From Pukyongia salina (GTDB taxonomy: Bacteria > Bacteroidota > Bacteroidia > Flavobacteriales > Flavobacteriaceae), in the NCBI RefSeq assembly GCF_002966125.1, contig NZ_CP027062.1, forward strand, positions 806,001-870,000: a DNA stretch of 64,000 nucleotides. The letters run 5' to 3'. Below the pieces are notes generated by a model. It was not told the DNA's origin and did no database searches. It saw only the letters and a program-made list of their open reading frames with translations. The position numbers and the translations under genes are program-made. This document shows, in pieces, positions 1-64,000 of the stretch (positions are counted from its first letter, which is position 1; each line of letters opens with the position of its first letter).

Positions 1-1128
1 CATTGAGGTAAGGCGAGGCTTATCGGTATCCATAGCCATACTTCCTCTGGACTCATTGTAATTTAATACAGCCGATTGGGCAGCCACATCGGGCAGACCT
101 GTAACGATCACGCCTTTATTTCCGGCACGATCAAGCTCGGCTTTTGCAGCTCTAACAGCTTCGGCAACGCCCTCCGGTAATCCGGACATGCTGCCTCCTG
201 TTAAAGCCATAACTATTTTTTTCTGATCTGAAGGTTTTACAGGAACTCGCTTATCTGCGTTAGCTCCGGATAGAGTCATATTCGCCTCAAACTGAATATG
301 TCGTGACATCTTACCATTCTTCGGAACACGATTTTCAATATAACCCGGGGAGTAACCTCCACCTTGCCAGTCACCTAAGAAATCTGCACCCACAGAGACG
401 ATCACTTCCGCTTTGGAAAAATCGTAATCTGCCAAGCCACGGCTTCCGTATTTCGCCTGGTAGGCATCTGCCGCTTCCGAAGAAGAAACTGTATCATAAA
501 CTACATGACGAACATGAGGGAACTGAGTAATAAATTCCTGAATTAATTTTGAGGTGGTAGGGCTGGCGAAAGTTTGCGTAAGAAGTACAACATCTTTGCC
601 TGTCATCTGACTCAGGGTAGCAACTACACCCGCGTTGAAGTCGTCCCAACTTACTTCTTCATCTCCTACTCTGGGGGCCATCAACCTGTTCTTGTCGTAC
701 AACGATAGAACAGACGCCTGAACACGAGCATTTACCTCATTGTTCTTTGCAAGATCGTTACGCTCTATTTTAATAGGACGCCCTTCACGAGTCTTTACCA
801 ATACGTTGGCGAAATCGAATCCATCACCAATGGAAGATGCGTAGTAATTTGCCACACCGGGAACAATTTCGTCCGGAGCCACAACGTAAGGGATGGATTT
901 GATCACCGGCCCTTCACAGGCAGCCAATGAGGCCGCTGCAGTTGTAAACCCAACATATTTTAAGAAATCGCGTCGTGTGGTTGATGAAGCTTCAAGAGTT
1001 TCTTTATCCCCAAGAAAATCGTCTGTGGGAATCTCTTCAACAAATTCGTTTTGTTTCAGCGTCTCAACAATAGAACTGTTTTCTTTCAGTTCTTCAACAC
1101 TTTTCCAGTATTTCTTGTTTGATGCCAT
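1..1128 (-). CDS. actB: Alternative complex III subunit B-like molybdopterin/Fe-S oxidoreductase, N-terminal part (cut by window edge)
   Basis: The reading frame starts with ATG at 1128 and runs off the left edge after 376 codons. The N-terminus is unusual: about 50 residues precede a twin-arginine motif (TTRRDFLKY, Arg52-Arg53), followed by a hydrophobic stretch ending in LAAC (Cys71). This internal Tat-like signal is typical of the Bacteroidota ActB family. The following sequence (IPYVVAPDEIVPG, VKTREGRPIKIERN) matches the molybdopterin-oxidoreductase-like half of ActB, which in this family keeps the fold but is generally thought to have lost the molybdenum cofactor; the Fe-S half lies outside the window. 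ActB belongs to the quinol-oxidising alternative complex III that hands electrons to cytochrome c or an oxidase. It follows the multihaem cytochrome gene by 30 bases, in the expected actA-actB order. Confidence 0.88.
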   Translation of the reverse strand, partial: MASNKKYWKSVEELKENSSIVETLKQNEFVEEIPTDDFLGDKETLEASSTTRRDFLKYVGFTTAAASLAACEGPVIKSIPYVVAPDEIVPGVANYYASSIGDGFDFANVLVKTREGRPIKIERNDLAKNNEVNARVQASVLSLYDKNRLMAPRVGDEEVSWDDFNAGVVATLSQMTGKDVVLLTQTFASPTTSKLIQEFITQFPHVRHVVYDTVSSSEAADAYQAKYGSRGLADYDFSKAEVIVSVGADFLGDWQGGGYSPGYIENRVPKNGKMSRHIQFEANMTLSGANADKRVPVKPSDQKKIVMALTGGSMSGLPEGVAEAVRAAKAELDRAGNKGVIVTGLPDVAAQSAVLNYNESRGSMAMDTDKPRLTSM

Positions 1129-1158
1129 ATTCGTTTCTGAAAAATTATTCATTCGTTA

Positions 1159-2481
1159 TTAATAGTGACACTTACCACATTCCAGTCCACCCATCTGTGC
1201 GATGGTTAACTGATCTACTCCATACTTCTTCGAAAGTTCTTCGTGTATCTTCTTGTAGTATTCGTTGCCTTTAAGATCTACATTAGTTTCCCTGTGACAG
1301 TTGATACACCATCCCATGGTAAGCGGAGAAAACTGCGACATGATCTCCATTTCTTCAACAGGACCATGGCAAGTCTGACATTCAATTCCCGCCACAGTAA
1401 CGTGTTGCGAGTGATTGAAATATGCAAAATCTGGCAGGTTGTGGATACGAACCCATTTCACAGGCTTCTCTTCTCCGGTATAAGATTGTGTACTCTCATC
1501 CCATCCAACGGCTTCGTATAACTTCTTGATCTCATTGGTATAGAATTCTTTTGTGTACCCGTTCTCAACATCTTCCTCTCCGTTATATTCGGAGATCATT
1601 TTGTGACAGTTCATACATACATTTAGAGAAGGAATCCCTGAATGCTTACTCTTTCTTGCAGAGCTGTGACAGTAATTACAATCTATCTGGTTGTCCCCTG
1701 CGTGAATTTTATGAGAGTAGTGAATTGGTTGAACCGGAGCATAACCCTGGTCTACACCTATTTGCATCATCCAGCCATAGGCAAAATAACCGGAAGCCAG
1801 CAATAAGAAAATTGAGGTAACAAATACAAGGAACTGATTTTGTACAAATGCTTTCCAGATAGGAGGACGTTTCTCGCTAACTTCATATTCCACACCATTG
1901 GCCTCTGCGATCCTGCGAAGTGTCTTATTAACTAACACCAGCATGACCACCAACAATAAAAAGATCAAGGCAAGTGCCGCAAGGATGATGTTATTGGTTG
2001 GGCCGTCTCCATTTCCACCTCCACCACCGGTGGCTCCAGTAACAGCTACAGTTGGTTCTGGTTTTGGGGTATAGGTATAGGCGATAATATTATCGATATC
2101 GGTATCGCTTAACGCCGGAAAGGCGGTCATAACCGATTGGTTGTTCTCTTCGAAAATGGCGATTGCCTTCGGGTCGCCGGATTTAATAAAATCCTGACTG
2201 TTTCGAATCCATTTGTATAGCCATTCTTTATCGTATTTGTCACCCACGCCAAATAAAGCAGGCCCTACTCCTTTTTTGTAGAGCTTGTGGCAGGCAGCAC
2301 AGTTGGCATTGAAGAGGGTCTTTCCAGCAGCCGCATCACCAACCCCGGTAGCCGGAGCAGTTTCGGTTGTGGCAGCGGCCATCTCTTCCTGTGCGTATGT
2401 GGTTGTTGAAAACGTTAGCAGAAGAGCTAACAACAGAAGTGACAATTGAGTTGGTAGATTTCGAAACTTCACCTTTATCAT
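1159..2481 (-). CDS. actA: Hexahaem ActA-like cytochrome c with fused N-terminal monohaem domain (alternative complex III)
   Basis: 440 residues. A signal peptide (about 1-30, ending TYAQ) is followed by a class I-like monohaem domain with CAACH at 61-65 and a possible Met ligand at 118. After a Gly-rich linker come two hydrophobic segments (about 164-185 and 217-240). The C-terminal half has five more CXXCH sites at 268, 289, 368, 392 and 435, the pentahaem pattern of ActA. In the Rhodothermus complex the monohaem (ActE) and pentahaem (ActA) subunits are separate; here one polypeptide carries six haem sites, so I read it as an ActE-like domain fused to ActA. It would sit in the periplasm, anchored to the inner membrane, passing electrons out of the complex. 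First gene of the operon, 30 bases before actB. Confidence 0.88.
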   Translation of the reverse strand: MIKVKFRNLPTQLSLLLLALLLTFSTTTYAQEEMAAATTETAPATGVGDAAAGKTLFNANCAACHKLYKKGVGPALFGVGDKYDKEWLYKWIRNSQDFIKSGDPKAIAIFEENNQSVMTAFPALSDTDIDNIIAYTYTPKPEPTVAVTGATGGGGGNGDGPTNNIILAALALIFLLLVVMLVLVNKTLRRIAEANGVEYEVSEKRPPIWKAFVQNQFLVFVTSIFLLLASGYFAYGWMMQIGVDQGYAPVQPIHYSHKIHAGDNQIDCNYCHSSARKSKHSGIPSLNVCMNCHKMISEYNGEEDVENGYTKEFYTNEIKKLYEAVGWDESTQSYTGEEKPVKWVRIHNLPDFAYFNHSQHVTVAGIECQTCHGPVEEMEIMSQFSPLTMGWCINCHRETNVDLKGNEYYKKIHEELSKKYGVDQLTIAQMGGLECGKCHY

Positions 2482-2572
2482 ACTAATGGTTAATTATTGT
2501 CAAAAGTTTGGCACGTAATTGGTTATAGCTTATGCGAATTTCGCAGGTGTTTCCATGCCTAAAATAACCCTG

Positions 2573-2580
2573 CAAAAGTA
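2573..2580 (-). promoter_or_regulatory. Candidate -7 element for the actA-actB operon
   Basis: TACTTTTG on the minus strand fits the Bacteroidota -7 consensus TAnnTTTG. It would give an RNA leader of roughly 85 bases. No TTG is found at the usual distance upstream. The leader contains a perfect 6-1-6 inverted repeat (TGCGAA T TTCGCA, 2533-2545) that could be an operator or small hairpin. Confidence 0.4.
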
Positions 2581-2678
2581 CGGTATAAGATCGATTTTAG
2601 AAATCTAAACAAAGTGTTAACGGTTAATTTATAATTATTCTAAATAATAATTTTAACCAATGTGAAGTTTATAAGATT

Positions 2679-2686
2679 TACATTTG
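2679..2686 (+). promoter_or_regulatory. Candidate -7 element for the SPOR gene; decides its start
   Basis: TACATTTG exactly matches TAnnTTTG. It overlaps an in-frame ATG at 2684, so that ATG would not be transcribed; the next ATG at 2705 is therefore the more likely start. Confidence 0.45.
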
Positions 2687-2704
2687 TATTCAATATCAAT
2701 TTAC

Positions 2705-3109
2705 ATGCGATTATCACATTTTCATAAACTATTTATTTTCAGTATATTAATCTGTTTTACTGTTAACAATATCTCTGCTCAACAGGCAACGGTCACAGTA
2801 AATCAGGATGCACAAATTCCTCAATTACTCGAGTTGAAAAAAAGCCTCGAGAAAGAAAATAAATTAAGCGACGGATATACAATACAGTTGTATTACGGAG
2901 AACTAAATAGGGCAAATTCGGTGATTAGAAAATACCGAAACATTTATTCGGCTTGGCCTGCCTCTATCGAATACGAAACACCCAATTATAAAGTTTGGGT
3001 TGGAAACTTTTCTACCCGTCTGGAAGCAGACAGGGCACTAATTGAAATTCAGCGGGATTTCTCCTCGGCTTTTATACTGAAACCGGAGCGCAAAAAGAAA
3101 AGTAAATAA
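2705..3109 (+). CDS. Small exported SPOR-domain protein
   Basis: 134 residues from the chosen ATG at 2705; an upstream in-frame ATG at 2684 sits inside a likely -7 element. The N-terminus is a signal peptide (FHKLFIFSILICFTVNNISA, cut before QQ). After a short charged linker, the C-terminal 75 residues (YTIQLYYGELNRA ... YKVWVGNFSTRLEADRALIEI) show the beta-alpha-beta-beta pattern of SPOR domains, which bind peptidoglycan stripped of stem peptides. The protein is little more than a signal plus this domain, so a septal or cell-wall-sensing role is inferred, not shown. Monocistronic: actA diverges on its left and a DinB-like gene follows 129 bases later. Confidence 0.75.
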   Translation: MRLSHFHKLFIFSILICFTVNNISAQQATVTVNQDAQIPQLLELKKSLEKENKLSDGYTIQLYYGELNRANSVIRKYRNIYSAWPASIEYETPNYKVWVGNFSTRLEADRALIEIQRDFSSAFILKPERKKKSK

Positions 3110-3238
3110 CTCCTCTTTTCGAGTATATTTTCTTCAGTATTAGGTGGATAATGTATTTTTTTTCTGAAAGTGTCCAAGTTTTTAGCCGTAGCTTCGTCTA
3201 AGTATAAATAAGGATATTCAACCATAAAAACCATAATT

Positions 3239-3844
3239 ATGAAGAAACTACTATTACCACTGGTATGCGTCCTTTTATTGAGCTTCACAATATCTGATGG
3301 TGGACTCACTAAGGAAGAACGTAAAATGGCCGTTGCCGAAATGACCAATTCGCACGACCACCTCATGATAGCACTTCACGGGCTTAGCGAGGCACAATTG
3401 AATTATAAGATGACCCCCGATTCCTGGTCTATTGCAGAATGTGTTGAACATATTGCAATTTCCGAAGATACTTTTGCCGGGATGCTACAGGGACTTTTAA
3501 AGACAGAAGCAGATCCTGCTAACAGGGATAAGGTTTCGGTTGGGGATAAGGACCTCATCGCTATGATGGTGGACCGCACTAATAAGGTGAAAACTCAAGA
3601 ACCATTCGAGCCTTCCGGAAAGTATGGCTCGCACGAAGCAACGCTGAAAGCGTTTAAATCGGCCAGAAAAAAGAATATAGATTTTGTGAATACCAGCAAT
3701 GCCGATTTCAGAAATCGTGTTCAGGAGTTTCCCTTCGGAACTGTAGACGCCTTTCAGGTAGTTTTGTTCATGTCTGCACACAGCGAACGACATGTTAGGC
3801 AGATCGAGGAGATCAAGACAAGTGCCGATTTTCCGAAGAACTAA
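3239..3844 (+). CDS. DinB/YfiT-like putative metal-dependent hydrolase, exported
   Basis: 201 residues. A hydrophobic N-terminus (KKLLLPLVCVLLLSFTIS) suggests export, which is unusual for this family. The rest matches the DinB four-helix bundle: DSWSIAECVEHIA supplies the first histidine (His71), and MSAHSERHVRQI near the C-terminus the other two (His181, His185), the usual metal-binding triad. Family members include bacillithiol/mycothiol-dependent S-transferases and many proteins of unknown function; the substrate cannot be told. The gene stands alone and ends in a strong bidirectional terminator shared with infB. Confidence 0.78.
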   Translation: MKKLLLPLVCVLLLSFTISDGGLTKEERKMAVAEMTNSHDHLMIALHGLSEAQLNYKMTPDSWSIAECVEHIAISEDTFAGMLQGLLKTEADPANRDKVSVGDKDLIAMMVDRTNKVKTQEPFEPSGKYGSHEATLKAFKSARKKNIDFVNTSNADFRNRVQEFPFGTVDAFQVVLFMSAHSERHVRQIEEIKTSADFPKN

Positions 3845-3884
3845 AAAATGGCTCTCGTTATAATTACGAGACACATATCCTAAT

Positions 3885-3913
3885 AAAAAAGGCGGCCAAT
3901 GGCCGCCTTTTTT
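3885..3913. terminator. Bidirectional intrinsic terminator between the DinB-like gene and infB
   Basis: A perfect 7-bp GC stem (GGCGGCC / GGCCGCC) with loop AAT is flanked by A6 on the left and T6 on the right, so a U-run follows the hairpin in both directions. It separates two convergent genes. Confidence 0.9.
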
Positions 3914-3931
3914 ATTTTATAGGGTTCAGAA

Positions 3932-6598
3932 TTATAACTTCTTCTTAACCTCAACTTCCTGGAAGCCTTCGATTATATCGCCTTCTTTTATATCGTTGTA
4001 ATTCTTCAGTTGTATTCCACAGTCGTAACCTTTGGCTACTTCTTTTACATCATCCTTAAACCTCTTAAGGGATTCCAGCTCGCCGGTGTGAACAACCACG
4101 CCTTCGCGGATCAATCGGATACCGGAGTTTCTTAAGATCTTTCCGGTGGTCACCATACATCCTGCGATAGTTCCAACTTTCGATATCTTGAAAGTCTCGC
4201 GTATCTCGGCGGTTCCAGTGATCTCCTCTTTCAACTCCGGAGACAACATTCCCTCCATCGCATCTTTCAAGTCGTTTATAGCATCATAGATGATGGAATA
4301 CGTTCTAATATCGATCTCTTCCTTATCGGCGATCTGCCTTGCATTACCCATAGGACGAACATTAAATCCGATAATGATCGCATCCGATGCCGAAGCAAGT
4401 AGTACATCACTTTCGGTGATCGCACCTACACCTTTGTGAATAATATTCACCTGTATCTCTTCCGTGGATAGTTTCAGGAAGGAATCCGTTAATGCTTCAA
4501 CAGATCCGTCCACATCACCTTTCAGAATAATATTCAGTTCTTTAAATTCTCCAAGAGCAATACGTCTTCCAATTTCATCAAGAGTGATATGACGCTGCGT
4601 TCTTACAGACTGCTCACGTTGCAACTGCATACGCTTGTTCGCAATATCCTTGGCTTCGCGTTCATCTTCAAAAACATTGAACTTATCACCTGCCTGGGGC
4701 GCTCCATCCAGTCCTAGTATGGAAACTGGTGTTGACGGCCCGGCCTTTTTAATTTTCTTACCTCGCTCATCCTGCATGGCTTTCACTTTTCCACTGTGCT
4801 GCCCGGCAAGTACATAATCCCCAACTTCCAGGGTACCTCCCTGAACAAGTATGGTTGAAACATATCCTCTTCCTTTATCCAGGAAGGCTTCTACTACGGT
4901 TCCGTAGGCATTTCTATTTGGATTGGCTTTAAGCTCAAGTAATTCTGCTTCAAGGAGAACTTTTTCAAGTAACTCTTTTACCCCTTCTCCGGTTTTAGCG
5001 GAAATATCATGTGATTGGATCTTTCCACCCCAGTCCTCAACGAGTAAATTCATATTGGCAAGACCTTCTTTGATCTTATCGGGGTTTGCGGTTGGCTTGT
5101 CCACCTTATTGATGGCAAAAACTATTGGAACGCCGGCTGCCTGGGCATGACTTATGGCCTCTTTGGTCTGAGGCATAATATCATCATCGGCCGCGATCAC
5201 AATTATAGCAAGGTCTGTTACCTGAGCTCCTCGTGCACGCATAGCGGTAAAGGCCTCGTGACCCGGAGTATCCAGGAATGCAATTTTTTGTCCGTTTTCT
5301 AGGGTAACACCGTAGGCACCAATGTGCTGTGTAATACCCCCAGATTCTCCTGCAATAACATTCTCCTCACGAATGTAATCCAGTAGTGAAGTTTTACCGT
5401 GATCTACGTGACCCATTACGGTAACGATTGGTGCACGAGGCTCCAGATCTTCGGGAGCATCCTCCTCTTCATGGATGGCTTCTTCAATATCGGCAGTTAC
5501 AAATTCTACCTGATATCCAAACTCATCTGCCACGATTGTAAGTGTCTCCGCGTCGAGACGCTGATTCATGGTTACCATCATTCCTAATGACATACAAGCC
5601 GAGATCACTTCGGTTACCGGCACATTCATCATGGTAGCTACTTCGCTCACCGTAACGAATTCGGTTACTTTAAGTACTGTGCTCTCTGCTTCCTGCTGAG
5701 CCAGTTCCTCTTCCGATTTCTGGCGGTGAATATCTCTTTTTTCTCGTCGGTACTTGGCTCCCTTTCCTTTAGAGGATTTCCCTTGTAGTTTCTCAAGAGT
5801 TTCCCGTACCTGCTTTTGCACTTCTTCCTCGCTAGGCTCTTCCTTAGGAATATTGCTTCTGCCTCTTCGGCCGCGATTATCCCTTTGGTTGCCTGCACCT
5901 TTTGAAGGCTCTTTACTTATTCGTCTACGGCGACTCTTCTTCTCTTTGTCCTTGGCGTCATCTTTCTTCTCTTCCTTCTTCTTTTCAGGTTTCTTAAATT
6001 GAGAAAGGTCTATTTTCTTCCCGGTGAAGTTTGGACCATCCAGTTTCTGGTAATTGGTCTCTACTACTTTTTTACTGTTGTCTTCAGGAACTTCTTCTAC
6101 GGCTTCTTCAACAGGTTCCTTCTCCACCTTAGCCGTGGTTGTGGCTTTCTCCTTGGTCTTTGCAACTTTGGGTTTTTCTTCTACAACTTCTTCGACAACC
6201 TCTGTCTTGGCTTCTACCTTGGCAGCTTCCTTTTTCTTTTCCTTAGAATCTTCAAGGTCTATTTTTCCTACCTGTTTAGGGCCGTCTAGTTTGGCTTCGG
6301 CTTTAATAACTTTGGAGGCACTTTTCTTTTCCTTCTCTTCCTGTTCCTTTTCGCGAGCTATACGTAGTTCTTCCTTTTCCTTACGTTTTTCCTCCCCAAC
6401 TTCCTTGGAAGCTACTTTTTTGCTCTTATCTGTCTGGAACTCGTCGAAAAGCACTTCGTATTCCTCGGCCGTGATCTTGGTAGTTGGGCGTGCCTCTACC
6501 TCGTATCCTTTGGAACTCAAAAATTCCACGGCACGATCCAGCGAGATATTGAATTCGCGAAGTACTTTACTAAGCCTCATTGTTTTTACTTCAGCCAT
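3932..6598 (-). CDS. infB: Translation initiation factor IF-2
   Basis: 888 residues. The N-terminal IF2_N module ([20 protein letters not shown]) is followed by about 250 residues of low-complexity Lys/Glu-rich linker and a second small N-domain near 305-365. The GTPase core has G1 GHVDHGKTS (396-404), G3 DTPGH (443-447) and G4 NKVD (497-500); domains II, III and the fMet-tRNA-binding C-domain follow to the end ([17 protein letters not shown]). IF-2 brings initiator tRNA to the 30S subunit and promotes 50S joining. Third gene of rimP-nusA-infB, 53 bases after nusA. Confidence 0.98.
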
Positions 6599-6651
6599 AA
6601 AAATGCTTTCTCCTAATTTTAATTTTGGTATAAAAGTAGTTAATCTTTTAA

Positions 6652-7884
6652 CTACTCTTCAAATTCTTCTTTTAATATGTTGATTACTTCCTGTATGGTC
6701 TCCTGCTCCAGATCGGTACGTTTTACCAGATCGTCAATGTCATGTTCCAGTACACTCTTCGCAGTATCGAGCCCAATTTTATGGAATTCCTCAATGATCC
6801 ATTCTTCGATCTCATCGGAAAATTCTCTTAGTTCCACATCTTCCTCGGCACCTTCGCGAAGTACGTCGATCTCATAGCCCGTAAGCTGTCCTGCTAAACG
6901 TATGTTATGTCCTCCACGCCCGATAGCCTTTGATACTTCCTCAGGTTTAAGGATCACCTCTGCACGCTTGTTTTCTTCGTCTATATTAATAGCAGTTACT
7001 CTTGCCGGACTAAGGGCACGAGTTATGAATAGATTAAGGTTATTGGTATAATTTATAACATCGATATTCTCGTTACCCAATTCACGTACAATACCGTGAA
7101 TACGGGATCCTTTCATACCTACACAAGCTCCTACCGGATCGATACGATCGTCGTAAGAATCTACGGCAACCTTTGCCTTTTCTCCTGGTATTCTAACTAC
7201 TTTCTTAACGGTTATAAGGCCGTCGAATACTTCCGGAATTTCCTGTTCAAAAAGTTTCTCGAGGAATACAGGGTTGGCGCGTGACATTATAATGGAAGGC
7301 TTATTACCTTTTAGCTCCACGCTTTCAATGATCCCTCTTACGTTGTCTCCCTTTCGGAAAAAGTCTGAAGGGATCTGCTTGTCTTTTGGAAGGATGATCT
7401 CGTTTCCTTCGTCGTCCAACAGTATCACAGCCCGATGACGAATATGGTGCACTTCTGCCGTATATATCTCGCCTTCCAGTTCCTTGAACTGCTTATAAAT
7501 ATTTGTATTGTCGTGCTCGTGTATCTTAGAGATCAAGTTCTGGCGTAAAGCAAGTATCGACCTTCTACCCAGGTCGATCAGTTTTACCTCTTCAGACACA
7601 TCTTCCCCAACTTCGAAGTCATCTTCGATCTTTCTTGCTTCCGAAAGAGAGATCTCTTCATTAGGGTCTTCCACCTCTCCATCGGCTACCACTACACGGT
7701 TTCTCCATATCTCAAGGTCACCTTTATCCGGGTTGATAATGATATCAAAATTATCGTCACTCCCGTATTTCTTCTTCAAAGCGTTTCTGAAAACGTCTTC
7801 CAGTATCGCCATAAGCGTTACTCTGTCAATGAGTTTATCGTCTTTAAATTCAGAGAATGAATCAATTAACGCTAAATTTTCCAT
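6652..7884 (-). CDS. nusA: Transcription termination/antitermination protein NusA
   Basis: 410 residues, the short form without the C-terminal acidic repeats of E. coli. The N-terminal RNA-polymerase-binding domain ([15 protein letters not shown] ... RNALKKKYG) is followed by an S1 domain (about 130-200) and two KH domains; the second has the GxxG loop in [15 protein letters not shown]. It binds the elongation complex and nascent RNA, modulating pausing, termination and antitermination. Starts 6 bases after rimP, so certainly cotranscribed. Confidence 0.97.
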
Positions 7885-7890
7885 GTCATT

Positions 7891-8352
7891 CTAATTAAAT
7901 GTTATCATCACTTTTGCTTCAACAATATCGTTGTATGGAATTACCGCTTCTTTTTTTACGGTAACTTTTCCTTTTCCAATGGGCTTGGGTTCACGAGCTT
8001 TCCATTGAAGGGTCACGGCATCATCATCAACCCTCGCCAATTCACCTTCTACGGTTTCTTCGGCTGTTCGAACCTTTAGCTTTCTACCCAGATTCTTTTT
8101 GTATTGCCGAACCATGGTTAAGGGTTCTGTAACTCCTGCCGAATGCACTTCCAGGGCAAAGTCTTCTTCCTCCCGATCCAGATTATGTTCAATGGCGCGG
8201 CTTACATCTATGCAATCCTGCACTGTAACGCCTTTATCTCCATCAATAATGATCCGTATCTGGTTGGCTTCGGAAATAGTAAGATCGATCAAAAACAACT
8301 CCGGTTTTTGCCCCAATGCCTCGTTCAATAATTCTTCTACTCGCTCTCGCAT
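7891..8352 (-). CDS. rimP: Ribosome maturation factor RimP
   Basis: 153 residues, normal length. The N-terminal domain contains the family hallmarks (IRIIIDGDKGVTVQDCIDVSRAIEHNLD) and the C-terminal SH3-like domain begins near NLGRKLKVRT. RimP is needed for assembly of the 30S subunit. First gene of the rimP-nusA-infB operon. A stem with a U-run (8367-8392) lies only about 15 bases upstream of its start codon, suggesting attenuation. Confidence 0.95.
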   Translation of the reverse strand: MRERVEELLNEALGQKPELFLIDLTISEANQIRIIIDGDKGVTVQDCIDVSRAIEHNLDREEEDFALEVHSAGVTEPLTMVRQYKKNLGRKLKVRTAEETVEGELARVDDDAVTLQWKAREPKPIGKGKVTVKKEAVIPYNDIVEAKVMITFN

Positions 8353-8366
8353 TATTTTTTGGCTAT

Positions 8367-8392
8367 AAAAAGAGGGGACTTATTGTCCCCTC
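8367..8392 (-). terminator. Terminator-like hairpin in the rimP leader (possible attenuator)
   Basis: Read on the minus strand: GAGGGGAC, loop AATAA, GTCCCCTC, then TTTTT. The perfect 8-bp GC-rich stem plus U5 is a textbook intrinsic terminator, but it sits between the candidate promoter (8418-8452) and the rimP start at 8352. No other minus-strand gene lies upstream for it to terminate (usp is divergent), so it would act on the rimP-nusA-infB transcript itself. Confidence 0.65.
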
Positions 8393-8417
8393 GGTTTGTT
8401 ACGTACCAAATTCGCTG

Positions 8418-8452
8418 CAAATATATGATATATTTTTCTTATAAAAAAGCAA
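8418..8452 (-). promoter_or_regulatory. Candidate promoter of rimP-nusA-infB
   Basis: On the minus strand TATATTTG (8418-8425) matches the TAnnTTTG -7 element; a TTG (8450-8452) lies 24 bases upstream, slightly longer than the usual spacing. It places the hairpin at 8367-8392 inside the leader. Confidence 0.5.
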
Positions 8453-8515
8453 ATGCGAACCGATAAATTTTTTGTATCTTCCTGTAACAAAACCAACTGG
8501 AAACACCAATTATTG

Positions 8516-9337
8516 ATGAAAAAAATCCTTGTCCCTACAGATTTTTCAAAACAAGCCGAAAATGCCCTGAAAGTTGCCGCTCAAATGGCCGCGAAAAACG
8601 ACGGAGAGATCTTCCTGCTTCATAGTATGGAAATCCCTTTACACCTTGCTAATTCGGGTGACTCCGGAAGTTTGCCTGAAGCTTTATACTTTATAAAGTT
8701 GGCCGAAAAACGCTTTTCAGAATTATTAAAAAAACCCTATCTGCAAAATATCAGTATTCAAGAAACCATTGGCCACAGTGAGATCTACGACGATATAAAA
8801 GAGGCTGTCGATAAAAATAAGATCGAACTTATTGTGATGGGATCACATGGTTCCAGTGGCTTTAAAGAGATGTTCATTGGTAGTAACACTGAGAAGGTTG
8901 TACGCACCTCGGAGATACCTGTACTGGTGATAAAGAATGAACATTCTAGTTTCGAAATCCGGGATTTTGTGTTTGCTACCGACTTCTCACAGGAATGCCG
9001 AAAACCGTTCATGGACGCGCAAAAATTTGCCAAAGCGATGGAAGCTCATATGCATCTGTTACTTATAAATACTCCCAGTGGATTTAAGACCACGGCGGAG
9101 GCTCGTGAAATGATGGAAGCCTTCGTTAGGGGTACAGCTGCCGAAAATTATACCTTGAATATTTATAACGACATCTCTGTTGAAAAGGGGATCCTTAATT
9201 TCGCAAAGGAGATCCGCGCCCAATTAATTGGGATGAGTACGCACGGCCGAAAGGGCTTGTCTCATTTCTTCAACGGTAGTATAAGTGAGGATATGGTAAA
9301 TCATGCTAATATGCCTGTAATTACCTTCAAGATCTAA
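8516..9337 (+). CDS. Tandem-domain universal stress protein
   Basis: 273 residues from ATG 8516 (MKKILVPTDFS); an upstream in-frame ATG at 8453 would add 21 residues unlike any family member. Two UspA domains in tandem: each opens with a VPTDFS or FATDFS strand, and each ends with the nucleotide-binding loop (GSHGSSGFKEMFIGS in the first; STHGRKGLSHFFNGS in the second, where the first Gly is Ser). Such proteins bind ATP and help survive growth arrest; the precise role is unknown. Its stop codon overlaps the next start (TAATG at 9335-9339), so the lipoprotein gene is translationally coupled. Confidence 0.9.
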   Translation: MKKILVPTDFSKQAENALKVAAQMAAKNDGEIFLLHSMEIPLHLANSGDSGSLPEALYFIKLAEKRFSELLKKPYLQNISIQETIGHSEIYDDIKEAVDKNKIELIVMGSHGSSGFKEMFIGSNTEKVVRTSEIPVLVIKNEHSSFEIRDFVFATDFSQECRKPFMDAQKFAKAMEAHMHLLLINTPSGFKTTAEAREMMEAFVRGTAAENYTLNIYNDISVEKGILNFAKEIRAQLIGMSTHGRKGLSHFFNGSISEDMVNHANMPVITFKI

Positions 9338-9939
9338 TGCGATCGATCTTTATCCTGATGCTGTCGTGGCTCTTTATGTGCTGCGGAACATCCACTCAAA
9401 AATCCAATACCGTCGTTATTGGAAAAGATACAACTTCGGTGGTTGTGGAACCTCCGGAAGAAGTGATAATTGCACCCACCATACCTCCAGACGCCGTCAC
9501 AGCAAACTACCGCAAAAATACAAAGGCATTTTACGGCTATGTAAAGAATGTTCAGCTGCCCGGCGCTCTAACCACGATCGCCTTTGAAGATAATGCCGCT
9601 CCCGAATTGCACCTGAAAAATAGTCTGGGAGCAGAGATCTCCTATCTTAGGTTTCCGCAATTTGAAAGTGATCTGTTACTGGTAAATACAGTGATAAAAG
9701 ACCCCAACTTCAACAAATATTACCTCTATGTCTTGAGAGACAACCAATGGAAACAGGTAGTAAATGGATGGGCGATCCATAAAGACAACAGACCAGACAC
9801 TCTTCAGCCAATTACGATCGATGAAGATGACCCAGGTAAAATGTTTCGTTATTATTCTGTTTTCGATCTGGACAAGGATAGCGAATTAGGCTATACCTGG
9901 CGCCTGCTAAATGAGAGTATATCCATTGAAAACTGGTAA
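9337..9939 (+). CDS. Lipoprotein of unknown function, coupled to the universal stress protein
   Basis: 200 residues. The N-terminus MRSIFILMLSWLFMCCGTS is a signal peptide with a Cys at 15/16 suited to lipidation. The body (about 50-200) holds mixed alpha/beta sequence with DKDSELGYTWRLLNESISIE at the C-terminus. I do not recognise a named family; similar short lipoproteins are common in Flavobacteriaceae. It overlaps the usp stop codon by one base. Its last 84 bases (9856-9939) are found again, decayed, at 12094-12177 on the far side of the histidine kinase gene. It ends 12 bases from the convergent kinase gene with no terminator between. Confidence 0.75.
   Translation: MRSIFILMLSWLFMCCGTSTQKSNTVVIGKDTTSVVVEPPEEVIIAPTIPPDAVTANYRKNTKAFYGYVKNVQLPGALTTIAFEDNAAPELHLKNSLGAEISYLRFPQFESDLLLVNTVIKDPNFNKYYLYVLRDNQWKQVVNGWAIHKDNRPDTLQPITIDEDDPGKMFRYYSVFDLDKDSELGYTWRLLNESISIENW
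9856..9939 (+). repeat. Direct repeat, left copy: 3' end of the lipoprotein gene
   Basis: This 84-base stretch aligns without gaps to 12094-12177 (66 of 84 bases by my count, including an unbroken identical run of 23 bases around the codons for LGYTWRL). Both copies end at the same stop position. Together they bracket the histidine kinase gene. Confidence 0.85.
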
Positions 9940-9951
9940 TACCTTGCGACT

Positions 9952-11874
9952 TTAAATAGGCAATTCGGGAATTTTCAATGATACCAAGGTGCCATTTTTA
10001 TCGCTATTCAGGGTAAGTTCGGCTCCCAGTTTTCCTGCTCTCGCCTTCATATTCCGCAAGCCATCGCTACTCGTGGTTACTTCGGCAGTATTAAAACCAA
10101 TACCATTGTCTTTTATTTCCACCAATGCCTCAACGTCTATTTTTAGGACAATGTCTATTTGGTTCGCCCTGGAATGCTTTACGGCATTATTAACCGACTC
10201 CTGAATAATGCGATAAATATCCATAGTCTGTGATGGATTAAGAGGTGTTTTATCCTGCCCTTCTGTGTTAACATTCACCAGAATTCCGGTTGTATTCGAT
10301 ACCTTATGAGCCAGGTACCTGATTCTTTCCGACAAGTCCTCCCATGTGATCGCGCTTCGATTCATTACCCAGATGGTATCGCGTAAATCGGATATGGCTT
10401 CCTGACTAAAATCGGATAGTTCCTCGAGTTTATTCTGAGTGACCTCTTCCGAAACCAATCTCATTCCTGCACCTATATTGTGCGCCGCACTGGCCAGATA
10501 AGTAAGTTGGGACCCAATATTGTCGTGTAATTCTTTGGCTATTCGTTCCCGTTGCTCTTCCAGCTTCCTATTTGTTTCGACCGTCTGCAATGCCTCCTGC
10601 AATTCCTGCTCCTGTTTATGGTGCTTAATTTTTAAGCGCTGTTGTCTGTAAATTAAAAAACCAACCAATACAAGTACAAGGGCTCCTATACCTAACAAAA
10701 GGTTTAATAATTGTTGGAAGTCCAGTTTAGATTGTTGTAGCACAAGTTGCTGCTCTTTTTCCTTTGTTCTGAATTCGGTTTCCTTCTCCTGAATAATTCT
10801 TAAATTCTCTTCGTTATGCAGACTGTCTACCGCTTTAGAATACCTGTTGAAGACTAGATCCGCTTCCTGAGGCTTACCCAAAAGCAGAAGGTTGGAAGCT
10901 TTGAAAAGTAAAAACTCCCTATTGCGCAAATCGGATAAATTGTGATGATTAGTTATACTATCTGCTAATGTTATATACTTCTTCGCCTCTTCGGGTCTCG
11001 TTAGCTGATTGTTAGCATAGATAAGTCCGTTCAACGCCTCAATTAATTTATAAGGCTCCAAATTAGCTCGAGTACTCATATTATAAGCCGTCTCATAAGC
11101 TTCGATACCCTCTTCAAATCTATCCTGCCGCACATAAATAGATCCAATACAAAGTTGATTCCCTGCAGCGGCATAACCATCACCTTTTCGATTCGCCTCT
11201 TCAACGCCAAGCTCGAAAATTCCCAGTGCTTTTTCATATTGTTTCTGTTCCATATAGCATATTCCGAGATTCCAATAGGTATGGGCTTTAAAGGCCGACT
11301 CGAAATCCTGCTGGCCTTCCAGGGATCGGTTTAAATATTCTATGGCCTGGTCGAAACGTTTCATATTTAGGAAAGCCATTCCTATATTATTGTTGGCCAT
11401 TGCCACTTCCCGGGTATTATCCGGTAATTGGGTTGCAATAGACAGATATTCTATGAATTGAACGGCAGCGTTGGTATAATCGGACAGGTTTGAGTATGCA
11501 TTTCCGCTGTAATTGAGCAGGTCTATTTGAATTTGCTTTAAGCCATGTATTTTGGCAAGTGGCAATAAGGAATCCACTTTTGCTATCATTTTTCGGTATT
11601 CACCGTTGCCATATAATCTACGGCAGTCAATTCGCGCCAGCGTAAATTCTGTTTCCTTATCATTTTGTTCCCTGGCAAAAGTTAGACCTTCGGCCAGATA
11701 TTGTTTAAAACCGATGGAATCTGTACTTCGAAGTTTATTCAGGATGGATTTATAGGCATCTGCTTTGGCTACAAGATCATCTGTAGATTTAATAACTAGC
11801 TGTAAGCTATCTACGTCCTGTCCATAAAGCTGAACACTGCAACAGACAAAGAGGGCAAAAAGAAACCTGCTCAT
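9952..11874 (-). CDS. TPR-repeat sensor histidine kinase (HisKA_3 / NarL-type)
   Basis: 640 residues. Signal peptide (1-19, QLYGQ), then about 330 residues of TPR helices (for example VAMANNNIGMAFLNMKRFDQ, AHTYWNLGICYMEQKQYEKA), one membrane segment (about 389-409), a coiled coil, an H-box with phospho-acceptor His450 (KELHDNIGSQLTYL) and an ATPase domain (N-box IQESVNNAVKHSRA, G-box DNGIGF). The periplasmic TPR sensor with HisKA_3 core is typical of Bacteroidota kinases that phosphorylate LuxR/NarL-type regulators, but no such regulator gene is nearby, so it is an orphan here. It is bracketed by direct repeats of the neighbouring lipoprotein gene end, suggesting it arrived, or was separated from a partner, by local rearrangement. 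Confidence 0.9.
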   Translation of the reverse strand: MSRFLFALFVCCSVQLYGQDVDSLQLVIKSTDDLVAKADAYKSILNKLRSTDSIGFKQYLAEGLTFAREQNDKETEFTLARIDCRRLYGNGEYRKMIAKVDSLLPLAKIHGLKQIQIDLLNYSGNAYSNLSDYTNAAVQFIEYLSIATQLPDNTREVAMANNNIGMAFLNMKRFDQAIEYLNRSLEGQQDFESAFKAHTYWNLGICYMEQKQYEKALGIFELGVEEANRKGDGYAAAGNQLCIGSIYVRQDRFEEGIEAYETAYNMSTRANLEPYKLIEALNGLIYANNQLTRPEEAKKYITLADSITNHHNLSDLRNREFLLFKASNLLLLGKPQEADLVFNRYSKAVDSLHNEENLRIIQEKETEFRTKEKEQQLVLQQSKLDFQQLLNLLLGIGALVLVLVGFLIYRQQRLKIKHHKQEQELQEALQTVETNRKLEEQRERIAKELHDNIGSQLTYLASAAHNIGAGMRLVSEEVTQNKLEELSDFSQEAISDLRDTIWVMNRSAITWEDLSERIRYLAHKVSNTTGILVNVNTEGQDKTPLNPSQTMDIYRIIQESVNNAVKHSRANQIDIVLKIDVEALVEIKDNGIGFNTAEVTTSSDGLRNMKARAGKLGAELTLNSDKNGTLVSLKIPELPI

Positions 11875-11948
11875 AGAAAAGTACTTTTTGTAAAGTTATA
11901 CATTCTACTAGTTTGTTATTAATTTCAGTTATTAACATCTTTGACTAG

Positions 11949-12061
11949 TATTCAACTCACTGGGTAAATAATTCAGTAAAAACAAATATGGCCGCAGAGC
12001 GAGGAAAGTATGTGACTATCCTTTTGTTTCATGAAAATCCCACATCGTTTTGTGGGGTTTT
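11949..12061 (+). ncRNA. Candidate small RNA ending in a terminator hairpin (speculative)
   Basis: A promoter-like pair, TTG (11913-11915) and CATCTTTG (11936-11943) with 20-base spacing, precedes about 110 bases without an open frame, ending at a hairpin (12034-12061: AAAATCCCACA, 6-base loop, TGTGGGGTTTT). The same hairpin read on the other strand could instead terminate the phosphoesterase gene that ends at 12124, which is the simpler explanation. No known RNA family recognised. Confidence 0.3.
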
Positions 12062-12093
12062 CTGATTTCATTATTTAATAACTGAATTTTTAC

Positions 12094-12177
12094 TGTATTT
12101 GCGATCTAGACTAGGACAGCAATTTAGGCTATACCTGGCGCCTGCTTTATGAGAGGATTCCCATCGAGCACCGGTAG
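12094..12177 (+). pseudogene. Decayed copy of the 3' end of the lipoprotein gene
   Basis: In frame it reads CICDLD-stop-DSNLGYTWRLLYERIPIEHR-stop, against SVFDLDKDSELGYTWRLLNE and following residues in the intact gene at 9337-9939. An AAG codon has become TAG and no start or upstream coding part remains. Its last 54 bases are antisense to, and make up, the 3' end of the phosphoesterase gene. Confidence 0.8.
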
Positions 12178-13410
12178 CCTATCCTTTGTGGTAAGCACGG
12201 TTTTAAGCTTTAGCAAGGTGATCTCCGGTCGCATCCCTATACGGCCGGGAAAACCAATCCAACCCATCCCTCGGTTTACATAAAGATACTGCTCGCCATC
12301 CCGGTATAGACCGGCCCAATGTTTATATTTTAGTTTGGCAGGGCTCCATTGTTTACTCTTAAGCTGTATCCCCGCCTGCATCCCATGTGTGTGCCCCGAT
12401 AGGGTAAGATCTATTTTAGTCTTAGCGGCCACCTCCTCTGCCCAGTGGGTTGGATCGTGTGAAAGCAGGATCTTAAAGGGTGAGTGAATTGCAAGTTGCA
12501 TTGCCTGCGTTAGATCGCCATATTGACGGAAGGGAGGTTTTCCCCAGTTCTCCACACCAATGATGGCGATCTGGTCGTCACCAATTCGGTCAACACGAGA
12601 TTCATTTAATAAAAGTGTAAAGTTTGTGGCGGTGTAAAATTCCTTGATCAATTTCAGGTTTTCTTCTTTTTTTTCTTCGGAAGGCCAATCGCTGTAATCC
12701 CCGTAATCGTGATTTCCAAGGATGGCGAATTTTCCTCTTCTCGCTTTGAGATTCAGAAATAATCGCTCCCATCCCTCTAGTTCCCAGGCGTAATTATTCA
12801 CCAGATCCCCTGTGAAAAAAATATAATCCGGTTTCAGGGCATTTATCTTTTCGAATGCGCGTTCAAGGATCTGATACTTTCTATTAAAACTACCAAGGTG
12901 GATATCGGAAATCTGTACGATCCTAAGACCATCGAATTCTTCGGGTAAGTTTTTAAACAGGAGGTTTACATGATGAACTCTAAAACGATAGAGCGAAACG
13001 AATATAGCGTACAGGATGACAAAAAATGGAATAAAACCCGAAAGTAAGCCAATTACGGGAACCAGTATCTTCGAGACCGTTTCAGAAAATACAACATGCA
13101 GAAGCGTTAGTAATGAAATAGTTAGAACAAAGATAAGTTTAGGCACAAAGGATGCTACGGTAAGTCCGTAAAGGGAGGAAACGATCCTTTGTCTTCTTAG
13201 CGCGCTAATGGAATCTAACCTAATTTTTAGGGTGAGAATGGCGCTAATTAATCCAATACTGAAGAACCAAAAGAGAATGTCGATCGTTTTTTTGATCCCC
13301 GGGCTTAGGTGTAGAGTTGTTATCTTTTGCAGCCAAAAATAACTCAGGGTGTCTACAAGTAATAAAACCAGACACAACAGGACAATTGTAAAAAATGAAT
13401 ACCTCCGCAT
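12124..13410 (-). CDS. Membrane-anchored calcineurin-like metallophosphoesterase (paralogue 1)
   Basis: 428 residues. Four hydrophobic N-terminal segments (about 6-30, 42-65, 85-110, 115-142) anchor a cytoplasmic or periplasmic phosphoesterase domain with all five metal-binding motifs: ISDIHLG, FTGDLVNN, LGNHDYGDY, SHDPTHW and SGHTHGMQ. Architecture is close to the YaeI/YkuE family, some of which act on lipid A or UDP-diacylglucosamine; the substrate here is unknown. A paralogue lies at 22595-23827. The C-terminal 18 residues (RLPVLDGN ... PGIA) have no match in that paralogue and are encoded antisense to a decayed lipoprotein-gene fragment. Starts 2 bases after the phosphatidyltransferase gene, so the two form an operon, perhaps acting on the same membrane lipids. 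Confidence 0.88.
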   Translation of the reverse strand: MRRYSFFTIVLLCLVLLLVDTLSYFWLQKITTLHLSPGIKKTIDILFWFFSIGLISAILTLKIRLDSISALRRQRIVSSLYGLTVASFVPKLIFVLTISLLTLLHVVFSETVSKILVPVIGLLSGFIPFFVILYAIFVSLYRFRVHHVNLLFKNLPEEFDGLRIVQISDIHLGSFNRKYQILERAFEKINALKPDYIFFTGDLVNNYAWELEGWERLFLNLKARRGKFAILGNHDYGDYSDWPSEEKKEENLKLIKEFYTATNFTLLLNESRVDRIGDDQIAIIGVENWGKPPFRQYGDLTQAMQLAIHSPFKILLSHDPTHWAEEVAAKTKIDLTLSGHTHGMQAGIQLKSKQWSPAKLKYKHWAGLYRDGEQYLYVNRGMGWIGFPGRIGMRPEITLLKLKTVLTTKDRLPVLDGNPLIKQAPGIA

Positions 13411-13412
13411 GA

Positions 13413-14021
13413 CTAACGGGATTCCCTATTCTCTTTGGCCTTTCGGCCTTTTCGTTTCTTTTTCAACGCCCAATAAACCCCCTTCACATCTTTGGTCCAT
13501 GTATCGTGCATAAAAATGAGAGTTATCTCCTCTATCGTTTCCAGAACTCCGATGACAATCACCCCATAAAACAACCATAAAACCGGACCAAAAAACAGTG
13601 TCCATAAGATAAAAATTCCTTGTGTAATTGCCGATAATTTTGCGAAATAAGTATGGAAGGCGGTGGCTTTCCCGTATTTCACAAAGGCAATGATCATTTG
13701 TGCAAAATAGGGGATAAAAACGACCAATAGCAGTGGTAGTTTGTCTTTAATAAACTCCAATTCGAATACAAATAGTCCTACGATCCCGATCAATAGAGTG
13801 ATCTGGTCTCCCATAGAGTCTAATTGAGACCCTCTGGCGCTGGTGATTTTGAGAGTACGCGCAAGGTATCCATCGATCGCATCGGTACTAAAACTTATAA
13901 GCAACATCCATGTGAAAGCCTCCCGAAGTTCGAAATATGCAAGTACCAGCAAAACAGGTGCTGCCGCTATCCGATAGAACGAAAACCAGTCTGCGATGTT
14001 AAAATTCTTAAACGTTAGCAT
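13413..14021 (-). CDS. CDP-alcohol phosphatidyltransferase family protein
   Basis: 202 residues, multi-pass membrane protein. The catalytic signature is complete: D47-x2-D50-G51-x2-A54-R55-x8-G64-x3-D68-x3-D72 (STDAIDGYLAR ... GSQLDSMGD). Enzymes of this family join a CDP-linked lipid to an alcohol such as glycerol phosphate, serine or inositol; the product cannot be assigned, and it is a stand-alone paralogue rather than in a pgsA or pssA context. A basic tail (KKKRKGRKAKENRESR) ends the protein. Operon with the phosphoesterase, which begins 2 bases later. Confidence 0.9.
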   Translation of the reverse strand: MLTFKNFNIADWFSFYRIAAAPVLLVLAYFELREAFTWMLLISFSTDAIDGYLARTLKITSARGSQLDSMGDQITLLIGIVGLFVFELEFIKDKLPLLLVVFIPYFAQMIIAFVKYGKATAFHTYFAKLSAITQGIFILWTLFFGPVLWLFYGVIVIGVLETIEEITLIFMHDTWTKDVKGVYWALKKKRKGRKAKENRESR

Positions 14022-14180
14022 AATTTATATCTATTTGCATTTGCTTTTATCTCCAATGGTATGGGTGTTAAGGTTTGATTCGATTCTCAGGCCTCAATAG
14101 TTACACCAGGTGTTCTGTATTGTTAGAAGTTGGGTACTTTTCTATAACTTAAGCCTGACCGAGACCTTCAAATAAGTTTT

Positions 14181-14567
14181 TTAATAAGGAACCAATTGGT
14201 AAACTACGTTAAGCAAATAGACCCCTAATATTAGCAAGGCGATATAAAGAACCTGCACAAATTTCATATTGATATAGTTCAGCCATTTGGTAACAGTATT
14301 GGGAATGATGAATAAAGACAATCCCAGAAACAGGGAACTCCAGCCCAATAAAGTTACAATGATCCGGTGGTCTGCTTCCCAGATGTTATGTGCCAGGATA
14401 TTGAGCAATCCAATGATTATAGCCAGAAAGGCCGCAAGGATAACGAATTTCTGATCTTTTAGATGGGTAAAGATCTGCTTTATCCTTTTGGGGTTGAAGC
14501 TAAGAATAACGAAGAAGATTATTAGGTACCATCCCCAGAAAGCCGTTAAGAAATTAGATAAATCCAT
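14181..14567 (-). CDS. Small four-helix integral membrane protein, unknown function
   Basis: 128 residues with four predicted membrane helices (about 5-22, 40-60, 70-88, 100-122), no signal peptide and few charged residues. I do not recognise a family. Separate from its neighbours: 159 bases follow before the phosphatidyltransferase start, without an obvious terminator. Confidence 0.65.
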   Translation of the reverse strand: MDLSNFLTAFWGWYLIIFFVILSFNPKRIKQIFTHLKDQKFVILAAFLAIIIGLLNILAHNIWEADHRIIVTLLGWSSLFLGLSLFIIPNTVTKWLNYINMKFVQVLYIALLILGVYLLNVVYQLVPY

Positions 14568-14775
14568 AGGTCGAAATTTATATTAGTTGTAAATTTAATT
14601 TCAATCAACTCGGGAAACTATGATATTTCTCACCGGTATTATCGCAGCCGGATTTCAGAAGAAATTTGATAAATCATTGAGAATAGATAAGGTTCCCGCT
14701 ATGATTTTGTCTATCATTTAATTTACTGAAAGTGAATTTTAAATACAAATAAGGACGTCAAAAAATTGAAATTCA
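14568..14775. other. 208-base divergent intergenic region
   Basis: Holds the 5' ends of two divergent genes (membrane protein on the left, ArsC-like on the right). AT-rich; I find no -7 element matching TAnnTTTG well enough to call, and no open frame. Confidence 0.5.
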
Positions 14776-15141
14776 ATGGGAGAAATAGCAACTTCAGACA
14801 GACAAATAACGCTTTACTATAATTCTAAATCGGAAAGGGCCAAACAAACCATTGCCTATGCAGAATCGGAAGGATTTGCTTTGCTCAAGGTGGATGTTTT
14901 AAAAACCCCTTTAACAGGGACGCAGATTGCCGAGATTGCCAACAGGTTACAGCTAAAAATCGAGGATCTCGTAAATCAGGAACATCCGTCCTATTCGCAA
15001 CATTTCGAAAAGAGCAATCTATCTAGCGACGACTGGATAAAGATGATACGCAACAACCCCGAGATCTTGAAACAGCCTATTGCGATACGTGGCGACAGAA
15101 CCATCCTTGTTGAAACTCCTACAGATATTATCAAGATATAA
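14776..15141 (+). CDS. ArsC/Spx-fold protein lacking the catalytic cysteine
   Basis: 121 residues with the thioredoxin-like fold of arsenate reductase: an N-terminal strand ITLYYNSKSERAKQTIAYAE, a middle helical region, and the C-terminal PIAIRGDRTILVETP corresponding to PI-V-RGD---GRPP of ArsC. The position of the ArsC/Spx cysteine (normally NP-C---R or a CXXC) is Ser-Lys-Ser here, and there is no Cys anywhere in the protein. It therefore cannot be a thiol arsenate reductase and may be a binding or regulatory protein. Such degenerate relatives occur in Flavobacteriaceae; the function is unknown. Confidence 0.75.
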   Translation: MGEIATSDRQITLYYNSKSERAKQTIAYAESEGFALLKVDVLKTPLTGTQIAEIANRLQLKIEDLVNQEHPSYSQHFEKSNLSSDDWIKMIRNNPEILKQPIAIRGDRTILVETPTDIIKI

Positions 15142-15235
15142 AACGAGAATGTTATAATTTCTCGTTGATATTAATGGGCGAGGTGGGATAAATCTACTTA
15201 TTTTAATTTATCCGGACCGAATGTCTTTGAAGAAG

Positions 15236-15260
15236 TTAAAAGGTCTGGTAGACCTTTTAA
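15236..15260. repeat. Perfect inverted repeat downstream of the ArsC-like gene
   Basis: An 11-bp perfect stem, TTAAAAGGTCT / AGACCTTTTAA, around loop GGT. Its right arm contains TTTT, so it could be a terminator for the ArsC-like gene 95 bases upstream, but no further T-run follows. A second, shorter inverted repeat (AACGAGAA / TTCTCGTT, 15142-15166) directly abuts that gene's stop. Confidence 0.5.
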
Positions 15261-15311
15261 AATGAGGGGCCAGAAGGTGTGTAGGCAGGTGAGAGCCTAG
15301 AATACACAAAT

Positions 15312-15338
15312 AAAAACCCGAGCAGTGATGCTCGGGTT
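15312..15338 (-). terminator. Intrinsic terminator of tRNA-Gln
   Basis: Minus strand: AACCCGAGCA, loop TCAC, TGCTCGGGTT, then more T residues (TTTATTT). The 10-bp stem lies 8 bases after the tRNA 3' end. Confidence 0.88.
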
Positions 15339-15345
15339 AATAACG

Positions 15346-15418
15346 TTGGCCCACTAGGGCTCGAACCTAGACTCTTCTGGACCAAAACCAGACGTGTTGC
15401 CAGTTACACCATGGGCCA
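15346..15418 (-). tRNA. tRNA-Gln (anticodon TTG)
   Basis: 73 bases folding into a full cloverleaf: acceptor TGGCCCA / TGGGCCA with discriminator A, D-arm GTGT...ACAC, anticodon arm TCTGG-TTTTGGT-CCAGA with TTG at the anticodon, T-arm CTAGG-TTCGAGC-CCTAG. CCA is not encoded. A terminator follows. Immediately upstream (higher coordinates) stand seven copies of a 131-bp unit whose tRNA-like part derives from its 5' half. Confidence 0.96.
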
Positions 15419-16335
15419 ATAAATAATGTAATTTTCACAGATTAATTACAACTGTTTCCGTTATAAGTCTGGTTTTGAACCAGACCTGCCTACGGCAGGC
15501 ACGCGTGTTAGCCAGCGAGACCGCCTATGGCGGTTTACACCATGGGCCAATAAATAATGTAATTTTCACAGATTAATTACAACTGTTTCCGTTATAAGTC
15601 TGGTTTTGAACCAGACCTGCCTACGGCAGGCACGCGTGTTAGCCAGCGAGACCGCCTATGGCGGTTTACACCATGGGCCAATAAATAATGTAATTTTCAC
15701 AGATTAATTACAACTGTTTCCGTTATAAGTCTGGTTTTGAACCAGACCTGCCTACGGCAGGCACGCGTGTTGGCCAGCGAGACCGCCTATGGCGGTTTAC
15801 ACCATGGGCCAATTAATAATGTAATTTTCACAGATTAATTACAACTGTTTCCGTTATAAGTCTGGTTTTGAACCAGACCTGCCTACGGCAGGCACGCGTG
15901 TTAGCCAGCGAGACCGCCTATGGCGGTTTACACCATGGGCCAATAAATAATGTAATTTTCACAGATTAATTACAACTGTTTCCGTTATAAGTCTGGTTTT
16001 GAACCAGACCTGCCTACGGCAGGCACGCGTGTTGGCCAGCGAGACCGCCTATGGCGGTTTACACCATGGGCCAATAAATAATGTAATTTTCACAGATTAA
16101 TTACAACTGTTTCCGTTATAAGTCTGGTTTTGAACCAGACCTGCCTACGGCAGGCACGCGTGTTGGCCAGCGAGACCGCCTATGGCGGTTTACACCATGG
16201 GCCAATAAATAATGTAATTTTCACAGATTAATTACAACTGTTTCCGTTATAAGTCTGGTTTTGAACCAGACCTGCCTACGGCAGGCACGCGTGTTGGCCA
16301 GCGAGACCGCCTATGGCGGTTTACACCATGGGCCA
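15419..16335 (-). repeat. Array of seven exact 131-bp tandem repeats derived from the tRNA-Gln promoter and 5' half
   Basis: The motif ATGGGCCA recurs at 15411, 15542, 15673, 15804, 15935, 16066, 16197 and 16328, always 131 bases apart; 7 x 131 = 917 bases exactly fill the region. Units differ only at an A/G site (A in units beginning 15419, 15550 and 15812) and one A/T. Read on the minus strand each unit has: the first 15 bases of tRNA-Gln; a palindrome ACCGCC-ATA-GGCGGT inside the D-loop; the rest of the D-arm; a palindrome CCTGCC-GTA-GGCAGG; a hairpin GTCTGG-TTCAAAA-CCAGAC at the anticodon arm; then 49 AT-rich bases with the tRNA promoter. T-arm and 3' acceptor strand are missing, so no unit can make a mature tRNA. 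Whether the units are transcribed or have a role is unknown. Confidence 0.95.
15423..15451 (-). promoter_or_regulatory. Candidate tRNA-Gln promoter, repeated in every array unit
   Basis: Minus strand TTG (15449-15451), 18-base spacer, TACATTAT (15423-15430; consensus TAnnTTTG), placing initiation within a few bases of the tRNA 5' end. The same sequence occurs in all seven 131-bp units, each time directly before a tRNA-like 5' half. Confidence 0.45.
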
Positions 16336-16606
16336 ATACCATAATGTGGGCGCAAATTTAAGATAAAGTTTCGTTCACACAAACAAATTTCAGCAAAAAT
16401 AATTCTCTGCTGTGATTCTCCAACCCGCTAACCGTAAGCCAATCTTATTCAAAAACCCAGTCCCATCCAAAATAAAAGGTCTAGTACCTAATTCCACCCC
16501 CATATTCATGAAATAATGCCCTACTTCAACACGTTAGCATTTTTTTAGCAGTGCCCTTAGCCATATTATTAGTAAATTCGCCTCGACCAATAACGTTAAA
16601 CTTTAT
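16336..16606. other. 271-base intergenic region after the repeat array
   Basis: The repeat ends abruptly within GGGCCAATA. The rest is AT-rich, has no convincing open frame, tRNA or terminator, and should contain the promoter of the DUF2723 gene starting at 16607. Confidence 0.5.
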
Positions 16607-19600
16607 ATGTCCGATTTCAACTTCGTAAAATGGAATAAGATCTTAGGATGGACCGTCTTCGCCATCGCTTTACTTACTTACTGGCTCACGGTAGAACCAA
16701 CTGCCAGTTTCTGGGATGCCGGGGAATATATCACTACCGCCAGTAACTTGGAAGTAGGACATCCGCCTGGAGCACCTCTTTACCAGATCCTGGGGGCATT
16801 CTTTTCCATCTTCGCCATGGAACCAAACAGCATCGCCTTAACCATAAACCTGATGTCGGTCTTCGCAAGTGCCTTTACCATCCTTTTTATGTTTTGGTCC
16901 CTAACCATTCTAATCACAAATTTAGTGTCCAAACAGCAGGAGATCAATAAAAACACTGCTATGGCCATTCTAGGCAGTGCGTTTGTAGGGTCGCTAGCTT
17001 TTGCCTTTACCGATAGTTTCTGGTACAACGCTGTAGAAGCAGAAGTGTACGCCTCGGCCGCCTGTATCATGTCTATATTATTTTATGCCGGACTACGATG
17101 GGAGCGCGAAATGAACACCCCAAGAGGTGATCGCTGGGTTATCCTCATCGCTTTTATTATCGGTTTGTCATTCGGGGTGCATTTTATGGGATTATTAACG
17201 ATCCCGGCCATCGGATTTCTTTATTTCTTTAAAAATTATAAGACGATCACAGTAAAGAATTTTATAATCGCCAATATAGTGATGGTGGCGATTCTGCTTT
17301 TCATTTTCAAGCTATTACTGCCCATGACAATGAAATTTTTTAGTGCTTCGGAATTGTTCTTCGTTAACGATATTGGGTTACCTTTTAACTCGGGAACTAT
17401 CATTGCCGGACTACTATTTATCGCTTTATTCTATTACGGATTGAGAACCACTCGTAAGAAAGGATATGTTCGACTGAACACTTTGCTCCTATGTATCCTC
17501 TTCATTTTTATTGGGTTCTCCAGCTGGCTGATGCTGCCCATTCGTGCAAATGCTGGGGTGGTTATCAACGAAAACAACCCAAACAACGCCCGAGAACTAC
17601 TTGCTTATTATAATAGGGAGCAGTACCCCGAAACACATTTGTTTTACGGTCCACAATTCACCGAAACCTATGCAGGCCTGGATCCGGACAACCCTTATAA
17701 GGACGATAAACCCAAATACGAAAAAGATGAAAAAGCCGGAAAATACGTGATCGTAAACAATTACGAGAACGCCGGCCAGAATACGGACGATGCTCACAAA
17801 GCATTTCTCCCCAGGATGTGGAGCATAGAACACGCCGAGAATTATCTCGAATTTACCGATGGTTTGGAATTTACTATAAAACGTAAATACCGTAGTGAAG
17901 AGAGACTCATCGAAGAAGTAAACAAATTTAAGCAGGCGTACAACGAAGGCCTCGTAGACACAGAAGACTATCATACTTTCCTTTCTAATTTCGGCGGCTT
18001 CCTGGATATCGAAAAACCGTCCTTTGGGGATAATATGAAATTCATGTTCCAGTACCAGTTTGGTTATATGTACTGGAGATATTTTATGTGGAATTTTGCC
18101 GGCAGACAAAACGACGTTCAGGGACAACTGGACGACCTGAACGGCAACTGGCTGAGCGGTATAAAGTTTATCGATGAAATATTCCTGGGTTCCCAGGATA
18201 ACTTGCCTAGCGACGTAAAAAATAACAAAGCCAGGAATACCTATTATTTCCTTCCATTGTTACTAGGTATAATAGGCCTGATGTTCCACTTTATGAACGA
18301 TAAAAAGACCTTCTGGGTATTACTGGTCTTCTTCCTCTTTACAGGTCTGGCATTGAAAGTCTACCTCAACGAACGACCCTTCGAACCACGAGAAAGAGAC
18401 TATGCCCTCGTAGGATCTTTCTATGTATTTGCCATGTGGATAGGATATGGGGTCTATGCCCTGTATGAGATCGTTAAGGATTATTTAAAACCAAAAATCG
18501 CCCTCCCGGTTGTGCTTACACTAACCATGCTAGCCGCCCCTGTGATCCTGGCGACACAGAACTGGGATGACCACGATCGCTCAAATAGATACACGGCCCA
18601 ATCCATGGGTAAAATGTACCTGGATTCCTGCGACGAGAACGCCATATTATTTACCATTGGTGATAACGATACCTTCGCCTTGTGGTATGCACAGAATATT
18701 GAGGGTTATAGAAGGGACGTGCGTATAATCAATACGAGTTTATTTCAAACAGACTGGTATATAGACGATATGAAGAAGAAGGCCTGGAGCAGTGACCCTA
18801 TTCCTTCTCAACTTACACACGACGACTATAAATTTGGCTCAAGAGATTTCCTATTCTATCAGGAAACCACACAGGATACTATCGATATTAAAAAATGGAT
18901 GAACTGGGTTGCCAACGACAGTCCGGCAACTACCTTCGCCCTGGAAAGCGGGCAAATAGCCAATACTTTTCCATCAAAGATAATTCGAATCCCTGTAGAC
19001 AAAGAGGCCGTACTGCGAAATGGTATTGTGCCCGAAAAGGACGCCGATCTTATTGTACCCTACATCGATATTAAACTCAAAGGAGATATCCTTTACAAGA
19101 ACAGGATGATGATGCTAGATATCATTGCCAATAATAACTGGGAACGCCCTATATATTTCAGTGGGGGTAGTTTTGGCGACGACGATTATCTATGGATGAA
19201 AGATTACTTGCAACAGGATGGTGTTGCTTATAAACTAGTGCCTATCTATACCCCTGTTGATAAGCGTAATCCTTTCGATATGGGCCGTATCGATACCGAA
19301 AAGATGTACGAAGTTGTGATGAGTTGGGATTGGGGAAATAGTGGCAGTCCGGATATCTATCACGATACCGAAACACGACGCAATGGAATCACGTACAGAA
19401 GTAATTTAGCCCGCCTGGCAGAAGCTCTTATCAATGAAGGAGAAAATGAGAAAGCCGAGAAAATCCTGGATCTGGCGATGGAAAAAATGCCTGTTAAATA
19501 CTTCGAGTATTATTCACTTCTTGAGCCTTACATTCTTGGATATTACGAATTAGATAAACCCGAAAAAGCGCGTGCCATCTTCGAGGAAGTTTCAAAAAAG

Positions 19601-19906
19601 TATCAGGAAAACCTGGTTTTCTTTAGTGGGATGAAAGTCACCCGACAATACAATATGGCCGATGAGATCATTAGCAATATGGAACGCTATAGAAGTATTG
19701 TTGATATTGTGATCGTATATGATACTGAAGAATACGGGAAAGCGGAAGCAACAAAATTCAATGATTATCTCAAATTATTCCGTCATTTTTATTCAGAAAA
19801 TGAAGGGATAGACCCGGAGAAATTGGAAGATCCTGAAGATACCACCTCATTGGAGGCTGATAGCATTATCGCTTTAGAAAGCCCGGAAGAAGGAGCCGGA
19901 ACCTAA
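16607..19906 (+). CDS. DUF2723 / TMEM260-family GT-C glycosyltransferase-like membrane protein
   Basis: 1099 residues. The N-terminal third has about ten membrane helices with the DUF2723 signature between the first two (ASFWDAGEYITTASNLEVGH then PPGAP; acidic Asp37 and Glu40, where GT-C enzymes carry catalytic acids). A soluble region (about 330-540) and two or three more helices follow (about 545-650); the C-terminal 430 residues are soluble, ending with TPR-like helices (EALINEGENEKAEKILDLAM) and an acidic tail. Human TMEM260 is a protein O-mannosyltransferase; extending that activity to this protein is inference, although Bacteroidota do O-mannosylate exported proteins. Three bases before a polysaccharide deacetylase gene, so probably an operon. 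Confidence 0.85.
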   Translation: MSDFNFVKWNKILGWTVFAIALLTYWLTVEPTASFWDAGEYITTASNLEVGHPPGAPLYQILGAFFSIFAMEPNSIALTINLMSVFASAFTILFMFWSLTILITNLVSKQQEINKNTAMAILGSAFVGSLAFAFTDSFWYNAVEAEVYASAACIMSILFYAGLRWEREMNTPRGDRWVILIAFIIGLSFGVHFMGLLTIPAIGFLYFFKNYKTITVKNFIIANIVMVAILLFIFKLLLPMTMKFFSASELFFVNDIGLPFNSGTIIAGLLFIALFYYGLRTTRKKGYVRLNTLLLCILFIFIGFSSWLMLPIRANAGVVINENNPNNARELLAYYNREQYPETHLFYGPQFTETYAGLDPDNPYKDDKPKYEKDEKAGKYVIVNNYENAGQNTDDAHKAFLPRMWSIEHAENYLEFTDGLEFTIKRKYRSEERLIEEVNKFKQAYNEGLVDTEDYHTFLSNFGGFLDIEKPSFGDNMKFMFQYQFGYMYWRYFMWNFAGRQNDVQGQLDDLNGNWLSGIKFIDEIFLGSQDNLPSDVKNNKARNTYYFLPLLLGIIGLMFHFMNDKKTFWVLLVFFLFTGLALKVYLNERPFEPRERDYALVGSFYVFAMWIGYGVYALYEIVKDYLKPKIALPVVLTLTMLAAPVILATQNWDDHDRSNRYTAQSMGKMYLDSCDENAILFTIGDNDTFALWYAQNIEGYRRDVRIINTSLFQTDWYIDDMKKKAWSSDPIPSQLTHDDYKFGSRDFLFYQETTQDTIDIKKWMNWVANDSPATTFALESGQIANTFPSKIIRIPVDKEAVLRNGIVPEKDADLIVPYIDIKLKGDILYKNRMMMLDIIANNNWERPIYFSGGSFGDDDYLWMKDYLQQDGVAYKLVPIYTPVDKRNPFDMGRIDTEKMYEVVMSWDWGNSGSPDIYHDTETRRNGITYRSNLARLAEALINEGENEKAEKILDLAMEKMPVKYFEYYSLLEPYILGYYELDKPEKARAIFEEVSKKYQENLVFFSGMKVTRQYNMADEIISNMERYRSIVDIVIVYDTEEYGKAEATKFNDYLKLFRHFYSENEGIDPEKLEDPEDTTSLEADSIIALESPEEGAGT

Positions 19907-19909
19907 ACT

Positions 19910-20557
19910 ATGAGAACCTGGCTGGTTAAAACACCTTTACTCCTTAAATGGTTGTATCCATCCCGAATCTGGTCCCTTCCAAATGAAAACAGGGCCGTTT
20001 ATTTTACCTTCGACGACGGGCCCATCCCCGAAATCACTCCTTGGGTTCTTGATACGTTAAACGAGTATAATGCAAAAGCTACCTTTTTTTGCATTGGAGA
20101 AAATGTAAAGAAACATCCGGATATTTTCCGAAGGATCTTAAATGAAGGCCATAGCGTGGGCAATCATACTTACAATCATGTAAACGGCTGGAAAACCTCA
20201 ACAGCAGATTATATCGCGAACTGTAAAAAAGCAGAGAAAGTCCTTCATGATGTGGGCAACTTAAGTCTAAAGTCAAACGCTAAATTATTTCGGCCACCTT
20301 ATGGAAAAATGAGTTTCAGGCAATCTTCAAAACTCCGGAAATTGGACTATAAGATCGTGATGTGGGATGTGCTAACTTTCGATTTTCACCCAAAGTTCAC
20401 GAAAGAACAATGTTTGCAAAATGCGATCAAGAATACAGAACCAGGAAGTGTGATCGTTTTTCACGACAGCCTGAAAGCAGAACAGAATCTTCGATATACC
20501 TTACCCAAAGTACTTGATTTTGCTTCAACGAATAGCTTCAGTTTAAAGGCCTTATAA
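19910..20557 (+). CDS. Polysaccharide deacetylase family protein (NodB-type)
   Basis: 215 residues. The NodB signature is complete: TFDDGP (33-38, Asp35 base and Asp36 metal ligand), HTYNH (His86 and His90 metal ligands), RPPYG, WDVLTFD and the C-terminal VIVFHDS. Such enzymes remove N- or O-acetyl groups from peptidoglycan, chitin oligomers or surface glycans. A short hydrophobic N-terminus (LLLKWLYPSRIW) rather than a clear signal peptide leaves its location open. Cotranscribed with the DUF2723 protein three bases upstream. Confidence 0.9.
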   Translation: MRTWLVKTPLLLKWLYPSRIWSLPNENRAVYFTFDDGPIPEITPWVLDTLNEYNAKATFFCIGENVKKHPDIFRRILNEGHSVGNHTYNHVNGWKTSTADYIANCKKAEKVLHDVGNLSLKSNAKLFRPPYGKMSFRQSSKLRKLDYKIVMWDVLTFDFHPKFTKEQCLQNAIKNTEPGSVIVFHDSLKAEQNLRYTLPKVLDFASTNSFSLKAL

Positions 20558-20654
20558 ATTCTGAATTAATGGTAGAATTTCTGGAAATTCCCCAAAACCA
20601 GAATTATTTATTCTAATTCTATAAGCATTGTAAACCGTAAGAACATGGTCCAGG

Positions 20655-22076
20655 TTAATAGAGTACCAGGTTAAATCGTTTCACGGTAGGATCGATATTC
20701 CTGTTATCGGTTGAAACATAAACTTCGATATAATCATTGTTTGCCATAGAAAGTACGCCCAACAGGTTGAAGTTGCTTTTACTAACTCCGTTTTCAAAAG
20801 TTTGTTCCGAAACGATCGAAGGGATCATACTACCGTTCTTATAGATGATAAGAGAGTAAACATTTCGCGAACCATTACTCGATCGCTCCACAGTTGCTGA
20901 ACACGAAACGGTAAAGTTTCTCGGCTTTAGACCGGTGTATTTAATACGGTTATTGGTTCCACCGTCATCATCCATTCTAAAAAATTGACCGGCAGTAGTT
21001 GTTCCCTGCATCTTCACAGGTACATTATCGGAAATGACATTGGTGGTAACATTATTTTCAGCACTAAAATATATATAGCCTGTTGCTACTTTATCCGTTT
21101 CTTCGGGAATTCCAGGGCAATTTACAGTCCAGTTATTGGTAAAATTAAATCCCGTATATGGCGAACTGCCAATAACGTATGTGCCACCTCCCGAAAAAAC
21201 TACACTTGCCAATACCGCGTCATCGGTAATGGAAGTAATCCCTGTGACGTCCATCGCGGCTGTCGCCCCTACTACATTAGAGAACCCACTCACTTTTTCA
21301 ATAAGTGCAAAGGTGCCGGTAAAAGTTTCATAAACGCCTCCATTGTCTGGTAACCATCCTAAATTATTTAAAAGAAGATCGGTGATATTGCTGTAGGTGA
21401 TCCCGGCGGCATTTCCCGAAAATTGTATGATATTCATAAACACAAGATTAAATCCTTGTATACTACCAATAGATCCAGAATTTGCAATGATCATACTCTG
21501 GATCACCAGATTCTCGGTTCCAGAGATATTATTGAGATTAAATACTGTACCCCCTGGGGCGGTGAGCGTTAAATTTCTAAGGCTACCTCCGGTACTTCCC
21601 GTAAAAATGGTTCCGCCGGCCGACGCAAGAATATCTTCATTAGTGTCTAGCCCTATCAGGTACGCTCCATTGAGTTCTATGGGATTTGATAAGGTGACAA
21701 GACCATTAATTTCGTATAGAACATCTGTATCGAGCGTAATCTTCCCTGCTGCCGGTGCAGGTAAATCGGCCTCACTTTTTACAAGTACATAGTTATCCCT
21801 GGTTTTACCAGATCCTATTGTTATCCATGACGAACTAGTCGTGTCATAATAATAAAATGCATCTGCATCGGTGTCATACACTAATAGCCCCTCTGCCGGG
21901 TTAACGATGGCTGTCCTCTGGGCAGTAGTTAATCTGGGGGTGAGCATTCCTTTGTCTGAGGAACTAATATCAACTGCAGACGATGTATCAGGTGACGTAG
22001 TGCCAATCCCAACCTGGGCATTCACACTAAACAATGAAAAAAACAAAAACGGAATAATAATAGATCTGAGGTTCAT
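20655..22076 (-). CDS. Exported surface protein with flavobacterial VGIGT module (family member 1)
   Basis: 473 residues. Signal peptide (1-20) ending NAQ, then the common Bacteroidota N-terminal module: VGIGTTSPDTSSAVDISSSD, GMLTPRLTTAQR, GLLVYDTDADAFYYYD (about 21-95). The middle (about 100-330) is rich in short beta strands (GGTIFTGSTGGSLRNLTLTA), resembling a beta-helix. The last 100 residues (about 370-473) look like a jelly-roll domain (TVSCSATVERSSNGSRNVYS, NNDYIEVYVSTDNR). No type IX secretion sorting tail seen. Similar N-termini occur at 31034 and 41435. Probably a surface-exposed adhesin or structural protein; ligand unknown. Confidence 0.7.
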   Translation of the reverse strand: MNLRSIIIPFLFFSLFSVNAQVGIGTTSPDTSSAVDISSSDKGMLTPRLTTAQRTAIVNPAEGLLVYDTDADAFYYYDTTSSSWITIGSGKTRDNYVLVKSEADLPAPAAGKITLDTDVLYEINGLVTLSNPIELNGAYLIGLDTNEDILASAGGTIFTGSTGGSLRNLTLTAPGGTVFNLNNISGTENLVIQSMIIANSGSIGSIQGFNLVFMNIIQFSGNAAGITYSNITDLLLNNLGWLPDNGGVYETFTGTFALIEKVSGFSNVVGATAAMDVTGITSITDDAVLASVVFSGGGTYVIGSSPYTGFNFTNNWTVNCPGIPEETDKVATGYIYFSAENNVTTNVISDNVPVKMQGTTTAGQFFRMDDDGGTNNRIKYTGLKPRNFTVSCSATVERSSNGSRNVYSLIIYKNGSMIPSIVSEQTFENGVSKSNFNLLGVLSMANNDYIEVYVSTDNRNIDPTVKRFNLVLY

Positions 22077-22252
22077 AAGTCTGGGGTAATAAAGGTCATT
22101 AAAAAATCGATGTACAGATCAAGATATGTACTTTACGCCTGAAAAATATTGAATTACACCGATATAACGTGTAGTTTATCGCACTTTTTTTAGTATTAAT
22201 ACGAATAAACTTACAATTTTAAGAAATTAAGGAAGATCGGGTAGGATAAAAA
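22077..22252. other. 176-base intergenic region between surface protein and thioredoxin genes
   Basis: Holds the 5' end of the surface protein gene and the 3' end of the thioredoxin gene (both minus strand). AT-rich with no clear terminator; an inverted repeat GTACATATC...GATCTGTAC lies near 22110-22133. Confidence 0.35.
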
Positions 22253-22549
22253 TCAAACAAATTCTTTTACAAGTCCAATAAGAGTGTTGGCATCTTGTTC
22301 CCCACTCTGGCGCCATTTCATCTCGCCATTCTTATAGATCATTAGAGTAGGAAGTCCCTTAACTCGCAATGCTTCGGCTAGTTCAGAGTTCTTTTCAACA
22401 TCTATCTTTATCACCCGTGCTTTATCACCAAGTGCTGCAGCAACATCGCGTAAGACCGCATGCATTTCCTTGCAGGCATCATCCCATTCGGTATAAAAAT
22501 CTAATAACACGGGGACATTGGTCTCTATTAATTCTCCAAACTTAGACAT
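22253..22549 (-). CDS. Thioredoxin-fold protein with a single active-site cysteine
   Basis: 98 residues with the full thioredoxin fold: VPVLLDFYTEW strand, active-site helix, VIKIDVEKN strand, and cis-proline loop GLPTLM (Pro67). The usual WCGPC is W22-D-D-A-C26: the first, nucleophilic Cys is Asp and only the resolving position is Cys. It cannot run the normal dithiol reaction; it might be monothiol, a chaperone or a binding protein. Has its own promoter (22573-22580) in the 45-base gap after the phosphoesterase gene. Confidence 0.88.
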   Translation of the reverse strand: MSKFGELIETNVPVLLDFYTEWDDACKEMHAVLRDVAAALGDKARVIKIDVEKNSELAEALRVKGLPTLMIYKNGEMKWRQSGEQDANTLIGLVKEFV

Positions 22550-22572
22550 AGCTCTTGAAGTATTAGTTGATA

Positions 22573-22580
22573 CAAATATA
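22573..22580 (-). promoter_or_regulatory. Candidate -7 element of the thioredoxin-like gene
   Basis: TATATTTG on the minus strand, 23 bases before the start codon, matches TAnnTTTG. It suggests the gene can be transcribed independently of the phosphoesterase gene ahead of it. No TTG at the expected -33 spacing. Confidence 0.45.
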
Positions 22581-22594
22581 ACATTTCCCGTGAA

Positions 22595-23827
22595 TTAAGC
22601 GGTATGGGCGCGTTTTTTAAGCTCGATGACACTTACCTCCGGCCAGATTCCAACACGGCCGGGATAACCAATAAATCCAAACCCACGATTTACATTGATA
22701 TACCTACCCAATTCTTCATAGACCCCAGCCCAGTTTTCATAACGATATTTTACCGGGCTCCACTTAATTAGGCCCGGAATCTCTATTCCAAATTGCATGC
22801 CGTGGGTATGTCCGCTAAGGGTTAAATGAAAATGTCTATCGTCTGTCTTTACTTGCTGCTGCCAGTGTGAAGGATCATGACTCATAAGTATCTTAAATTC
22901 ATGATCTTCAACACCCTCGCAAGCTTTATCCAGGTCTCCCGCTTTTTTAAATCCTCCGGCTCCCCAATTCTCAACGCCCACTAATTTAATACGCTCGCCA
23001 TTTCGAACCAGTGTACGGTTTTCATTAAGTAATAGGTCCCAGCCCATTTCTTTCTGAAGGCTAATAAGGTCGTTAAGGTTCTTCTTTTTAGCCTCCTGAG
23101 AGTTCCAATCCACATAATCCCCGTAATCGTGATTTCCCAATACCGAATAGACTCCATCCTTTGCATTTAGTTTTGCGAATAATTCTTTCCACGGAACCAT
23201 TTCTTCGGCCAGGTTATTTACAAGATCACCAGTAAAGAGGATCACATCACTCTTCTGCTGGTTTATTAGGTCGATTCCATACGCAACTTTATCCTCATTG
23301 TCGAAACTTCCACTATGTATATCACTAATCTGCGTAATTCGATATCCGTCGAAAGCATCGGGGAGGTCGTCAAACTCCAGGGTATAGCTTAACACCTTAT
23401 AATTGTATTTTCCGCGGTACATCCCATATAACAGTGAACTAAAAGGAATCGCAGCTAAGCCCAATGCAATAGCACTTACAAATTTCCGCCTTGAGGGTAT
23501 ATGAAAGCTGTCATTCATCCCACCCAAACGTGCCGCACTCCCTACCAATAGCCTTACTACATCCTCCATCAACATAAATAGCACGATCATTAATTTAGGA
23601 AAGAAAATAGCCACCACAAATCCAAAGGTATACATCCGCAACGGAGTCATGGTCCTTGTTGAATCTCCCGACGTAACCTGGTATATGAATAAAAAAAGGA
23701 GGGAAACCGAGATTGCAATATATACCGCCGAGAACCAATTGTTCTTTGTAAAGGTTCTAAAGGCCTGAAAAGCATATATATCGATCAGGATGTAAATTAC
23801 TATAAAGATAGTCCAGCGCAGGATCAT
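22595..23827 (-). CDS. Membrane-anchored calcineurin-like metallophosphoesterase (paralogue 2)
   Basis: 410 residues, same layout as the gene at 12124-13410: three or four N-terminal membrane helices (about 1-25, 32-52, 65-90, 115-135), then the phosphoesterase with ISDIHSG, FTGDLVNN, LGNHDYGDY, SHDPSHW and SGHTHGMQFG. It ends with VSVIELKKRAHTA, right after the last conserved strand, showing the natural C-terminus that paralogue 1 overruns. The paired copies suggest an old duplication; the substrate is unknown. Divergent from the GH92 gene with about 100 bases between starts. Confidence 0.88.
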   Translation of the reverse strand: MILRWTIFIVIYILIDIYAFQAFRTFTKNNWFSAVYIAISVSLLFLFIYQVTSGDSTRTMTPLRMYTFGFVVAIFFPKLMIVLFMLMEDVVRLLVGSAARLGGMNDSFHIPSRRKFVSAIALGLAAIPFSSLLYGMYRGKYNYKVLSYTLEFDDLPDAFDGYRITQISDIHSGSFDNEDKVAYGIDLINQQKSDVILFTGDLVNNLAEEMVPWKELFAKLNAKDGVYSVLGNHDYGDYVDWNSQEAKKKNLNDLISLQKEMGWDLLLNENRTLVRNGERIKLVGVENWGAGGFKKAGDLDKACEGVEDHEFKILMSHDPSHWQQQVKTDDRHFHLTLSGHTHGMQFGIEIPGLIKWSPVKYRYENWAGVYEELGRYINVNRGFGFIGYPGRVGIWPEVSVIELKKRAHTA

Positions 23828-23928
23828 AAAATTTTCTTAGGTGTTAAAGATAAAGCCATTAGCAAAACAGGGGTAATTCTTCACTTTTTTTTAACGTGAA
23901 TTCGTATCTTTTCAGCATATTAATCTGC

Positions 23929-26856
23929 ATGCGATACATACCAATCATTCTTTCGCTTTGTTTGCTTTGCTTTAGTTGTAATAATTCCGAAAGTGTTACA
24001 TCTGCCCTAAAGGAAGCCCCTCTTATAAATTTTGTGAATCCATTCATCGGTACCGGAGGCCACGGACATACCTACCCCGGAGCTACCTTACCCTTTGGAA
24101 TGATGCAGTTAAGTCCGGATACCCGTCTCGATGGTTGGGACGGCTGCAGTGGGTATCATTACAGCGATACTTACATCTATGGTTTTTCCCATACACATCT
24201 AAGTGGAACCGGCGTGAGTGACTATGGCGATATCTTATTAATGCCAACCAATGAAGCGATCTTTTATAATGGCGCAAACGGGACTAAAGGCTACCGGGCT
24301 CACTTCTCCCACGAAAACGAAACAGCCACTCCCGGCTTCTACAGCGTACATTTAGATTCTACCGAAATTGACGTAGAGCTTACCGTCGCTAAACGATCTG
24401 GGATGCATCGCTATCGATTTCCTACGGCAGAGAATCAATATGTAATTCTCGACCTGGAACATCGGGATAAATTGCTTGATTATGATATTGAGTTCTTTTC
24501 AGACTATGAAATTAACGGATATAGATTTTCGGAGGCCTGGGCGGCAGATCAACGTGTATTCTTTCACATTAGGTTTTCCCACCGCATAAAAAATTTCGAA
24601 AGAGATTCGGTGCGTGGGGGAAGCGGTGCAAAAGCAGCGCTAGAATTCGACAACCCAAATAACGAACCCCTCATTGTCTCCATAGGAATCTCGGCTGTAG
24701 ACGAGTTGGGTGCGCGAAATAATCTTGTATCCGAAATTGGCTCGAAATCCTTCGATCTTGTAAAAGAAGAAGCTCAAAACCTATGGGAAAAACAGCTTGA
24801 AAAAATAATTGTCGAATCTCCTGATAATGATTATAAGACCAATTTCTATACGGCGCTCTACCATACCATGCTCGCACCAAATCTATACCAGGATGTAGAT
24901 GGGCGCTACCGCGGAATGGATATGGAGATTCATCAATCAAATTCGTTCGAATACTACACGGTCTTCTCCCTGTGGGATACATATCGGGCGGCTCATCCAT
25001 TGTATACCATAATCGAACAAGAACGTACCAACGATTTTATAAATACTTTCCTAGCCAAATACGACGAAGGCGGAATCATGCCTATCTGGGATCTGTCTGC
25101 AAATTATACGGGTTGTATGATAGGGTACCATGCCGTGCCAGTAATCGCTGATGCCTACCTCAAAGGGATTAGGAATTACAACGCCGATAAAGCCCTCAAT
25201 GCCATGATCCATAGCGCCACAAGAAACCATCTTGGGTTGGAATCGTACATGAAATATGGCTATATCCCGGTGGAAGAAGAAAGCGAGTCGGTTTCTAAGA
25301 CGCTCGAATATGCCTACGACGACTGGACCATTGCAAAAATGGCCGTGGAAATGGGCAAAAATGAAATCTATAGAACCTTCATCCAAAGAGCACAACACTA
25401 TAAGAACAGTTTCGATCCTGAGTCGAAATTTATGCGCGGCCGGTTCAGAAATACCTGGTTCGGACCATTCGATCCGTACGAAGTAAATTTCAATTACACC
25501 GAAGCAAACGCCTGGCAATACAGCCTTTATGCTCCCCAGGATATTAAAGGATTGATAGAACTCATGGGTGGAAAGGATGCTTTTAAACAGCACCTGGATG
25601 ATCTTTTCACAGCCAGATCTGAAACTTCCGGTAGAGATCAGGCCGATATTACCGGACTAATTGGTCAATATGCGCATGGAAATGAACCTAGTCATCACAT
25701 GGCCTACTTATACAATTTTGTGAATAAACCTTATAAGACTCAATCACTGGTTCACAAGATTCTAACCGAATTGTACACCAACACCCCGGACGGGATCAGT
25801 GGGAACGAGGATTGCGGACAAATGAGCGCCTGGTATATTTTTAGCTCACTTGGATTTTATCCGGTGACCCCGGCCAGCAACCAGTATATTATAGGCACTC
25901 CGCTCTTTCCAAAAGCTACCATAAACCTGGAATCTGGCAAACAATTTACAGTGGTTGCAAATTTTATTTCTGAAAAGAATAAATATATCGCTTCTGCCAA
26001 ACTTAATGGTAAACCCCTGGATCGAACCTACATCCGGCATGACGAAATTTTAAATGGAGGTACTTTGGTATTTGAAATGACCAGTACCCCTTCCGATTGG
26101 GGAACTACAGATATGGCAGTTCCACTTTCCGAAATTACCGATCATCTTATTACTCCGGCACCTTATATTGCTGAAGGGAAGGTAGCTTTTAAAGATAGTA
26201 CCGTAGTTAAACTAGGGGTGGCGAATAAAAGCGCCAAGATCTATTACAGTTTAAATGATTCTGAATTTATGTTGTACGAAACGCCGTTTGCCCTTAGGGA
26301 TGAAAGTATACTGAGCGCTTATGCCGAAACTTCCGAAGGAACCAGTGTTACTTTGAACACCCGCTTTTACAAGATAGACCCGGAAGTGAGTATCACCCTG
26401 AAAACCGAATATGCCAACCAGTACAATGCAGGAGGTAACGATGCCCTTATAGATGGTATATACGGAACAAAAGATTTCAGGACAGGTGCCTGGCAAGGCT
26501 ATCAGGACGAAGATGTAATTGCAGTGATCGATCTAGGGAAGGTAAAACCGTTCGAAACCGTCACTGTGAATTTCTTGCAAGACCAAAGGAGTTGGATTTT
26601 CTTTCCCACCGAAGTAACATGTTATGTTTCGGATAATCCGAGGAACTTCTACAAAAACTTACCTCCTCAAAAGATCGATGCAGCGGCTCCTTCCGAAGAA
26701 AAAGAGATAAAGAATATACAGTTCAATATGGGAGGTTATAGTGCCCGGTATATTAAAATTGTAGCCAGGAATCTTGGGAATCTTCCCAAATGGCACCTTG
26801 GCCACGAACATGATGGAAAGGCCTGGATCTTTGTAGACGAAATAGAAATTAAATAA
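23929..26856 (+). CDS. GH92 alpha-mannosidase lipoprotein with C-terminal discoidin-like domain
   Basis: 975 residues from ATG 23929 (MRYIPIILSLCLLCFSCNNS), a lipoprotein signal with Cys at 17; an earlier ATG at 23896 overlaps the region expected for the promoter. The GH92 part spans about 35-740: VNPFIGTGGHGHTYPGA at the start and the catalytic signature GNEDCGQMSAWYIFSSLGFY at about 625. It is followed by a chitobiase-C-like segment (KIYYSLNDSEFMLYETPF) and an F5/8-type discoidin-like domain that could bind sugars. GH92 enzymes are calcium-dependent exo-alpha-mannosidases, usually alpha-1,2, that trim high-mannose N-glycans. The next gene, 6 bases on, is a glycosylasparaginase, consistent with N-glycan catabolism. 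Confidence 0.93.
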   Translation: MRYIPIILSLCLLCFSCNNSESVTSALKEAPLINFVNPFIGTGGHGHTYPGATLPFGMMQLSPDTRLDGWDGCSGYHYSDTYIYGFSHTHLSGTGVSDYGDILLMPTNEAIFYNGANGTKGYRAHFSHENETATPGFYSVHLDSTEIDVELTVAKRSGMHRYRFPTAENQYVILDLEHRDKLLDYDIEFFSDYEINGYRFSEAWAADQRVFFHIRFSHRIKNFERDSVRGGSGAKAALEFDNPNNEPLIVSIGISAVDELGARNNLVSEIGSKSFDLVKEEAQNLWEKQLEKIIVESPDNDYKTNFYTALYHTMLAPNLYQDVDGRYRGMDMEIHQSNSFEYYTVFSLWDTYRAAHPLYTIIEQERTNDFINTFLAKYDEGGIMPIWDLSANYTGCMIGYHAVPVIADAYLKGIRNYNADKALNAMIHSATRNHLGLESYMKYGYIPVEEESESVSKTLEYAYDDWTIAKMAVEMGKNEIYRTFIQRAQHYKNSFDPESKFMRGRFRNTWFGPFDPYEVNFNYTEANAWQYSLYAPQDIKGLIELMGGKDAFKQHLDDLFTARSETSGRDQADITGLIGQYAHGNEPSHHMAYLYNFVNKPYKTQSLVHKILTELYTNTPDGISGNEDCGQMSAWYIFSSLGFYPVTPASNQYIIGTPLFPKATINLESGKQFTVVANFISEKNKYIASAKLNGKPLDRTYIRHDEILNGGTLVFEMTSTPSDWGTTDMAVPLSEITDHLITPAPYIAEGKVAFKDSTVVKLGVANKSAKIYYSLNDSEFMLYETPFALRDESILSAYAETSEGTSVTLNTRFYKIDPEVSITLKTEYANQYNAGGNDALIDGIYGTKDFRTGAWQGYQDEDVIAVIDLGKVKPFETVTVNFLQDQRSWIFFPTEVTCYVSDNPRNFYKNLPPQKIDAAAPSEEKEIKNIQFNMGGYSARYIKIVARNLGNLPKWHLGHEHDGKAWIFVDEIEIK

Positions 26857-26862
26857 ACAAAA

Positions 26863-27867
26863 ATGAAAAGACGAAAGTTTATTCAGAGTGCTTCCTTATC
26901 CGGATTAGGTGTGGTTGCCGGGAGTGCGGTAATTAGTTGTGCAGAATCTTCAACCAGTTCAGAAAACAAACCAGAGAAAATGGTAAATAAAGTTAGTTTA
27001 CCTGTGGTTGTGGCCACCTGGAATGTAAATAACGCAACCGCAAAGGCCTGGGAGCAGCTACAGCAAGGTAAAAGTTCCCTGGATGCTATCGAGGCGGGAT
27101 GTATGGTAGAAGAAGCGAATGCAGAAGGGCAATCGGTGGGAATAGGCGGACTTCCGGACCGGGACGGAAATGTGACGCTCGACGCCTGTATTATGAACAA
27201 GAATGGTGATTACGGTGCGGTGGTATATCTTCAAAATATAAAACATCCTATTTCTGTTGCCAGAAGAGTGATGGAAGATACTCCCCATGTTATATTGGCG
27301 GGAAAAGGGGCAGAAAAATTCGCGATAGAATCCGGTTTTAAACCCGAGGATCTGCTTACTGAAAAATCACGAGCAGATTGGGAAAAATGGAAAGAGAAGT
27401 CGGAATACAAGCCCATCATCAATATCGAAAATCACGACACCATCGGGATGTTAGCCATTGATAGTAAGGGTGATATAGCAGGTGGATGTACCACCAGCGG
27501 TTTGGCATATAAAATGGCCGGGCGCGTAGGAGACTCCCCTATAATTGGATCCGGCCTATTTATAGATAATGAGGTAGGTGGAGCAACGGCAACAGGATTA
27601 GGAGAAGCTGTATTAAAAACTGTTGGAAGTTTCCTTATTGTGGAATTAATGCGACAAGGAAAATCACCTCAGGAGGCGTGCGAAGAAGCTATTGGCCGTA
27701 TAGTAGCTAAGAATAAGAATATAGAAGACTTTCAGGTTGGCTTCATCGCGGTGAATAAAAAAGGTGAGACCGGAGCTTATGCCATACATAACGGTTTTTG
27801 GCAAACTCGGTACCAGGACAATAAAAACGAGAATATCCCTTCCGATTTCTACAATAAGAAATCTTAA
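26863..27867 (+). CDS. N4-(beta-N-acetylglucosaminyl)-L-asparaginase (glycosylasparaginase), exported
   Basis: 334 residues. The N-terminus has KRRKFIQSASLSGLG, a twin-arginine-like signal, then AVISC (Cys26), so it is probably a Tat-exported lipoprotein. The Ntn-hydrolase core has the autocleavage site H191-D192-T193 (NHDTIGM), with Thr193 the nucleophile, and the substrate loop GRVGDSPIIGSGLF. The enzyme cuts the GlcNAc-Asn bond of N-glycoproteins. Cotranscribed with GH92, it would finish removal of N-glycans from glycopeptides. Paralogous to the isoaspartyl peptidase at 37494. Confidence 0.92.
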   Translation: MKRRKFIQSASLSGLGVVAGSAVISCAESSTSSENKPEKMVNKVSLPVVVATWNVNNATAKAWEQLQQGKSSLDAIEAGCMVEEANAEGQSVGIGGLPDRDGNVTLDACIMNKNGDYGAVVYLQNIKHPISVARRVMEDTPHVILAGKGAEKFAIESGFKPEDLLTEKSRADWEKWKEKSEYKPIINIENHDTIGMLAIDSKGDIAGGCTTSGLAYKMAGRVGDSPIIGSGLFIDNEVGGATATGLGEAVLKTVGSFLIVELMRQGKSPQEACEEAIGRIVAKNKNIEDFQVGFIAVNKKGETGAYAIHNGFWQTRYQDNKNENIPSDFYNKKS

Positions 27868-27981
27868 TAAAGTTAAAATTCTACATTTCAATAGGTTAGC
27901 TATACTGAATAAGAGCAGAATTGTTTCAGATAATTCCTACAAGGAATGGCGATGATAAATTTTTTTTGTAATTTTGCACTA

Positions 27982-28056
27982 CATAAGTAGGTTGATACGC
28001 TTAAGCGAATCGATCAAATTTGGGGCGAAAAGCCATCACATCTGTGGTGGCTTTTC
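27982..28056 (+). ncRNA. Candidate small RNA between glycosylasparaginase and histidine kinase genes
   Basis: A -7 element TAATTTTG (27969-27976, exact TAnnTTTG) is followed by about 75 bases without an open frame. They can form a hairpin around CGCTTAAGCG, then a strong 12-bp terminator-like hairpin (28028-28055, AAAAGCCATCAC / GTGGTGGCTTTT). The hairpin lies 160 bases past the previous stop, far for an ordinary terminator. No TTG at the expected -33 spacing; family not recognised. Confidence 0.45.
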
Positions 28057-28227
28057 TATTTCTTCGTTGTTAATTTAGGTTTTTTCAACCCACTGTTTTA
28101 AGATATATTTCTCTACCCTAATTACAAAAAGTTTTTAATACTCTTTAATAAATGTGTCGGGGAGTCTTACATGAACAGGATAGTATATTTTTGTAAATTA
28201 CCTGTTAATTCCAGCCAGATACAACCT

Positions 28228-30114
28228 ATGATCAAGAGCTTGCTTTATTTTTTCATCTTTCTTTGTTCGTGTCAAAGTATTGCTCAGCAAATAAATAAAA
28301 GATACATAGACAGTATGTTGGTATCGATCTCCCGCCATGATAAAGAGCAGGTACGAAGCGGGATGGATGAATTAAATATAAAGCTATCATCTCTCCCGCG
28401 AGTGGAAGCCAATCCGCTATATCAATACCTGATAGAAAAGGCAAAAGATCCTTTTATAAAGATGATAGCGCTGGGAGATCTAGGGGGATTTCTGATAGCA
28501 AATGATGCGCCTGATGAAGCTATAGGCTACTTGATCAAAGGACTCGAACTCAGTAAAAATCAGGGCGAAATAGAAGACCGTTTTAGCTTCCACGTGAGTC
28601 TTGCAAATGCTTTCATATTTCAGAACCGGGCCGAAGAAGCGCTCTCCCACCTAAATATCGCCGAGTCCATGGCGGTAGAATTGAAACAAACAGATGCCGT
28701 CGCCAGCGTAAATTATTCTAAAGGAATGATGTACGAATCCATCGAAGATTTTGAACAGGCCACAACTTATTATCTAAAAGCCTGGGATACCTTGAACCTG
28801 GTTGAAGATCATCCCGAAAGAGGGTTTTATCTTTTTGTCCTGGTAGATTATTTTAAACGTCTTGGCAATATTAAGGAACAAACAAGATTTACCGAACTCC
28901 TGGCGAATTACTACAGTAAACGACAACCTGAGATACCTTTTACTCATTTACCCACTGCCCATATATTTGATACATCGGCTACCGCCGAAAATATTAAAAG
29001 GTATAAGGATGTTATAAGGGTGAGCGATAGTATGGGTGCCATAAATTCTATGATGTACAGCTCCCTTTTTCTTTCTAATATTTACCTGAAAGAAGGAGAA
29101 CCAAAGGCTGCTATAGAGGTGCTCCAGCCCCTTATTCGAAGTCTGGACAGTACAGATCGCCGACAGCAAAAAATGGTACTCTATGAGAAATTATCCGTGG
29201 CATACGAAGCCAACGATGATTTTAAAAATGCCTTGAAATTTAAAAATATGGTATCTCAACTCAGGGATACCTTGGTTTCAGAAAAAACAAAAAGAAACAT
29301 AGCCGAACTGGAAGTAAAATACGATCTGCAAACCAAGGAACGAGAGCTGGAACAGCAGGCCGCTTCGAAAAAACTATTGTACTGGATATTGGGATCTGTT
29401 TTTGTGGTTCTTCTAATATTAAGTGTATTCTTTTTGAAGAACAGAAAGAAAAACCAGAAACTAGCCCAGCAGAAAAAGCTTCTGGAAGCTACCGTGGATG
29501 AAAAAAATGTCTTGTTAAAAGAAACACACCATCGGGTAAAGAATAGTTTCCAGATAGTTTCATCTTTACTTTATTTACAATCGGAGAATATGCAGGATTC
29601 CGAGGCGCAGCAGGCGATCAAAGAAGCTCAAAACAGGGTTAGGTCCATGGTATTGATTCATCAGAAATTATACAACAAAGATCAATTAGTGGGGATAGAT
29701 ACAAAAGAATACTTCCACGATCTTACCAGAGAAATTTTCGATAGCCATCAGGAAAATGGCAAAATGGTAAACTATACGCTGCATGTGGAATCGATGTTGT
29801 TGGATATCGAATCCATAACACCCATTGGTCTAATCTTGAATGAGTTAATTACCAATGTGCTAAAACACGCATACGATGTAGATGATAAAGATCGAAAAAT
29901 GGAAATTTCATTTCAAAAAGAAGGTAACAGGCTTATTTTGAAAGTAAGTGACAACGGCAAAGGTATGCCAGAGCATGTTCGCGAAAATTCCTTCGGAATT
30001 AAACTTATGAAAGCACTGGCAAAAAAATTAAAAGCCACCTTACAATTTAAGAAAGCTTCCGAAAATGGAACCATTGCGATTCTTGAGGTAAGTAGATTTA
30101 ACTTACTTGCATAA
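28228..30114 (+). CDS. TPR-repeat sensor histidine kinase (HisKA_2 type)
   Basis: 628 residues from ATG 28228 (MIKSLLYFFIFLCSCQSIAQ, a signal peptide). An ATG at 28171 is in frame but lies upstream of a -7 element TATTTTTG (28186-28193). Periplasmic TPR helices (about 70-350) precede a membrane helix (about 383-403), a coiled coil and the kinase core: H-box KETHHRVKNSFQIVSSLLYL, N-box LILNELITNVLKHAY, G-box SDNGKGMPE. The HisKA_2 layout is common in Bacteroidota. The LytTR regulator gene 88 bases downstream is the obvious partner. Confidence 0.9.
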   Translation: MIKSLLYFFIFLCSCQSIAQQINKRYIDSMLVSISRHDKEQVRSGMDELNIKLSSLPRVEANPLYQYLIEKAKDPFIKMIALGDLGGFLIANDAPDEAIGYLIKGLELSKNQGEIEDRFSFHVSLANAFIFQNRAEEALSHLNIAESMAVELKQTDAVASVNYSKGMMYESIEDFEQATTYYLKAWDTLNLVEDHPERGFYLFVLVDYFKRLGNIKEQTRFTELLANYYSKRQPEIPFTHLPTAHIFDTSATAENIKRYKDVIRVSDSMGAINSMMYSSLFLSNIYLKEGEPKAAIEVLQPLIRSLDSTDRRQQKMVLYEKLSVAYEANDDFKNALKFKNMVSQLRDTLVSEKTKRNIAELEVKYDLQTKERELEQQAASKKLLYWILGSVFVVLLILSVFFLKNRKKNQKLAQQKKLLEATVDEKNVLLKETHHRVKNSFQIVSSLLYLQSENMQDSEAQQAIKEAQNRVRSMVLIHQKLYNKDQLVGIDTKEYFHDLTREIFDSHQENGKMVNYTLHVESMLLDIESITPIGLILNELITNVLKHAYDVDDKDRKMEISFQKEGNRLILKVSDNGKGMPEHVRENSFGIKLMKALAKKLKATLQFKKASENGTIAILEVSRFNLLA

Positions 30115-30202
30115 ATCTGGTTCCCTAAAAAATTGTGATCTTTCACTAAATTTATTGTGAATACCGGCATAATTTAAAATAGATTCGAAACCTAATCATT
30201 AG

Positions 30203-30892
30203 ATGTATTCCTTGCGCATATTAATTGTTGAAGATGAGCCCCTAATCGCGGTTACTATTGAGACTGCTTTAAAAAAGCAGGGGTTTACCGTAATAGGGGA
30301 TGCCGAAAATCACGAAGAAGCCATACAAGCAATTCAGGGACAAAAACCGGATCTTGTGTTACTGGATATAAAACTGGCCGGCGAGAAGGATGGCATCGAT
30401 CTGGCAATAGATCTCGATGCACGCAATATCCCGTATCTCTTTCTCACTTCTCAAACCGACCCGCATACTATAGACCGTGTAAAACAGACCCATCCCCTGG
30501 GTTTTATTGTAAAACCATTCACCGAAGCAGGATTGCGTTCTAACATTGAACTTGCCTGGCATAAGTTGTCTACCACTAAAGATGATTTCTTGTTATTCAA
30601 ATCGGAAGGAGAAACATATAAGCTTAACCAGAAAGAAATTCTTTACCTAAAGGCTTTCGATAATTATTGCTTCGTTGTAACAAAGGATCACAAATACCTG
30701 GTCCCTAAAACACTGAAACATACCTCTCAGGGACTTAATCCCACCCATTTCGTTAAACCCCATCGTTCTTACACTGTAAATCTTAGGAGGGTTAGTAAAA
30801 TAACTTCAGACTCATTGCTTATAGAAGATACATTAATACCTTTAAGTAGCGCCAACCGTGAATCTATCAAGGAAAGACTAAGTACGGCCTGA
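30203..30892 (+). CDS. LytTR-family response regulator
   Basis: 229 residues. Receiver domain 1-120 with acidic pocket Glu10-Asp11, phospho-acceptor Asp55 (LVLLDIKLAG) and Lys104 (IVKPF). The C-terminal LytTR DNA-binding domain (about 135-229) contains KEILYLKAFDNYCFVVT and FVKPHRSYTVNLRRVSKI. LytTR proteins bind short direct repeats upstream of targets. Cotranscribed with, and probably phosphorylated by, the preceding kinase; the adjacent surface-protein gene at 31034 is a plausible but unproven target. Confidence 0.93.
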   Translation: MYSLRILIVEDEPLIAVTIETALKKQGFTVIGDAENHEEAIQAIQGQKPDLVLLDIKLAGEKDGIDLAIDLDARNIPYLFLTSQTDPHTIDRVKQTHPLGFIVKPFTEAGLRSNIELAWHKLSTTKDDFLLFKSEGETYKLNQKEILYLKAFDNYCFVVTKDHKYLVPKTLKHTSQGLNPTHFVKPHRSYTVNLRRVSKITSDSLLIEDTLIPLSSANRESIKERLSTA

Positions 30893-31033
30893 TCTCATTC
30901 ACTAAAAATAATGGGGCATTGACTAAAAATATCAGGACTAACCGTTCTTCCCATTCTATATTTATTCCAGTATAAAACCTTTTTTAGCCCCTTTCTTAGA
31001 AACCTTCAGCTAGGTCCGGCAAAATATTTAATT

Positions 31034-33178
31034 ATGAAGCGATTATTACTGGTAGTAGCCGTTGGGATTGTTAGCTATACAAGTGTGGCACAAATTGGAA
31101 TTGGGAATACCGATCCGAAATCCAGCCTGGATATTTCGGCAAGTGATATCACCTCCCCTTCAAATACAGATGGAATACTGATTCCCCGAATAAACGATTT
31201 TCCCGTTACCGATCCGGGGGCAGATCAGGACGGGATGCTCGTTTTTGTAACAGGGGCAGGAAGTCCTGCTAAAGGGTTTTACTACTGGGACCAGGGAACA
31301 ACCAGTTGGGTTGTAATAAGTGGCGCTAGTAGTGACGCCGATTGGTATATCACCGGAACAACTAATCCTTCCACTACTATAACAGACAACATCGTTACGC
31401 AAGGCAGTGTGACAGTAGGAACGGATTTAAGCGGGTTCCCGAATTCGAAATTTTTTGTAAAAAGTGATGTAACAAGCGATATATACCCAATCCGAATTAG
31501 TCCTGAAGGAACCCCTGCAAGCTCGGCTACAATCTACAACTTATATAATACGGATACCTCCCTTACACCCTCGGGCGCCTTTAACTATTATGCACTTTAC
31601 AATAATTTCACCAGTACACATACCGGGAGCACATCCGGACTTTACAATAATTTCAGCGCTAGTGGCGGTGCAGAATATGGCGTTTATAATCTGTTTAATA
31701 GTATTTCCGGTACCTATGGAATGCGAAATGAATTCACAGGCACCACATCAAACAGCGCGAGTTTTTTTGGCATAGAAAATAGATTGCTAAGTTCTTCCAC
31801 TTACTCCGGCACTGTATATGGAATTTCCAACACACTACAAGCCGAAGGTAATGGTGCACGTTACGGACTATTTAATTCGATCTCGGGAAGCGGGACTGGA
31901 GATAAATATGGAATGTATACCAACATCCCCTCAGCCTCTGGCGGACAACATTTTGGTATCTATTCAGATGTTCAAAGCGCCACGGGATTTGCCGGCTTCT
32001 TCGTAGGTCGCACTTCTTTTGGCACAGATCCCGTCACCGGAAGATATCTTATGCCCACAGCCGATGGGACATTCGGGCAGGTAATGACAACCAATGGGGC
32101 CGGACAATTAACGTTCACAAATCCAACAACTGATACCAAAAACACACTAGATGGTGCTTATGATGAGGGAGGAGCAGGAGCTGGAAGAACCATTATTGCC
32201 GATAACGGTCCTGTTGTAATAAATGGAACCGATGGATTCTGGGTAACCGGAACACATGGTACTGGAATTGCGTTTTCGGTGACAGCAGATCTTTCTACCA
32301 GCTTCTACAACCCCGGTACTTCTGTGACACGATCCGGGTTTGCTTCCGGAAGTACGTGGTCTTTATCAAATCAAGGTATATATTCTGTAGCTATGGGCTA
32401 CTCCCCTTTAGCTTCAGGAATTGCCTCTACGGGTTTTGGATATCTAACTGAAGCCTCGGGAGACCGTTCAACCGCCATGGGTAATGGAACAGTGGCTCCT
32501 TCGTTCGCTGAAATTGCGCTGGGAAACTTTAACTCCACTTACGTGCCAACTTCAACGGGGTCTTATAATAGTGCGGATAGACTTTTTTCGATTGGAAATG
32601 GCATAAATGCTTCAAACCGAAGAAATGCCTTGAGTATTTATAAGGACGGAACGATAAACATAAATGATGCCTATAATATGCCACTAACAGATGGCACTTC
32701 AGGACAGGTGATGGCCACAAATGGATCTGGGCAATTATCTTTCATTAATCCTGGAACCGATCTCAGTTCCTTTGCCCTGGCAAAAATGAGCATGTCTGCA
32801 GATCAAACGTTACCTGCTTTTACCTATACCAAATTAAATTTCGACACTACTGAATTCGACACAGGATCTAATTTTAATGCTGCATCTAATCGATTTATAG
32901 TTTCCGAACCCGGCTATTACCGTATCGATGCCAGCATGGCTCACCTGGCGAATATGACAAACCCCGATTCATTCACTATAGCGATCTATGTTAATGGTTC
33001 TGTGGTGAAATACGCCAGATTCGAACATCACGGATCGGGGCCGGTACATCGATCGGTAAGCACTATTGAACAGCTTTCCAACGGCGATTATATCGAGATT
33101 TTTGGACATGGAATATCATCTTTAACAATCTCTTCTTCAACAATATATACCACTTTTGAAGTAGAACGAATAAGATGA
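31034..33178 (+). CDS. Large surface protein: VGIGT module, YG-repeat region, YadA-head-like repeats, C1q-like domain
   Basis: 714 residues. Signal peptide (1-19); flavobacterial N-terminal module (20-95: IGIGNTDPKSSLDIS, GFYYWDQGTTSW); a region with roughly 20-30-residue repeats of the form YG(L/M/I)xN (about 165-315); a segment TDGTxGQVMxTNGxGQL present twice (about 342-362 and 552-571); Hep_Hag/YadA-head-like heptads SVAMGYSPLASGIASTGFGY and following (450-500); and a C-terminal C1q-like jelly roll (about 582-714, NFDTTEFDTGSNFNAASNRF). C1q-like and YadA-type heads trimerise, so a trimeric adhesin-like fibre is inferred. No autotransporter anchor and no type IX sorting domain seen. Confidence 0.75.
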   Translation: MKRLLLVVAVGIVSYTSVAQIGIGNTDPKSSLDISASDITSPSNTDGILIPRINDFPVTDPGADQDGMLVFVTGAGSPAKGFYYWDQGTTSWVVISGASSDADWYITGTTNPSTTITDNIVTQGSVTVGTDLSGFPNSKFFVKSDVTSDIYPIRISPEGTPASSATIYNLYNTDTSLTPSGAFNYYALYNNFTSTHTGSTSGLYNNFSASGGAEYGVYNLFNSISGTYGMRNEFTGTTSNSASFFGIENRLLSSSTYSGTVYGISNTLQAEGNGARYGLFNSISGSGTGDKYGMYTNIPSASGGQHFGIYSDVQSATGFAGFFVGRTSFGTDPVTGRYLMPTADGTFGQVMTTNGAGQLTFTNPTTDTKNTLDGAYDEGGAGAGRTIIADNGPVVINGTDGFWVTGTHGTGIAFSVTADLSTSFYNPGTSVTRSGFASGSTWSLSNQGIYSVAMGYSPLASGIASTGFGYLTEASGDRSTAMGNGTVAPSFAEIALGNFNSTYVPTSTGSYNSADRLFSIGNGINASNRRNALSIYKDGTININDAYNMPLTDGTSGQVMATNGSGQLSFINPGTDLSSFALAKMSMSADQTLPAFTYTKLNFDTTEFDTGSNFNAASNRFIVSEPGYYRIDASMAHLANMTNPDSFTIAIYVNGSVVKYARFEHHGSGPVHRSVSTIEQLSNGDYIEIFGHGISSLTISSSTIYTTFEVERIR

Positions 33179-33249
33179 ACAACCAATCGTTTTATTGATT
33201 AAATTAGATTGAAAATTCAGCAAATATTATCTAACTAAAACAACCAGTC

Positions 33250-33849
33250 ATGAAAACCACAATTTTTTTAGCAGTTTCTGCATCGCTGTTTCTAATGGTG
33301 TCCTCCTGTAAAGAAAAACAGGAAGACTACTCCGAAAAAACTGAAGCGGAAGAGATGGCTCTTTCCAAGGAGGAAAGTATTAAAAGAGGAGAGTATCTGG
33401 TAACGGTAATTGGCTGTGACCATTGCCATTCACCAAAGAAAATGACCGATCAGGGTCCTGTTCCCGATTTGGATCGATGGATGATGGGGTTTCCCGCAAA
33501 TGATCCCGTACCGGAAGTACCCGAAAATGCGGTTGGACCAGGCAGATGGGTACTACTAAACAACGACCTCACAGTTGCCGTAGGTCCCTGGGGAACTAGT
33601 TTCGGCGCCAACCTTACCCCAGATGACACAGGTATCGGAACATGGTCTTTCGATCAGTTTAAAAAGGCAATGACCGAAGGTAAATATAAAGGCATGGAAA
33701 ATAGCCGACCTCTTATGCCACCCATGCCATGGCAGTCGTTCGCTCATTTATCAAATGAGGATCTAAAGTCTATTTATGATTATCTAAAGTCCATTCCACC
33801 AATAGAAAATGTGGTGCCTAGTTATCGCCCTCCATCTGGTGCCCAATAA
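33250..33849 (+). CDS. Monohaem cytochrome c lipoprotein
   Basis: 199 residues. Signal peptide with lipobox ending MVSSC (Cys20). One haem site, CDHCH at 56-60, in RGEYLVTVIGCDHCHSPKK, the pattern of alcohol-dehydrogenase-type and related cytochromes c; Met in SRPLMPPMPW is the probable sixth ligand. Family members feed electrons from periplasmic dehydrogenases to oxidases, but no dehydrogenase gene is nearby. Ends in a strong terminator. Confidence 0.88.
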   Translation: MKTTIFLAVSASLFLMVSSCKEKQEDYSEKTEAEEMALSKEESIKRGEYLVTVIGCDHCHSPKKMTDQGPVPDLDRWMMGFPANDPVPEVPENAVGPGRWVLLNNDLTVAVGPWGTSFGANLTPDDTGIGTWSFDQFKKAMTEGKYKGMENSRPLMPPMPWQSFAHLSNEDLKSIYDYLKSIPPIENVVPSYRPPSGAQ

Positions 33850-33870
33850 TAACTTGAACCAATAAAAATT

Positions 33871-33906
33871 ACTCCTCCTTGCGCTGAATGAAGGAGGAGT
33901 TTTTTA
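33871..33906. terminator. Bidirectional terminator between the cytochrome and cphA genes
   Basis: Stem ACTCCTCCTT / AAGGAGGAGT (10 bp, perfect) with a 10-base loop, followed by T6 rightwards; leftwards a weaker T-rich tail follows the complementary stem. It serves the two convergent genes. Confidence 0.9.
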
Positions 33907-33908
33907 TG

Positions 33909-36545
33909 CTATTGGGCGAAGATCTTTTCTCCTGTGACTTCCTGATGTTTGAATTTCTTTACCAGCTCTAACGCATCCGGCACAACGTCACTACAACAAA
34001 TTATCAATGAATCTTTCTTAGCGTTGTTAACCGCATGTGTAATGGCTTCTTTTTCTGATGGGATAATAGTGGTTTTCTTTTTCGGATCTTTCTTCTTTAT
34101 TCCATCGCTTAGCAATTTGATCAATTCTTCCTCGCTACGACCTCTTAATCGTTTGTCCTGCCTTATTATGATCTCATCGAACATGTCTGCCGCGATACTT
34201 CCTATCTCATTGGTATCTTCATCACGACGGTCCCCAACGCCCGCAATGATACCCACCTTAACTGTCGCATCCATCTTATCTGTGAGTTGTTTTAAGGCTA
34301 GCATGCCGGCCGGGTTGTGCGCATAGTCCAGGAGTATTTTAAAATTCTGAAACTCGAACAGGTTTAAACGACCCGGAGTTTGTGCAGCAGATGGAATGAA
34401 GGTTTCCAGGGCTGCCTTCATGTCTTCGATACTAATTCCACGCACATTCGCTGCTATAACAGCAGCCAGCACATTTTGTATCATAAACATTGCTTTCCCT
34501 CCAAAGGTTAGCGGAATATTCTCTGCTTTCATAATTCTCATCTTCCAGGTACCTCGACATAGAGTCACATATCCATTTTCGTACACGGCGGTAATTCCCC
34601 CAATGCGCTGTAGCGCCTGAATTCTAGGATTGTTCTCATCCAGAGAGAATAGTGCAAGATTACAATTGATTCCACGTCTCATTTCGTATACCAGGTCGTC
34701 TTCTGCATTAAGAATTGCATAGCCATCGGGTAAAACCGTTTCGGGGATGACGCCTTTTACCTTGGCCAGCTGTTCTATAGTGTGTATTCCTTTAAGTCCT
34801 AAATGATCTGCAGCCACATTGGTCACCACAGCGACATCGCAATTGTTGAACCCTAAACCGGCTCGTAACAATCCACCTCGTGCACATTCAAGAACCGCAA
34901 AATTTACCGTGGGGTCTTTCAGGACAAATTCGGTGCTAGCCGGTCCGGTACAATCACCGGACATTAGCAATCTGTTCTGTATATAAACACCATCACTGGT
35001 AGTATATCCCACCCTGTAACCACTCATTTTTGCCATGTGGGCTATTAGCCTGCTGGTGGTTGTTTTACCATTCGTTCCTGTTATGGCGACGATGGGGATC
35101 CTCCCCGTATCGCCCTTGGTAGGGAACAATTTATCTACAACCGGGGCTGCGACATTTCGCGGCAATCCGGTAGTTGGGGCCAGGTGCATTCTAAAGCCGG
35201 GCCCGGCATTTACCTCGAGTACAGCTCCGCCTGTTTCAGAAAGAGGCTGACTTATATCACTCGTCATCACATCTATTCCACAAATGTCAAGGTCGATGAT
35301 CTTGGAGATACGTTCTGCCATTGCCACGTTAGCAGGGTGAACAATATCTGTTACGTCCTCTGCTGTACCTCCTGTACTGAGATTAGCTGTATCCTTCAAT
35401 ATTAATCGTTCTCCCTCCGGGAGCACCGAATCTTCGGTATATCCTGCGTCTTTGATAATTGTGCGCGTAAGATCGTTAATGGTGATCATTGTAAGCACAT
35501 TTTCATGCCCATACCCTCTTCTGGGATCCTCATTCACTTTATCCACCAATTCCCGAACAGTCGATTTTCCATCTCCAATAACGTGTGCAGGAGTTCTCTT
35601 GGCGGCTGCCACCAAAATGTGGTTGATCACTAGTAAACGATAATCTTCACCTGTAATAAATTTCTCAACAATTACACGCCGCGAAACTTCCTTGGCAGCA
35701 TGAAAAGCGACCAATGCCTCTTCATAATTCTGTATATCTACAGTAATCCCTCTCCCGTGATTACCATCTATAGGTTTTATAACCAAGGGGTAACCAACGT
35801 AATCGCAGGCGTCTTTCAAGCTGCTTTCACGACTAATTATATCGCCTCTTGGAACCTCAACTTCTGCCTGCTCCAGCAGGTATTTTGTGTCTTCCTTATC
35901 GCATGCCAACTCAACACCGATACTGCTGGTTTCGGATGTTACGGTAGCCTGTATCCTTTTCTGATTGGCTCCATAACCAAGCTGACATAAAGAATATTTG
36001 TTGAGTCTTATCCACGGAATACCTCTGCTTGCTGCTTCTTCAACAATAGAACCCGTACTTGGTCCTAATCGCGACGCTTCCCTTAATTCCCGCATTTTCT
36101 GAATATCCGGTTCCAGATCGTATTCCTCTCCATTGATCAAGGCTTCACAAATACTTACCGAAGCCTTGGCGGCATAACGTCCCACGTTCTCTTCTATATA
36201 GGAAAAGACAACATTATAAACGCCTTTTTCACCATAACCCCTTGTGCGTCCAAAACCAGTATCCATTCCCGCGAGTGTTTGTATTTCAAGGGCAATGTGC
36301 TCTATAATATGTCCCATCCAGGTTCCTTCTTCTACGCGCTGAAAGAAACCACCGGGCGTTCCCACCGAACAGCGATGTTCGTACATCGTAGGAAACATAG
36401 CCTCCAGTCGCTCCCTAAATCCATCGATCTTATTGGACGGCATCTCCTCCATCTCTTCCAGATCAAGGACCATTACTATTAATTTATGTCTTCTAACAGA
36501 CCAGTAGTTAGGTCCTCTCATTGCATTTATTTCACGTATTCTCAT
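33909..36545 (-). CDS. cphA: Cyanophycin synthetase
   Basis: 878 residues, the usual length for CphA1. The N-domain (1-160, MRIREINAMRGPNYWSVRRH) is followed by an ATP-grasp domain (about 220-450; YPLVIKPIDGNHGRGITVDI) that adds aspartate to the backbone and a Mur-ligase-like domain (from about 485; ATP loop GTNGKTTT 490-497) that adds arginine to side chains. Together they build multi-L-arginyl-poly-L-aspartate. The cyanophycinase gene diverges 94 bases away and an isoaspartyl peptidase follows it, making a complete make-and-recycle module. Confidence 0.96.
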   Translation of the reverse strand: MRIREINAMRGPNYWSVRRHKLIVMVLDLEEMEEMPSNKIDGFRERLEAMFPTMYEHRCSVGTPGGFFQRVEEGTWMGHIIEHIALEIQTLAGMDTGFGRTRGYGEKGVYNVVFSYIEENVGRYAAKASVSICEALINGEEYDLEPDIQKMRELREASRLGPSTGSIVEEAASRGIPWIRLNKYSLCQLGYGANQKRIQATVTSETSSIGVELACDKEDTKYLLEQAEVEVPRGDIISRESSLKDACDYVGYPLVIKPIDGNHGRGITVDIQNYEEALVAFHAAKEVSRRVIVEKFITGEDYRLLVINHILVAAAKRTPAHVIGDGKSTVRELVDKVNEDPRRGYGHENVLTMITINDLTRTIIKDAGYTEDSVLPEGERLILKDTANLSTGGTAEDVTDIVHPANVAMAERISKIIDLDICGIDVMTSDISQPLSETGGAVLEVNAGPGFRMHLAPTTGLPRNVAAPVVDKLFPTKGDTGRIPIVAITGTNGKTTTSRLIAHMAKMSGYRVGYTTSDGVYIQNRLLMSGDCTGPASTEFVLKDPTVNFAVLECARGGLLRAGLGFNNCDVAVVTNVAADHLGLKGIHTIEQLAKVKGVIPETVLPDGYAILNAEDDLVYEMRRGINCNLALFSLDENNPRIQALQRIGGITAVYENGYVTLCRGTWKMRIMKAENIPLTFGGKAMFMIQNVLAAVIAANVRGISIEDMKAALETFIPSAAQTPGRLNLFEFQNFKILLDYAHNPAGMLALKQLTDKMDATVKVGIIAGVGDRRDEDTNEIGSIAADMFDEIIIRQDKRLRGRSEEELIKLLSDGIKKKDPKKKTTIIPSEKEAITHAVNNAKKDSLIICCSDVVPDALELVKKFKHQEVTGEKIFAQ

Positions 36546-36613
36546 TTGGATTGGCTGTTATTTATTTATTAGGAAAGAAGATAAATATATAATTTTTATT
36601 ACAACAAAACCCG

Positions 36614-36621
36614 TATTTTTG
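36614..36621 (+). promoter_or_regulatory. Candidate -7 element of cphB
   Basis: TATTTTTG matches TAnnTTTG, 18 bases before the cphB start. It lies in the 94-base divergent region shared with cphA, so both directions of cyanophycin metabolism could be co-regulated there. Confidence 0.5.
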
Positions 36622-36639
36622 CCGCAATAAATTGATTGT

Positions 36640-37497
36640 ATGAAGGCTAAAGGAATATTGATACCTATTGGAGGAAATGAAGATAAGGGTATTGAAACAT
36701 CAGATTATCACAAACTCGAATATATTGAGGAAGGAATACTCGCCAGGGTGGTAAAAGAAAGTGGAGGAACGGGCGCTAATATTGTCGTTATTCCAACCGC
36801 TTCCAGCTATCCCGTCGAGGTGGGTGAGAATTATCTTAAGGCATTCCGGAAACTGGGCTGTGAGAAGGTTACTGTCCTCGATATTAGAAAACGTAAGGAA
36901 GCAGAAGATCAACTTAATCTTGACTTAATACGGAATGCAGACTGCGTTATGTTCTCGGGGGGAGACCAGTCTAAGATCACTAAGATCATTGGCGACACCA
37001 CCATGCACGACCTTTTACTGGATAAATACCACAATCAACCCTTTGTTATTGCAGGTACCAGCGCAGGAGCCATGTGTATGGCCAGGGAAATGATCGCAGG
37101 TGGAAGCAGTACAGAAGCCTTTTTTAAGGGTGCAGTAATTATGCGAAAAGGGATGGGCTTTGTTCCTGATCTTGTTATCGATTCGCATTTTATCCGTCGA
37201 GGCAGATTTGGCAGATTGGCTGAAGCTGTTGCCAAATTCCCACACTTAATAGGAGTTGGACTAGCTGAGGACACTGGCCTGGTGATAAAAAATTGCAATA
37301 CCTTCGAAGTGATAGGGTCCGGAATGGTGATTCTCTTCGACCCAAGGAAACTAAAGCACAATAATGAGAAGATCCTTGATGCGGGAACACCTATGTCTCT
37401 AATCAACCTCAAAACACACGTTTTGGCCAATGGAGACCGTTTTAACCTGAATAAAAAGAAGGTAAAGGTACTTCCGATGGAAGCCCCGTTCGTCTAG
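36640..37497 (+). CDS. cphB: Cyanophycinase
   Basis: 285 residues, peptidase family S51. The nucleophile elbow is GTSAGA with Ser141; FSGGDQSKI (106-114) forms part of the active site. The enzyme splits cyanophycin into beta-Asp-Arg dipeptides inside the cell. No signal peptide, in keeping with mobilisation of an internal store. Its stop codon overlaps the stop codon of the convergent isoaspartyl peptidase gene through a shared CTAG (37494-37497). Confidence 0.95.
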   Translation: MKAKGILIPIGGNEDKGIETSDYHKLEYIEEGILARVVKESGGTGANIVVIPTASSYPVEVGENYLKAFRKLGCEKVTVLDIRKRKEAEDQLNLDLIRNADCVMFSGGDQSKITKIIGDTTMHDLLLDKYHNQPFVIAGTSAGAMCMAREMIAGGSSTEAFFKGAVIMRKGMGFVPDLVIDSHFIRRGRFGRLAEAVAKFPHLIGVGLAEDTGLVIKNCNTFEVIGSGMVILFDPRKLKHNNEKILDAGTPMSLINLKTHVLANGDRFNLNKKKVKVLPMEAPFV

Positions 37498-38423
37498 GCA
37501 TATATTCCAATTTCCTTATCGCCCCTCGAAGTTTTAAAAGCGCGGTACATTCCTTCGGTGTTAAAGGGCATGGTAATATTAGCTTCAGCATCTACAGCAA
37601 TAAGCCCTCCATCTCCATTGATCTTGGTGATTCTCTTATAGATTACTTCGGAAGCGGCCTCTGCTAGGGACATATTCTTAAATTCCATAAGACAGGATAC
37701 GTCGTACGCAACAACACCCCTGATAAAATATTCCCCGCTTCCCGTGCAACTCACTGCACAGGTTTTGTTATTGGCATAGTTTCCCGAACCTATCATCGGA
37801 CTATCACCCACACGCCCCCATTTCTTATTGGTCATCCCTCCTGTTGAAGTCGCGGCAGCTATGTTTCCGAAACCATCGCAGGCCACTGCTCCCACAGTGC
37901 CGAATTTTCCATCTTTCTTTACACTGTGGTCCAGCTGAAAAGTATCGCTGTCCTTTATCCCCTGCCATTGCCGGTAACGAACCTCATCGTAAAAATACTC
38001 GGGTTCCAGTTTCTCGTAACCAAGCTCGGCAGCAAAACGCATGGCGCCTTCCCCGGCCAGAAACACATGGTTACTTCGTTCCATCACATCCCGCGCCAGT
38101 GTAACAGGATTCCGGATCCCGGTTATAAGGCTTACAGCGCCCGCATTTAAATTTGAACCATCCATGATGGCCGCGTCCATCTCATGGGTTCCTTCGGCTG
38201 TAAAAACACTACCTTTCCCTGCGTTGAATAGCGGTGAGTCTTCCAGTAAACAAACAGCCTTTTCTATGGCGTCTATCGCAGTGCCTCCCTGTTCGAGTAT
38301 TGCATACCCTTCCTCCAATGCTGTATCCAGCGCTGCTTTATAAGAAGCTTCTAACTGAGGTGTCATCAATCCCTTTATCAAGGTTCCTGCACCTCCGTGA
38401 ATTGCGATGGAATACGGTTTCAT
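37494..38423 (-). CDS. iaaA: Isoaspartyl peptidase / L-asparaginase (Ntn-hydrolase)
   Basis: 309 residues from ATG 38423 (MKPYSIAIHGGAGT); an upstream in-frame ATG at 38507 would add 28 residues foreign to the family. The autocleavage site is GTVGAVA with Thr176 as nucleophile, and GRVGDSPMIGSGNYA is the substrate loop. Such enzymes hydrolyse beta-aspartyl dipeptides; next to cyanophycinase the natural substrate is beta-Asp-Arg, releasing Asp and Arg. No signal peptide. It is convergent with cphB and shares its CTAG stop palindrome, with no terminator between. Confidence 0.93.
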   Translation of the reverse strand: MKPYSIAIHGGAGTLIKGLMTPQLEASYKAALDTALEEGYAILEQGGTAIDAIEKAVCLLEDSPLFNAGKGSVFTAEGTHEMDAAIMDGSNLNAGAVSLITGIRNPVTLARDVMERSNHVFLAGEGAMRFAAELGYEKLEPEYFYDEVRYRQWQGIKDSDTFQLDHSVKKDGKFGTVGAVACDGFGNIAAATSTGGMTNKKWGRVGDSPMIGSGNYANNKTCAVSCTGSGEYFIRGVVAYDVSCLMEFKNMSLAEAASEVIYKRITKINGDGGLIAVDAEANITMPFNTEGMYRAFKTSRGDKEIGIYA

Positions 38424-38524
38424 CCTTAGTGGTTTTTGTGCCCGAAAAATACGAATTGCAGTGCAATAAATTATAATTCGCCAAAGAAGTTTTGTAGTTT
38501 TATACACTACTTTAAATTATAGCA

Positions 38525-41371
38525 ATGTCCGACCAAAAACGCCTTTTCCTCGTTGATGCATACGCACTTATATTCAGGGGATACTACGCTTTTATTAAGA
38601 ATCCCAGAATCAATTCGAAAGGTATGGATACCTCGGCCATCCTGGGATTTACCAATTCGTTACTGGATGTAATTAAACGAGAACGCCCGGATCATCTTGC
38701 CGTGTGTTTCGACAAAGGTGGTAGTGAAGCGCGAAACGAAATGTTCACAGATTACAAGGCGAACAGGGATGAGACCCCGGATGCCATCAGGATCGCTGTT
38801 CCTTATATAGAGGAAATTTTGAAGGCCATGCATATACCCATCATGGTGAAGGAGGGTTATGAAGCTGACGACGTTATTGGGACGCTCGCCAAAAAAGCCG
38901 AAAAAGAAGGGTACAAAACCTATATGGTCACCCCGGATAAGGATTTTGCCCAACTGGTCTCAGAGAACATATTTATGTACAAACCCGTGTTTGGCGGAGG
39001 CTATGAGACCTGGGGAATCCCGGAAGTAAAGGAAAAATTTGAGGTGGACGATCCTAGTCAGGTAATTGACTATTTAGGCATGATGGGAGACAGTGCAGAT
39101 AACATTCCCGGGCTTCCCGGGGTGGGTGATAAAACAGCCAAAAAATTCATTGCTGCCTATGGCTCCATGGAAGGTCTTCTGGCCAATACCGATCAACTGA
39201 AAGGAAAGATGAAAGAAAAGGTGGAGGGAGCGAAAGAACTGGGTCTGCTTTCCAAAAAGCTGGCCACGATCATGTTGGATGTTCCGGTTGAATTCGACGC
39301 CAAGGATTTTGAAATGTCTGAGCCCGATATTCAAGGGGTGACCAAAATATTCGAGGAATTAGAATTCAGGAGGTTAACCGATAATTTTATAAAAACTTTT
39401 ACTTCGGAACCTTCTAATAGCGATTCCAAATCGGTTCCTTCGGAAGAAAAACCAACTCGCACAAAAGCGAGCCCGACCGCAGCTGGCGCGGGCCAGTTCT
39501 CCTTATTTGGAGGGGACGGGGAACCTTCAGAAGCAACACAAAAAAAATATAATTCCCGAAATACCATCAACGATATAGAGCATTTCTATCAAACCGTACA
39601 ACCGGGGATGGGAACAAAATTATTTCTTCAGAATTTAAACAATCAGAAAAGCGTGTGTTTCGACACCGAAACTACCGGCCTTAATCCGCTTACGGCCGAA
39701 TTGGTAGGAATTGCTTTTAGCTGGGAAACCGGAAAAGGGTTCTACCTGCCGTTTCCCGAGGATTTCGAGGAAGCCTGTGAACTTATGGAGAGCCTACGGC
39801 CCTTCTTCGAAAATGAAGGCATCGAGAAGATCGGTCAGAATTTAAAATACGATATAAAGGTACTTGCCAAATACAAGGTTGATGTAAAGGGAAAATTATT
39901 CGATACCATGTTGGCTCACTATCTTATCAACCCCGATATGCGTCATAATATGGACGTCCTTGCCGAAACCTACCTCAATTATACACCGGTTTCTATTACA
40001 GAATTAATTGGTAAAAAGGGTAAGAATCAATTGTCCATGCGGGAGGTCCCGTTAGAGCAGCAAACAGAATATGCTGTTGAAGATGCCGATATCACATTGC
40101 AGCTGAAAGAACATTTTGAAAAAGAACTGGGAGAAGCGAATACCCAAAAATTATTTGATGAGATCGAGATCCCATTGCTAAGGGTACTGGCCGCTATGGA
40201 ATTGGAAGGAATAAACCTGGATGAAAATTTCTTAAAAGGCTTATCTGTAGAACTCGATAAGGACATCAAGCGACTTGAAGCCGAAATCTACAAGGAGGCC
40301 GGAGAAGAGTTTAATATTGGGTCCCCAAGGCAATTGGGTGACATCTTATTTGATAAGATGAAACTGGTGGATAAACCAAAAAAGACCAAGACCGGACAAT
40401 ATTCTACGGCCGAAGATGTACTCTCCTACCTGGCAAAAGATCATAAGATCATTCGGGATGTACTGGAATATCGCGGACTTTCAAAGCTAAAAAGCACCTA
40501 TGTGGACGCCTTACCCGGGCAGGTAGAACCCTCCACCGGCAGGGTCCATACGGATTATATGCAAACGGTGGCAGCCACCGGCAGGCTTAGTAGCAACAAC
40601 CCAAATCTGCAAAATATTCCTATCCGAACCGAAAGAGGCAGGCAAGTGCGGAAAGCATTTATTCCCAGAGATAAAGACCATATTTTACTGGCTGCAGATT
40701 ATTCACAGATAGAGTTACGCATTATAGCTGCACTGAGTGAAGAGGAAAATATGATCCAAGCATTTAGAGACGGAGAAGATATTCATGCCTCTACAGCTGC
40801 TAAAGTGTTTAATATCCCTATAAAGGAGGTAACCCGGGAGCAACGTGGTAATGCAAAGACCGTTAACTTTGGGATTATTTACGGGGTTTCGGCATTTGGG
40901 CTTAGCAATCAAACCGATCTTTCAAGAACGGAAGCCAAAGAACTTATTGAAACCTATTACAAAACCTATCCGAAGCTACGCGATTACATAAGCGATCAGA
41001 TCGCGTTTGCCCGCGAACATGGGTATGTGCAAACCGTATTAGGACGAAGGAGATATTTAAACGCCATAAATGGCAGTAATGCCGTAGTACGTGCCGCGGC
41101 TGAAAGAAATGCGGTAAATGCACCCATACAAGGAAGTGCAGCCGATATTATAAAGATCGCGATGATCAATATTCATAAGAAGCTGGAGGAAAAGAAATTT
41201 AAAAGTAAAATGCTTTTGCAGGTTCATGACGAATTGGTTTTCGATGCGTATAAACCCGAATTGGAAGAACTTCGCCAAATGATAAAAACAGAGATGGAAG
41301 GAGCTTATAAGCTGGCCGTTCCCCTGGTAGTTGAGATGGGTCTGGGCGAGAATTGGTTAGAGGCGCATTAA
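38525..41371 (+). CDS. polA: DNA polymerase I
   Basis: 948 residues with all three activities. Residues 1-290: 5'-3' exonuclease (LFLVDAYALIFRGYYAF, GYEADDVIGTLAKKAE). After a variable linker, the proofreading exonuclease is intact (FDTETTGLNPL, GQNLKYDIKVL). The polymerase domain has motif A LLAADYSQIELRIIAALS, motif B RGNAKTVNFGIIYG and motif C LQVHDELVFD. It removes RNA primers and fills gaps in replication and repair. Single gene, with a divergent peptidase gene upstream. Confidence 0.98.
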   Translation: MSDQKRLFLVDAYALIFRGYYAFIKNPRINSKGMDTSAILGFTNSLLDVIKRERPDHLAVCFDKGGSEARNEMFTDYKANRDETPDAIRIAVPYIEEILKAMHIPIMVKEGYEADDVIGTLAKKAEKEGYKTYMVTPDKDFAQLVSENIFMYKPVFGGGYETWGIPEVKEKFEVDDPSQVIDYLGMMGDSADNIPGLPGVGDKTAKKFIAAYGSMEGLLANTDQLKGKMKEKVEGAKELGLLSKKLATIMLDVPVEFDAKDFEMSEPDIQGVTKIFEELEFRRLTDNFIKTFTSEPSNSDSKSVPSEEKPTRTKASPTAAGAGQFSLFGGDGEPSEATQKKYNSRNTINDIEHFYQTVQPGMGTKLFLQNLNNQKSVCFDTETTGLNPLTAELVGIAFSWETGKGFYLPFPEDFEEACELMESLRPFFENEGIEKIGQNLKYDIKVLAKYKVDVKGKLFDTMLAHYLINPDMRHNMDVLAETYLNYTPVSITELIGKKGKNQLSMREVPLEQQTEYAVEDADITLQLKEHFEKELGEANTQKLFDEIEIPLLRVLAAMELEGINLDENFLKGLSVELDKDIKRLEAEIYKEAGEEFNIGSPRQLGDILFDKMKLVDKPKKTKTGQYSTAEDVLSYLAKDHKIIRDVLEYRGLSKLKSTYVDALPGQVEPSTGRVHTDYMQTVAATGRLSSNNPNLQNIPIRTERGRQVRKAFIPRDKDHILLAADYSQIELRIIAALSEEENMIQAFRDGEDIHASTAAKVFNIPIKEVTREQRGNAKTVNFGIIYGVSAFGLSNQTDLSRTEAKELIETYYKTYPKLRDYISDQIAFAREHGYVQTVLGRRRYLNAINGSNAVVRAAAERNAVNAPIQGSAADIIKIAMINIHKKLEEKKFKSKMLLQVHDELVFDAYKPELEELRQMIKTEMEGAYKLAVPLVVEMGLGENWLEAH

Positions 41372-41396
41372 AAAATGCTCCCGTTTCCGAGAGCAT
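41370..41396 (-). terminator. Terminator of the surface-protein gene at 41435
   Basis: Minus strand ATGCTC-TCGGAAACGG-GAGCAT followed by TTTTTTA. The inner CG/CG pairs extend the stem. Its T-run overlaps the polA stop codon region. Confidence 0.7.
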
Positions 41397-41434
41397 CTAA
41401 CCTAACAAAAATTCTAATTATAAAAAAAGTAGTC

Positions 41435-42169
41435 TTACTTATAAGCTTCGAACAATATCACGACGCTATCGGCATACGAATCTACATTTAATGTAAATCC
41501 GTCTGAATTGAAAGACGAAAGTGATGCGCTGGTGATACCAAGAGAATCTCCATTTTGATTTGAATATCTCAATCCAACACAATGACTGGGCGAGGCATAA
41601 CGAGAAATATCATTGATCGAATTTCCGGAACCTCCACCATAAATTACCTGTTGGTCTATACTGCCGGATCGATCGCGGGCAAAGCCTTTCATATATCCGT
41701 ACGCATTCGCAATTCCTGTATTATTATTTCCAACCCCGTTATCGCTATTCAAAGTGTAGGATTCTACATTGGAAAAAGCGGTGATCGATACACTTGAGGG
41801 TTTAAACGGAAGTCCACTAATAACCAGACTTCCTGTACCTGTAATAATGGCCTTTCCTACATAAACTTTTGGGGAATTATCTGCAAGTTGCGTCCATTCG
41901 GTACCGGTCCAATAATAGAAACCAGCCTGGGTTAGACCAGCTGCTCCTGTATTATAGACTAGGGTACTTTCGGCAAGTCCGCCACCTTTGGGGTTAACCA
42001 CAGTAACATTATCTGTTACCGAGGTTAACGCCACTCTGGGCAGGAGAACACCTTGTGATCCAGATTGGACATCCAGGGCAGCCTGAGGCTCTGTATTCCC
42101 GATACCAACCTGGGCAAGTAGGTTACATGATGTGATCAACAAAAGGGCAAAAAAAGTATTTTTCATCAA
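41435..42169 (-). CDS. Exported surface protein with flavobacterial VGIGN module (family member 3)
   Basis: 244 residues. Signal peptide (1-19, ending LLAQ), then the same module as in the proteins at 20655 and 31034: VGIGNTEPQAALDVQSGSQG, LLPRV, FYYWTGTEWTQL (about 20-105). The C-terminal 140 residues (KVYVGKAIITGTGSLVISGL ... SDGFTLNVDSYADSVVILFEAYK) are beta-rich, with Gly/Ser/Asn loops; I do not recognise them, though the layout resembles receptor-binding tips of fibre proteins. Own consensus promoter and terminator. Confidence 0.7.
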   Translation of the reverse strand: MMKNTFFALLLITSCNLLAQVGIGNTEPQAALDVQSGSQGVLLPRVALTSVTDNVTVVNPKGGGLAESTLVYNTGAAGLTQAGFYYWTGTEWTQLADNSPKVYVGKAIITGTGSLVISGLPFKPSSVSITAFSNVESYTLNSDNGVGNNNTGIANAYGYMKGFARDRSGSIDQQVIYGGGSGNSINDISRYASPSHCVGLRYSNQNGDSLGITSASLSSFNSDGFTLNVDSYADSVVILFEAYK

Positions 42170-42190
42170 CTTTATTATTTAGTTGTGAAG

Positions 42191-42220
42191 CAAATGTATG
42201 TTGTAGGAAACAGACTCCAA
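42191..42220 (-). promoter_or_regulatory. Consensus promoter of the surface-protein gene at 41435
   Basis: Minus strand TTG (42218-42220), 19-base spacer, TACATTTG (42191-42198): same elements and spacing as the rplM promoter. The -33 TTG overlaps the T-run of the DUF5916 gene's terminator. Confidence 0.7.
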
Positions 42221-42259
42221 AAAAATGTGGCTGATCGAAAATTGGTTTTCGACAGCCAC
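42219..42259 (-). terminator. Terminator of the DUF5916 gene
   Basis: Minus strand stem GTGGCTG-TCGAAAA / TTTTCGA-(T)-CAGCCAC, loop CCAA, followed by ATTTTTTT. 14 bp with a single bulged base; 60 bases past the gene's stop. Confidence 0.9.
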
Positions 42260-42319
42260 ACTCATTTATCGATGAAATACACTATTTAAAGATGAAACGT
42301 ATTCACCTTTACGGTCAGT

Positions 42320-45010
42320 CTATAACACAAATCTGTAGGTTGCTTTTATTAGGAAAGTGTTTTGTGGTCTTTCGCTCAGCAATTGATTATCGATAATAGT
42401 TCCAAAACTATTGTTTACATCGCCCAAGCCGGTAATACCCTGCGACCAAACCAGAAATATTTCGGAGCCCGGGATGTATTCCCATCGCAAGACGAGGTTG
42501 GACCTGAACTGCACAAAGGCAAAATCTGGATTTCCAAAGGAATAATCAACCGCGGAATCTCCGTCTTCGTCTACGTTATAGACCCCGTCTGCAAAACTTA
42601 TTTGGTTTCCGTTGTACCATGCAACACGATCATTCAGGTTTTTAGCCATAGGATCGGTAACGTAGTTAAAGTTGGAAAATTTAGCTTTAAAGATGAAAGG
42701 TTGTCCGTAATACTGTATGGTAAGATTAGGATTGATATTATAGTTTACGCGTAATGTAGAACTAAGAGACTCATTATCGATCTCTCCCAGAATGTAGCGC
42801 GGTGTGCCGTTAAAACTGGATTGAGTTACATATTGTGTTTTGTTAGGGCTTTGCTGATATTCGTTCACCAGGCTGAGGTTGAGCGAATTTAGGGGTTGAT
42901 AGAAAAATCTCAATACATATCTTTTGAATGAGAAATTATCCTGTTTCGCTTCCGAATGTACATAACCGGCATGCATATTAAATTTCTTCCTGCTATCGGT
43001 TCCGGAGAAAAAGTAGAAGAAATTCTCTTCATTCCAGCGCCATCTTGGCCCACCTCTTAACACGGTATTGGAATAAATCCTTGGTTTATGAGCTGCTCCA
43101 AATTCGGACCACCAGTTATTCTTCCAGTTCACATAACTAAATATTTCATACTGAATGCGGTTATAGTTACCTTCAAAATCGTATTGGCTGGACTGGTTTA
43201 AACCAATATTAGCTTGCCTGAACCAACTTGTTGGCTTGTTCCAGATACGCCTGATATTGGCATACTGACTTATTTGATCCGCCTGCCTTAGGAAACCGAT
43301 ATCATTCAATTCTAATTCGGGCGATCGAAAATTTCCACCTGTATTATAACGCCAGTTTCCATTATCACTTCGGCCGCCTATTTCAAAGCTTCCACCCGTT
43401 CCAGTTAGGGAAGTTCTTGTTGGATCCACGCTCACATGATCTGCATCAACACGCTGGAACAAATGTGTTAAAGAAGTTTGGGTATTCTCTATCGCCTCTG
43501 GACTACCTTTTACCGTACTGAAAGTGAATTTTCCTGTCACATAATATTTACGTTCCTTCCAGTTATGCAGGGCATCGATCCCTCCTGTATAGGCACTTTC
43601 TCTTAAAAAGTCCAGATTATCCTCCAGTTTTCGGTTCGTAGCGGTAATGATCCCACCCACATAAGAGTTGTTTTCGTTAAAATCCTTTTGGGCTCTGGCC
43701 ACCAGATAATTTGTTAAAGGTTCCACTAGTTCCTCACGCGGCATTCCTCTTTGTTCCAGGTTTTCGAGAACTTCCGGATCTGTATTGAGTTTTATCTCCG
43801 CGTATTCTTTTGAAGTTACACTTTCCAGGAGTCCGAGTGCCCAACCGTTCTTGGTCTTTCCACTAAATTTGGCTGCTCCTAAAATAGTTGTATTGTTTGG
43901 GAAATCTTCGAACTCGCCCATACTGGCATCGGCGGTTGTGTATCCTTGCGGGGTTCGGCCAATCCTCCTTGAAAAGAACAAATTATCTGCCCCACCACCA
44001 ACGGTGAAGTCGAACACATTTTTATTCTCTACAAAAAAGGGTCTTCGTTCCTGGAAGAAGATCTCGAACCCATCCAGTGCAATGGCTCCGGGATCGGCAT
44101 CTACCTGTCCGAAATCCGGGTTAATGGTAAGGTCCAGGGTAAGGTCGTTTGTAACCCCGATCTTAGCATCCAGGCCAGCCGTGAGTTTGGTATCACTTCC
44201 ATCCCTAAACGGATTTCCGGGCATTTCTTCATAAGTATCCAACTGGGCCACGGTATAAGGTTGAATTTCCAGCTGTTTTTGCGGCTTTATGCCTTTTATT
44301 CCTTTAAGAATACCGAATTCACTTACCCATCCCGGCGGACTTGGTGGTATAGGTTGCCACAACGAACGTTCCTCGTTGTTAAAATATCGTCTTGTAGATT
44401 GGATCCCCCATACCTGTTCGTCGTCGTTGCCAAATCGCAACTGACTTAAGGGAATTCGTATTTCGGCGGTCCAGCCTTCGTCGTCTATGTTGGTGTCTGT
44501 ATACCAGATGGGGTTCCAACTGGAGTCCCAGTTATTTCCATTATTTGAGATAAATTCGTCTCCTTTCACCCCAGAAGCCGAGACTGTAAAGGAGAAACCG
44601 GTTCGATCATCGTTATAGCTATCAATATTAACTTCAACCCAGTCGCCTGGGAAATCATCCCGTCTCCCCATACGTTTTTCGATGGTAGAAGGATCTTTTT
44701 GGTAACATCTGAAAGCAAAATAAATATTCTTATCATCGTAAACGATCTTCATTTTGGTTTGCTCTGTTGGTGCAGTACCGATATCGGGTTGGTTCTCCAC
44801 ATAATCTGTGGTCCATTCTACTGCCTCCCAAGCGGCATCGTCCAGAATACCGTCAATTTTAATGGGTTCCCGGTCTGCAACCGAGGTAGTGGTGTAGACT
44901 CGTTTTTCGTAGTTTACCTGAGTGCTGTCTGTAGTTGATTGGTCTTGTGCGAATAATGGCTGAAAACATATTATACCCGTTATAAGGTATAACGATCGGA
45001 GGATTGACAT
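42320..45010 (-). CDS. DUF5916 outer-membrane protein with CBM9-like N-terminal domain
   Basis: 896 residues. Signal peptide (1-21), then a carbohydrate-binding-module-9-like domain (about 40-230: IKIDGILDDAAWEAVEWTTD, KIVYDDKNIYFAFRCY, WTAEIRIPLSQLRFG). The remaining 650 residues are the DUF5916 region, rich in alternating strands and aromatic residues and ending in a short beta strand (TFLIKATYRFVL), as in outer-membrane barrels. The family is widespread in Bacteroidota; a role at the cell surface in sugar or envelope binding is inferred only. No SusC/D partner is nearby. Confidence 0.85.
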   Translation of the reverse strand: MSILRSLYLITGIICFQPLFAQDQSTTDSTQVNYEKRVYTTTSVADREPIKIDGILDDAAWEAVEWTTDYVENQPDIGTAPTEQTKMKIVYDDKNIYFAFRCYQKDPSTIEKRMGRRDDFPGDWVEVNIDSYNDDRTGFSFTVSASGVKGDEFISNNGNNWDSSWNPIWYTDTNIDDEGWTAEIRIPLSQLRFGNDDEQVWGIQSTRRYFNNEERSLWQPIPPSPPGWVSEFGILKGIKGIKPQKQLEIQPYTVAQLDTYEEMPGNPFRDGSDTKLTAGLDAKIGVTNDLTLDLTINPDFGQVDADPGAIALDGFEIFFQERRPFFVENKNVFDFTVGGGADNLFFSRRIGRTPQGYTTADASMGEFEDFPNNTTILGAAKFSGKTKNGWALGLLESVTSKEYAEIKLNTDPEVLENLEQRGMPREELVEPLTNYLVARAQKDFNENNSYVGGIITATNRKLEDNLDFLRESAYTGGIDALHNWKERKYYVTGKFTFSTVKGSPEAIENTQTSLTHLFQRVDADHVSVDPTRTSLTGTGGSFEIGGRSDNGNWRYNTGGNFRSPELELNDIGFLRQADQISQYANIRRIWNKPTSWFRQANIGLNQSSQYDFEGNYNRIQYEIFSYVNWKNNWWSEFGAAHKPRIYSNTVLRGGPRWRWNEENFFYFFSGTDSRKKFNMHAGYVHSEAKQDNFSFKRYVLRFFYQPLNSLNLSLVNEYQQSPNKTQYVTQSSFNGTPRYILGEIDNESLSSTLRVNYNINPNLTIQYYGQPFIFKAKFSNFNYVTDPMAKNLNDRVAWYNGNQISFADGVYNVDEDGDSAVDYSFGNPDFAFVQFRSNLVLRWEYIPGSEIFLVWSQGITGLGDVNNSFGTIIDNQLLSERPQNTFLIKATYRFVL

Positions 45011-45140
45011 ACTGATTAGTTGTTGATTGATGAATGAATGACATAAGTTAAACAGAGAAGTGACACCTTTAATTGTTAATTAATAAATTTTTAACTTTTT
45101 AAAAGGGCATTTCCCTGAGGCTAAAATATCCAACGACCTC
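45011..45140. other. Divergent intergenic region left of the rplM promoter
   Basis: Separates the DUF5916 gene (minus) from rplM (plus). AT-rich; no open frame or hairpin I would call. Confidence 0.4.
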
Positions 45141-45170
45141 TTGTTTTTCAAATAAATAGTAGTACATTTG
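45141..45170 (+). promoter_or_regulatory. Consensus promoter of rplM-rpsI
   Basis: TTG (45141-45143), 19-base spacer, TACATTTG (45163-45170): an exact Bacteroidota housekeeping promoter. Transcription would start near 45176, giving a leader of about 45 bases that begins at a small CCCTT/AAGGG hairpin (45174-45187). Confidence 0.8.
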
Positions 45171-45222
45171 CAGCCCTTTTTGAAGGGAAACAATGTTTAT
45201 TAACTATTTGACAAAAAACTAA

Positions 45223-45678
45223 ATGGACACATTAAGTTACAAAACAGTATCTGCTAACAAGAACACTGTAAATAAGGAGTGGTTGTTAGTTGATGCGGAC
45301 GGGCAAGCATTGGGTCGTCTTGCGAGCGAAGTCGCTAAATTACTTCGTGGAAAACACAAGCCAAATTTCACGCCTCATGTGGATTGTGGTGACAATGTTA
45401 TTATTATCAATGCTGAAAAGATTAATCTTAGTGGTAACAAGTGGGAACAGAAAACGTATATCCGTCACACCGGATATCCAGGAGGGCAACGCAGTTTAAC
45501 TGCCAGTGAGCTCTTCCGAAAAGATCCTACCCGTGTTGTAGAAAAAGCTGTAAAAGGAATGCTTCCGAAGAATAAATTAGGAGCCGAACTTTTCAGAAAC
45601 CTGAAAGTGTATGCCGGAACTGAGCATGACCAGGAAGCACAGAAACCAAAAACCATTAACCTTAACGACAAGAAGTAA
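45223..45678 (+). CDS. rplM: 50S ribosomal protein L13
   Basis: 151 residues, normal for the family ([20 protein letters not shown] near the N-terminus; [20 protein letters not shown]). Binds 23S rRNA early in assembly of the large subunit. Two bases before rpsI, the conserved L13-S9 pair, expressed from a consensus promoter at 45141-45170. Confidence 0.98.
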
Positions 45679-45680
45679 GC

Positions 45681-46067
45681 ATGGAGACTATTCATAAAAT
45701 AGGAAGAAGAAAAACTGCAGTTGCGCGTGTATACCTTACAGAAGGAAAGGGTAATATTACCGTGAACAAGCGCGACATGGATAAATACTTCACTACTGCA
45801 ACTTTACAGTATAAAGTGAAGCAACCTCTTACCTTAACTAATAATGTGGATAATTTCGACATTAATGTTAATGTATTTGGAGGAGGGATCACAGGGCAGG
45901 CTGAAGCTGTTAGACTAGCTTTATCCAGAGCTATGTGCGAACTAGATGAGGAAAACAGAAGTATCTTAAAGCCAGAAGGTCTGTTAACAAGAGACCCGAG
46001 AATGGTGGAGCGTAAGAAATTCGGACAGAAGAAAGCGCGTAAGAAATTCCAGTTCTCTAAACGTTAA
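45681..46067 (+). CDS. rpsI: 30S ribosomal protein S9
   Basis: 128 residues. N-terminal IGRRKTAVARVYL and the basic C-terminus KKFGQKKARKKFQFSKR, whose last residues reach into the P site of the 30S subunit. Directly follows rplM. A 172-base spacer with a long hairpin separates it from rpsB. Confidence 0.98.
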   Translation: METIHKIGRRKTAVARVYLTEGKGNITVNKRDMDKYFTTATLQYKVKQPLTLTNNVDNFDINVNVFGGGITGQAEAVRLALSRAMCELDEENRSILKPEGLLTRDPRMVERKKFGQKKARKKFQFSKR

Positions 46068-46239
46068 AATTTTCAACCTGTTTGGGTATTCCTTATGGAG
46101 TACCCAAACAAGGTTATAAGTTCATATTTTATTATTAAGCTGTTATTCCCGCCTGCCGGTGGGATGTTAGTTTAGCATCTAAACCTAAGTCGGAAATCGA
46201 ACAGGTTGCTATCTAAACAGGAACGTAAACTAAAACAAA
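46068..46239 (+). promoter_or_regulatory. Structured rpsI-rpsB spacer, candidate S2 leader
   Basis: 172 bases. A long hairpin occupies 46075-46115: AACCT, bulge, TTTGGGTATTCC, loop TTAT, then the complement GGAGTACCCAAA, small bulge, AGGTT (about 17 bp). It has no T-run and so is not a standard terminator. A second stem (TCCCGCC / GGTGGGA, about 46146-46163) follows. AACAGG recurs near 46199 and 46216, close to rpsB. Such a structured leader fits autoregulation by S2 or EF-Ts, but I cannot assign it to a known leader family. Confidence 0.55.
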
Positions 46240-47022
46240 ATGGCAAACAACAAAGAAGTCAAAGAATTACTTGACGCTGGTGTACACTTTGGACACCTTA
46301 CCCGAAAATGGAATCCTAACATGGCCCCATATATCTATATGGAGCGTAACGGGATCCACATCCTAAACCTTTACAAAACTGCTGCTAAGCTTGAAGAAGC
46401 TAGTGAAGCTATGAAAAAGATCGCTGCCAGTGGCCGTAAGATCCTTTTCGTTGCTACCAAAAAGCAGGCAAAAGACATCGTTGCAGACAAAGCGAGCAAT
46501 GCCAACATGCCGTATATCACAGAAAGATGGCCAGGTGGAATGCTTACAAACTTTGTAACCATTAGAAAGGCTGTGAAGAAAATGGCGATGATCGATCGTA
46601 TGAAACAGGATGGAACTTTTAATACGCTATCCAAGAAGGAGCGATTAGCAGTGGATCGTACACGTGCGAAACTTGAGAAAAACCTAGGTTCGATTAGTGA
46701 TATGAGTCGTCTGCCCGGTGCGTTGTTCATTGTTGATACTACACGCGAACACATTGCTGTAAAAGAGGCTCAGAAATTAAACATTCCTATTTTCGCTATG
46801 GTAGACACAAACAGTGATCCACGTGAGATCGATTTTGTGATTCCTTCCAATGACGATGCGTCTAAGTCGATAGACAAAATCGTTTCCAGAGTATCGGAAG
46901 CAATTATTGAAGGGCTTGCAGAACGCAAGAACGGAAAAGCCGCTGAAGGTGATGAGCCAAAAGCTGCCGCTCCTGCCAAGGCCAAAGCTAAAGCTGTCGC
47001 TGCCGGCGAAGAAGAAGAATAA
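46240..47022 (+). CDS. rpsB: 30S ribosomal protein S2
   Basis: 260 residues. Conserved start (LLDAGVHFGHLTRKWNPNMAPYIYMERNGI, of which VHFGH is the hallmark) and DTNSDPREIDFVIPSNDDA near residue 190. The C-terminal 35 residues are a low-complexity Ala/Lys tail ending EEEE, common in Bacteroidota S2. Paired with tsf as in most bacteria. Confidence 0.98.
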   Translation: MANNKEVKELLDAGVHFGHLTRKWNPNMAPYIYMERNGIHILNLYKTAAKLEEASEAMKKIAASGRKILFVATKKQAKDIVADKASNANMPYITERWPGGMLTNFVTIRKAVKKMAMIDRMKQDGTFNTLSKKERLAVDRTRAKLEKNLGSISDMSRLPGALFIVDTTREHIAVKEAQKLNIPIFAMVDTNSDPREIDFVIPSNDDASKSIDKIVSRVSEAIIEGLAERKNGKAAEGDEPKAAAPAKAKAKAVAAGEEEE

Positions 47023-47041
47023 CAAAAAGATAAAGTATTCA

Positions 47042-47084
47042 GGTTGTTTGATCTTATACTGTAGGATCAATTGAACAACTTTTT
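47042..47084 (+). terminator. Imperfect terminator-like hairpin between rpsB and tsf
   Basis: GGTTGTTTGATC pairs with GATCAA and, after a 4-base bulge, AACAACT; a T5 run follows (47080-47084). In the 83-base rpsB-tsf gap, this could lower readthrough into tsf and set the S2/EF-Ts ratio. Confidence 0.5.
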
Positions 47085-47105
47085 AAATTCATAACACAAA
47101 ACACT

Positions 47106-48077
47106 ATGGAAATGGTTAAGATTACCGCCGCAATGGTAAACGAATTAAGACAAAAAACCGGAGCCGGAATGATGGACTGTAAAAAGGCATTGGTCGAGGC
47201 AGAAGGTGATTTTGATAAAGCAATTGAGATCCTTAGAAAAAAAGGACAGAAAATCGCAGAAAAAAGAGCCGATCGTGATTCTAGTGAAGGTGCTGTTATT
47301 GCGAAGGTAAACGACAGTAACACCAAAGGTGCTATTGTATCTCTCAACTGTGAGACCGATTTCGTTGCCAAGAACGATGATTATGTTGCTATGGCACATA
47401 AAATGGCCGAGATCGCCCTTGGAACTTCTTCTAAAGAAGAGTTCATGGCTGCAGATTTCGACGGGATGACCGTGGAAGAAAAACTTACCGAGCAAACCGG
47501 TGTAATTGGAGAAAAAATTGAGATCGGGGCGTATAAAACCCTTGAAGCTCCTTATGTTGGTTCGTACATTCACGGTAACAAGATCGCAGCTTTAGTAGGA
47601 CTTTCAGCAGAGGTTGACAACGTCGACGTATTAGCTAAGGACCTTGCTATGCAAATTGCATCTATGGGTGCTACTACCTTATCATACAAAGATTTCGATG
47701 CAGATTTTATCGCTTCAGAAACTGAAGCTCGCATTGCTGTGATCGAAAAGGATAATATAGAATTAGGTCGTTTAGGTAAAACTTTGAAAAATGTTCCTAA
47801 ATATATCTCCAGAGCACAACTTACCGATGAGGTACTTGCACAGGCCGAGGCAGATATCAAGGCTGAATTAATCGCTGAAGGAAAACCGGAACAGATCCTG
47901 GACAGAATCGTACCTGGAAAACTGGAGCGTTTCATCGCCGATAATACTACTCTGGATCAGGAGCAATGTCTGCTCGACCAGAATTTTATCAAAGATGAAA
48001 AGCAATCTGTTGCCGAGTATGTGAAATCCTATGGAGACGTTGAAGTAGTTAACTTCGAGCGAGTTTCCCTGTCTTAA
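47106..48077 (+). CDS. tsf: Elongation factor Ts
   Basis: 323 residues. N-terminal UBA-like domain with TGAGMMDCKKALVEAEGD, then the core (NCETDFVAKNDDY) and a C-terminal coiled region. EF-Ts recycles EF-Tu by nucleotide exchange. ATG at 47106 or 47112 are both possible; most homologues begin at MVKITA (47112). Ends the ribosomal cluster at a strong terminator. Confidence 0.97.
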   Translation: MEMVKITAAMVNELRQKTGAGMMDCKKALVEAEGDFDKAIEILRKKGQKIAEKRADRDSSEGAVIAKVNDSNTKGAIVSLNCETDFVAKNDDYVAMAHKMAEIALGTSSKEEFMAADFDGMTVEEKLTEQTGVIGEKIEIGAYKTLEAPYVGSYIHGNKIAALVGLSAEVDNVDVLAKDLAMQIASMGATTLSYKDFDADFIASETEARIAVIEKDNIELGRLGKTLKNVPKYISRAQLTDEVLAQAEADIKAELIAEGKPEQILDRIVPGKLERFIADNTTLDQEQCLLDQNFIKDEKQSVAEYVKSYGDVEVVNFERVSLS

Positions 48078-48094
48078 GACACACCAAAGAATGA

Positions 48095-48128
48095 AAAAAG
48101 CCGTGATTTTGATATCACGGCTTTTTTT
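48095..48128. terminator. Bidirectional terminator between tsf and the serine protease gene
   Basis: Stem AAAAAGCCGTGAT / ATCACGGCTTTTT, loop about 6 bases, with T-runs on both strands. Separates two convergent genes. Confidence 0.92.
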
Positions 48129-48134
48129 ATACCT

Positions 48135-49514
48135 CTATTTAAAATATGATAGGGTTAGATAAGATGTGTTTATATATTTCAACTCGTTGGAATATGCTCT
48201 TATCCTGAACTTTCCTTCATCGTAGAAATGTACGTCGAAGTACTTGATGTCGTGCGAAGGATTAACTGTTACGGCAAAATCCCTGTACTTAGTATATACC
48301 CCAGGACTGGTTTCTTTGTCGATCAATACCGATATTTTCGAGGTGTTTAGTTTGTTTGGGTAATTATCTACATAAAACCAAATGGTTCCGCCCGCTGTTT
48401 TATCGATATTAAAAGATTTATAACGCTTGGTTTTGTTAGGGATCAGGTTTTCATTTTTAGCGGGAGATAAATGTGAAAAGAATATCTGGGATTTCACATA
48501 ATAATCGCCGGTTGAGGTAGATGGAGGCGATAGCGGTTTTTTAGTTCGTGCGGCAATAAGGTCGTTGATCTCCTTTACCGTTTTTATGGGTTGTTGAGTT
48601 CCTTTTACTGTGTTTATTGAAGAAGATCTGCTTGGAAGTGAAAGCCCGTTTGCTATTAGTTTGCTATGCGCTTTACTGTCTATAGCCGAGATATAATACA
48701 TCCCATTGATCCCGCCAACCAACCCAATTCCGGTAGATCTACCTTTGGCAGTGGCAATCCCAATAACTTTATTTTCTTCATTAAAAACAGGGCCTCCACT
48801 ATTCCCAGGATGAATTTCGGCATCTGTTTTTATATAGCCGTAATCTGAATTGAGAACATAGTCGTTCCCGCTCATGATACCAACGCTAATGGTACTAAGG
48901 TCTTTCATCATGAGATCTGCATTTCCTTTATATTGTGCAGGATATCCGTATACACATAGTTTTTCGCCCTGGCTAACATTATCTGAATTCCCTATAGGAA
49001 CAGTAGTGAATTTTCGGTGAACCGGATTACCTTCCATGTCACTTACAATTTTTAGCATGGCACCATCGTAGGTACCGGTACCTATGGAAATTACTTCCGC
49101 AATGTACAGGTCGTAATCGTTCTCCCCTTGACCGTGAAAAACCTGAATTACCGGCACAGTATAACCGGCGTTATATACCTTGAGCAGATCTTTGCTCTGC
49201 ACTATTTCATCTGAATAAACCGAAATAGTTGATTTCTTCACGTTGTTTTCGGTGATATCGTAATCCAGATAACCTCTAACGCTGGTTTCTACCACATGTT
49301 TGTTGGTGAAGAGGTAGCCGTCTTCAGTAACAATAAATCCAGACCCTCGGCTTAGGTAGCCTTTTCCTGCCTCTATTTTCTCCAGTTCTGGATCGAATAG
49401 TACCACCTTTACGACTCCTTGATAATACTTGGCGGCTATGAATTTTGTGTCAAGTCCTTTCTCCTTACAGGAAATAAGGACCAGCAACACAAGAAGGCTG
49501 GTCAATTTATTCAT
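48135..49514 (-). CDS. Trypsin-like serine protease lipoprotein (S1, HtrA-like without PDZ)
   Basis: 459 residues from ATG 49514 (MNKLTSLLVLLVLISC, lipobox Cys16); in-frame ATGs upstream would put charged residues before the signal. Catalytic triad: His73 (TNKHVVE), probably Asp150 (YDGAMLKI), Ser239 (HPGNSGGP). The protease domain resembles HtrA, but no PDZ domain follows; the C-terminal 120 residues (TKRYKSFNIDKTAGGTIWFY, KFRIRAYSNELKYI) form a beta-rich domain of unknown type. Probably anchored in the periplasm or outer membrane; substrate unknown. Confidence 0.85.
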   Translation of the reverse strand: MNKLTSLLVLLVLISCKEKGLDTKFIAAKYYQGVVKVVLFDPELEKIEAGKGYLSRGSGFIVTEDGYLFTNKHVVETSVRGYLDYDITENNVKKSTISVYSDEIVQSKDLLKVYNAGYTVPVIQVFHGQGENDYDLYIAEVISIGTGTYDGAMLKIVSDMEGNPVHRKFTTVPIGNSDNVSQGEKLCVYGYPAQYKGNADLMMKDLSTISVGIMSGNDYVLNSDYGYIKTDAEIHPGNSGGPVFNEENKVIGIATAKGRSTGIGLVGGINGMYYISAIDSKAHSKLIANGLSLPSRSSSINTVKGTQQPIKTVKEINDLIAARTKKPLSPPSTSTGDYYVKSQIFFSHLSPAKNENLIPNKTKRYKSFNIDKTAGGTIWFYVDNYPNKLNTSKISVLIDKETSPGVYTKYRDFAVTVNPSHDIKYFDVHFYDEGKFRIRAYSNELKYINTSYLTLSYFK

Positions 49515-49724
49515 GGTCATGGTTTTATATTTCATTAGAGGGGAATCAAGTATAAAAATAGGAATTGTATTTAAAACATCAAGTGTGAAACAAATCAATT
49601 AAATATTTCTTTATAGAGCAGGTATATAGGATAACTAAGTTTTAAATCTTCAGAAATGCCGAAATTGTTTGAGAATCTATTGGATTTGTGAATTTATAAC
49701 TCGAAATTCATGCATAATTTTCGC

Positions 49725-49732
49725 TATTTTTG
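49725..49732 (+). promoter_or_regulatory. Candidate -7 element of pyrH-frr
   Basis: TATTTTTG matches TAnnTTTG and lies 18 bases before ATG 49750, so an earlier in-frame ATG at 49669 is upstream of the promoter and is not the start. Confidence 0.6.
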
Positions 49733-49749
49733 CTGCAACAAAAACCACT

Positions 49750-50457
49750 ATGCAATACAAAAGAATTCTATTAAAACTCTCGGGTGAAGCCCTTATGGGA
49801 AGCAGACAATACGGAATAGATCCCGATCGATTACAGGAATATGCTAAAGAGATCAAGGATATTACCGATAAAGGTGTGGAGGTTGCCATAGTAATAGGTG
49901 GTGGAAACATTTTTAGAGGCCTGGCCGGTGCCAGTCGTGGGATGGACCGTGTGCAGGGCGATCATATGGGAATGTTAGCCACTGTTATAAATGGTCTGGC
50001 TTTACAAAGTGCCCTGGAGGACGAAGATATACCCACCCGTTTACAAAGTGCGATTAAAATAAATGAAGTAGCCGAACCCTTTATACGGCGAAAAGCGATA
50101 AGACATCTTGAAAAAGGCCGCGTTGTAATCTTTGGAGGTGGAACAGGAAATCCGTATTTTACTACAGATTCGGCTGCCGTTCTTCGAGCAATAGAGATTG
50201 GCGCAGAGGTAATTCTGAAAGGAACCCGAGTGGATGGTATCTATTCCAGTGATCCGGAAAAGAACATAGATGCTACTAAATTTGACAATATTAGTTTTGC
50301 AGACGTGTTGCAAAAAGGGCTGAAAGTAATGGACACCACTGCCTTCACTTTAAGCCAGGAAAACGAATTGCCAATTATAGTTTTCGATATGAATACCAGA
50401 GGAAATTTGTACAAGGTGGTTTCTGGAGAAAATATTGGCACAAAAGTAAATTTGTAA
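49750..50457 (+). CDS. pyrH: UMP kinase
   Basis: 235 residues from ATG 49750 ([17 protein letters not shown]), the family's normal start. Amino-acid-kinase fold: [18 protein letters not shown]-type loop ([10 protein letters not shown]), [15 protein letters not shown] and [14 protein letters not shown]. It phosphorylates UMP to UDP for RNA and sugar-nucleotide synthesis. Followed 43 bases later by frr, a conserved pair. Confidence 0.97.
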
Positions 50458-50500
50458 CTTTGGTTTGATTTTTGAAAAAGGATCTTTAAAATTTTAAATC

Positions 50501-51055
50501 ATGGAAGAAGAAATTAAGTTTATAATAGACAGTACCAGGGAGACCATGGGTAACGCTCTTAAGCACCTGGAAAAGAAGTTAATTAACATCAGGGCAGGTA
50601 AAGCCTCTCCATCTATGGTTTCTTCAGTTATGGTAGATTATTACGGTACTCCTACTCCATTAAATCAGGTTGCCAATGTGAATACCCCGGACGGGATGAC
50701 TATTTCTATTCAGCCATGGGAAAAATCTTTGATCCCTGATATCGAAAAGGGAATTATGGTGGCCAACCTGGGTTTTAACCCAATGAACAATGGTGAAAGT
50801 GTTATTATAAATGTCCCACCACTTACCGAGGAACGAAGAAGAGAACTTGCTAAGCAGGCAAAGCACGAGGCCGAGGAATCGAAAATAGGCGTACGAAATG
50901 ACCGTAAGAACGCCATGAACGATATTAAAGAACTTGATATTTCAGAAGACATGAAATCGAACCTGGAGATCGACATCCAGGAAATGACCGATTACCACAT
51001 AAAGAGGATCGACGAAATCTTTAGTGTGAAAGAGAAAGAGATCATGACCGTTTAA
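50501..51055 (+). CDS. frr: Ribosome recycling factor
   Basis: 184 residues, normal length. Conserved segments INIRAGKASPSMVSSV, VDYYGTPTPLNQVANV, PPLTEERRRELAKQAK and the C-terminal helix (TDYHIKRIDEIFSVKEKEIMTV). With EF-G it splits post-termination ribosomes. Cotranscribed with pyrH and followed by a terminator hairpin. Confidence 0.97.
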   Translation: MEEEIKFIIDSTRETMGNALKHLEKKLINIRAGKASPSMVSSVMVDYYGTPTPLNQVANVNTPDGMTISIQPWEKSLIPDIEKGIMVANLGFNPMNNGESVIINVPPLTEERRRELAKQAKHEAEESKIGVRNDRKNAMNDIKELDISEDMKSNLEIDIQEMTDYHIKRIDEIFSVKEKEIMTV

Positions 51056-51082
51056 TCAATACTTGTACATTGTACACAATTG

Positions 51083-51107
51083 AAAAAAGCGGCTCATATG
51101 CCGCTTT
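51083..51107 (+). terminator. Terminator after frr
   Basis: AAAGCGGC, loop TCATAT, GCCGCTTT: an 8-bp perfect stem. Only a three-base T-run, so possibly weak. Confidence 0.65.
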
Positions 51108-51145
51108 CGTCATAATTTAACCTGTTATCTATCGTTTGTAAATCC

Positions 51146-52411
51146 ATGCGCCCGTATCTCTTAGTATTTATTTTGCTGTTCCCTCTACTCACAATAGCAC
51201 AACAGCCGGCCATCCAGACGCAACAGGATACTACCGCAACCAAAACCGAGCAAAAGAGCAGTCCGTTCAAGACGGGATTCTATCCTGTGGGATTCTTCGA
51301 CATCGATCTGCGCTACTTTATAAAATACAATAATTACGAAGGGTTTCGCCTTGGTTTTGGCGGTATAACCAATGAGAGATTATTCGAAAACTTTAAGATT
51401 GGGGGATACCTTGCGCGAGGCTTTAAGGATGAAGATTTTAAATTTAGTATTGGTGGAAGTGTGCGTGTTAACGAAGAGCACAACACCTGGATCAACTCGT
51501 ATTATTTTGATGATATCCGGGAAATAGGAACTATGAAATTCCTTACCGATGACCGGGTCTATTCGGTATTCGAACCCCGTTTGCTCAATGTGACCCAGTT
51601 TTATAAGCACCGTACGATCATGGCCAATATTCAGCATGAATTTTCGCCAAAGATGTTAGGTGAATTAAGGTTAGGACATACCAAGGTAGACCAGATCGAG
51701 GACTACCAGTTTGTAGATAACGGTGTAGTGTACAGTGCTTACGAAACTTCCGAAGTAACCGCATCTATACGTGTGAGTCCGAAAACCAATTTCATTACCA
51801 TAGACGATGGGCGTGTAGAGTATTTTGATGGCTTCCCCAAAATAAGTGCCCAGGTTACACAAAGCTTTCCCGGTATTGGTGGTAGTGACTTTACCTATAC
51901 CAAATTTGGCCTGAAGCTCGATTATTATATAAAACGCACCAACCTTTCTTCAACAAATATCCTGCTTGAGGGAGACTATGCGACCGGAGATATCCCTCTC
52001 ACTCATCTTTTTCATGCCTATCCTAACAGTCCTACTAAAGACGAGATCCTCCAGCGATTTTCGGTGGCGGGAAGGCGAAGTTTTGAGACGATGTATTTTG
52101 GGGAGTTCTTCTCAGATCAATTGTTAACTCTTCAGGTGAAGCATAGTTTAAGAAGGTTTTATTTTTCCGAATATTTCCAACCGGAACTGGTATTAATTAG
52201 CCGTCACGCAATTGGTGATATGTCTAATCCAGACCGACATCTGGGCATCCCATTTAATACCCTGGAAAACTTTTATTCAGAATCGGGCCTGGAACTAAAT
52301 CGATTATTGTTCGGTTTTGGGCTGAGTTTCGCCTACCGTTACGGTTTTTATCACCTCCCCGATTTCGAGGATAATATCTCTTTTAAGTTCACATTCTACC
52401 TTAAATTATAA
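51146..52411 (+). CDS. Outer-membrane barrel protein resembling the C-terminal half of DUF5686 proteins
   Basis: 421 residues. Signal peptide (1-18, LLTIAQ), a short linker, then about 370 residues of amphipathic strands (KTGFYPVGFFDIDLRYFIKY, RLGFGGITNERLFENFKIGG, IRVSPKTNFITIDDG) ending in FKFTFYLKL, a C-terminal beta signal. The sequence matches the barrel half of DUF5686 proteins; the usual N-terminal CarboxypepD_reg-like domain is missing. Since it has its own signal peptide it may be a genuine short member rather than a fragment. Function unknown. Confidence 0.72.
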   Translation: MRPYLLVFILLFPLLTIAQQPAIQTQQDTTATKTEQKSSPFKTGFYPVGFFDIDLRYFIKYNNYEGFRLGFGGITNERLFENFKIGGYLARGFKDEDFKFSIGGSVRVNEEHNTWINSYYFDDIREIGTMKFLTDDRVYSVFEPRLLNVTQFYKHRTIMANIQHEFSPKMLGELRLGHTKVDQIEDYQFVDNGVVYSAYETSEVTASIRVSPKTNFITIDDGRVEYFDGFPKISAQVTQSFPGIGGSDFTYTKFGLKLDYYIKRTNLSSTNILLEGDYATGDIPLTHLFHAYPNSPTKDEILQRFSVAGRRSFETMYFGEFFSDQLLTLQVKHSLRRFYFSEYFQPELVLISRHAIGDMSNPDRHLGIPFNTLENFYSESGLELNRLLFGFGLSFAYRYGFYHLPDFEDNISFKFTFYLKL

Positions 52412-52444
52412 ACTCCTTAACAACGTATGTACAAGGGTTTTTAA

Positions 52445-52452
52445 TACCTTTG
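52445..52452 (+). promoter_or_regulatory. Candidate -7 element of the RND exporter gene
   Basis: TACCTTTG matches TAnnTTTG; initiation near 52458 would leave an 18-base leader before the TTG start at 52476, supporting that start. Confidence 0.55.
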
Positions 52453-52475
52453 CGCGACCGTAAATTGAGCCGGGT

Positions 52476-54875
52476 TTGGACAAAGCATTCAGTATTGGAT
52501 TCTGGAGTGCAGTTGCAAGATTTATTCTGCGTAACCGCACCCTGCTCCTTATTGTAATAGGTGTAATTACGGTATTACTCGCTTCCCAGTGGAAACATAT
52601 GCGGTTTACCTATACCGAAGCGAATCTACTGCCGGACGATCATGAGGTTAATGTACAGTATAATAAATTCCTAGCCGAATTTGGAGAGGAAGGTAACCTC
52701 ATCGTTCTAGGGGTAAAAGACACCGCTTTATTTACCCCGGCAAATTTTACCGAATGGAATCTTTTATCTGAAGATCTTCGGAAGGCTCCCGAAGTCGACC
52801 TAACCTTATCTATTAGCGATCTTAAAAAGCTTCAGAAAAGAAAAGACTCGGCCGGTTTCGAATTGGTTCCATTTGTACAGGACACTGTTTTTACCAAAGA
52901 GAACCTGGCCCGCTATAAGTACGAACTTTTTAATAAGTTACCATTCTATAACGGATTGATCTACAGTCCGGACAAAAGCTCGGTGCGCACAGCAATTTAC
53001 CTCAACAAGGATATTGTAAATACTTCGGTGAGAAAGGATTTTATAGATCAGGTACTTGTTCCTCGCATAAATGAATTCGAAACCAAAACCGGCATAAATG
53101 TGTATACCTCCGGGATGCCGTACATTAGAACCTTAAACTCACAAAATATCATAGATGAGATCGGGATGTTCATTGGTGCTGCCTTATTAGTAACCTCGCT
53201 GATCTTCTTTTTCTTTTTCAGATCCTTTAGAGCGACTTTAATATCGATGGTTACAGTGATCATTGGTGTTATGTGGGCCTTCGGAATTCTGGGTCTTTTA
53301 CACTACGAGATCACGGTCCTAACCGCACTAATTCCTCCGCTCATCATTGTAATTGGTATCCCTAACTGCATCTTTCTTATTAACAAATACCAACAGGAGA
53401 TAAAAAATCACGGTAACCAGGCCAAATCCCTTCAACGAGTTATTAGTAAGGTGGGAAATGCCACTTTGATGACCAATGTTACAACGGCATCCGGATTTGC
53501 CACATTTATGCTTACCAATAGCAAACTTCTGAAAGAGTTTGGTGCAGTGGCATCTATCAACATCATTGCCATTTTCTTATTGAGCTTATTCATTATTCCT
53601 ATCGTGTACAGTTATATGGCAGTGCCGAAATACAAGCATCTTAAGCACCTCAATAAAAAATGGATTGGGAGATTCGTGAAATGGATGGAGCGTATGGTAA
53701 AGGAGCACCGTATTGCGATCTATGTATCGGCAATAGTGTTGCTATGCGCCAGTATCATTGGGATATACAATATTCATATTTCCGGGAGCCTTATAGAGGA
53801 CATGCCTAAAACCAAAGAATTTTACAGTGATATTAAATTCTTCGAAGCCGAATACGAGGGAATCATGCCACTTGAAATAATGGTGGACACCAAACGAAAA
53901 AAAGGTGTGATGAAGCTGGCTACGTTAAAACGAATTGACGAACTTCAGGAGTATATAAGTGACGTACCCGAATTTGCCAGGCCTATCTCTGTAGCCGAAT
54001 TGGTAAAATACTCCAAACAGGCATTTTATAATAACAATCCCGAATATTACCAACTGCCGAATAGCCAGGAGCGCACCTTTATTTTGTCTAACGCGAAAAG
54101 CAGCGCCGATAATGCTAATTTACTCTCCTCTTACGTGGATTCTACCGGGCAATATGCCCGTATAACTACCTTTATGAAGGATACCGAAACAGAGCGTTTC
54201 GATCGTATAGAAGAAGACCTCCGTACAGAGATCGCCAAGATATTCCCCGAAGACCGTTACGAAGTAACAGTTACAGGGAAGGCCCTTGTTTTTCAAAAAG
54301 GCACTAAATACCTGGTACGCAACCTAATAATTTCACTTTCGCTGGCTGTATTTTTGATAGCCCTTTTCATGGCATGGATGTTCCGAAGTTTCCGAATGAT
54401 TTTGGTTTCTCTTATTCCCAACCTGCTCCCTCTGCTAATTACGGCCGGACTAATGGGATTCCTGGGGGTGCCGATAAAACCATCCACTATTCTGGTGTTT
54501 AGTATTGCATTTGGGATATCTGTAGATGACACTATACATTTTCTGGCGAAGTACAGGCAGGAACTCATTGCCAGTAACTGGAAGATAAAAAGATCAGTAT
54601 ACGCAGCATTGAAGGAAACCGGGGTGAGCATGTTTTATACTTCCATAGTATTGTTCTTCGGTTTTTCGGTTTTTACTATTTCCAGTTTTGGAGGAACTGT
54701 AGCCCTGGGTGCTCTGGTTTCGGCCACCTTACTTTTTGCGATGCTGGCGAATTTACTCTTACTACCATCATTACTATTATCGCTGGAAAGAAATATTGCC
54801 AACAAGGAAACCTTGAGAAAGCCAGCCTTAAAGATCATTCCGGACCAGGAAGATGAACTGGAAGACGACTCCTGA
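52476..54875 (+). CDS. RND/MMPL-family transporter
   Basis: 799 residues, starting with TTG at 52476 (no ATG is available upstream, and the next ATG would cut into the first transmembrane segment region). Duplicated RND layout: helix 1 (about 16-34), a periplasmic loop, five helices (about 220-390), helix 7 (about 415-435), a second loop, five helices (about 610-770). Each half has a sterol-sensing-like motif (IPNCIFLINKYQQE and FGISVDDTIHFLAKYRQE, the second with the paired Asp for proton coupling). Such exporters of Bacteroidota are thought to move lipids or hydrophobic compounds; the substrate is unknown. Acidic C-terminal tail. Confidence 0.88.
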   Translation: MDKAFSIGFWSAVARFILRNRTLLLIVIGVITVLLASQWKHMRFTYTEANLLPDDHEVNVQYNKFLAEFGEEGNLIVLGVKDTALFTPANFTEWNLLSEDLRKAPEVDLTLSISDLKKLQKRKDSAGFELVPFVQDTVFTKENLARYKYELFNKLPFYNGLIYSPDKSSVRTAIYLNKDIVNTSVRKDFIDQVLVPRINEFETKTGINVYTSGMPYIRTLNSQNIIDEIGMFIGAALLVTSLIFFFFFRSFRATLISMVTVIIGVMWAFGILGLLHYEITVLTALIPPLIIVIGIPNCIFLINKYQQEIKNHGNQAKSLQRVISKVGNATLMTNVTTASGFATFMLTNSKLLKEFGAVASINIIAIFLLSLFIIPIVYSYMAVPKYKHLKHLNKKWIGRFVKWMERMVKEHRIAIYVSAIVLLCASIIGIYNIHISGSLIEDMPKTKEFYSDIKFFEAEYEGIMPLEIMVDTKRKKGVMKLATLKRIDELQEYISDVPEFARPISVAELVKYSKQAFYNNNPEYYQLPNSQERTFILSNAKSSADNANLLSSYVDSTGQYARITTFMKDTETERFDRIEEDLRTEIAKIFPEDRYEVTVTGKALVFQKGTKYLVRNLIISLSLAVFLIALFMAWMFRSFRMILVSLIPNLLPLLITAGLMGFLGVPIKPSTILVFSIAFGISVDDTIHFLAKYRQELIASNWKIKRSVYAALKETGVSMFYTSIVLFFGFSVFTISSFGGTVALGALVSATLLFAMLANLLLLPSLLLSLERNIANKETLRKPALKIIPDQEDELEDDS

Positions 54876-54882
54876 TTTGTTG

Positions 54883-54910
54883 TTGGTTTTCTAACTAAAA
54901 AGTATCTTTA
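54883..54910 (+). promoter_or_regulatory. Candidate promoter of asnS
   Basis: TTG (54883-54885), 17-base spacer, TATCTTTA (54903-54910); one mismatch to TAnnTTTG. Start codon follows 19 bases later. Confidence 0.5.
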
Positions 54911-54929
54911 CGCCCTCAAAACTATATAC

Positions 54930-56372
54930 ATGCAGCATATTGAAATTAATAAGATATTGACAAGTAAGCCTTCCACTATCGAGATAACGGTAAAAGGATG
55001 GGTACGTTCGTTTAGGAGCAATCGATTTATCGCTCTAAATGATGGTTCAACCATCAAGAACCTTCAATGTGTAGTTGATTTCGAAAACTTCGATGAAAAG
55101 TTACTCGATAAAATAACCGTTGGTGCTGCAATAGCCGTAACCGGCGTATTGGTAGAAAGTCTCGGACAGGGGCAGGACGTTGAGGTCCAGGTTGAGAAGA
55201 TAGAGATCCTGGGAGAGGCCGATCCTGAAGAAGTGAAACTAACGATATTAAGTCCGAAGCGCCACACCCTGGAAACGCTGAGAGAACAAGCACACCTGAG
55301 AATTCGCACCAACACCTTTGGAGCTATTATGAGGGTGCGATCGAAATTGGCATTTGCCGTTCATGAATATTTTCAGAAGAATAACTTCCATTACTTCCAT
55401 TCTCCAATCATTACAGGTAGTGATGCTGAAGGAGCCGGTGAGATGTTCAGGGTATCCGTTCTGGATCCTAAATCACCACCGCTCAATGAATCCGGCGAGG
55501 TTGATTTTAAACAAGACTTTTTTGAGAAGGAATCCAATTTAACAGTTAGCGGTCAATTAGAAGCCGAGACCTATGCAATGGGGTTGGGAAAAGTGTACAC
55601 ATTTGGACCCACTTTCAGAGCAGAAAACAGTAATACCTCCCGTCACCTGGCCGAATTCTGGATGATCGAGCCTGAGATGGCATTCTTCGATCTTGATGCC
55701 AACATGGATCTCGCCGAGGATTTTATAAAATATGTGGTAAAATTCGCTCTGGACAATTGTGCAGACGATCTGGAGTTTCTGGAAAACAGACTTTTGCAGG
55801 AAGAGAAGAATAAGCCACAAGCCGAACGCAGCGAGATGACCCTTAGGGATAAACTAAATTTCATCATCGAAAATAACTTCAAGCGGGTAACGTATACCGA
55901 GGCCATTGATATCCTAAAACGAAGTAAACCTAACCAGAAGAAAAAATTCAAGTTCCTCATAGACGAATGGGGGGCCGATCTGCAGAGTGAACACGAGCGT
56001 TTTCTTGTTGAAAAGCACTTTAAATGTCCCGTGATACTTTTTGATTACCCTGCGAAGATCAAAGCATTCTATATGCGATTAAACGACGATGGCAAGACGG
56101 TGAGGGCAATGGACGTGCTATTTCCGGGCATAGGTGAGATTGTAGGAGGTTCGCAGCGGGAAGAGCGCTACGATGTGCTGTTGGAAAAGATGAAGGCTAT
56201 GGACATCTCTGCGGAAGAATTGTACTGGTATCTGGACCTTCGAAAATTTGGAACCTGTGTGCACAGTGGATTTGGGCTAGGTTTCGAAAGATTGGTACAA
56301 TTCGTTACCGGAATGGGGAACATACGGGATGTGATCCCTTACCCAAGAACTCCCGGAAATGCAGAATTCTAA
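54930..56372 (+). CDS. asnS: Asparaginyl-tRNA synthetase
   Basis: 480 residues. N-terminal OB-fold anticodon domain ([20 protein letters not shown]), then the class II core with [33 protein letters not shown] (motif 2) and [14 protein letters not shown] (motif 3). Charges tRNA-Asn with asparagine, so this organism does not rely on the indirect transamidation route for Asn. Followed by a strong terminator before rpoN. Confidence 0.98.
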
Positions 56373-56442
56373 ATGTTTAGTATGGTTCCGGCCATGCTCG
56401 AATCGTTTATTTAAAGCCTTAGAAAAATCACAAGCTTTTATT

Positions 56443-56483
56443 AAAAACGGTACACTTTCCCTGTAAAGTAGACCGTTTTTTTT
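56443..56483 (+). terminator. Terminator between asnS and rpoN
   Basis: AAAAACGGT-ACACTTT pairs with AAAGTAG-ACCGTTTTT around loop CCCTGT, ending in a T-run of eight. Near-perfect stem. Confidence 0.9.
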
Positions 56484-56510
56484 AAATTTATATATCACTA
56501 TATTCAACTT

Positions 56511-57974
56511 ATGTTAAAGCAACAATTAAACTTCAAATTATCTCAAAAGCTGTCTCCTCAACAGATTCAGCTCATGAAGCTTATCCAGTTGCCAACACAG
56601 GCTTTCGAGCAGCGAATTTCCCAGGAAATGGAGGAAAATCCAGCCCTTGAAGGGGGAAAAGATGAAGGAGATAATTTTGAAGATGGTTTTGATGATGAGT
56701 CTTATGATGATAATTACGACGAAGGCACCGAAGTTATCGAAACAGACATCAATGTGGATGATTATCTAAGTGATGATGAAACTCCAAGCTATAAGTTATC
56801 GGCTAATAACTATTCTGCCGATGACGAGGACAAGCAAACTCCTTATGCTTCGGGAACTTCTTTTAATCAATATCTATTACAACAGCTTAACACCTATCGC
56901 CTGGATGAAGAAGCTGAGGAGATCGCCAGATTCCTTGTGGGGAGTGTGGACGAAAGCGGATATATAAGACGGGATGTTAGCGATATCGTTGATGACCTGG
57001 CGTTCACCCAAAACGTTTACACTTCAGAAGAAAAAATTGAAGAAGTGCTGAATATAGTCCAGGATCTCGATCCGGCAGGAGTAGGTGCCAGAAACCTTCA
57101 GGAGTGCTTGCTCATACAGTTAAAGCGCAAGGAAAGTACGGCCGATGTCGACCTTGCTACTAAGATCATAGAAGAAGCCTTCGATCATTTCACAAAGAAA
57201 CACTATAAGAAATTACTCCATAAGTTTGACATTTCCGAAGAACAGCTAAGGGATGCCATTCAGGAGATCGAAGGTTTAAATCCAAAGCCAGGAGGGACGT
57301 ATTCGGGGAATACCCGTATGGTTGAACATGTGGTGCCGGATTTCACGATCAAGATCGTGGATGGTGAACTGGAGTTAACACTTAACGGCAGAAACGCACC
57401 CGAACTTCATGTTTCCAGGGAATATACCAATATGTTGAAAGGCTATAAGGAGTCTAAGGATAAGTCTAAATCTCAAAAAGACGCTGTTATGTTCATCAAG
57501 CAGAAGCTGGATGCCGCAAAATGGTTCATCGATGCGATCAAGCAACGGCAGCAGACCTTGTATGTGACCATGAATGCCATAATGCACCATCAGCAGGAGT
57601 ATTTTCTCAGTGGTGATGAACGAAAGTTAAAACCTATGATACTAAAGGACATTGCAGATAAAATCGACATGGATGTGTCTACGGTATCCCGGGTTGCGAA
57701 CAGTAAATATGTGGACACCCCTTACGGTACCAAACTCATCAAAGAATTTTTCAGTGAGAGTATGAAAAATGATCAGGGAGAGGATGTATCTACTCGTGAG
57801 ATTAAAAAGATCCTTGAGATCACTATTTCGGAAGAAAATAAGCGCAAGCCGCTTACCGATGATAAACTCGCTAAGATCCTTAAGGACAAGGGATATCCAA
57901 TTGCGAGACGTACTGTGGCAAAATACCGGGAGCAGCTGGATCTGCCGGTTGCTCGACTAAGAAAAGAAATTTAA
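56511..57974 (+). CDS. rpoN: RNA polymerase sigma-54 factor
   Basis: 487 residues. Region I is the Gln-rich activator-responsive segment (LNFKLSQKLSPQQIQLMKLI), region II an acidic stretch (about 45-110), then core-binding and the RpoN box ARRTVAKYREQLDLP near the C-terminus, which reads the -24 element. It needs an AAA+ activator; none is encoded in this window. Its stop overlaps the next start (TAATG). Confidence 0.97.
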   Translation: MLKQQLNFKLSQKLSPQQIQLMKLIQLPTQAFEQRISQEMEENPALEGGKDEGDNFEDGFDDESYDDNYDEGTEVIETDINVDDYLSDDETPSYKLSANNYSADDEDKQTPYASGTSFNQYLLQQLNTYRLDEEAEEIARFLVGSVDESGYIRRDVSDIVDDLAFTQNVYTSEEKIEEVLNIVQDLDPAGVGARNLQECLLIQLKRKESTADVDLATKIIEEAFDHFTKKHYKKLLHKFDISEEQLRDAIQEIEGLNPKPGGTYSGNTRMVEHVVPDFTIKIVDGELELTLNGRNAPELHVSREYTNMLKGYKESKDKSKSQKDAVMFIKQKLDAAKWFIDAIKQRQQTLYVTMNAIMHHQQEYFLSGDERKLKPMILKDIADKIDMDVSTVSRVANSKYVDTPYGTKLIKEFFSESMKNDQGEDVSTREIKKILEITISEENKRKPLTDDKLAKILKDKGYPIARRTVAKYREQLDLPVARLRKEI

Positions 57975-58579
57975 TGAATATCTTCTTACGCATTGGCGCA
58001 TATCTCTTTCATCCGTTATTGATGCCACTCTTTGGAACGTTCCTGTATTTTATAATTACCCCTCGTTACGTAGAGCCCGACCTGCTTTTCGCCAAAATAA
58101 TGGCCGTTTGCATTATCACTTTGCTCATTCCATTGGTAACTTATTTTCTTTTAAAAAACCTACATGTGGTATCCAGCATTCAGCTGGAAGATGTGAAAGA
58201 ACGCAAAGTACCGCTTATGCTGCAATGTGTTTTGCTATTGCTGATCATTAAAATGGTGTTCGATCCCTATGAGAATCCGGAATTGTATTACTTTTTTGTA
58301 GCTGTGTTGTTTTCGGCTATAACCGCTTTACTACTGGTTTTTTTTAAAATTAAAATAAGCCTGCACCAAATGGGAATTGGAGGGGTTACCATGTTCCTCA
58401 TTGCCCTGAGCGCTCACTTTAAAGTAAATTTATTGACCTGGATCATTATAATCTTTGTAGCCAATGGATGGGTGGCATCCTCCAGGTTACATACCGAATC
58501 TCACAGCCCGGCCGAATTGGTAGTAGGATTCTTTGTTGGGGTTATCCCTCAATTGATCTTGCTTAATTTTTGGTTATAG
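57974..58579 (+). CDS. Integral membrane PAP2-like protein
   Basis: 201 residues with six predicted membrane helices (from LFHPLLMPLFGTFLYFIIT onward). The C-terminal SSRLHTESHSPAELVVGFFV resembles the last PAP2 motif (SR-x5-H), with His as base, but the earlier KX6RP and PSGH motifs are not seen, so phosphatase activity is uncertain. Start overlaps the rpoN stop by one base; the 3' end overlaps the convergent porin-like gene by six bases. Confidence 0.7.
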   Translation: MNIFLRIGAYLFHPLLMPLFGTFLYFIITPRYVEPDLLFAKIMAVCIITLLIPLVTYFLLKNLHVVSSIQLEDVKERKVPLMLQCVLLLLIIKMVFDPYENPELYYFFVAVLFSAITALLLVFFKIKISLHQMGIGGVTMFLIALSAHFKVNLLTWIIIIFVANGWVASSRLHTESHSPAELVVGFFVGVIPQLILLNFWL

Positions 58580-59278
58580 AATATAGAACATCAATCCTAC
58601 CTTTACAGTTCTAAAATCGACATTCTGGCCCGTATCGGTCACAGCATCTTTGAAGAATGGGTTTATGCTGTAGTAAGCATAGAAGTTAAATGTATTATAG
58701 CCAAAGCATAGGCTGGCTCCCAGGCGCAATCTTTCATATTCTGGGATATCTGTTTGAACTACATTATTCCCGGTTTGTTTAAAAGTAGCTTTGTAGTAAT
58801 AAGTATAGCCAATTTTGAAGCCGGTATAGATCCTCCAGAATTTATATGAACTGGCGGTGGAGGTTCGCCATCTTAATTCGATAGGAGCCTCAACGGTATA
58901 GGTTGAAAATCGATTGGAGTTATAATCGACTTCTCCGTCCAGTACACTGAAAATGGTTTCGTTATTTGTCGATTCCCCAATAAACAGGGTTTGCCCAAAC
59001 CTATCGATCACCAAACCAGCACCAACAGCAATAGCCACGTTGCGTCTTTCATTTAAAGGCATATCCCGCAGATAGCCAAATTTCAAACCCCCGGAGAGGC
59101 CTCTGGTAGAAACATCGGTGGGAACATCGGTGATCACGTTATAGGTAATCCCAATGTAGAATTGATCCTCCCTATATACCGGATCAATTATCGTGGAGGG
59201 GATACTATCCTGCGCCATACTATTCAAGCAGAATAACCCTATAATGGTAAGCGCTAAATTTCTGATCGACAACTGCAT
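58574..59278 (-). CDS. PorT-like outer-membrane beta-barrel protein
   Basis: 234 residues. Signal peptide (1-22, NSMAQ), then eight or so amphipathic strands (QFYIGITYNVITDVPTDV, GGLKFGYLRDMPLNERRNVA, YKFWRIYTGFKIGYTYYYKA) ending VKVGLMFYIL. Size and pattern fit the OMP_b-brl_2/PorT-like group; PorT itself takes part in type IX secretion in relatives, but assigning that role here needs comparison. Separated from the exbBD operon by a terminator. Confidence 0.75.
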   Translation of the reverse strand: MQLSIRNLALTIIGLFCLNSMAQDSIPSTIIDPVYREDQFYIGITYNVITDVPTDVSTRGLSGGLKFGYLRDMPLNERRNVAIAVGAGLVIDRFGQTLFIGESTNNETIFSVLDGEVDYNSNRFSTYTVEAPIELRWRTSTASSYKFWRIYTGFKIGYTYYYKATFKQTGNNVVQTDIPEYERLRLGASLCFGYNTFNFYAYYSINPFFKDAVTDTGQNVDFRTVKVGLMFYIL

Positions 59279-59308
59279 TGGTTAAAGATAAAGGTATTTC
59301 AAAATATA

Positions 59309-59342
59309 AAAAACAAAAACGCCCCGGCTTTATTGCCAGGGC
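59309..59342 (-). terminator. Terminator of the exbB-exbD-exbD operon
   Basis: Minus strand GCCCTGGC, loop AATAAA, GCCGGGGC, then GTTTTTGTTTTTT. An 8-bp GC-rich stem (one G-T) with a long T-run, 25 bases after the last exbD. Confidence 0.9.
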
Positions 59343-59367
59343 GACTTTATTCTTTTATAGCAAGGTA

Positions 59368-59841
59368 TTAATTACCCAGATCATTTCCAGGAGTGGTGAT
59401 ATAGATGATTTTAAGGAGATTACGCTCTCTTAAAACCTGTTTAATATCACTTACCAAACCGGAATTCGTTTCCTTATCAACTTTTAAGGCCACATAAACC
59501 TTATCCTGTAATTCGGGTAAAAGTTTACGACGGGCTTCTTCAAGTGCTAAACCTATATTCTCTATGCTTGTATACTTATCACCTATCTGAATTCTACCTT
59601 CTGTTCCGAAGACTTCCTGATAACGTGAACTAGGTTTCCCGGCATAAATATATACGGCTCTATCCTTTTTCAGCTTTTCAACCTGATCTGCTTTGGGAAG
59701 CTCATTCTTTACAAGGAGGTTATTGTCTCTTAGTACCGTTACCACCATGAAAAAGAACAATAGCATAAATACAATATCCGGCAAAGATGCTGTTGAAATC
59801 GCGGGTAATTCACCGCCTTTTTTCTTTTTAAATTTTGACAT
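59368..59841 (-). CDS. exbD: ExbD/TolR-family biopolymer transport protein (second copy)
   Basis: 157 residues. Short cytoplasmic basic tail (SKFKKKKGGELPAISTAS), one membrane helix (about 22-42) opening with LPDIVFMLLFFFMVV (the Asp binds protons in ExbD/TolR), and a periplasmic domain. Couples proton flow to energise outer-membrane processes. Last gene of the operon, 12 bases after the first exbD. Confidence 0.92.
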   Translation of the reverse strand: MSKFKKKKGGELPAISTASLPDIVFMLLFFFMVVTVLRDNNLLVKNELPKADQVEKLKKDRAVYIYAGKPSSRYQEVFGTEGRIQIGDKYTSIENIGLALEEARRKLLPELQDKVYVALKVDKETNSGLVSDIKQVLRERNLLKIIYITTPGNDLGN

Positions 59842-59853
59842 AATCTTCTTCGT

Positions 59854-60483
59854 TTATTGTCCTTTGGTTTTTGGCTCTGCTTCCGAAAGTTTTAAAGGAT
59901 ACATTTTCTGAATGGTCTCGAGTTTTTCTTTCGCGGCCTCTTCGTTTCCTTTGTAGCTTCCTTCATTGATCTGCTTACTAATTTCGGTAAATACGAAATT
60001 TTCACCATAGAGTCTTTTAGATTCCCGATCCCTCAAAAAGTTATATGCAGCAACGAGTTCATTTTGAACCCTGATGTACATATCGTAGGACGTTAATCTG
60101 TCATTCTGAACAGAGATCACCGCCTTTTCAGGATTATCTGAAGAAGACGAACTTCTGGATCCTTTACAGTAACTACAGTATTCCGGACTTCCGGCCGGAG
60201 CACCACCATTATCCAGAAAGTCGATAGCTGCTTTTCTTAGATCTTTTAGCTCCATTAAGTTATCTTCCACTAAGAGTTGATCATCCTTATTCACATTTAC
60301 AATGAAAAGGTTTTTCTCTTTAATTAGTGGTGGAGCTTCTGTGGGAGGTTCAATGGGTGGCAGTTGTCGCGCAATTCCTTTGTCTTTCTCAATGGTAGTA
60401 GTTACCAGGAAAAAGATCAATAAAAGGAAGGCGATGTCCGCCATGGACCCTGCATTAACCTCGGGTGTTGCTCTTCTGCCCAT
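59854..60483 (-). CDS. exbD: ExbD/TolR-family biopolymer transport protein (first copy)
   Basis: 209 residues. The membrane helix has the proton-carrying Asp (GSMADIAFLLLIFFLVTT). The periplasmic part is longer than usual and includes a CSYCKGSRSSSSS loop (near 118-130), a CXXC insert absent from the second copy. Start overlaps the stop of the preceding gene (TAATG). Confidence 0.92.
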   Translation of the reverse strand: MGRRATPEVNAGSMADIAFLLLIFFLVTTTIEKDKGIARQLPPIEPPTEAPPLIKEKNLFIVNVNKDDQLLVEDNLMELKDLRKAAIDFLDNGGAPAGSPEYCSYCKGSRSSSSSDNPEKAVISVQNDRLTSYDMYIRVQNELVAAYNFLRDRESKRLYGENFVFTEISKQINEGSYKGNEEAAKEKLETIQKMYPLKLSEAEPKTKGQ

Positions 60484-60887
60484 TATCTAGTTGTTGCTTT
60501 TTTAATTCCGCTATAAATCATCGATCCTATCGCCACTACGGCCAAGATATAGAACGTATTTAACCCTGTGCCTACCCATTTAGACCCACTTGCAGACAGT
60601 ATTTCACCATCTCTCATTTCGGTCTCAACACCTTCTGCCATAACGTACGCAATAATAACGACCAGCAAAAAGGCACCAACAGACATCAGTGTTTTCTTCA
60701 AATTTCCGGAGAAGGTCTCCTTCAATACATACACAAGTACAATAAACAAAGTTAATGCCAATGTGATGTAAGCTATATAAAGTTGAGCATCAAGCCCACC
60801 GCCGTTCAATAGTACCATGACCAGAGACACAATACCGGCAACCGCGAGAAGGAGCGCAACTATTTTTAATATTTTATGTAAACCCAT
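60483..60887 (-). CDS. Small four-helix membrane protein inside the exbB-exbD operon
   Basis: 134 residues with four predicted helices (about 6-27, 36-58, 68-85, 108-128). Not a family I can name. Found between exbB and exbD with a TAATG overlap to exbD, so probably an accessory of the same complex, known from synteny only. Confidence 0.7.
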   Translation of the reverse strand: MGLHKILKIVALLLAVAGIVSLVMVLLNGGGLDAQLYIAYITLALTLFIVLVYVLKETFSGNLKKTLMSVGAFLLVVIIAYVMAEGVETEMRDGEILSASGSKWVGTGLNTFYILAVVAIGSMIYSGIKKATTR

Positions 60888-60908
60888 TCTGTTTTGGTTT
60901 TGGATTAA

Positions 60909-61712
60909 TTACTTCTTGTTTTTGTAGTCTACCAACATGTCGATCAAAGTAATTGATGCGTCTTCCATGCTGTTAACGATACTATCGATTTTCGCGATAA
61001 TATAATTGTAGAAAATCTGAAGGATGATCGCAACGATCAAACCAAATACAGTTGTAAGAAGGGCTACTTTAATACCCCCGGCAACAAGAGAAGGGTTCAT
61101 ATCCCCGGCAGCTTCAATTTTGTCGAATGCCAGGATCATACCAATTACTGTTCCCATGAAACCAAGCATTGGTGCAAGTGCGATAAACAATGATATCCAG
61201 GAAACATTCTTTTCCAGCTGCCCCATCTGAACTCCACCATAACCGATAACAGCTTTTTCTGCTGCCTCGATACTTTCATCGGCTCTATCCAGTCCTTGAT
61301 AATAGATAGATGCAACTGGACCTTTTGTATTTCTACAAACTTCCTTTGCAGCTTCTACTCCACCACTATTGAGGGCGTCCTCAACACTTTGTGCCAATTT
61401 ATTGGTGTTGGTAGTAGAAAGATTTAAGAATATAATTCTCTCGATAGCAATTGCTAGACCAAGAATTAAACACAACAATACAATTCCCATGAATCCGGGG
61501 CCTCCTTCAATAAAACGTTGTTTTAAAGCTTGATGCCATCCCTGAGGCTCCTCAGTACTGGCTGCCTCATCATCTTGTATGAATGTTACTGTAGCTGAAG
61601 TCACCAATGTCTGAACGTTCGTTGGCATTGTTTGAACAGCTGTTGCGTTTGCGTTGAATGTACCCGCGAAAAATAACGCGGCAATCGCCATAATAGAAAA
61701 TAATTTTTTCAT
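60909..61712 (-). CDS. exbB: MotA/TolQ/ExbB proton channel family protein
   Basis: 267 residues. N-terminal signal-like segment (KKLFSIMAIAALFFAGTFNA), then three membrane helices (about 75-95, 170-195, 208-235) with the ExbB core VSWISLFIALAPMLGFMGTV and the conserved Thr/Gly channel face. First gene of the operon exbB-hypothetical-exbD-exbD; supplies torque or energy to outer-membrane transport. Confidence 0.93.
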   Translation of the reverse strand: MKKLFSIMAIAALFFAGTFNANATAVQTMPTNVQTLVTSATVTFIQDDEAASTEEPQGWHQALKQRFIEGGPGFMGIVLLCLILGLAIAIERIIFLNLSTTNTNKLAQSVEDALNSGGVEAAKEVCRNTKGPVASIYYQGLDRADESIEAAEKAVIGYGGVQMGQLEKNVSWISLFIALAPMLGFMGTVIGMILAFDKIEAAGDMNPSLVAGGIKVALLTTVFGLIVAIILQIFYNYIIAKIDSIVNSMEDASITLIDMLVDYKNKK

Positions 61713-61747
61713 TGCTATCGACTTAAAGTTTGTTTTTAGTTAAAGGT

Positions 61748-61779
61748 TAAAGATATAAAAATAATTAGTTAATGTGCAA
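61748..61779 (-). promoter_or_regulatory. Candidate promoter of the exbB operon
   Basis: Minus strand TTG (61777-61779), 21-base spacer, TATCTTTA (61748-61755), one mismatch to TAnnTTTG. Start codon 36 bases downstream. Confidence 0.55.
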
Positions 61780-62017
61780 TAATTCTGTGAATGTGCCGGG
61801 CATTATCCCAATTCTTTGTTGAAATAACAATTTCTTCGGATAAAATACAGTTGAAATCCCTGAAATCGGTGTATTTCATAAGATTTCGTCATTTTAATTT
61901 ACCTCTAAAATGACCGCTTATCGAACAAAAATGTCCTAAAATTCAGCAGGTTAAATCCCGTATTAGCATCAATTTTGAGTTCGTAGAGATCAAGCCTACA
62001 GCACCTTCAATTTTTAG

Positions 62018-62268
62018 CGCTCCTTGATCCCAATAGACAATGCTGGCAATGAACATAGATGCTGCGCATCTTCAAGTTACTCGCTCAATCTCAGGATTAA
62101 CTCGCTTCGCTCCTTGATCCCAAAAGACAATGCTGGCAATGAACATAGATGCTGCGCATCTTCAAGTTACTCGCTCAATCCTCGGGATAAACTCGCTTCG
62201 CTCCTTGATCCCAATAGACAATGCTGGCAATGAACATAGATGCTGCGCATCTCCAAGTTACTCGCTCA
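62018..62268. repeat. Three tandem copies of a 90-91-bp repeat downstream of tRNA-Ser
   Basis: Units begin at 62018, 62108 and 62199 with CGCTCCTTGATCCCAA and continue with near identity through GATGCTGCGCATC, itself a hairpin (GATGC-TGC-GCATC). Differences are a few single bases and one insertion; the third unit is cut short. Open frames crossing it (for example 62024-62233) simply repeat the unit and look non-coding. Confidence 0.9.
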
Positions 62269-62320
62269 AAATTTGCTCAAGCAAGCTTGGACAAATTCTT
62301 TCGCTCGTAACTTCCATTCG

Positions 62321-62408
62321 CAGAGAGGAAGGGATTCGAACCCTCGATACGCTTTTGGCGTATACACACTTTCCAGGCGTGCGCCTTCGACCACTCGGCC
62401 ACCTCTCT
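62321..62408 (-). tRNA. tRNA-Ser (anticodon GGA)
   Basis: 88 bases, type II tRNA. Acceptor AGAGAGG / CCTCTCT with discriminator G, D-arm, anticodon loop CTGGAAA (GGA), a long variable arm (TATACGCC...GCGTAT) and T-arm GAGGG-TTCGAAT-CCCTT. CCA not encoded. Reads UCC/UCU serine codons. Confidence 0.96.
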
Positions 62409-62492
62409 TTTTCCTTTCGCCTTATTAGGGCTTTAAAGGGCTGCCAAATAACAAAAAAAATAGCTGCTATTAAAATATTTCGGGAGGAAATT

Positions 62493-63521
62493 TCAGCTCA
62501 ATTCCCCGCGAAGCGAAGTCTCGAAAATGGTTCGGAAGCTATTGGCGGAAATACCCTGGCCCAATAGATACATCAACTTCGCCAGGGCGGCTTCAGTTGT
62601 AATATCCTTGCCGGAAATTACACCTAGTTTCTTAAGTTCCACACTAGTTTCATACAAGCCCATACTAACGCTACCACCAGAACATTGGGTAACATTAATA
62701 ACCGGGACTCCCCTGGCAATCACTTTTTTCAGGCCTGAGATAAACCATGTTTGCGTAGTTACATTTCCGCTTCCATAGGTTTCGAGGATTAGTCCCTGCA
62801 TTTCTGGAAATGAGATCATATGCCTAAACGTTTCCTTGTCCATTCCGGGAAACATCTTAATTAGTACTATCCCTTTTGCCAGATCTTTGAAAACTCTAAA
62901 TTTCTTTCGTCTGTTAGGAACCAGCAGCGCCTTATAATTGATGGATAGATCCACTCCACTTTCGGCAATGGCCGGATAGTTTAATGATGCAAACGCCTGA
63001 AAATGCTGTGCGTTTATCTTGGTGGTCCGGTTAGCCCGGTATAATTTATATTCGAAATAAAGACATACTTCGGCGATCTTCGGATTTCCTTTTTCCTGTA
63101 AAGCTGCCAATTGAATTGAAGTGATAAGGTTCTCCTTGGCGTCTGTTCTAAGGTCTCCTATCGGTAATTGAGAGCCGGTAAAGATGATCGGTTTGGCAAG
63201 GTTCTCCGTCATAAAACTAATAGCCGAAGCTGTGTAAGACATAGTATCACTTCCATGTAACACTACAAATCCATCATATTTTTCGTAATTATCCTCGATA
63301 ATAGTGGCCAACTTTACCCAGTACCCGGGATTCATATTCGAGCTATCAATAGGCTTCCTGAAACTTTTAGTGGAGATCGAACAATCTAGCAGTTTTAGTT
63401 CGGGGATATAGGTGAGCAATTCATTGAAATTAAAATTTCGAAGTGCGGCTGTTTCAAAATCCATGATCATCCCAATGGTACCACCTGTATAAATCAGTAA
63501 AATGTGAGGTTTTGTCTTCAT
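62493..63521 (-). CDS. ansA: Type I (cytoplasmic) L-asparaginase
   Basis: 342 residues from ATG 63521. First catalytic Thr in IYTGGTIGM; second site VVLHGSDTMSYTASAIS (Thr-Asp pair); IIFTGSQLPIG follows. No signal peptide. Hydrolyses asparagine to aspartate and ammonia. Starts one base after the tatD stop, so in the same operon. Confidence 0.94.
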   Translation of the reverse strand: MKTKPHILLIYTGGTIGMIMDFETAALRNFNFNELLTYIPELKLLDCSISTKSFRKPIDSSNMNPGYWVKLATIIEDNYEKYDGFVVLHGSDTMSYTASAISFMTENLAKPIIFTGSQLPIGDLRTDAKENLITSIQLAALQEKGNPKIAEVCLYFEYKLYRANRTTKINAQHFQAFASLNYPAIAESGVDLSINYKALLVPNRRKKFRVFKDLAKGIVLIKMFPGMDKETFRHMISFPEMQGLILETYGSGNVTTQTWFISGLKKVIARGVPVINVTQCSGGSVSMGLYETSVELKKLGVISGKDITTEAALAKLMYLLGQGISANSFRTIFETSLRGELS

Positions 63522-63522
63522 A

Positions 63523-64000
63523 TTATACGCCAAATATATGCCTGGAGTTTTCGGTTGTTATTTGTGCGACTTTCGCTTCTGAAATTCCATAGATATCTGC
63601 TACTTTTTCACAGACTAATTTTAGATAAGAACTCTCGTTTCGTTTACCTCGAAAAGGTACCGGTGCAAGGTAAGGGGAATCTGTTTCCAAAACAATATGC
63701 TTGATATCGATCTCATGGAGAAAGGTGTCGATCTTCCCATTTTTAAAAGTTACCACCCCGCCAATGCCTAATTTCATATTAAACCCAATAGCTCGCTCCG
63801 CCTGTTCTTTCGAACCCGTAAAACAATGGAAAATTCCGTAGAGATCATCGTCCCGCTCGGTTTCCAAAACCTCGAAGATCTCATCGAAGGCATCTCTGCA
63901 ATGAATTACTATGGGTAATTTGTGTTTTTTTGCTAGTTGAATTTGTTCCCGAAAGGCTTTTTTCTGAATTTCCAAAGTGGAAGTATCCCAGTACAGATCA
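63523..64000 (-). CDS. tatD: TatD-family metal-dependent hydrolase, C-terminal part (cut by window edge)
   Basis: About 159 residues visible; the frame is open through the right edge. Family motifs: LPIVIHCRDAFDEI, GIFHCFTGSKEQAERAI, LGIGGVVTFKNGK, LETDSPYLAPVPFRGKRNE. The TIM-barrel enzymes are 3'-5' DNA/RNA exonucleases or D-aminoacyl-tRNA deacylases. Ends one base before ansA. Confidence 0.93.
   Translation of the reverse strand, partial: DLYWDTSTLEIQKKAFREQIQLAKKHKLPIVIHCRDAFDEIFEVLETERDDDLYGIFHCFTGSKEQAERAIGFNMKLGIGGVVTFKNGKIDTFLHEIDIKHIVLETDSPYLAPVPFRGKRNESSYLKLVCEKVADIYGISEAKVAQITTENSRHIFGV

Follow-up and report, generated by a model that had tools for sequence, protein, structure and literature searches.

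Tandem, hairpin-rich copies of the 5' part of tRNA-Gln between promoter and tRNA gene in Pukyongia salina: a candidate tRNA-precursor leader

The chromosome of Pukyongia salina has been assembled as a single contig of 3.18 Mb, of which positions 806001-870000 (64,000 nucleotides, here called the window) were analysed. As the genome consists of one contig, the array described below is clear of any contig break. In silico analysis of the minus strand revealed that TGGCCCATGGTG begins eight times at exact 131-base steps, corresponding to seven units and the intact tRNA-Gln. The array spans exactly 15419-16335 (917 = 7 x 131), directly upstream of tRNA-Gln(UUG), and is described by Tandem Repeats Finder with a period of 131, 7.2 copies, 99% matches and a score of 1844, far beyond chance. 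A preceding sequence-only reading had proposed seven 131-bp units with eight anchor starts, derived from the adjacent tRNA-Gln and lying upstream of it on the same strand; all of this is borne out. The elements of the locus are the following:

15312-15336, minus: terminator-like hairpin CCCGAGC...GCTCGGG followed by a T run, just after the tRNA (sequence reading)
15345-15418, minus: intact tRNA-Gln, anticodon TTG (ARAGORN; Rfam tRNA, 62.2 bits)
15419-15549, minus: unit 7, adjoining the tRNA, T at position 40
15550-15680, minus: unit 6, T at position 40
15681-15811, minus: unit 5, C at position 40
15812-15942, minus: unit 4, T at position 40, A at position 129
15943-16073, minus: unit 3, C at position 40
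16074-16204, minus: unit 2, C at position 40
16205-16335, minus: unit 1, most distant from the tRNA, C at position 40
16306-16320 (unit 1), minus: hairpin ACCGCC-ATA-GGCGGT inserted in the D-loop, one per unit
16271-16285 (unit 1), minus: hairpin CCTGCC-GTA-GGCAGG between D stem and anticodon stem, one per unit
16253-16271 (unit 1), minus: palindromic anticodon arm GTCTGGTT-CAA-AACCAGAC, one per unit
16205-16252 (unit 1), minus: 48-nt leader ending at the next unit (in unit 7, at the tRNA)
16336-16352, minus: distal leader of 17 nt
16353-16382, minus: tRNA-Gln promoter, TTG (16382-16380), 19 nt, TAAATTTG (16360-16353)

Along the minus strand each unit is composed of: (i) TGGCCCATGGTGTAA, identical to the tRNA; (ii) the D-loop hairpin; (iii) the rest of the D-arm, CTGGCC(or T)AACACG; (iv) the hairpin CCTGCC-GTA-GGCAGG; (v) GTCTGGTTCAAAACCAGAC; and (vi) the 48-nt leader. 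Judged by its letters, GTCTGGTTCAAAACCAGAC is an anticodon arm that has become a palindrome and carries its loop inverted; by sequence reading it differs at two positions from the inverted tRNA arm and at five from the arm in normal orientation. On its 3' side, this palindromic arm reads antisense to that of the intact tRNA. The T-arm and the 3' acceptor strand are missing from the units, as had been stated before, whereas the accompanying claim that a unit retains the first 15 tRNA bases falls short, D-arm and anticodon-arm sequence being present as well. The units do not qualify as functional tRNAs, ARAGORN and Rfam calling only the intact tRNA-Gln here as a tRNA, and the latter is the sole tRNA-Gln among the 33 tRNA genes examined (Rfam total: 36). 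No origin of the 48-nt leader in the promoter region could be detected, since 160 of 500 shuffles aligned equally well. Variation among the seven units is confined to positions 40 and 129, the two varying sites counted earlier. Read from unit 1 to unit 7, position 40 is C,C,C,T,C,T,T, an order that fits no simple doubling, and position 129 is A in unit 4 and T in the others. The previous suggestion of a homogenised or recently amplified array is supported.

A copy of the tRNA promoter had also been assigned to every unit, and this claim fails. A promoter matrix trained on the tRNA-Gln promoters of 34 unit-less relatives (training minimum 38.0) gives a score of 42.7 at 16360-16353, beyond the farthest unit, and -45.0 for the best listed site within the array. 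In these 34 relatives the TAAATTTG-type box ends 16-19 nt before the tRNA (17 nt in 29 of them); in the window it sits 17 nt before unit 1. A relaxed search for TTG-N17-21-TAnnTTTG returned two perfect sites, 16382-16353 and 16423-16394, both located beyond the array, and a single site per unit, TTG-N18-TACATTAT, which has two mismatches. Matrix score and relaxed consensus search together reject a promoter within the units. Because the strong promoter lies only beyond unit 1, promoter, units, tRNA and terminator probably form a single transcript. Read-through from the array into the tRNA, as envisaged by the sequence-only reading, is thereby supported and made even more likely, the promoter being situated beyond the array and in none of the units.

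Relatives had been named as the place to look for absence of the array; homologous units were in fact found in other species and in a second genus. Among the six other Pukyongia genomes, three MAGs (G003, G004 and G005) carry one unit at the same place and three carry none; the single copy in the MAGs may be a collapsed assembly of an array. The unit of G003 is the same as window units 1, 2, 3 and 5, and that of G004 departs mainly in the hairpin loops, linkers and leader. Position 40 is T in G005 and C in G003 and G004, so this variant may predate the species or have arisen twice. The unit is dispensable, because it is missing from closer genera and from half of those six genomes. In the distant genus g185 (17 genomes), four genomes possess one unit in the corresponding position, six have a tRNA-Gln with no unit and seven gave no match. 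Together with the three preceding bases, three of the g185 units measure 133-134 nt, as in Pukyongia, and one 115. The unit of G194 is without the D-loop hairpin present in G433, and its 5' end is that of its own tRNA, which looks like a case of gene conversion with the tRNA. At L144 (genome G429) there is no unit, yet a long leader precedes the tRNA-Gln; its end is similar to the unit leader in G194 and G433 and is perhaps the trace of a lost unit. Two units used as query gave no match in phage and plasmid records.

A two-start pattern applied to 397 genomes of the family (237 genera) matched 25, and tRNA-Gln units were identified in just four of them: the window genome (G000), G004, G370 and G194. 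Two further matches led to tRNA-Pro units. In the remaining 19 genomes, the loci looked at, a subset of the matches, hold no tRNA, and many of the matches read like coding repeats. In a tree with 52 rows, built from the first 300 aa encoded by the adjacent gene (TMEM260-like according to Pfam), starred branches part g185 from Pukyongia, many unit-less genera lie between the two, and the unit label needs five changes, at least three of them forced. The hairpin sites and the inverted loop are shared and the lengths are nearly equal, which argues for one origin of the Gln units of Pukyongia and g185 with many losses; repeated origin through a common mutational route is the other possibility. Loss of a unit should be easy, as recombination at the 5' end common to unit and tRNA would restore the simple gene.

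For the conservation analysis, the hairpin segment was taken from base 16 to the anticodon arm, including 12 D-arm bases, and the pair G194-G433 was left out, given the missing D-loop hairpin of G194. Between the window genome and G004 the identity is 39/51 (76%) in the hairpin segment, 43/49 (88%) in the leader and 31/38 (82%) in the promoter, against 45/98 (46%) in the upstream flank and 75/134 (56%) in the downstream flank, where shuffled medians are 48-53%; the four-fold sites of the neighbouring gene agree at 38/110. The unit thus exceeds the upstream flank with p = 1.4e-7 and the downstream flank with p = 2.4e-5, and the comparisons with G003 and G005 have the same sign (p = 2.5e-6 and 0.0063), which holds against both flanks. 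The region downstream is only 52% identical even in the close pair G000-G003, indicating that downstream regions are unusually labile here and that the upstream flank gives the fairer comparison. In g185, the unit shows 79/98 and the upstream region 65/80 for G370-G432 (p = 1), and 73/102 and 58/80 for G432-G433 (p = 1), with the downstream flank exceeded at p = 8.3e-5 and 0.015, respectively. The corresponding four-fold sites agree at 33/113 and 41/121, and the G432-G433 leader identity is merely 62%. The Pukyongia unit is therefore conserved above both flanks and the g185 unit above the downstream flank only. Gene conversion from the tRNA as source can explain the conservation of the tRNA-like parts.

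All seven units have negative folding z-scores (-2.8 to -4.5). In the named stems 98.9% of the cells are paired over eight rows, compared with 96.3% in shuffles, none of 500 being as high. Changes on both sides were observed in nine cells and three pairs; 193 of 500 shuffles reach as many such pairs, and all 500 match the count of further pair types. The support from covariation is moderate and derives from few independent events, mainly one split between Pukyongia and g185. Folding of the unit together with the tRNA predicts an interplay. The predicted probability of the acceptor stem is 0.99 with a leader of 17 nt and 0.00-0.06 with one unit in seven of the eight unit-bearing genomes; shuffled units average 0.30-0.50 in those seven and 0.30-0.64 over all eight. 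The exception is G370, with an acceptor stem of 0.86, a gap of 1.0 and no unit pairing. In the other seven the competing fold is favoured by 2.1-7.9 kcal/mol, and replacing the inverted arm by the tRNA's own arm lowers the gap to 1.0-4.6 in six of them and to 0.0 in G432. The inverted arm accounts, in these models, for much of the acceptor-stem loss.

Similar units precede another tRNA. Units derived from tRNA-Pro(TGG) lie directly upstream of the intact tRNA-Pro in G344, G313, G239, G306, G060, G191, G404 and G149, and most of them carry a D-loop hairpin. G068 has a row of three units, each about 127 bp long and with its anticodon arm palindromic, that run toward a contig end, and the stretch examined contains no tRNA-Pro. 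This brings the tRNA-Pro units to nine genera in total, eight of them with an intact tRNA-Pro; two of the ten matches in the scan (G088 and G296) represent two complete tRNA-Pro genes and were excluded. At L114, L123, L147-L153 and L155, the tRNA-Pro 5'-part units have very different D-loop stems, most of which are still paired. The predicted gap of the tRNA-Pro units is 0.0-0.4 in six of eight, 4.4 in G239 and 1.8 in G149, while shuffled units average 0.7-3.7. Several Pro units pair their 5' acceptor strand with an ACTCC(G) inside the unit, and the Gln units of Pukyongia pair TTGGCC with GGCC(or T)AA, so that units may have evolved to close on themselves.

On balance, it is probable that the array represents a hairpin-rich, structured, co-transcribed 5' leader of the tRNA-Gln precursor, arisen by partial tandem duplication and recently multiplied. 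The reading builds on the anatomy, the promoter position, the homologues, the above-flank conservation within Pukyongia and the maintained stems observed in the sequences. The 5' two-thirds of the tRNA gene would have been duplicated in tandem, and the duplicate would have diverged into a compact multi-hairpin unit. Several lineages would have retained one copy; in the window genome, unequal recombination or slippage would have raised the number to seven, recombination being the presumed amplifier. Transcription would start at the ancestral promoter beyond unit 1, cross units and tRNA and end at the terminator. As the units have no 3' acceptor strand, RNase P would be expected to cut only at the real tRNA and to free a leader of about 0.9 kb. 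The second perfect consensus promoter match further out, at 16423-16394, counts against this model. Similar copies beside tRNA genes of other genera make the half-copies look like a recurrent, partly conserved leader, not a one-off accident. They would form a 5'-side class, which here separates the promoter from an apparently single-copy tRNA-Gln and which occurs with two tRNA species in eleven genera (two Gln, nine Pro). This recurrence points either to a functional leader RNA or to a mutational route that time and again converts tRNA halves into arrays of hairpins.

A neutral origin is possible, with a lower probability than the leader reading: a decayed partial tRNA duplication, expanded and removed by recombination and tolerated because the leader gets trimmed, would have no function, its hairpins having formed through template switching at tRNA stem-loops. 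Copy numbers of 0, 1 or 7 among relatives with clean absence in many, the g185 unit conserved no better than its upstream region, and 3'-end fragment arrays at three of the 33 tRNA genes of the window genome all agree with such decay, and a variable-number repeat of this sort is known in rtT (PMC2658671). A neutral by-product would not, however, be expected to keep hairpin segment and leader 76-88% identical to G004 beside flanks near the shuffled level, to maintain stems by double changes and G-U pairs, or to share one architecture between two distant genera. Like a tRNA pseudogene or truncated copy, the units are recognisable and cannot form a tRNA; they differ from one in the inserted hairpins, the tandem amplification, the conservation above flanks in Pukyongia and the recurrence in separate genera.

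The folding predictions admit a regulatory reading, in which the inverted anticodon arm of the unit captures that of the tRNA, leader and cloverleaf become mutually exclusive, and the leader tunes tRNA-Gln maturation. The near-complete predicted loss of the acceptor stem in seven of eight genomes, the shrinkage of the competing-fold gap on restoring the tRNA's own arm and an antisense stretch that tracks the G-C to A-U change of the tRNA in g185 are consistent with it. The effect is nevertheless absent in G370, the control arms retain a gap of 1.0-4.6 in seven of eight genomes, and six of eight tRNA-Pro units exhibit little or none of it. Moreover, thermodynamic folding ignores co-transcriptional order, tertiary contacts of the tRNA and modification, and strong blocking would be costly with a sole tRNA-Gln among the 33 tRNA genes examined; such a switch is unlikely. 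Equally doubtful is its extension to a self-antagonising tRNA precursor, whose unit copy number (0, 1 or 7) would set the strength of the exclusion between leader and cloverleaf. Very improbable is a movement of REP/BIME-like palindromes into tRNA copies by a RAYT (Y1) transposase. The array does resemble REP/BIME in its perfect short palindromes in tandem, with perfect-stem, short-loop hairpins inserted at fixed places. Its palindromes are, in contrast, undispersed, CTGCCNNNGGCAG being present at nine places in 3.18 Mb, seven of them within the array, and a reversed control pattern at three places, and PF01797 has no match in the genome, the same search being positive in five of 14 control genomes. 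As an active process in the window genome REP/RAYT is rejected, with no Y1 transposase match and no genome-wide palindrome family; an ancestral insertion would be compatible with these results.

Known tRNA-associated repeats are mainly copies of the 3' end, located downstream. The rtT of Escherichia and Salmonella (RtT RNA, Rfam RF00391) consists of tandem repeats shorter than 200 bp located downstream of a tRNA gene, each including part of that tRNA, namely its 3' end. The tRNA-precursor spacer 3'ETS-leuZ is freed by processing and acts as a sponge of small RNAs. The proposed leader would likewise be a tRNA-precursor spacer; unlike 3'ETS-leuZ, it stands on the 5' side, is derived from the tRNA and is tandemly repeated. 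Like rtT, the array is built of tandem units that include part of the neighbouring tRNA, but this part comprises the 5' two-thirds and is placed upstream, between promoter and tRNA. A cmscan of 14700-16700 gave no RtT match to E 1, only the tRNA and an anti-hemB hit below gathering score, and none was found in six related loci to E 0.5, where all hits besides the tRNA were below gathering score. Owing to its 5' side and the missing Rfam match, the array, as classified by sequence, is not a member of RtT. In S. Paratyphi A, a 175-bp rtT VNTR differs in copy number between strains (PMC2658671). Among the papers listed by searches of the open-access literature on tandem or partial tRNA repeats, REP and tRNA, tRNA-precursor spacers and the genus, none was seen to describe 5'-half tRNA arrays.

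Within 1.4 kb or less of the 33 tRNA genes examined in the window genome, one has upstream 5' copies and three have downstream 3' copies, these being tRNA-Ala(ggc), tRNA-Ser(tga) and, weakly, tRNA-Arg(tct). The arrays at tRNA-Ala and tRNA-Ser resemble rtT most. At L048 (1501-2100), an rtT-like 3' array follows tRNA-Ala(GGC): its tandem units measure about 171 bp, and each contains approximately the last 17 tRNA bases and a terminator-like hairpin. At L060, the 3' end of tRNA-Ser(TGA) occurs three times downstream of the gene, spaced 172-174 bp apart, with a terminator-like hairpin after two of these copies, and L033, downstream of tRNA-Arg(TCT), holds a long hairpin array, CAGGATCACGAACGAAGTGAGTAATCCTG, similar to a T-arm whose loop is enlarged. 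The 3' end of tRNA-Gln recurs downstream of the intact gene in 12 of 56 rows: this second copy (13-17 of 17 bases) is located 85-272 nt downstream in L003, L004, L008, L009, L011, L016, L018, L081, L084, L096, L100 and L102, and a terminator-like hairpin is visible after it in L004, L016 and L084. Elsewhere in the window, a small ORF at 14776-15141 has a Pfam ArsC match barely over the cut-off (25.3 vs 24 bits). Directly downstream of tRNA-Ser(GGA) (62320-62408, minus) lies a 91-bp tandem repeat of 2.8 copies (62018-62269) with GGATAAACTCGCTT-like pieces.
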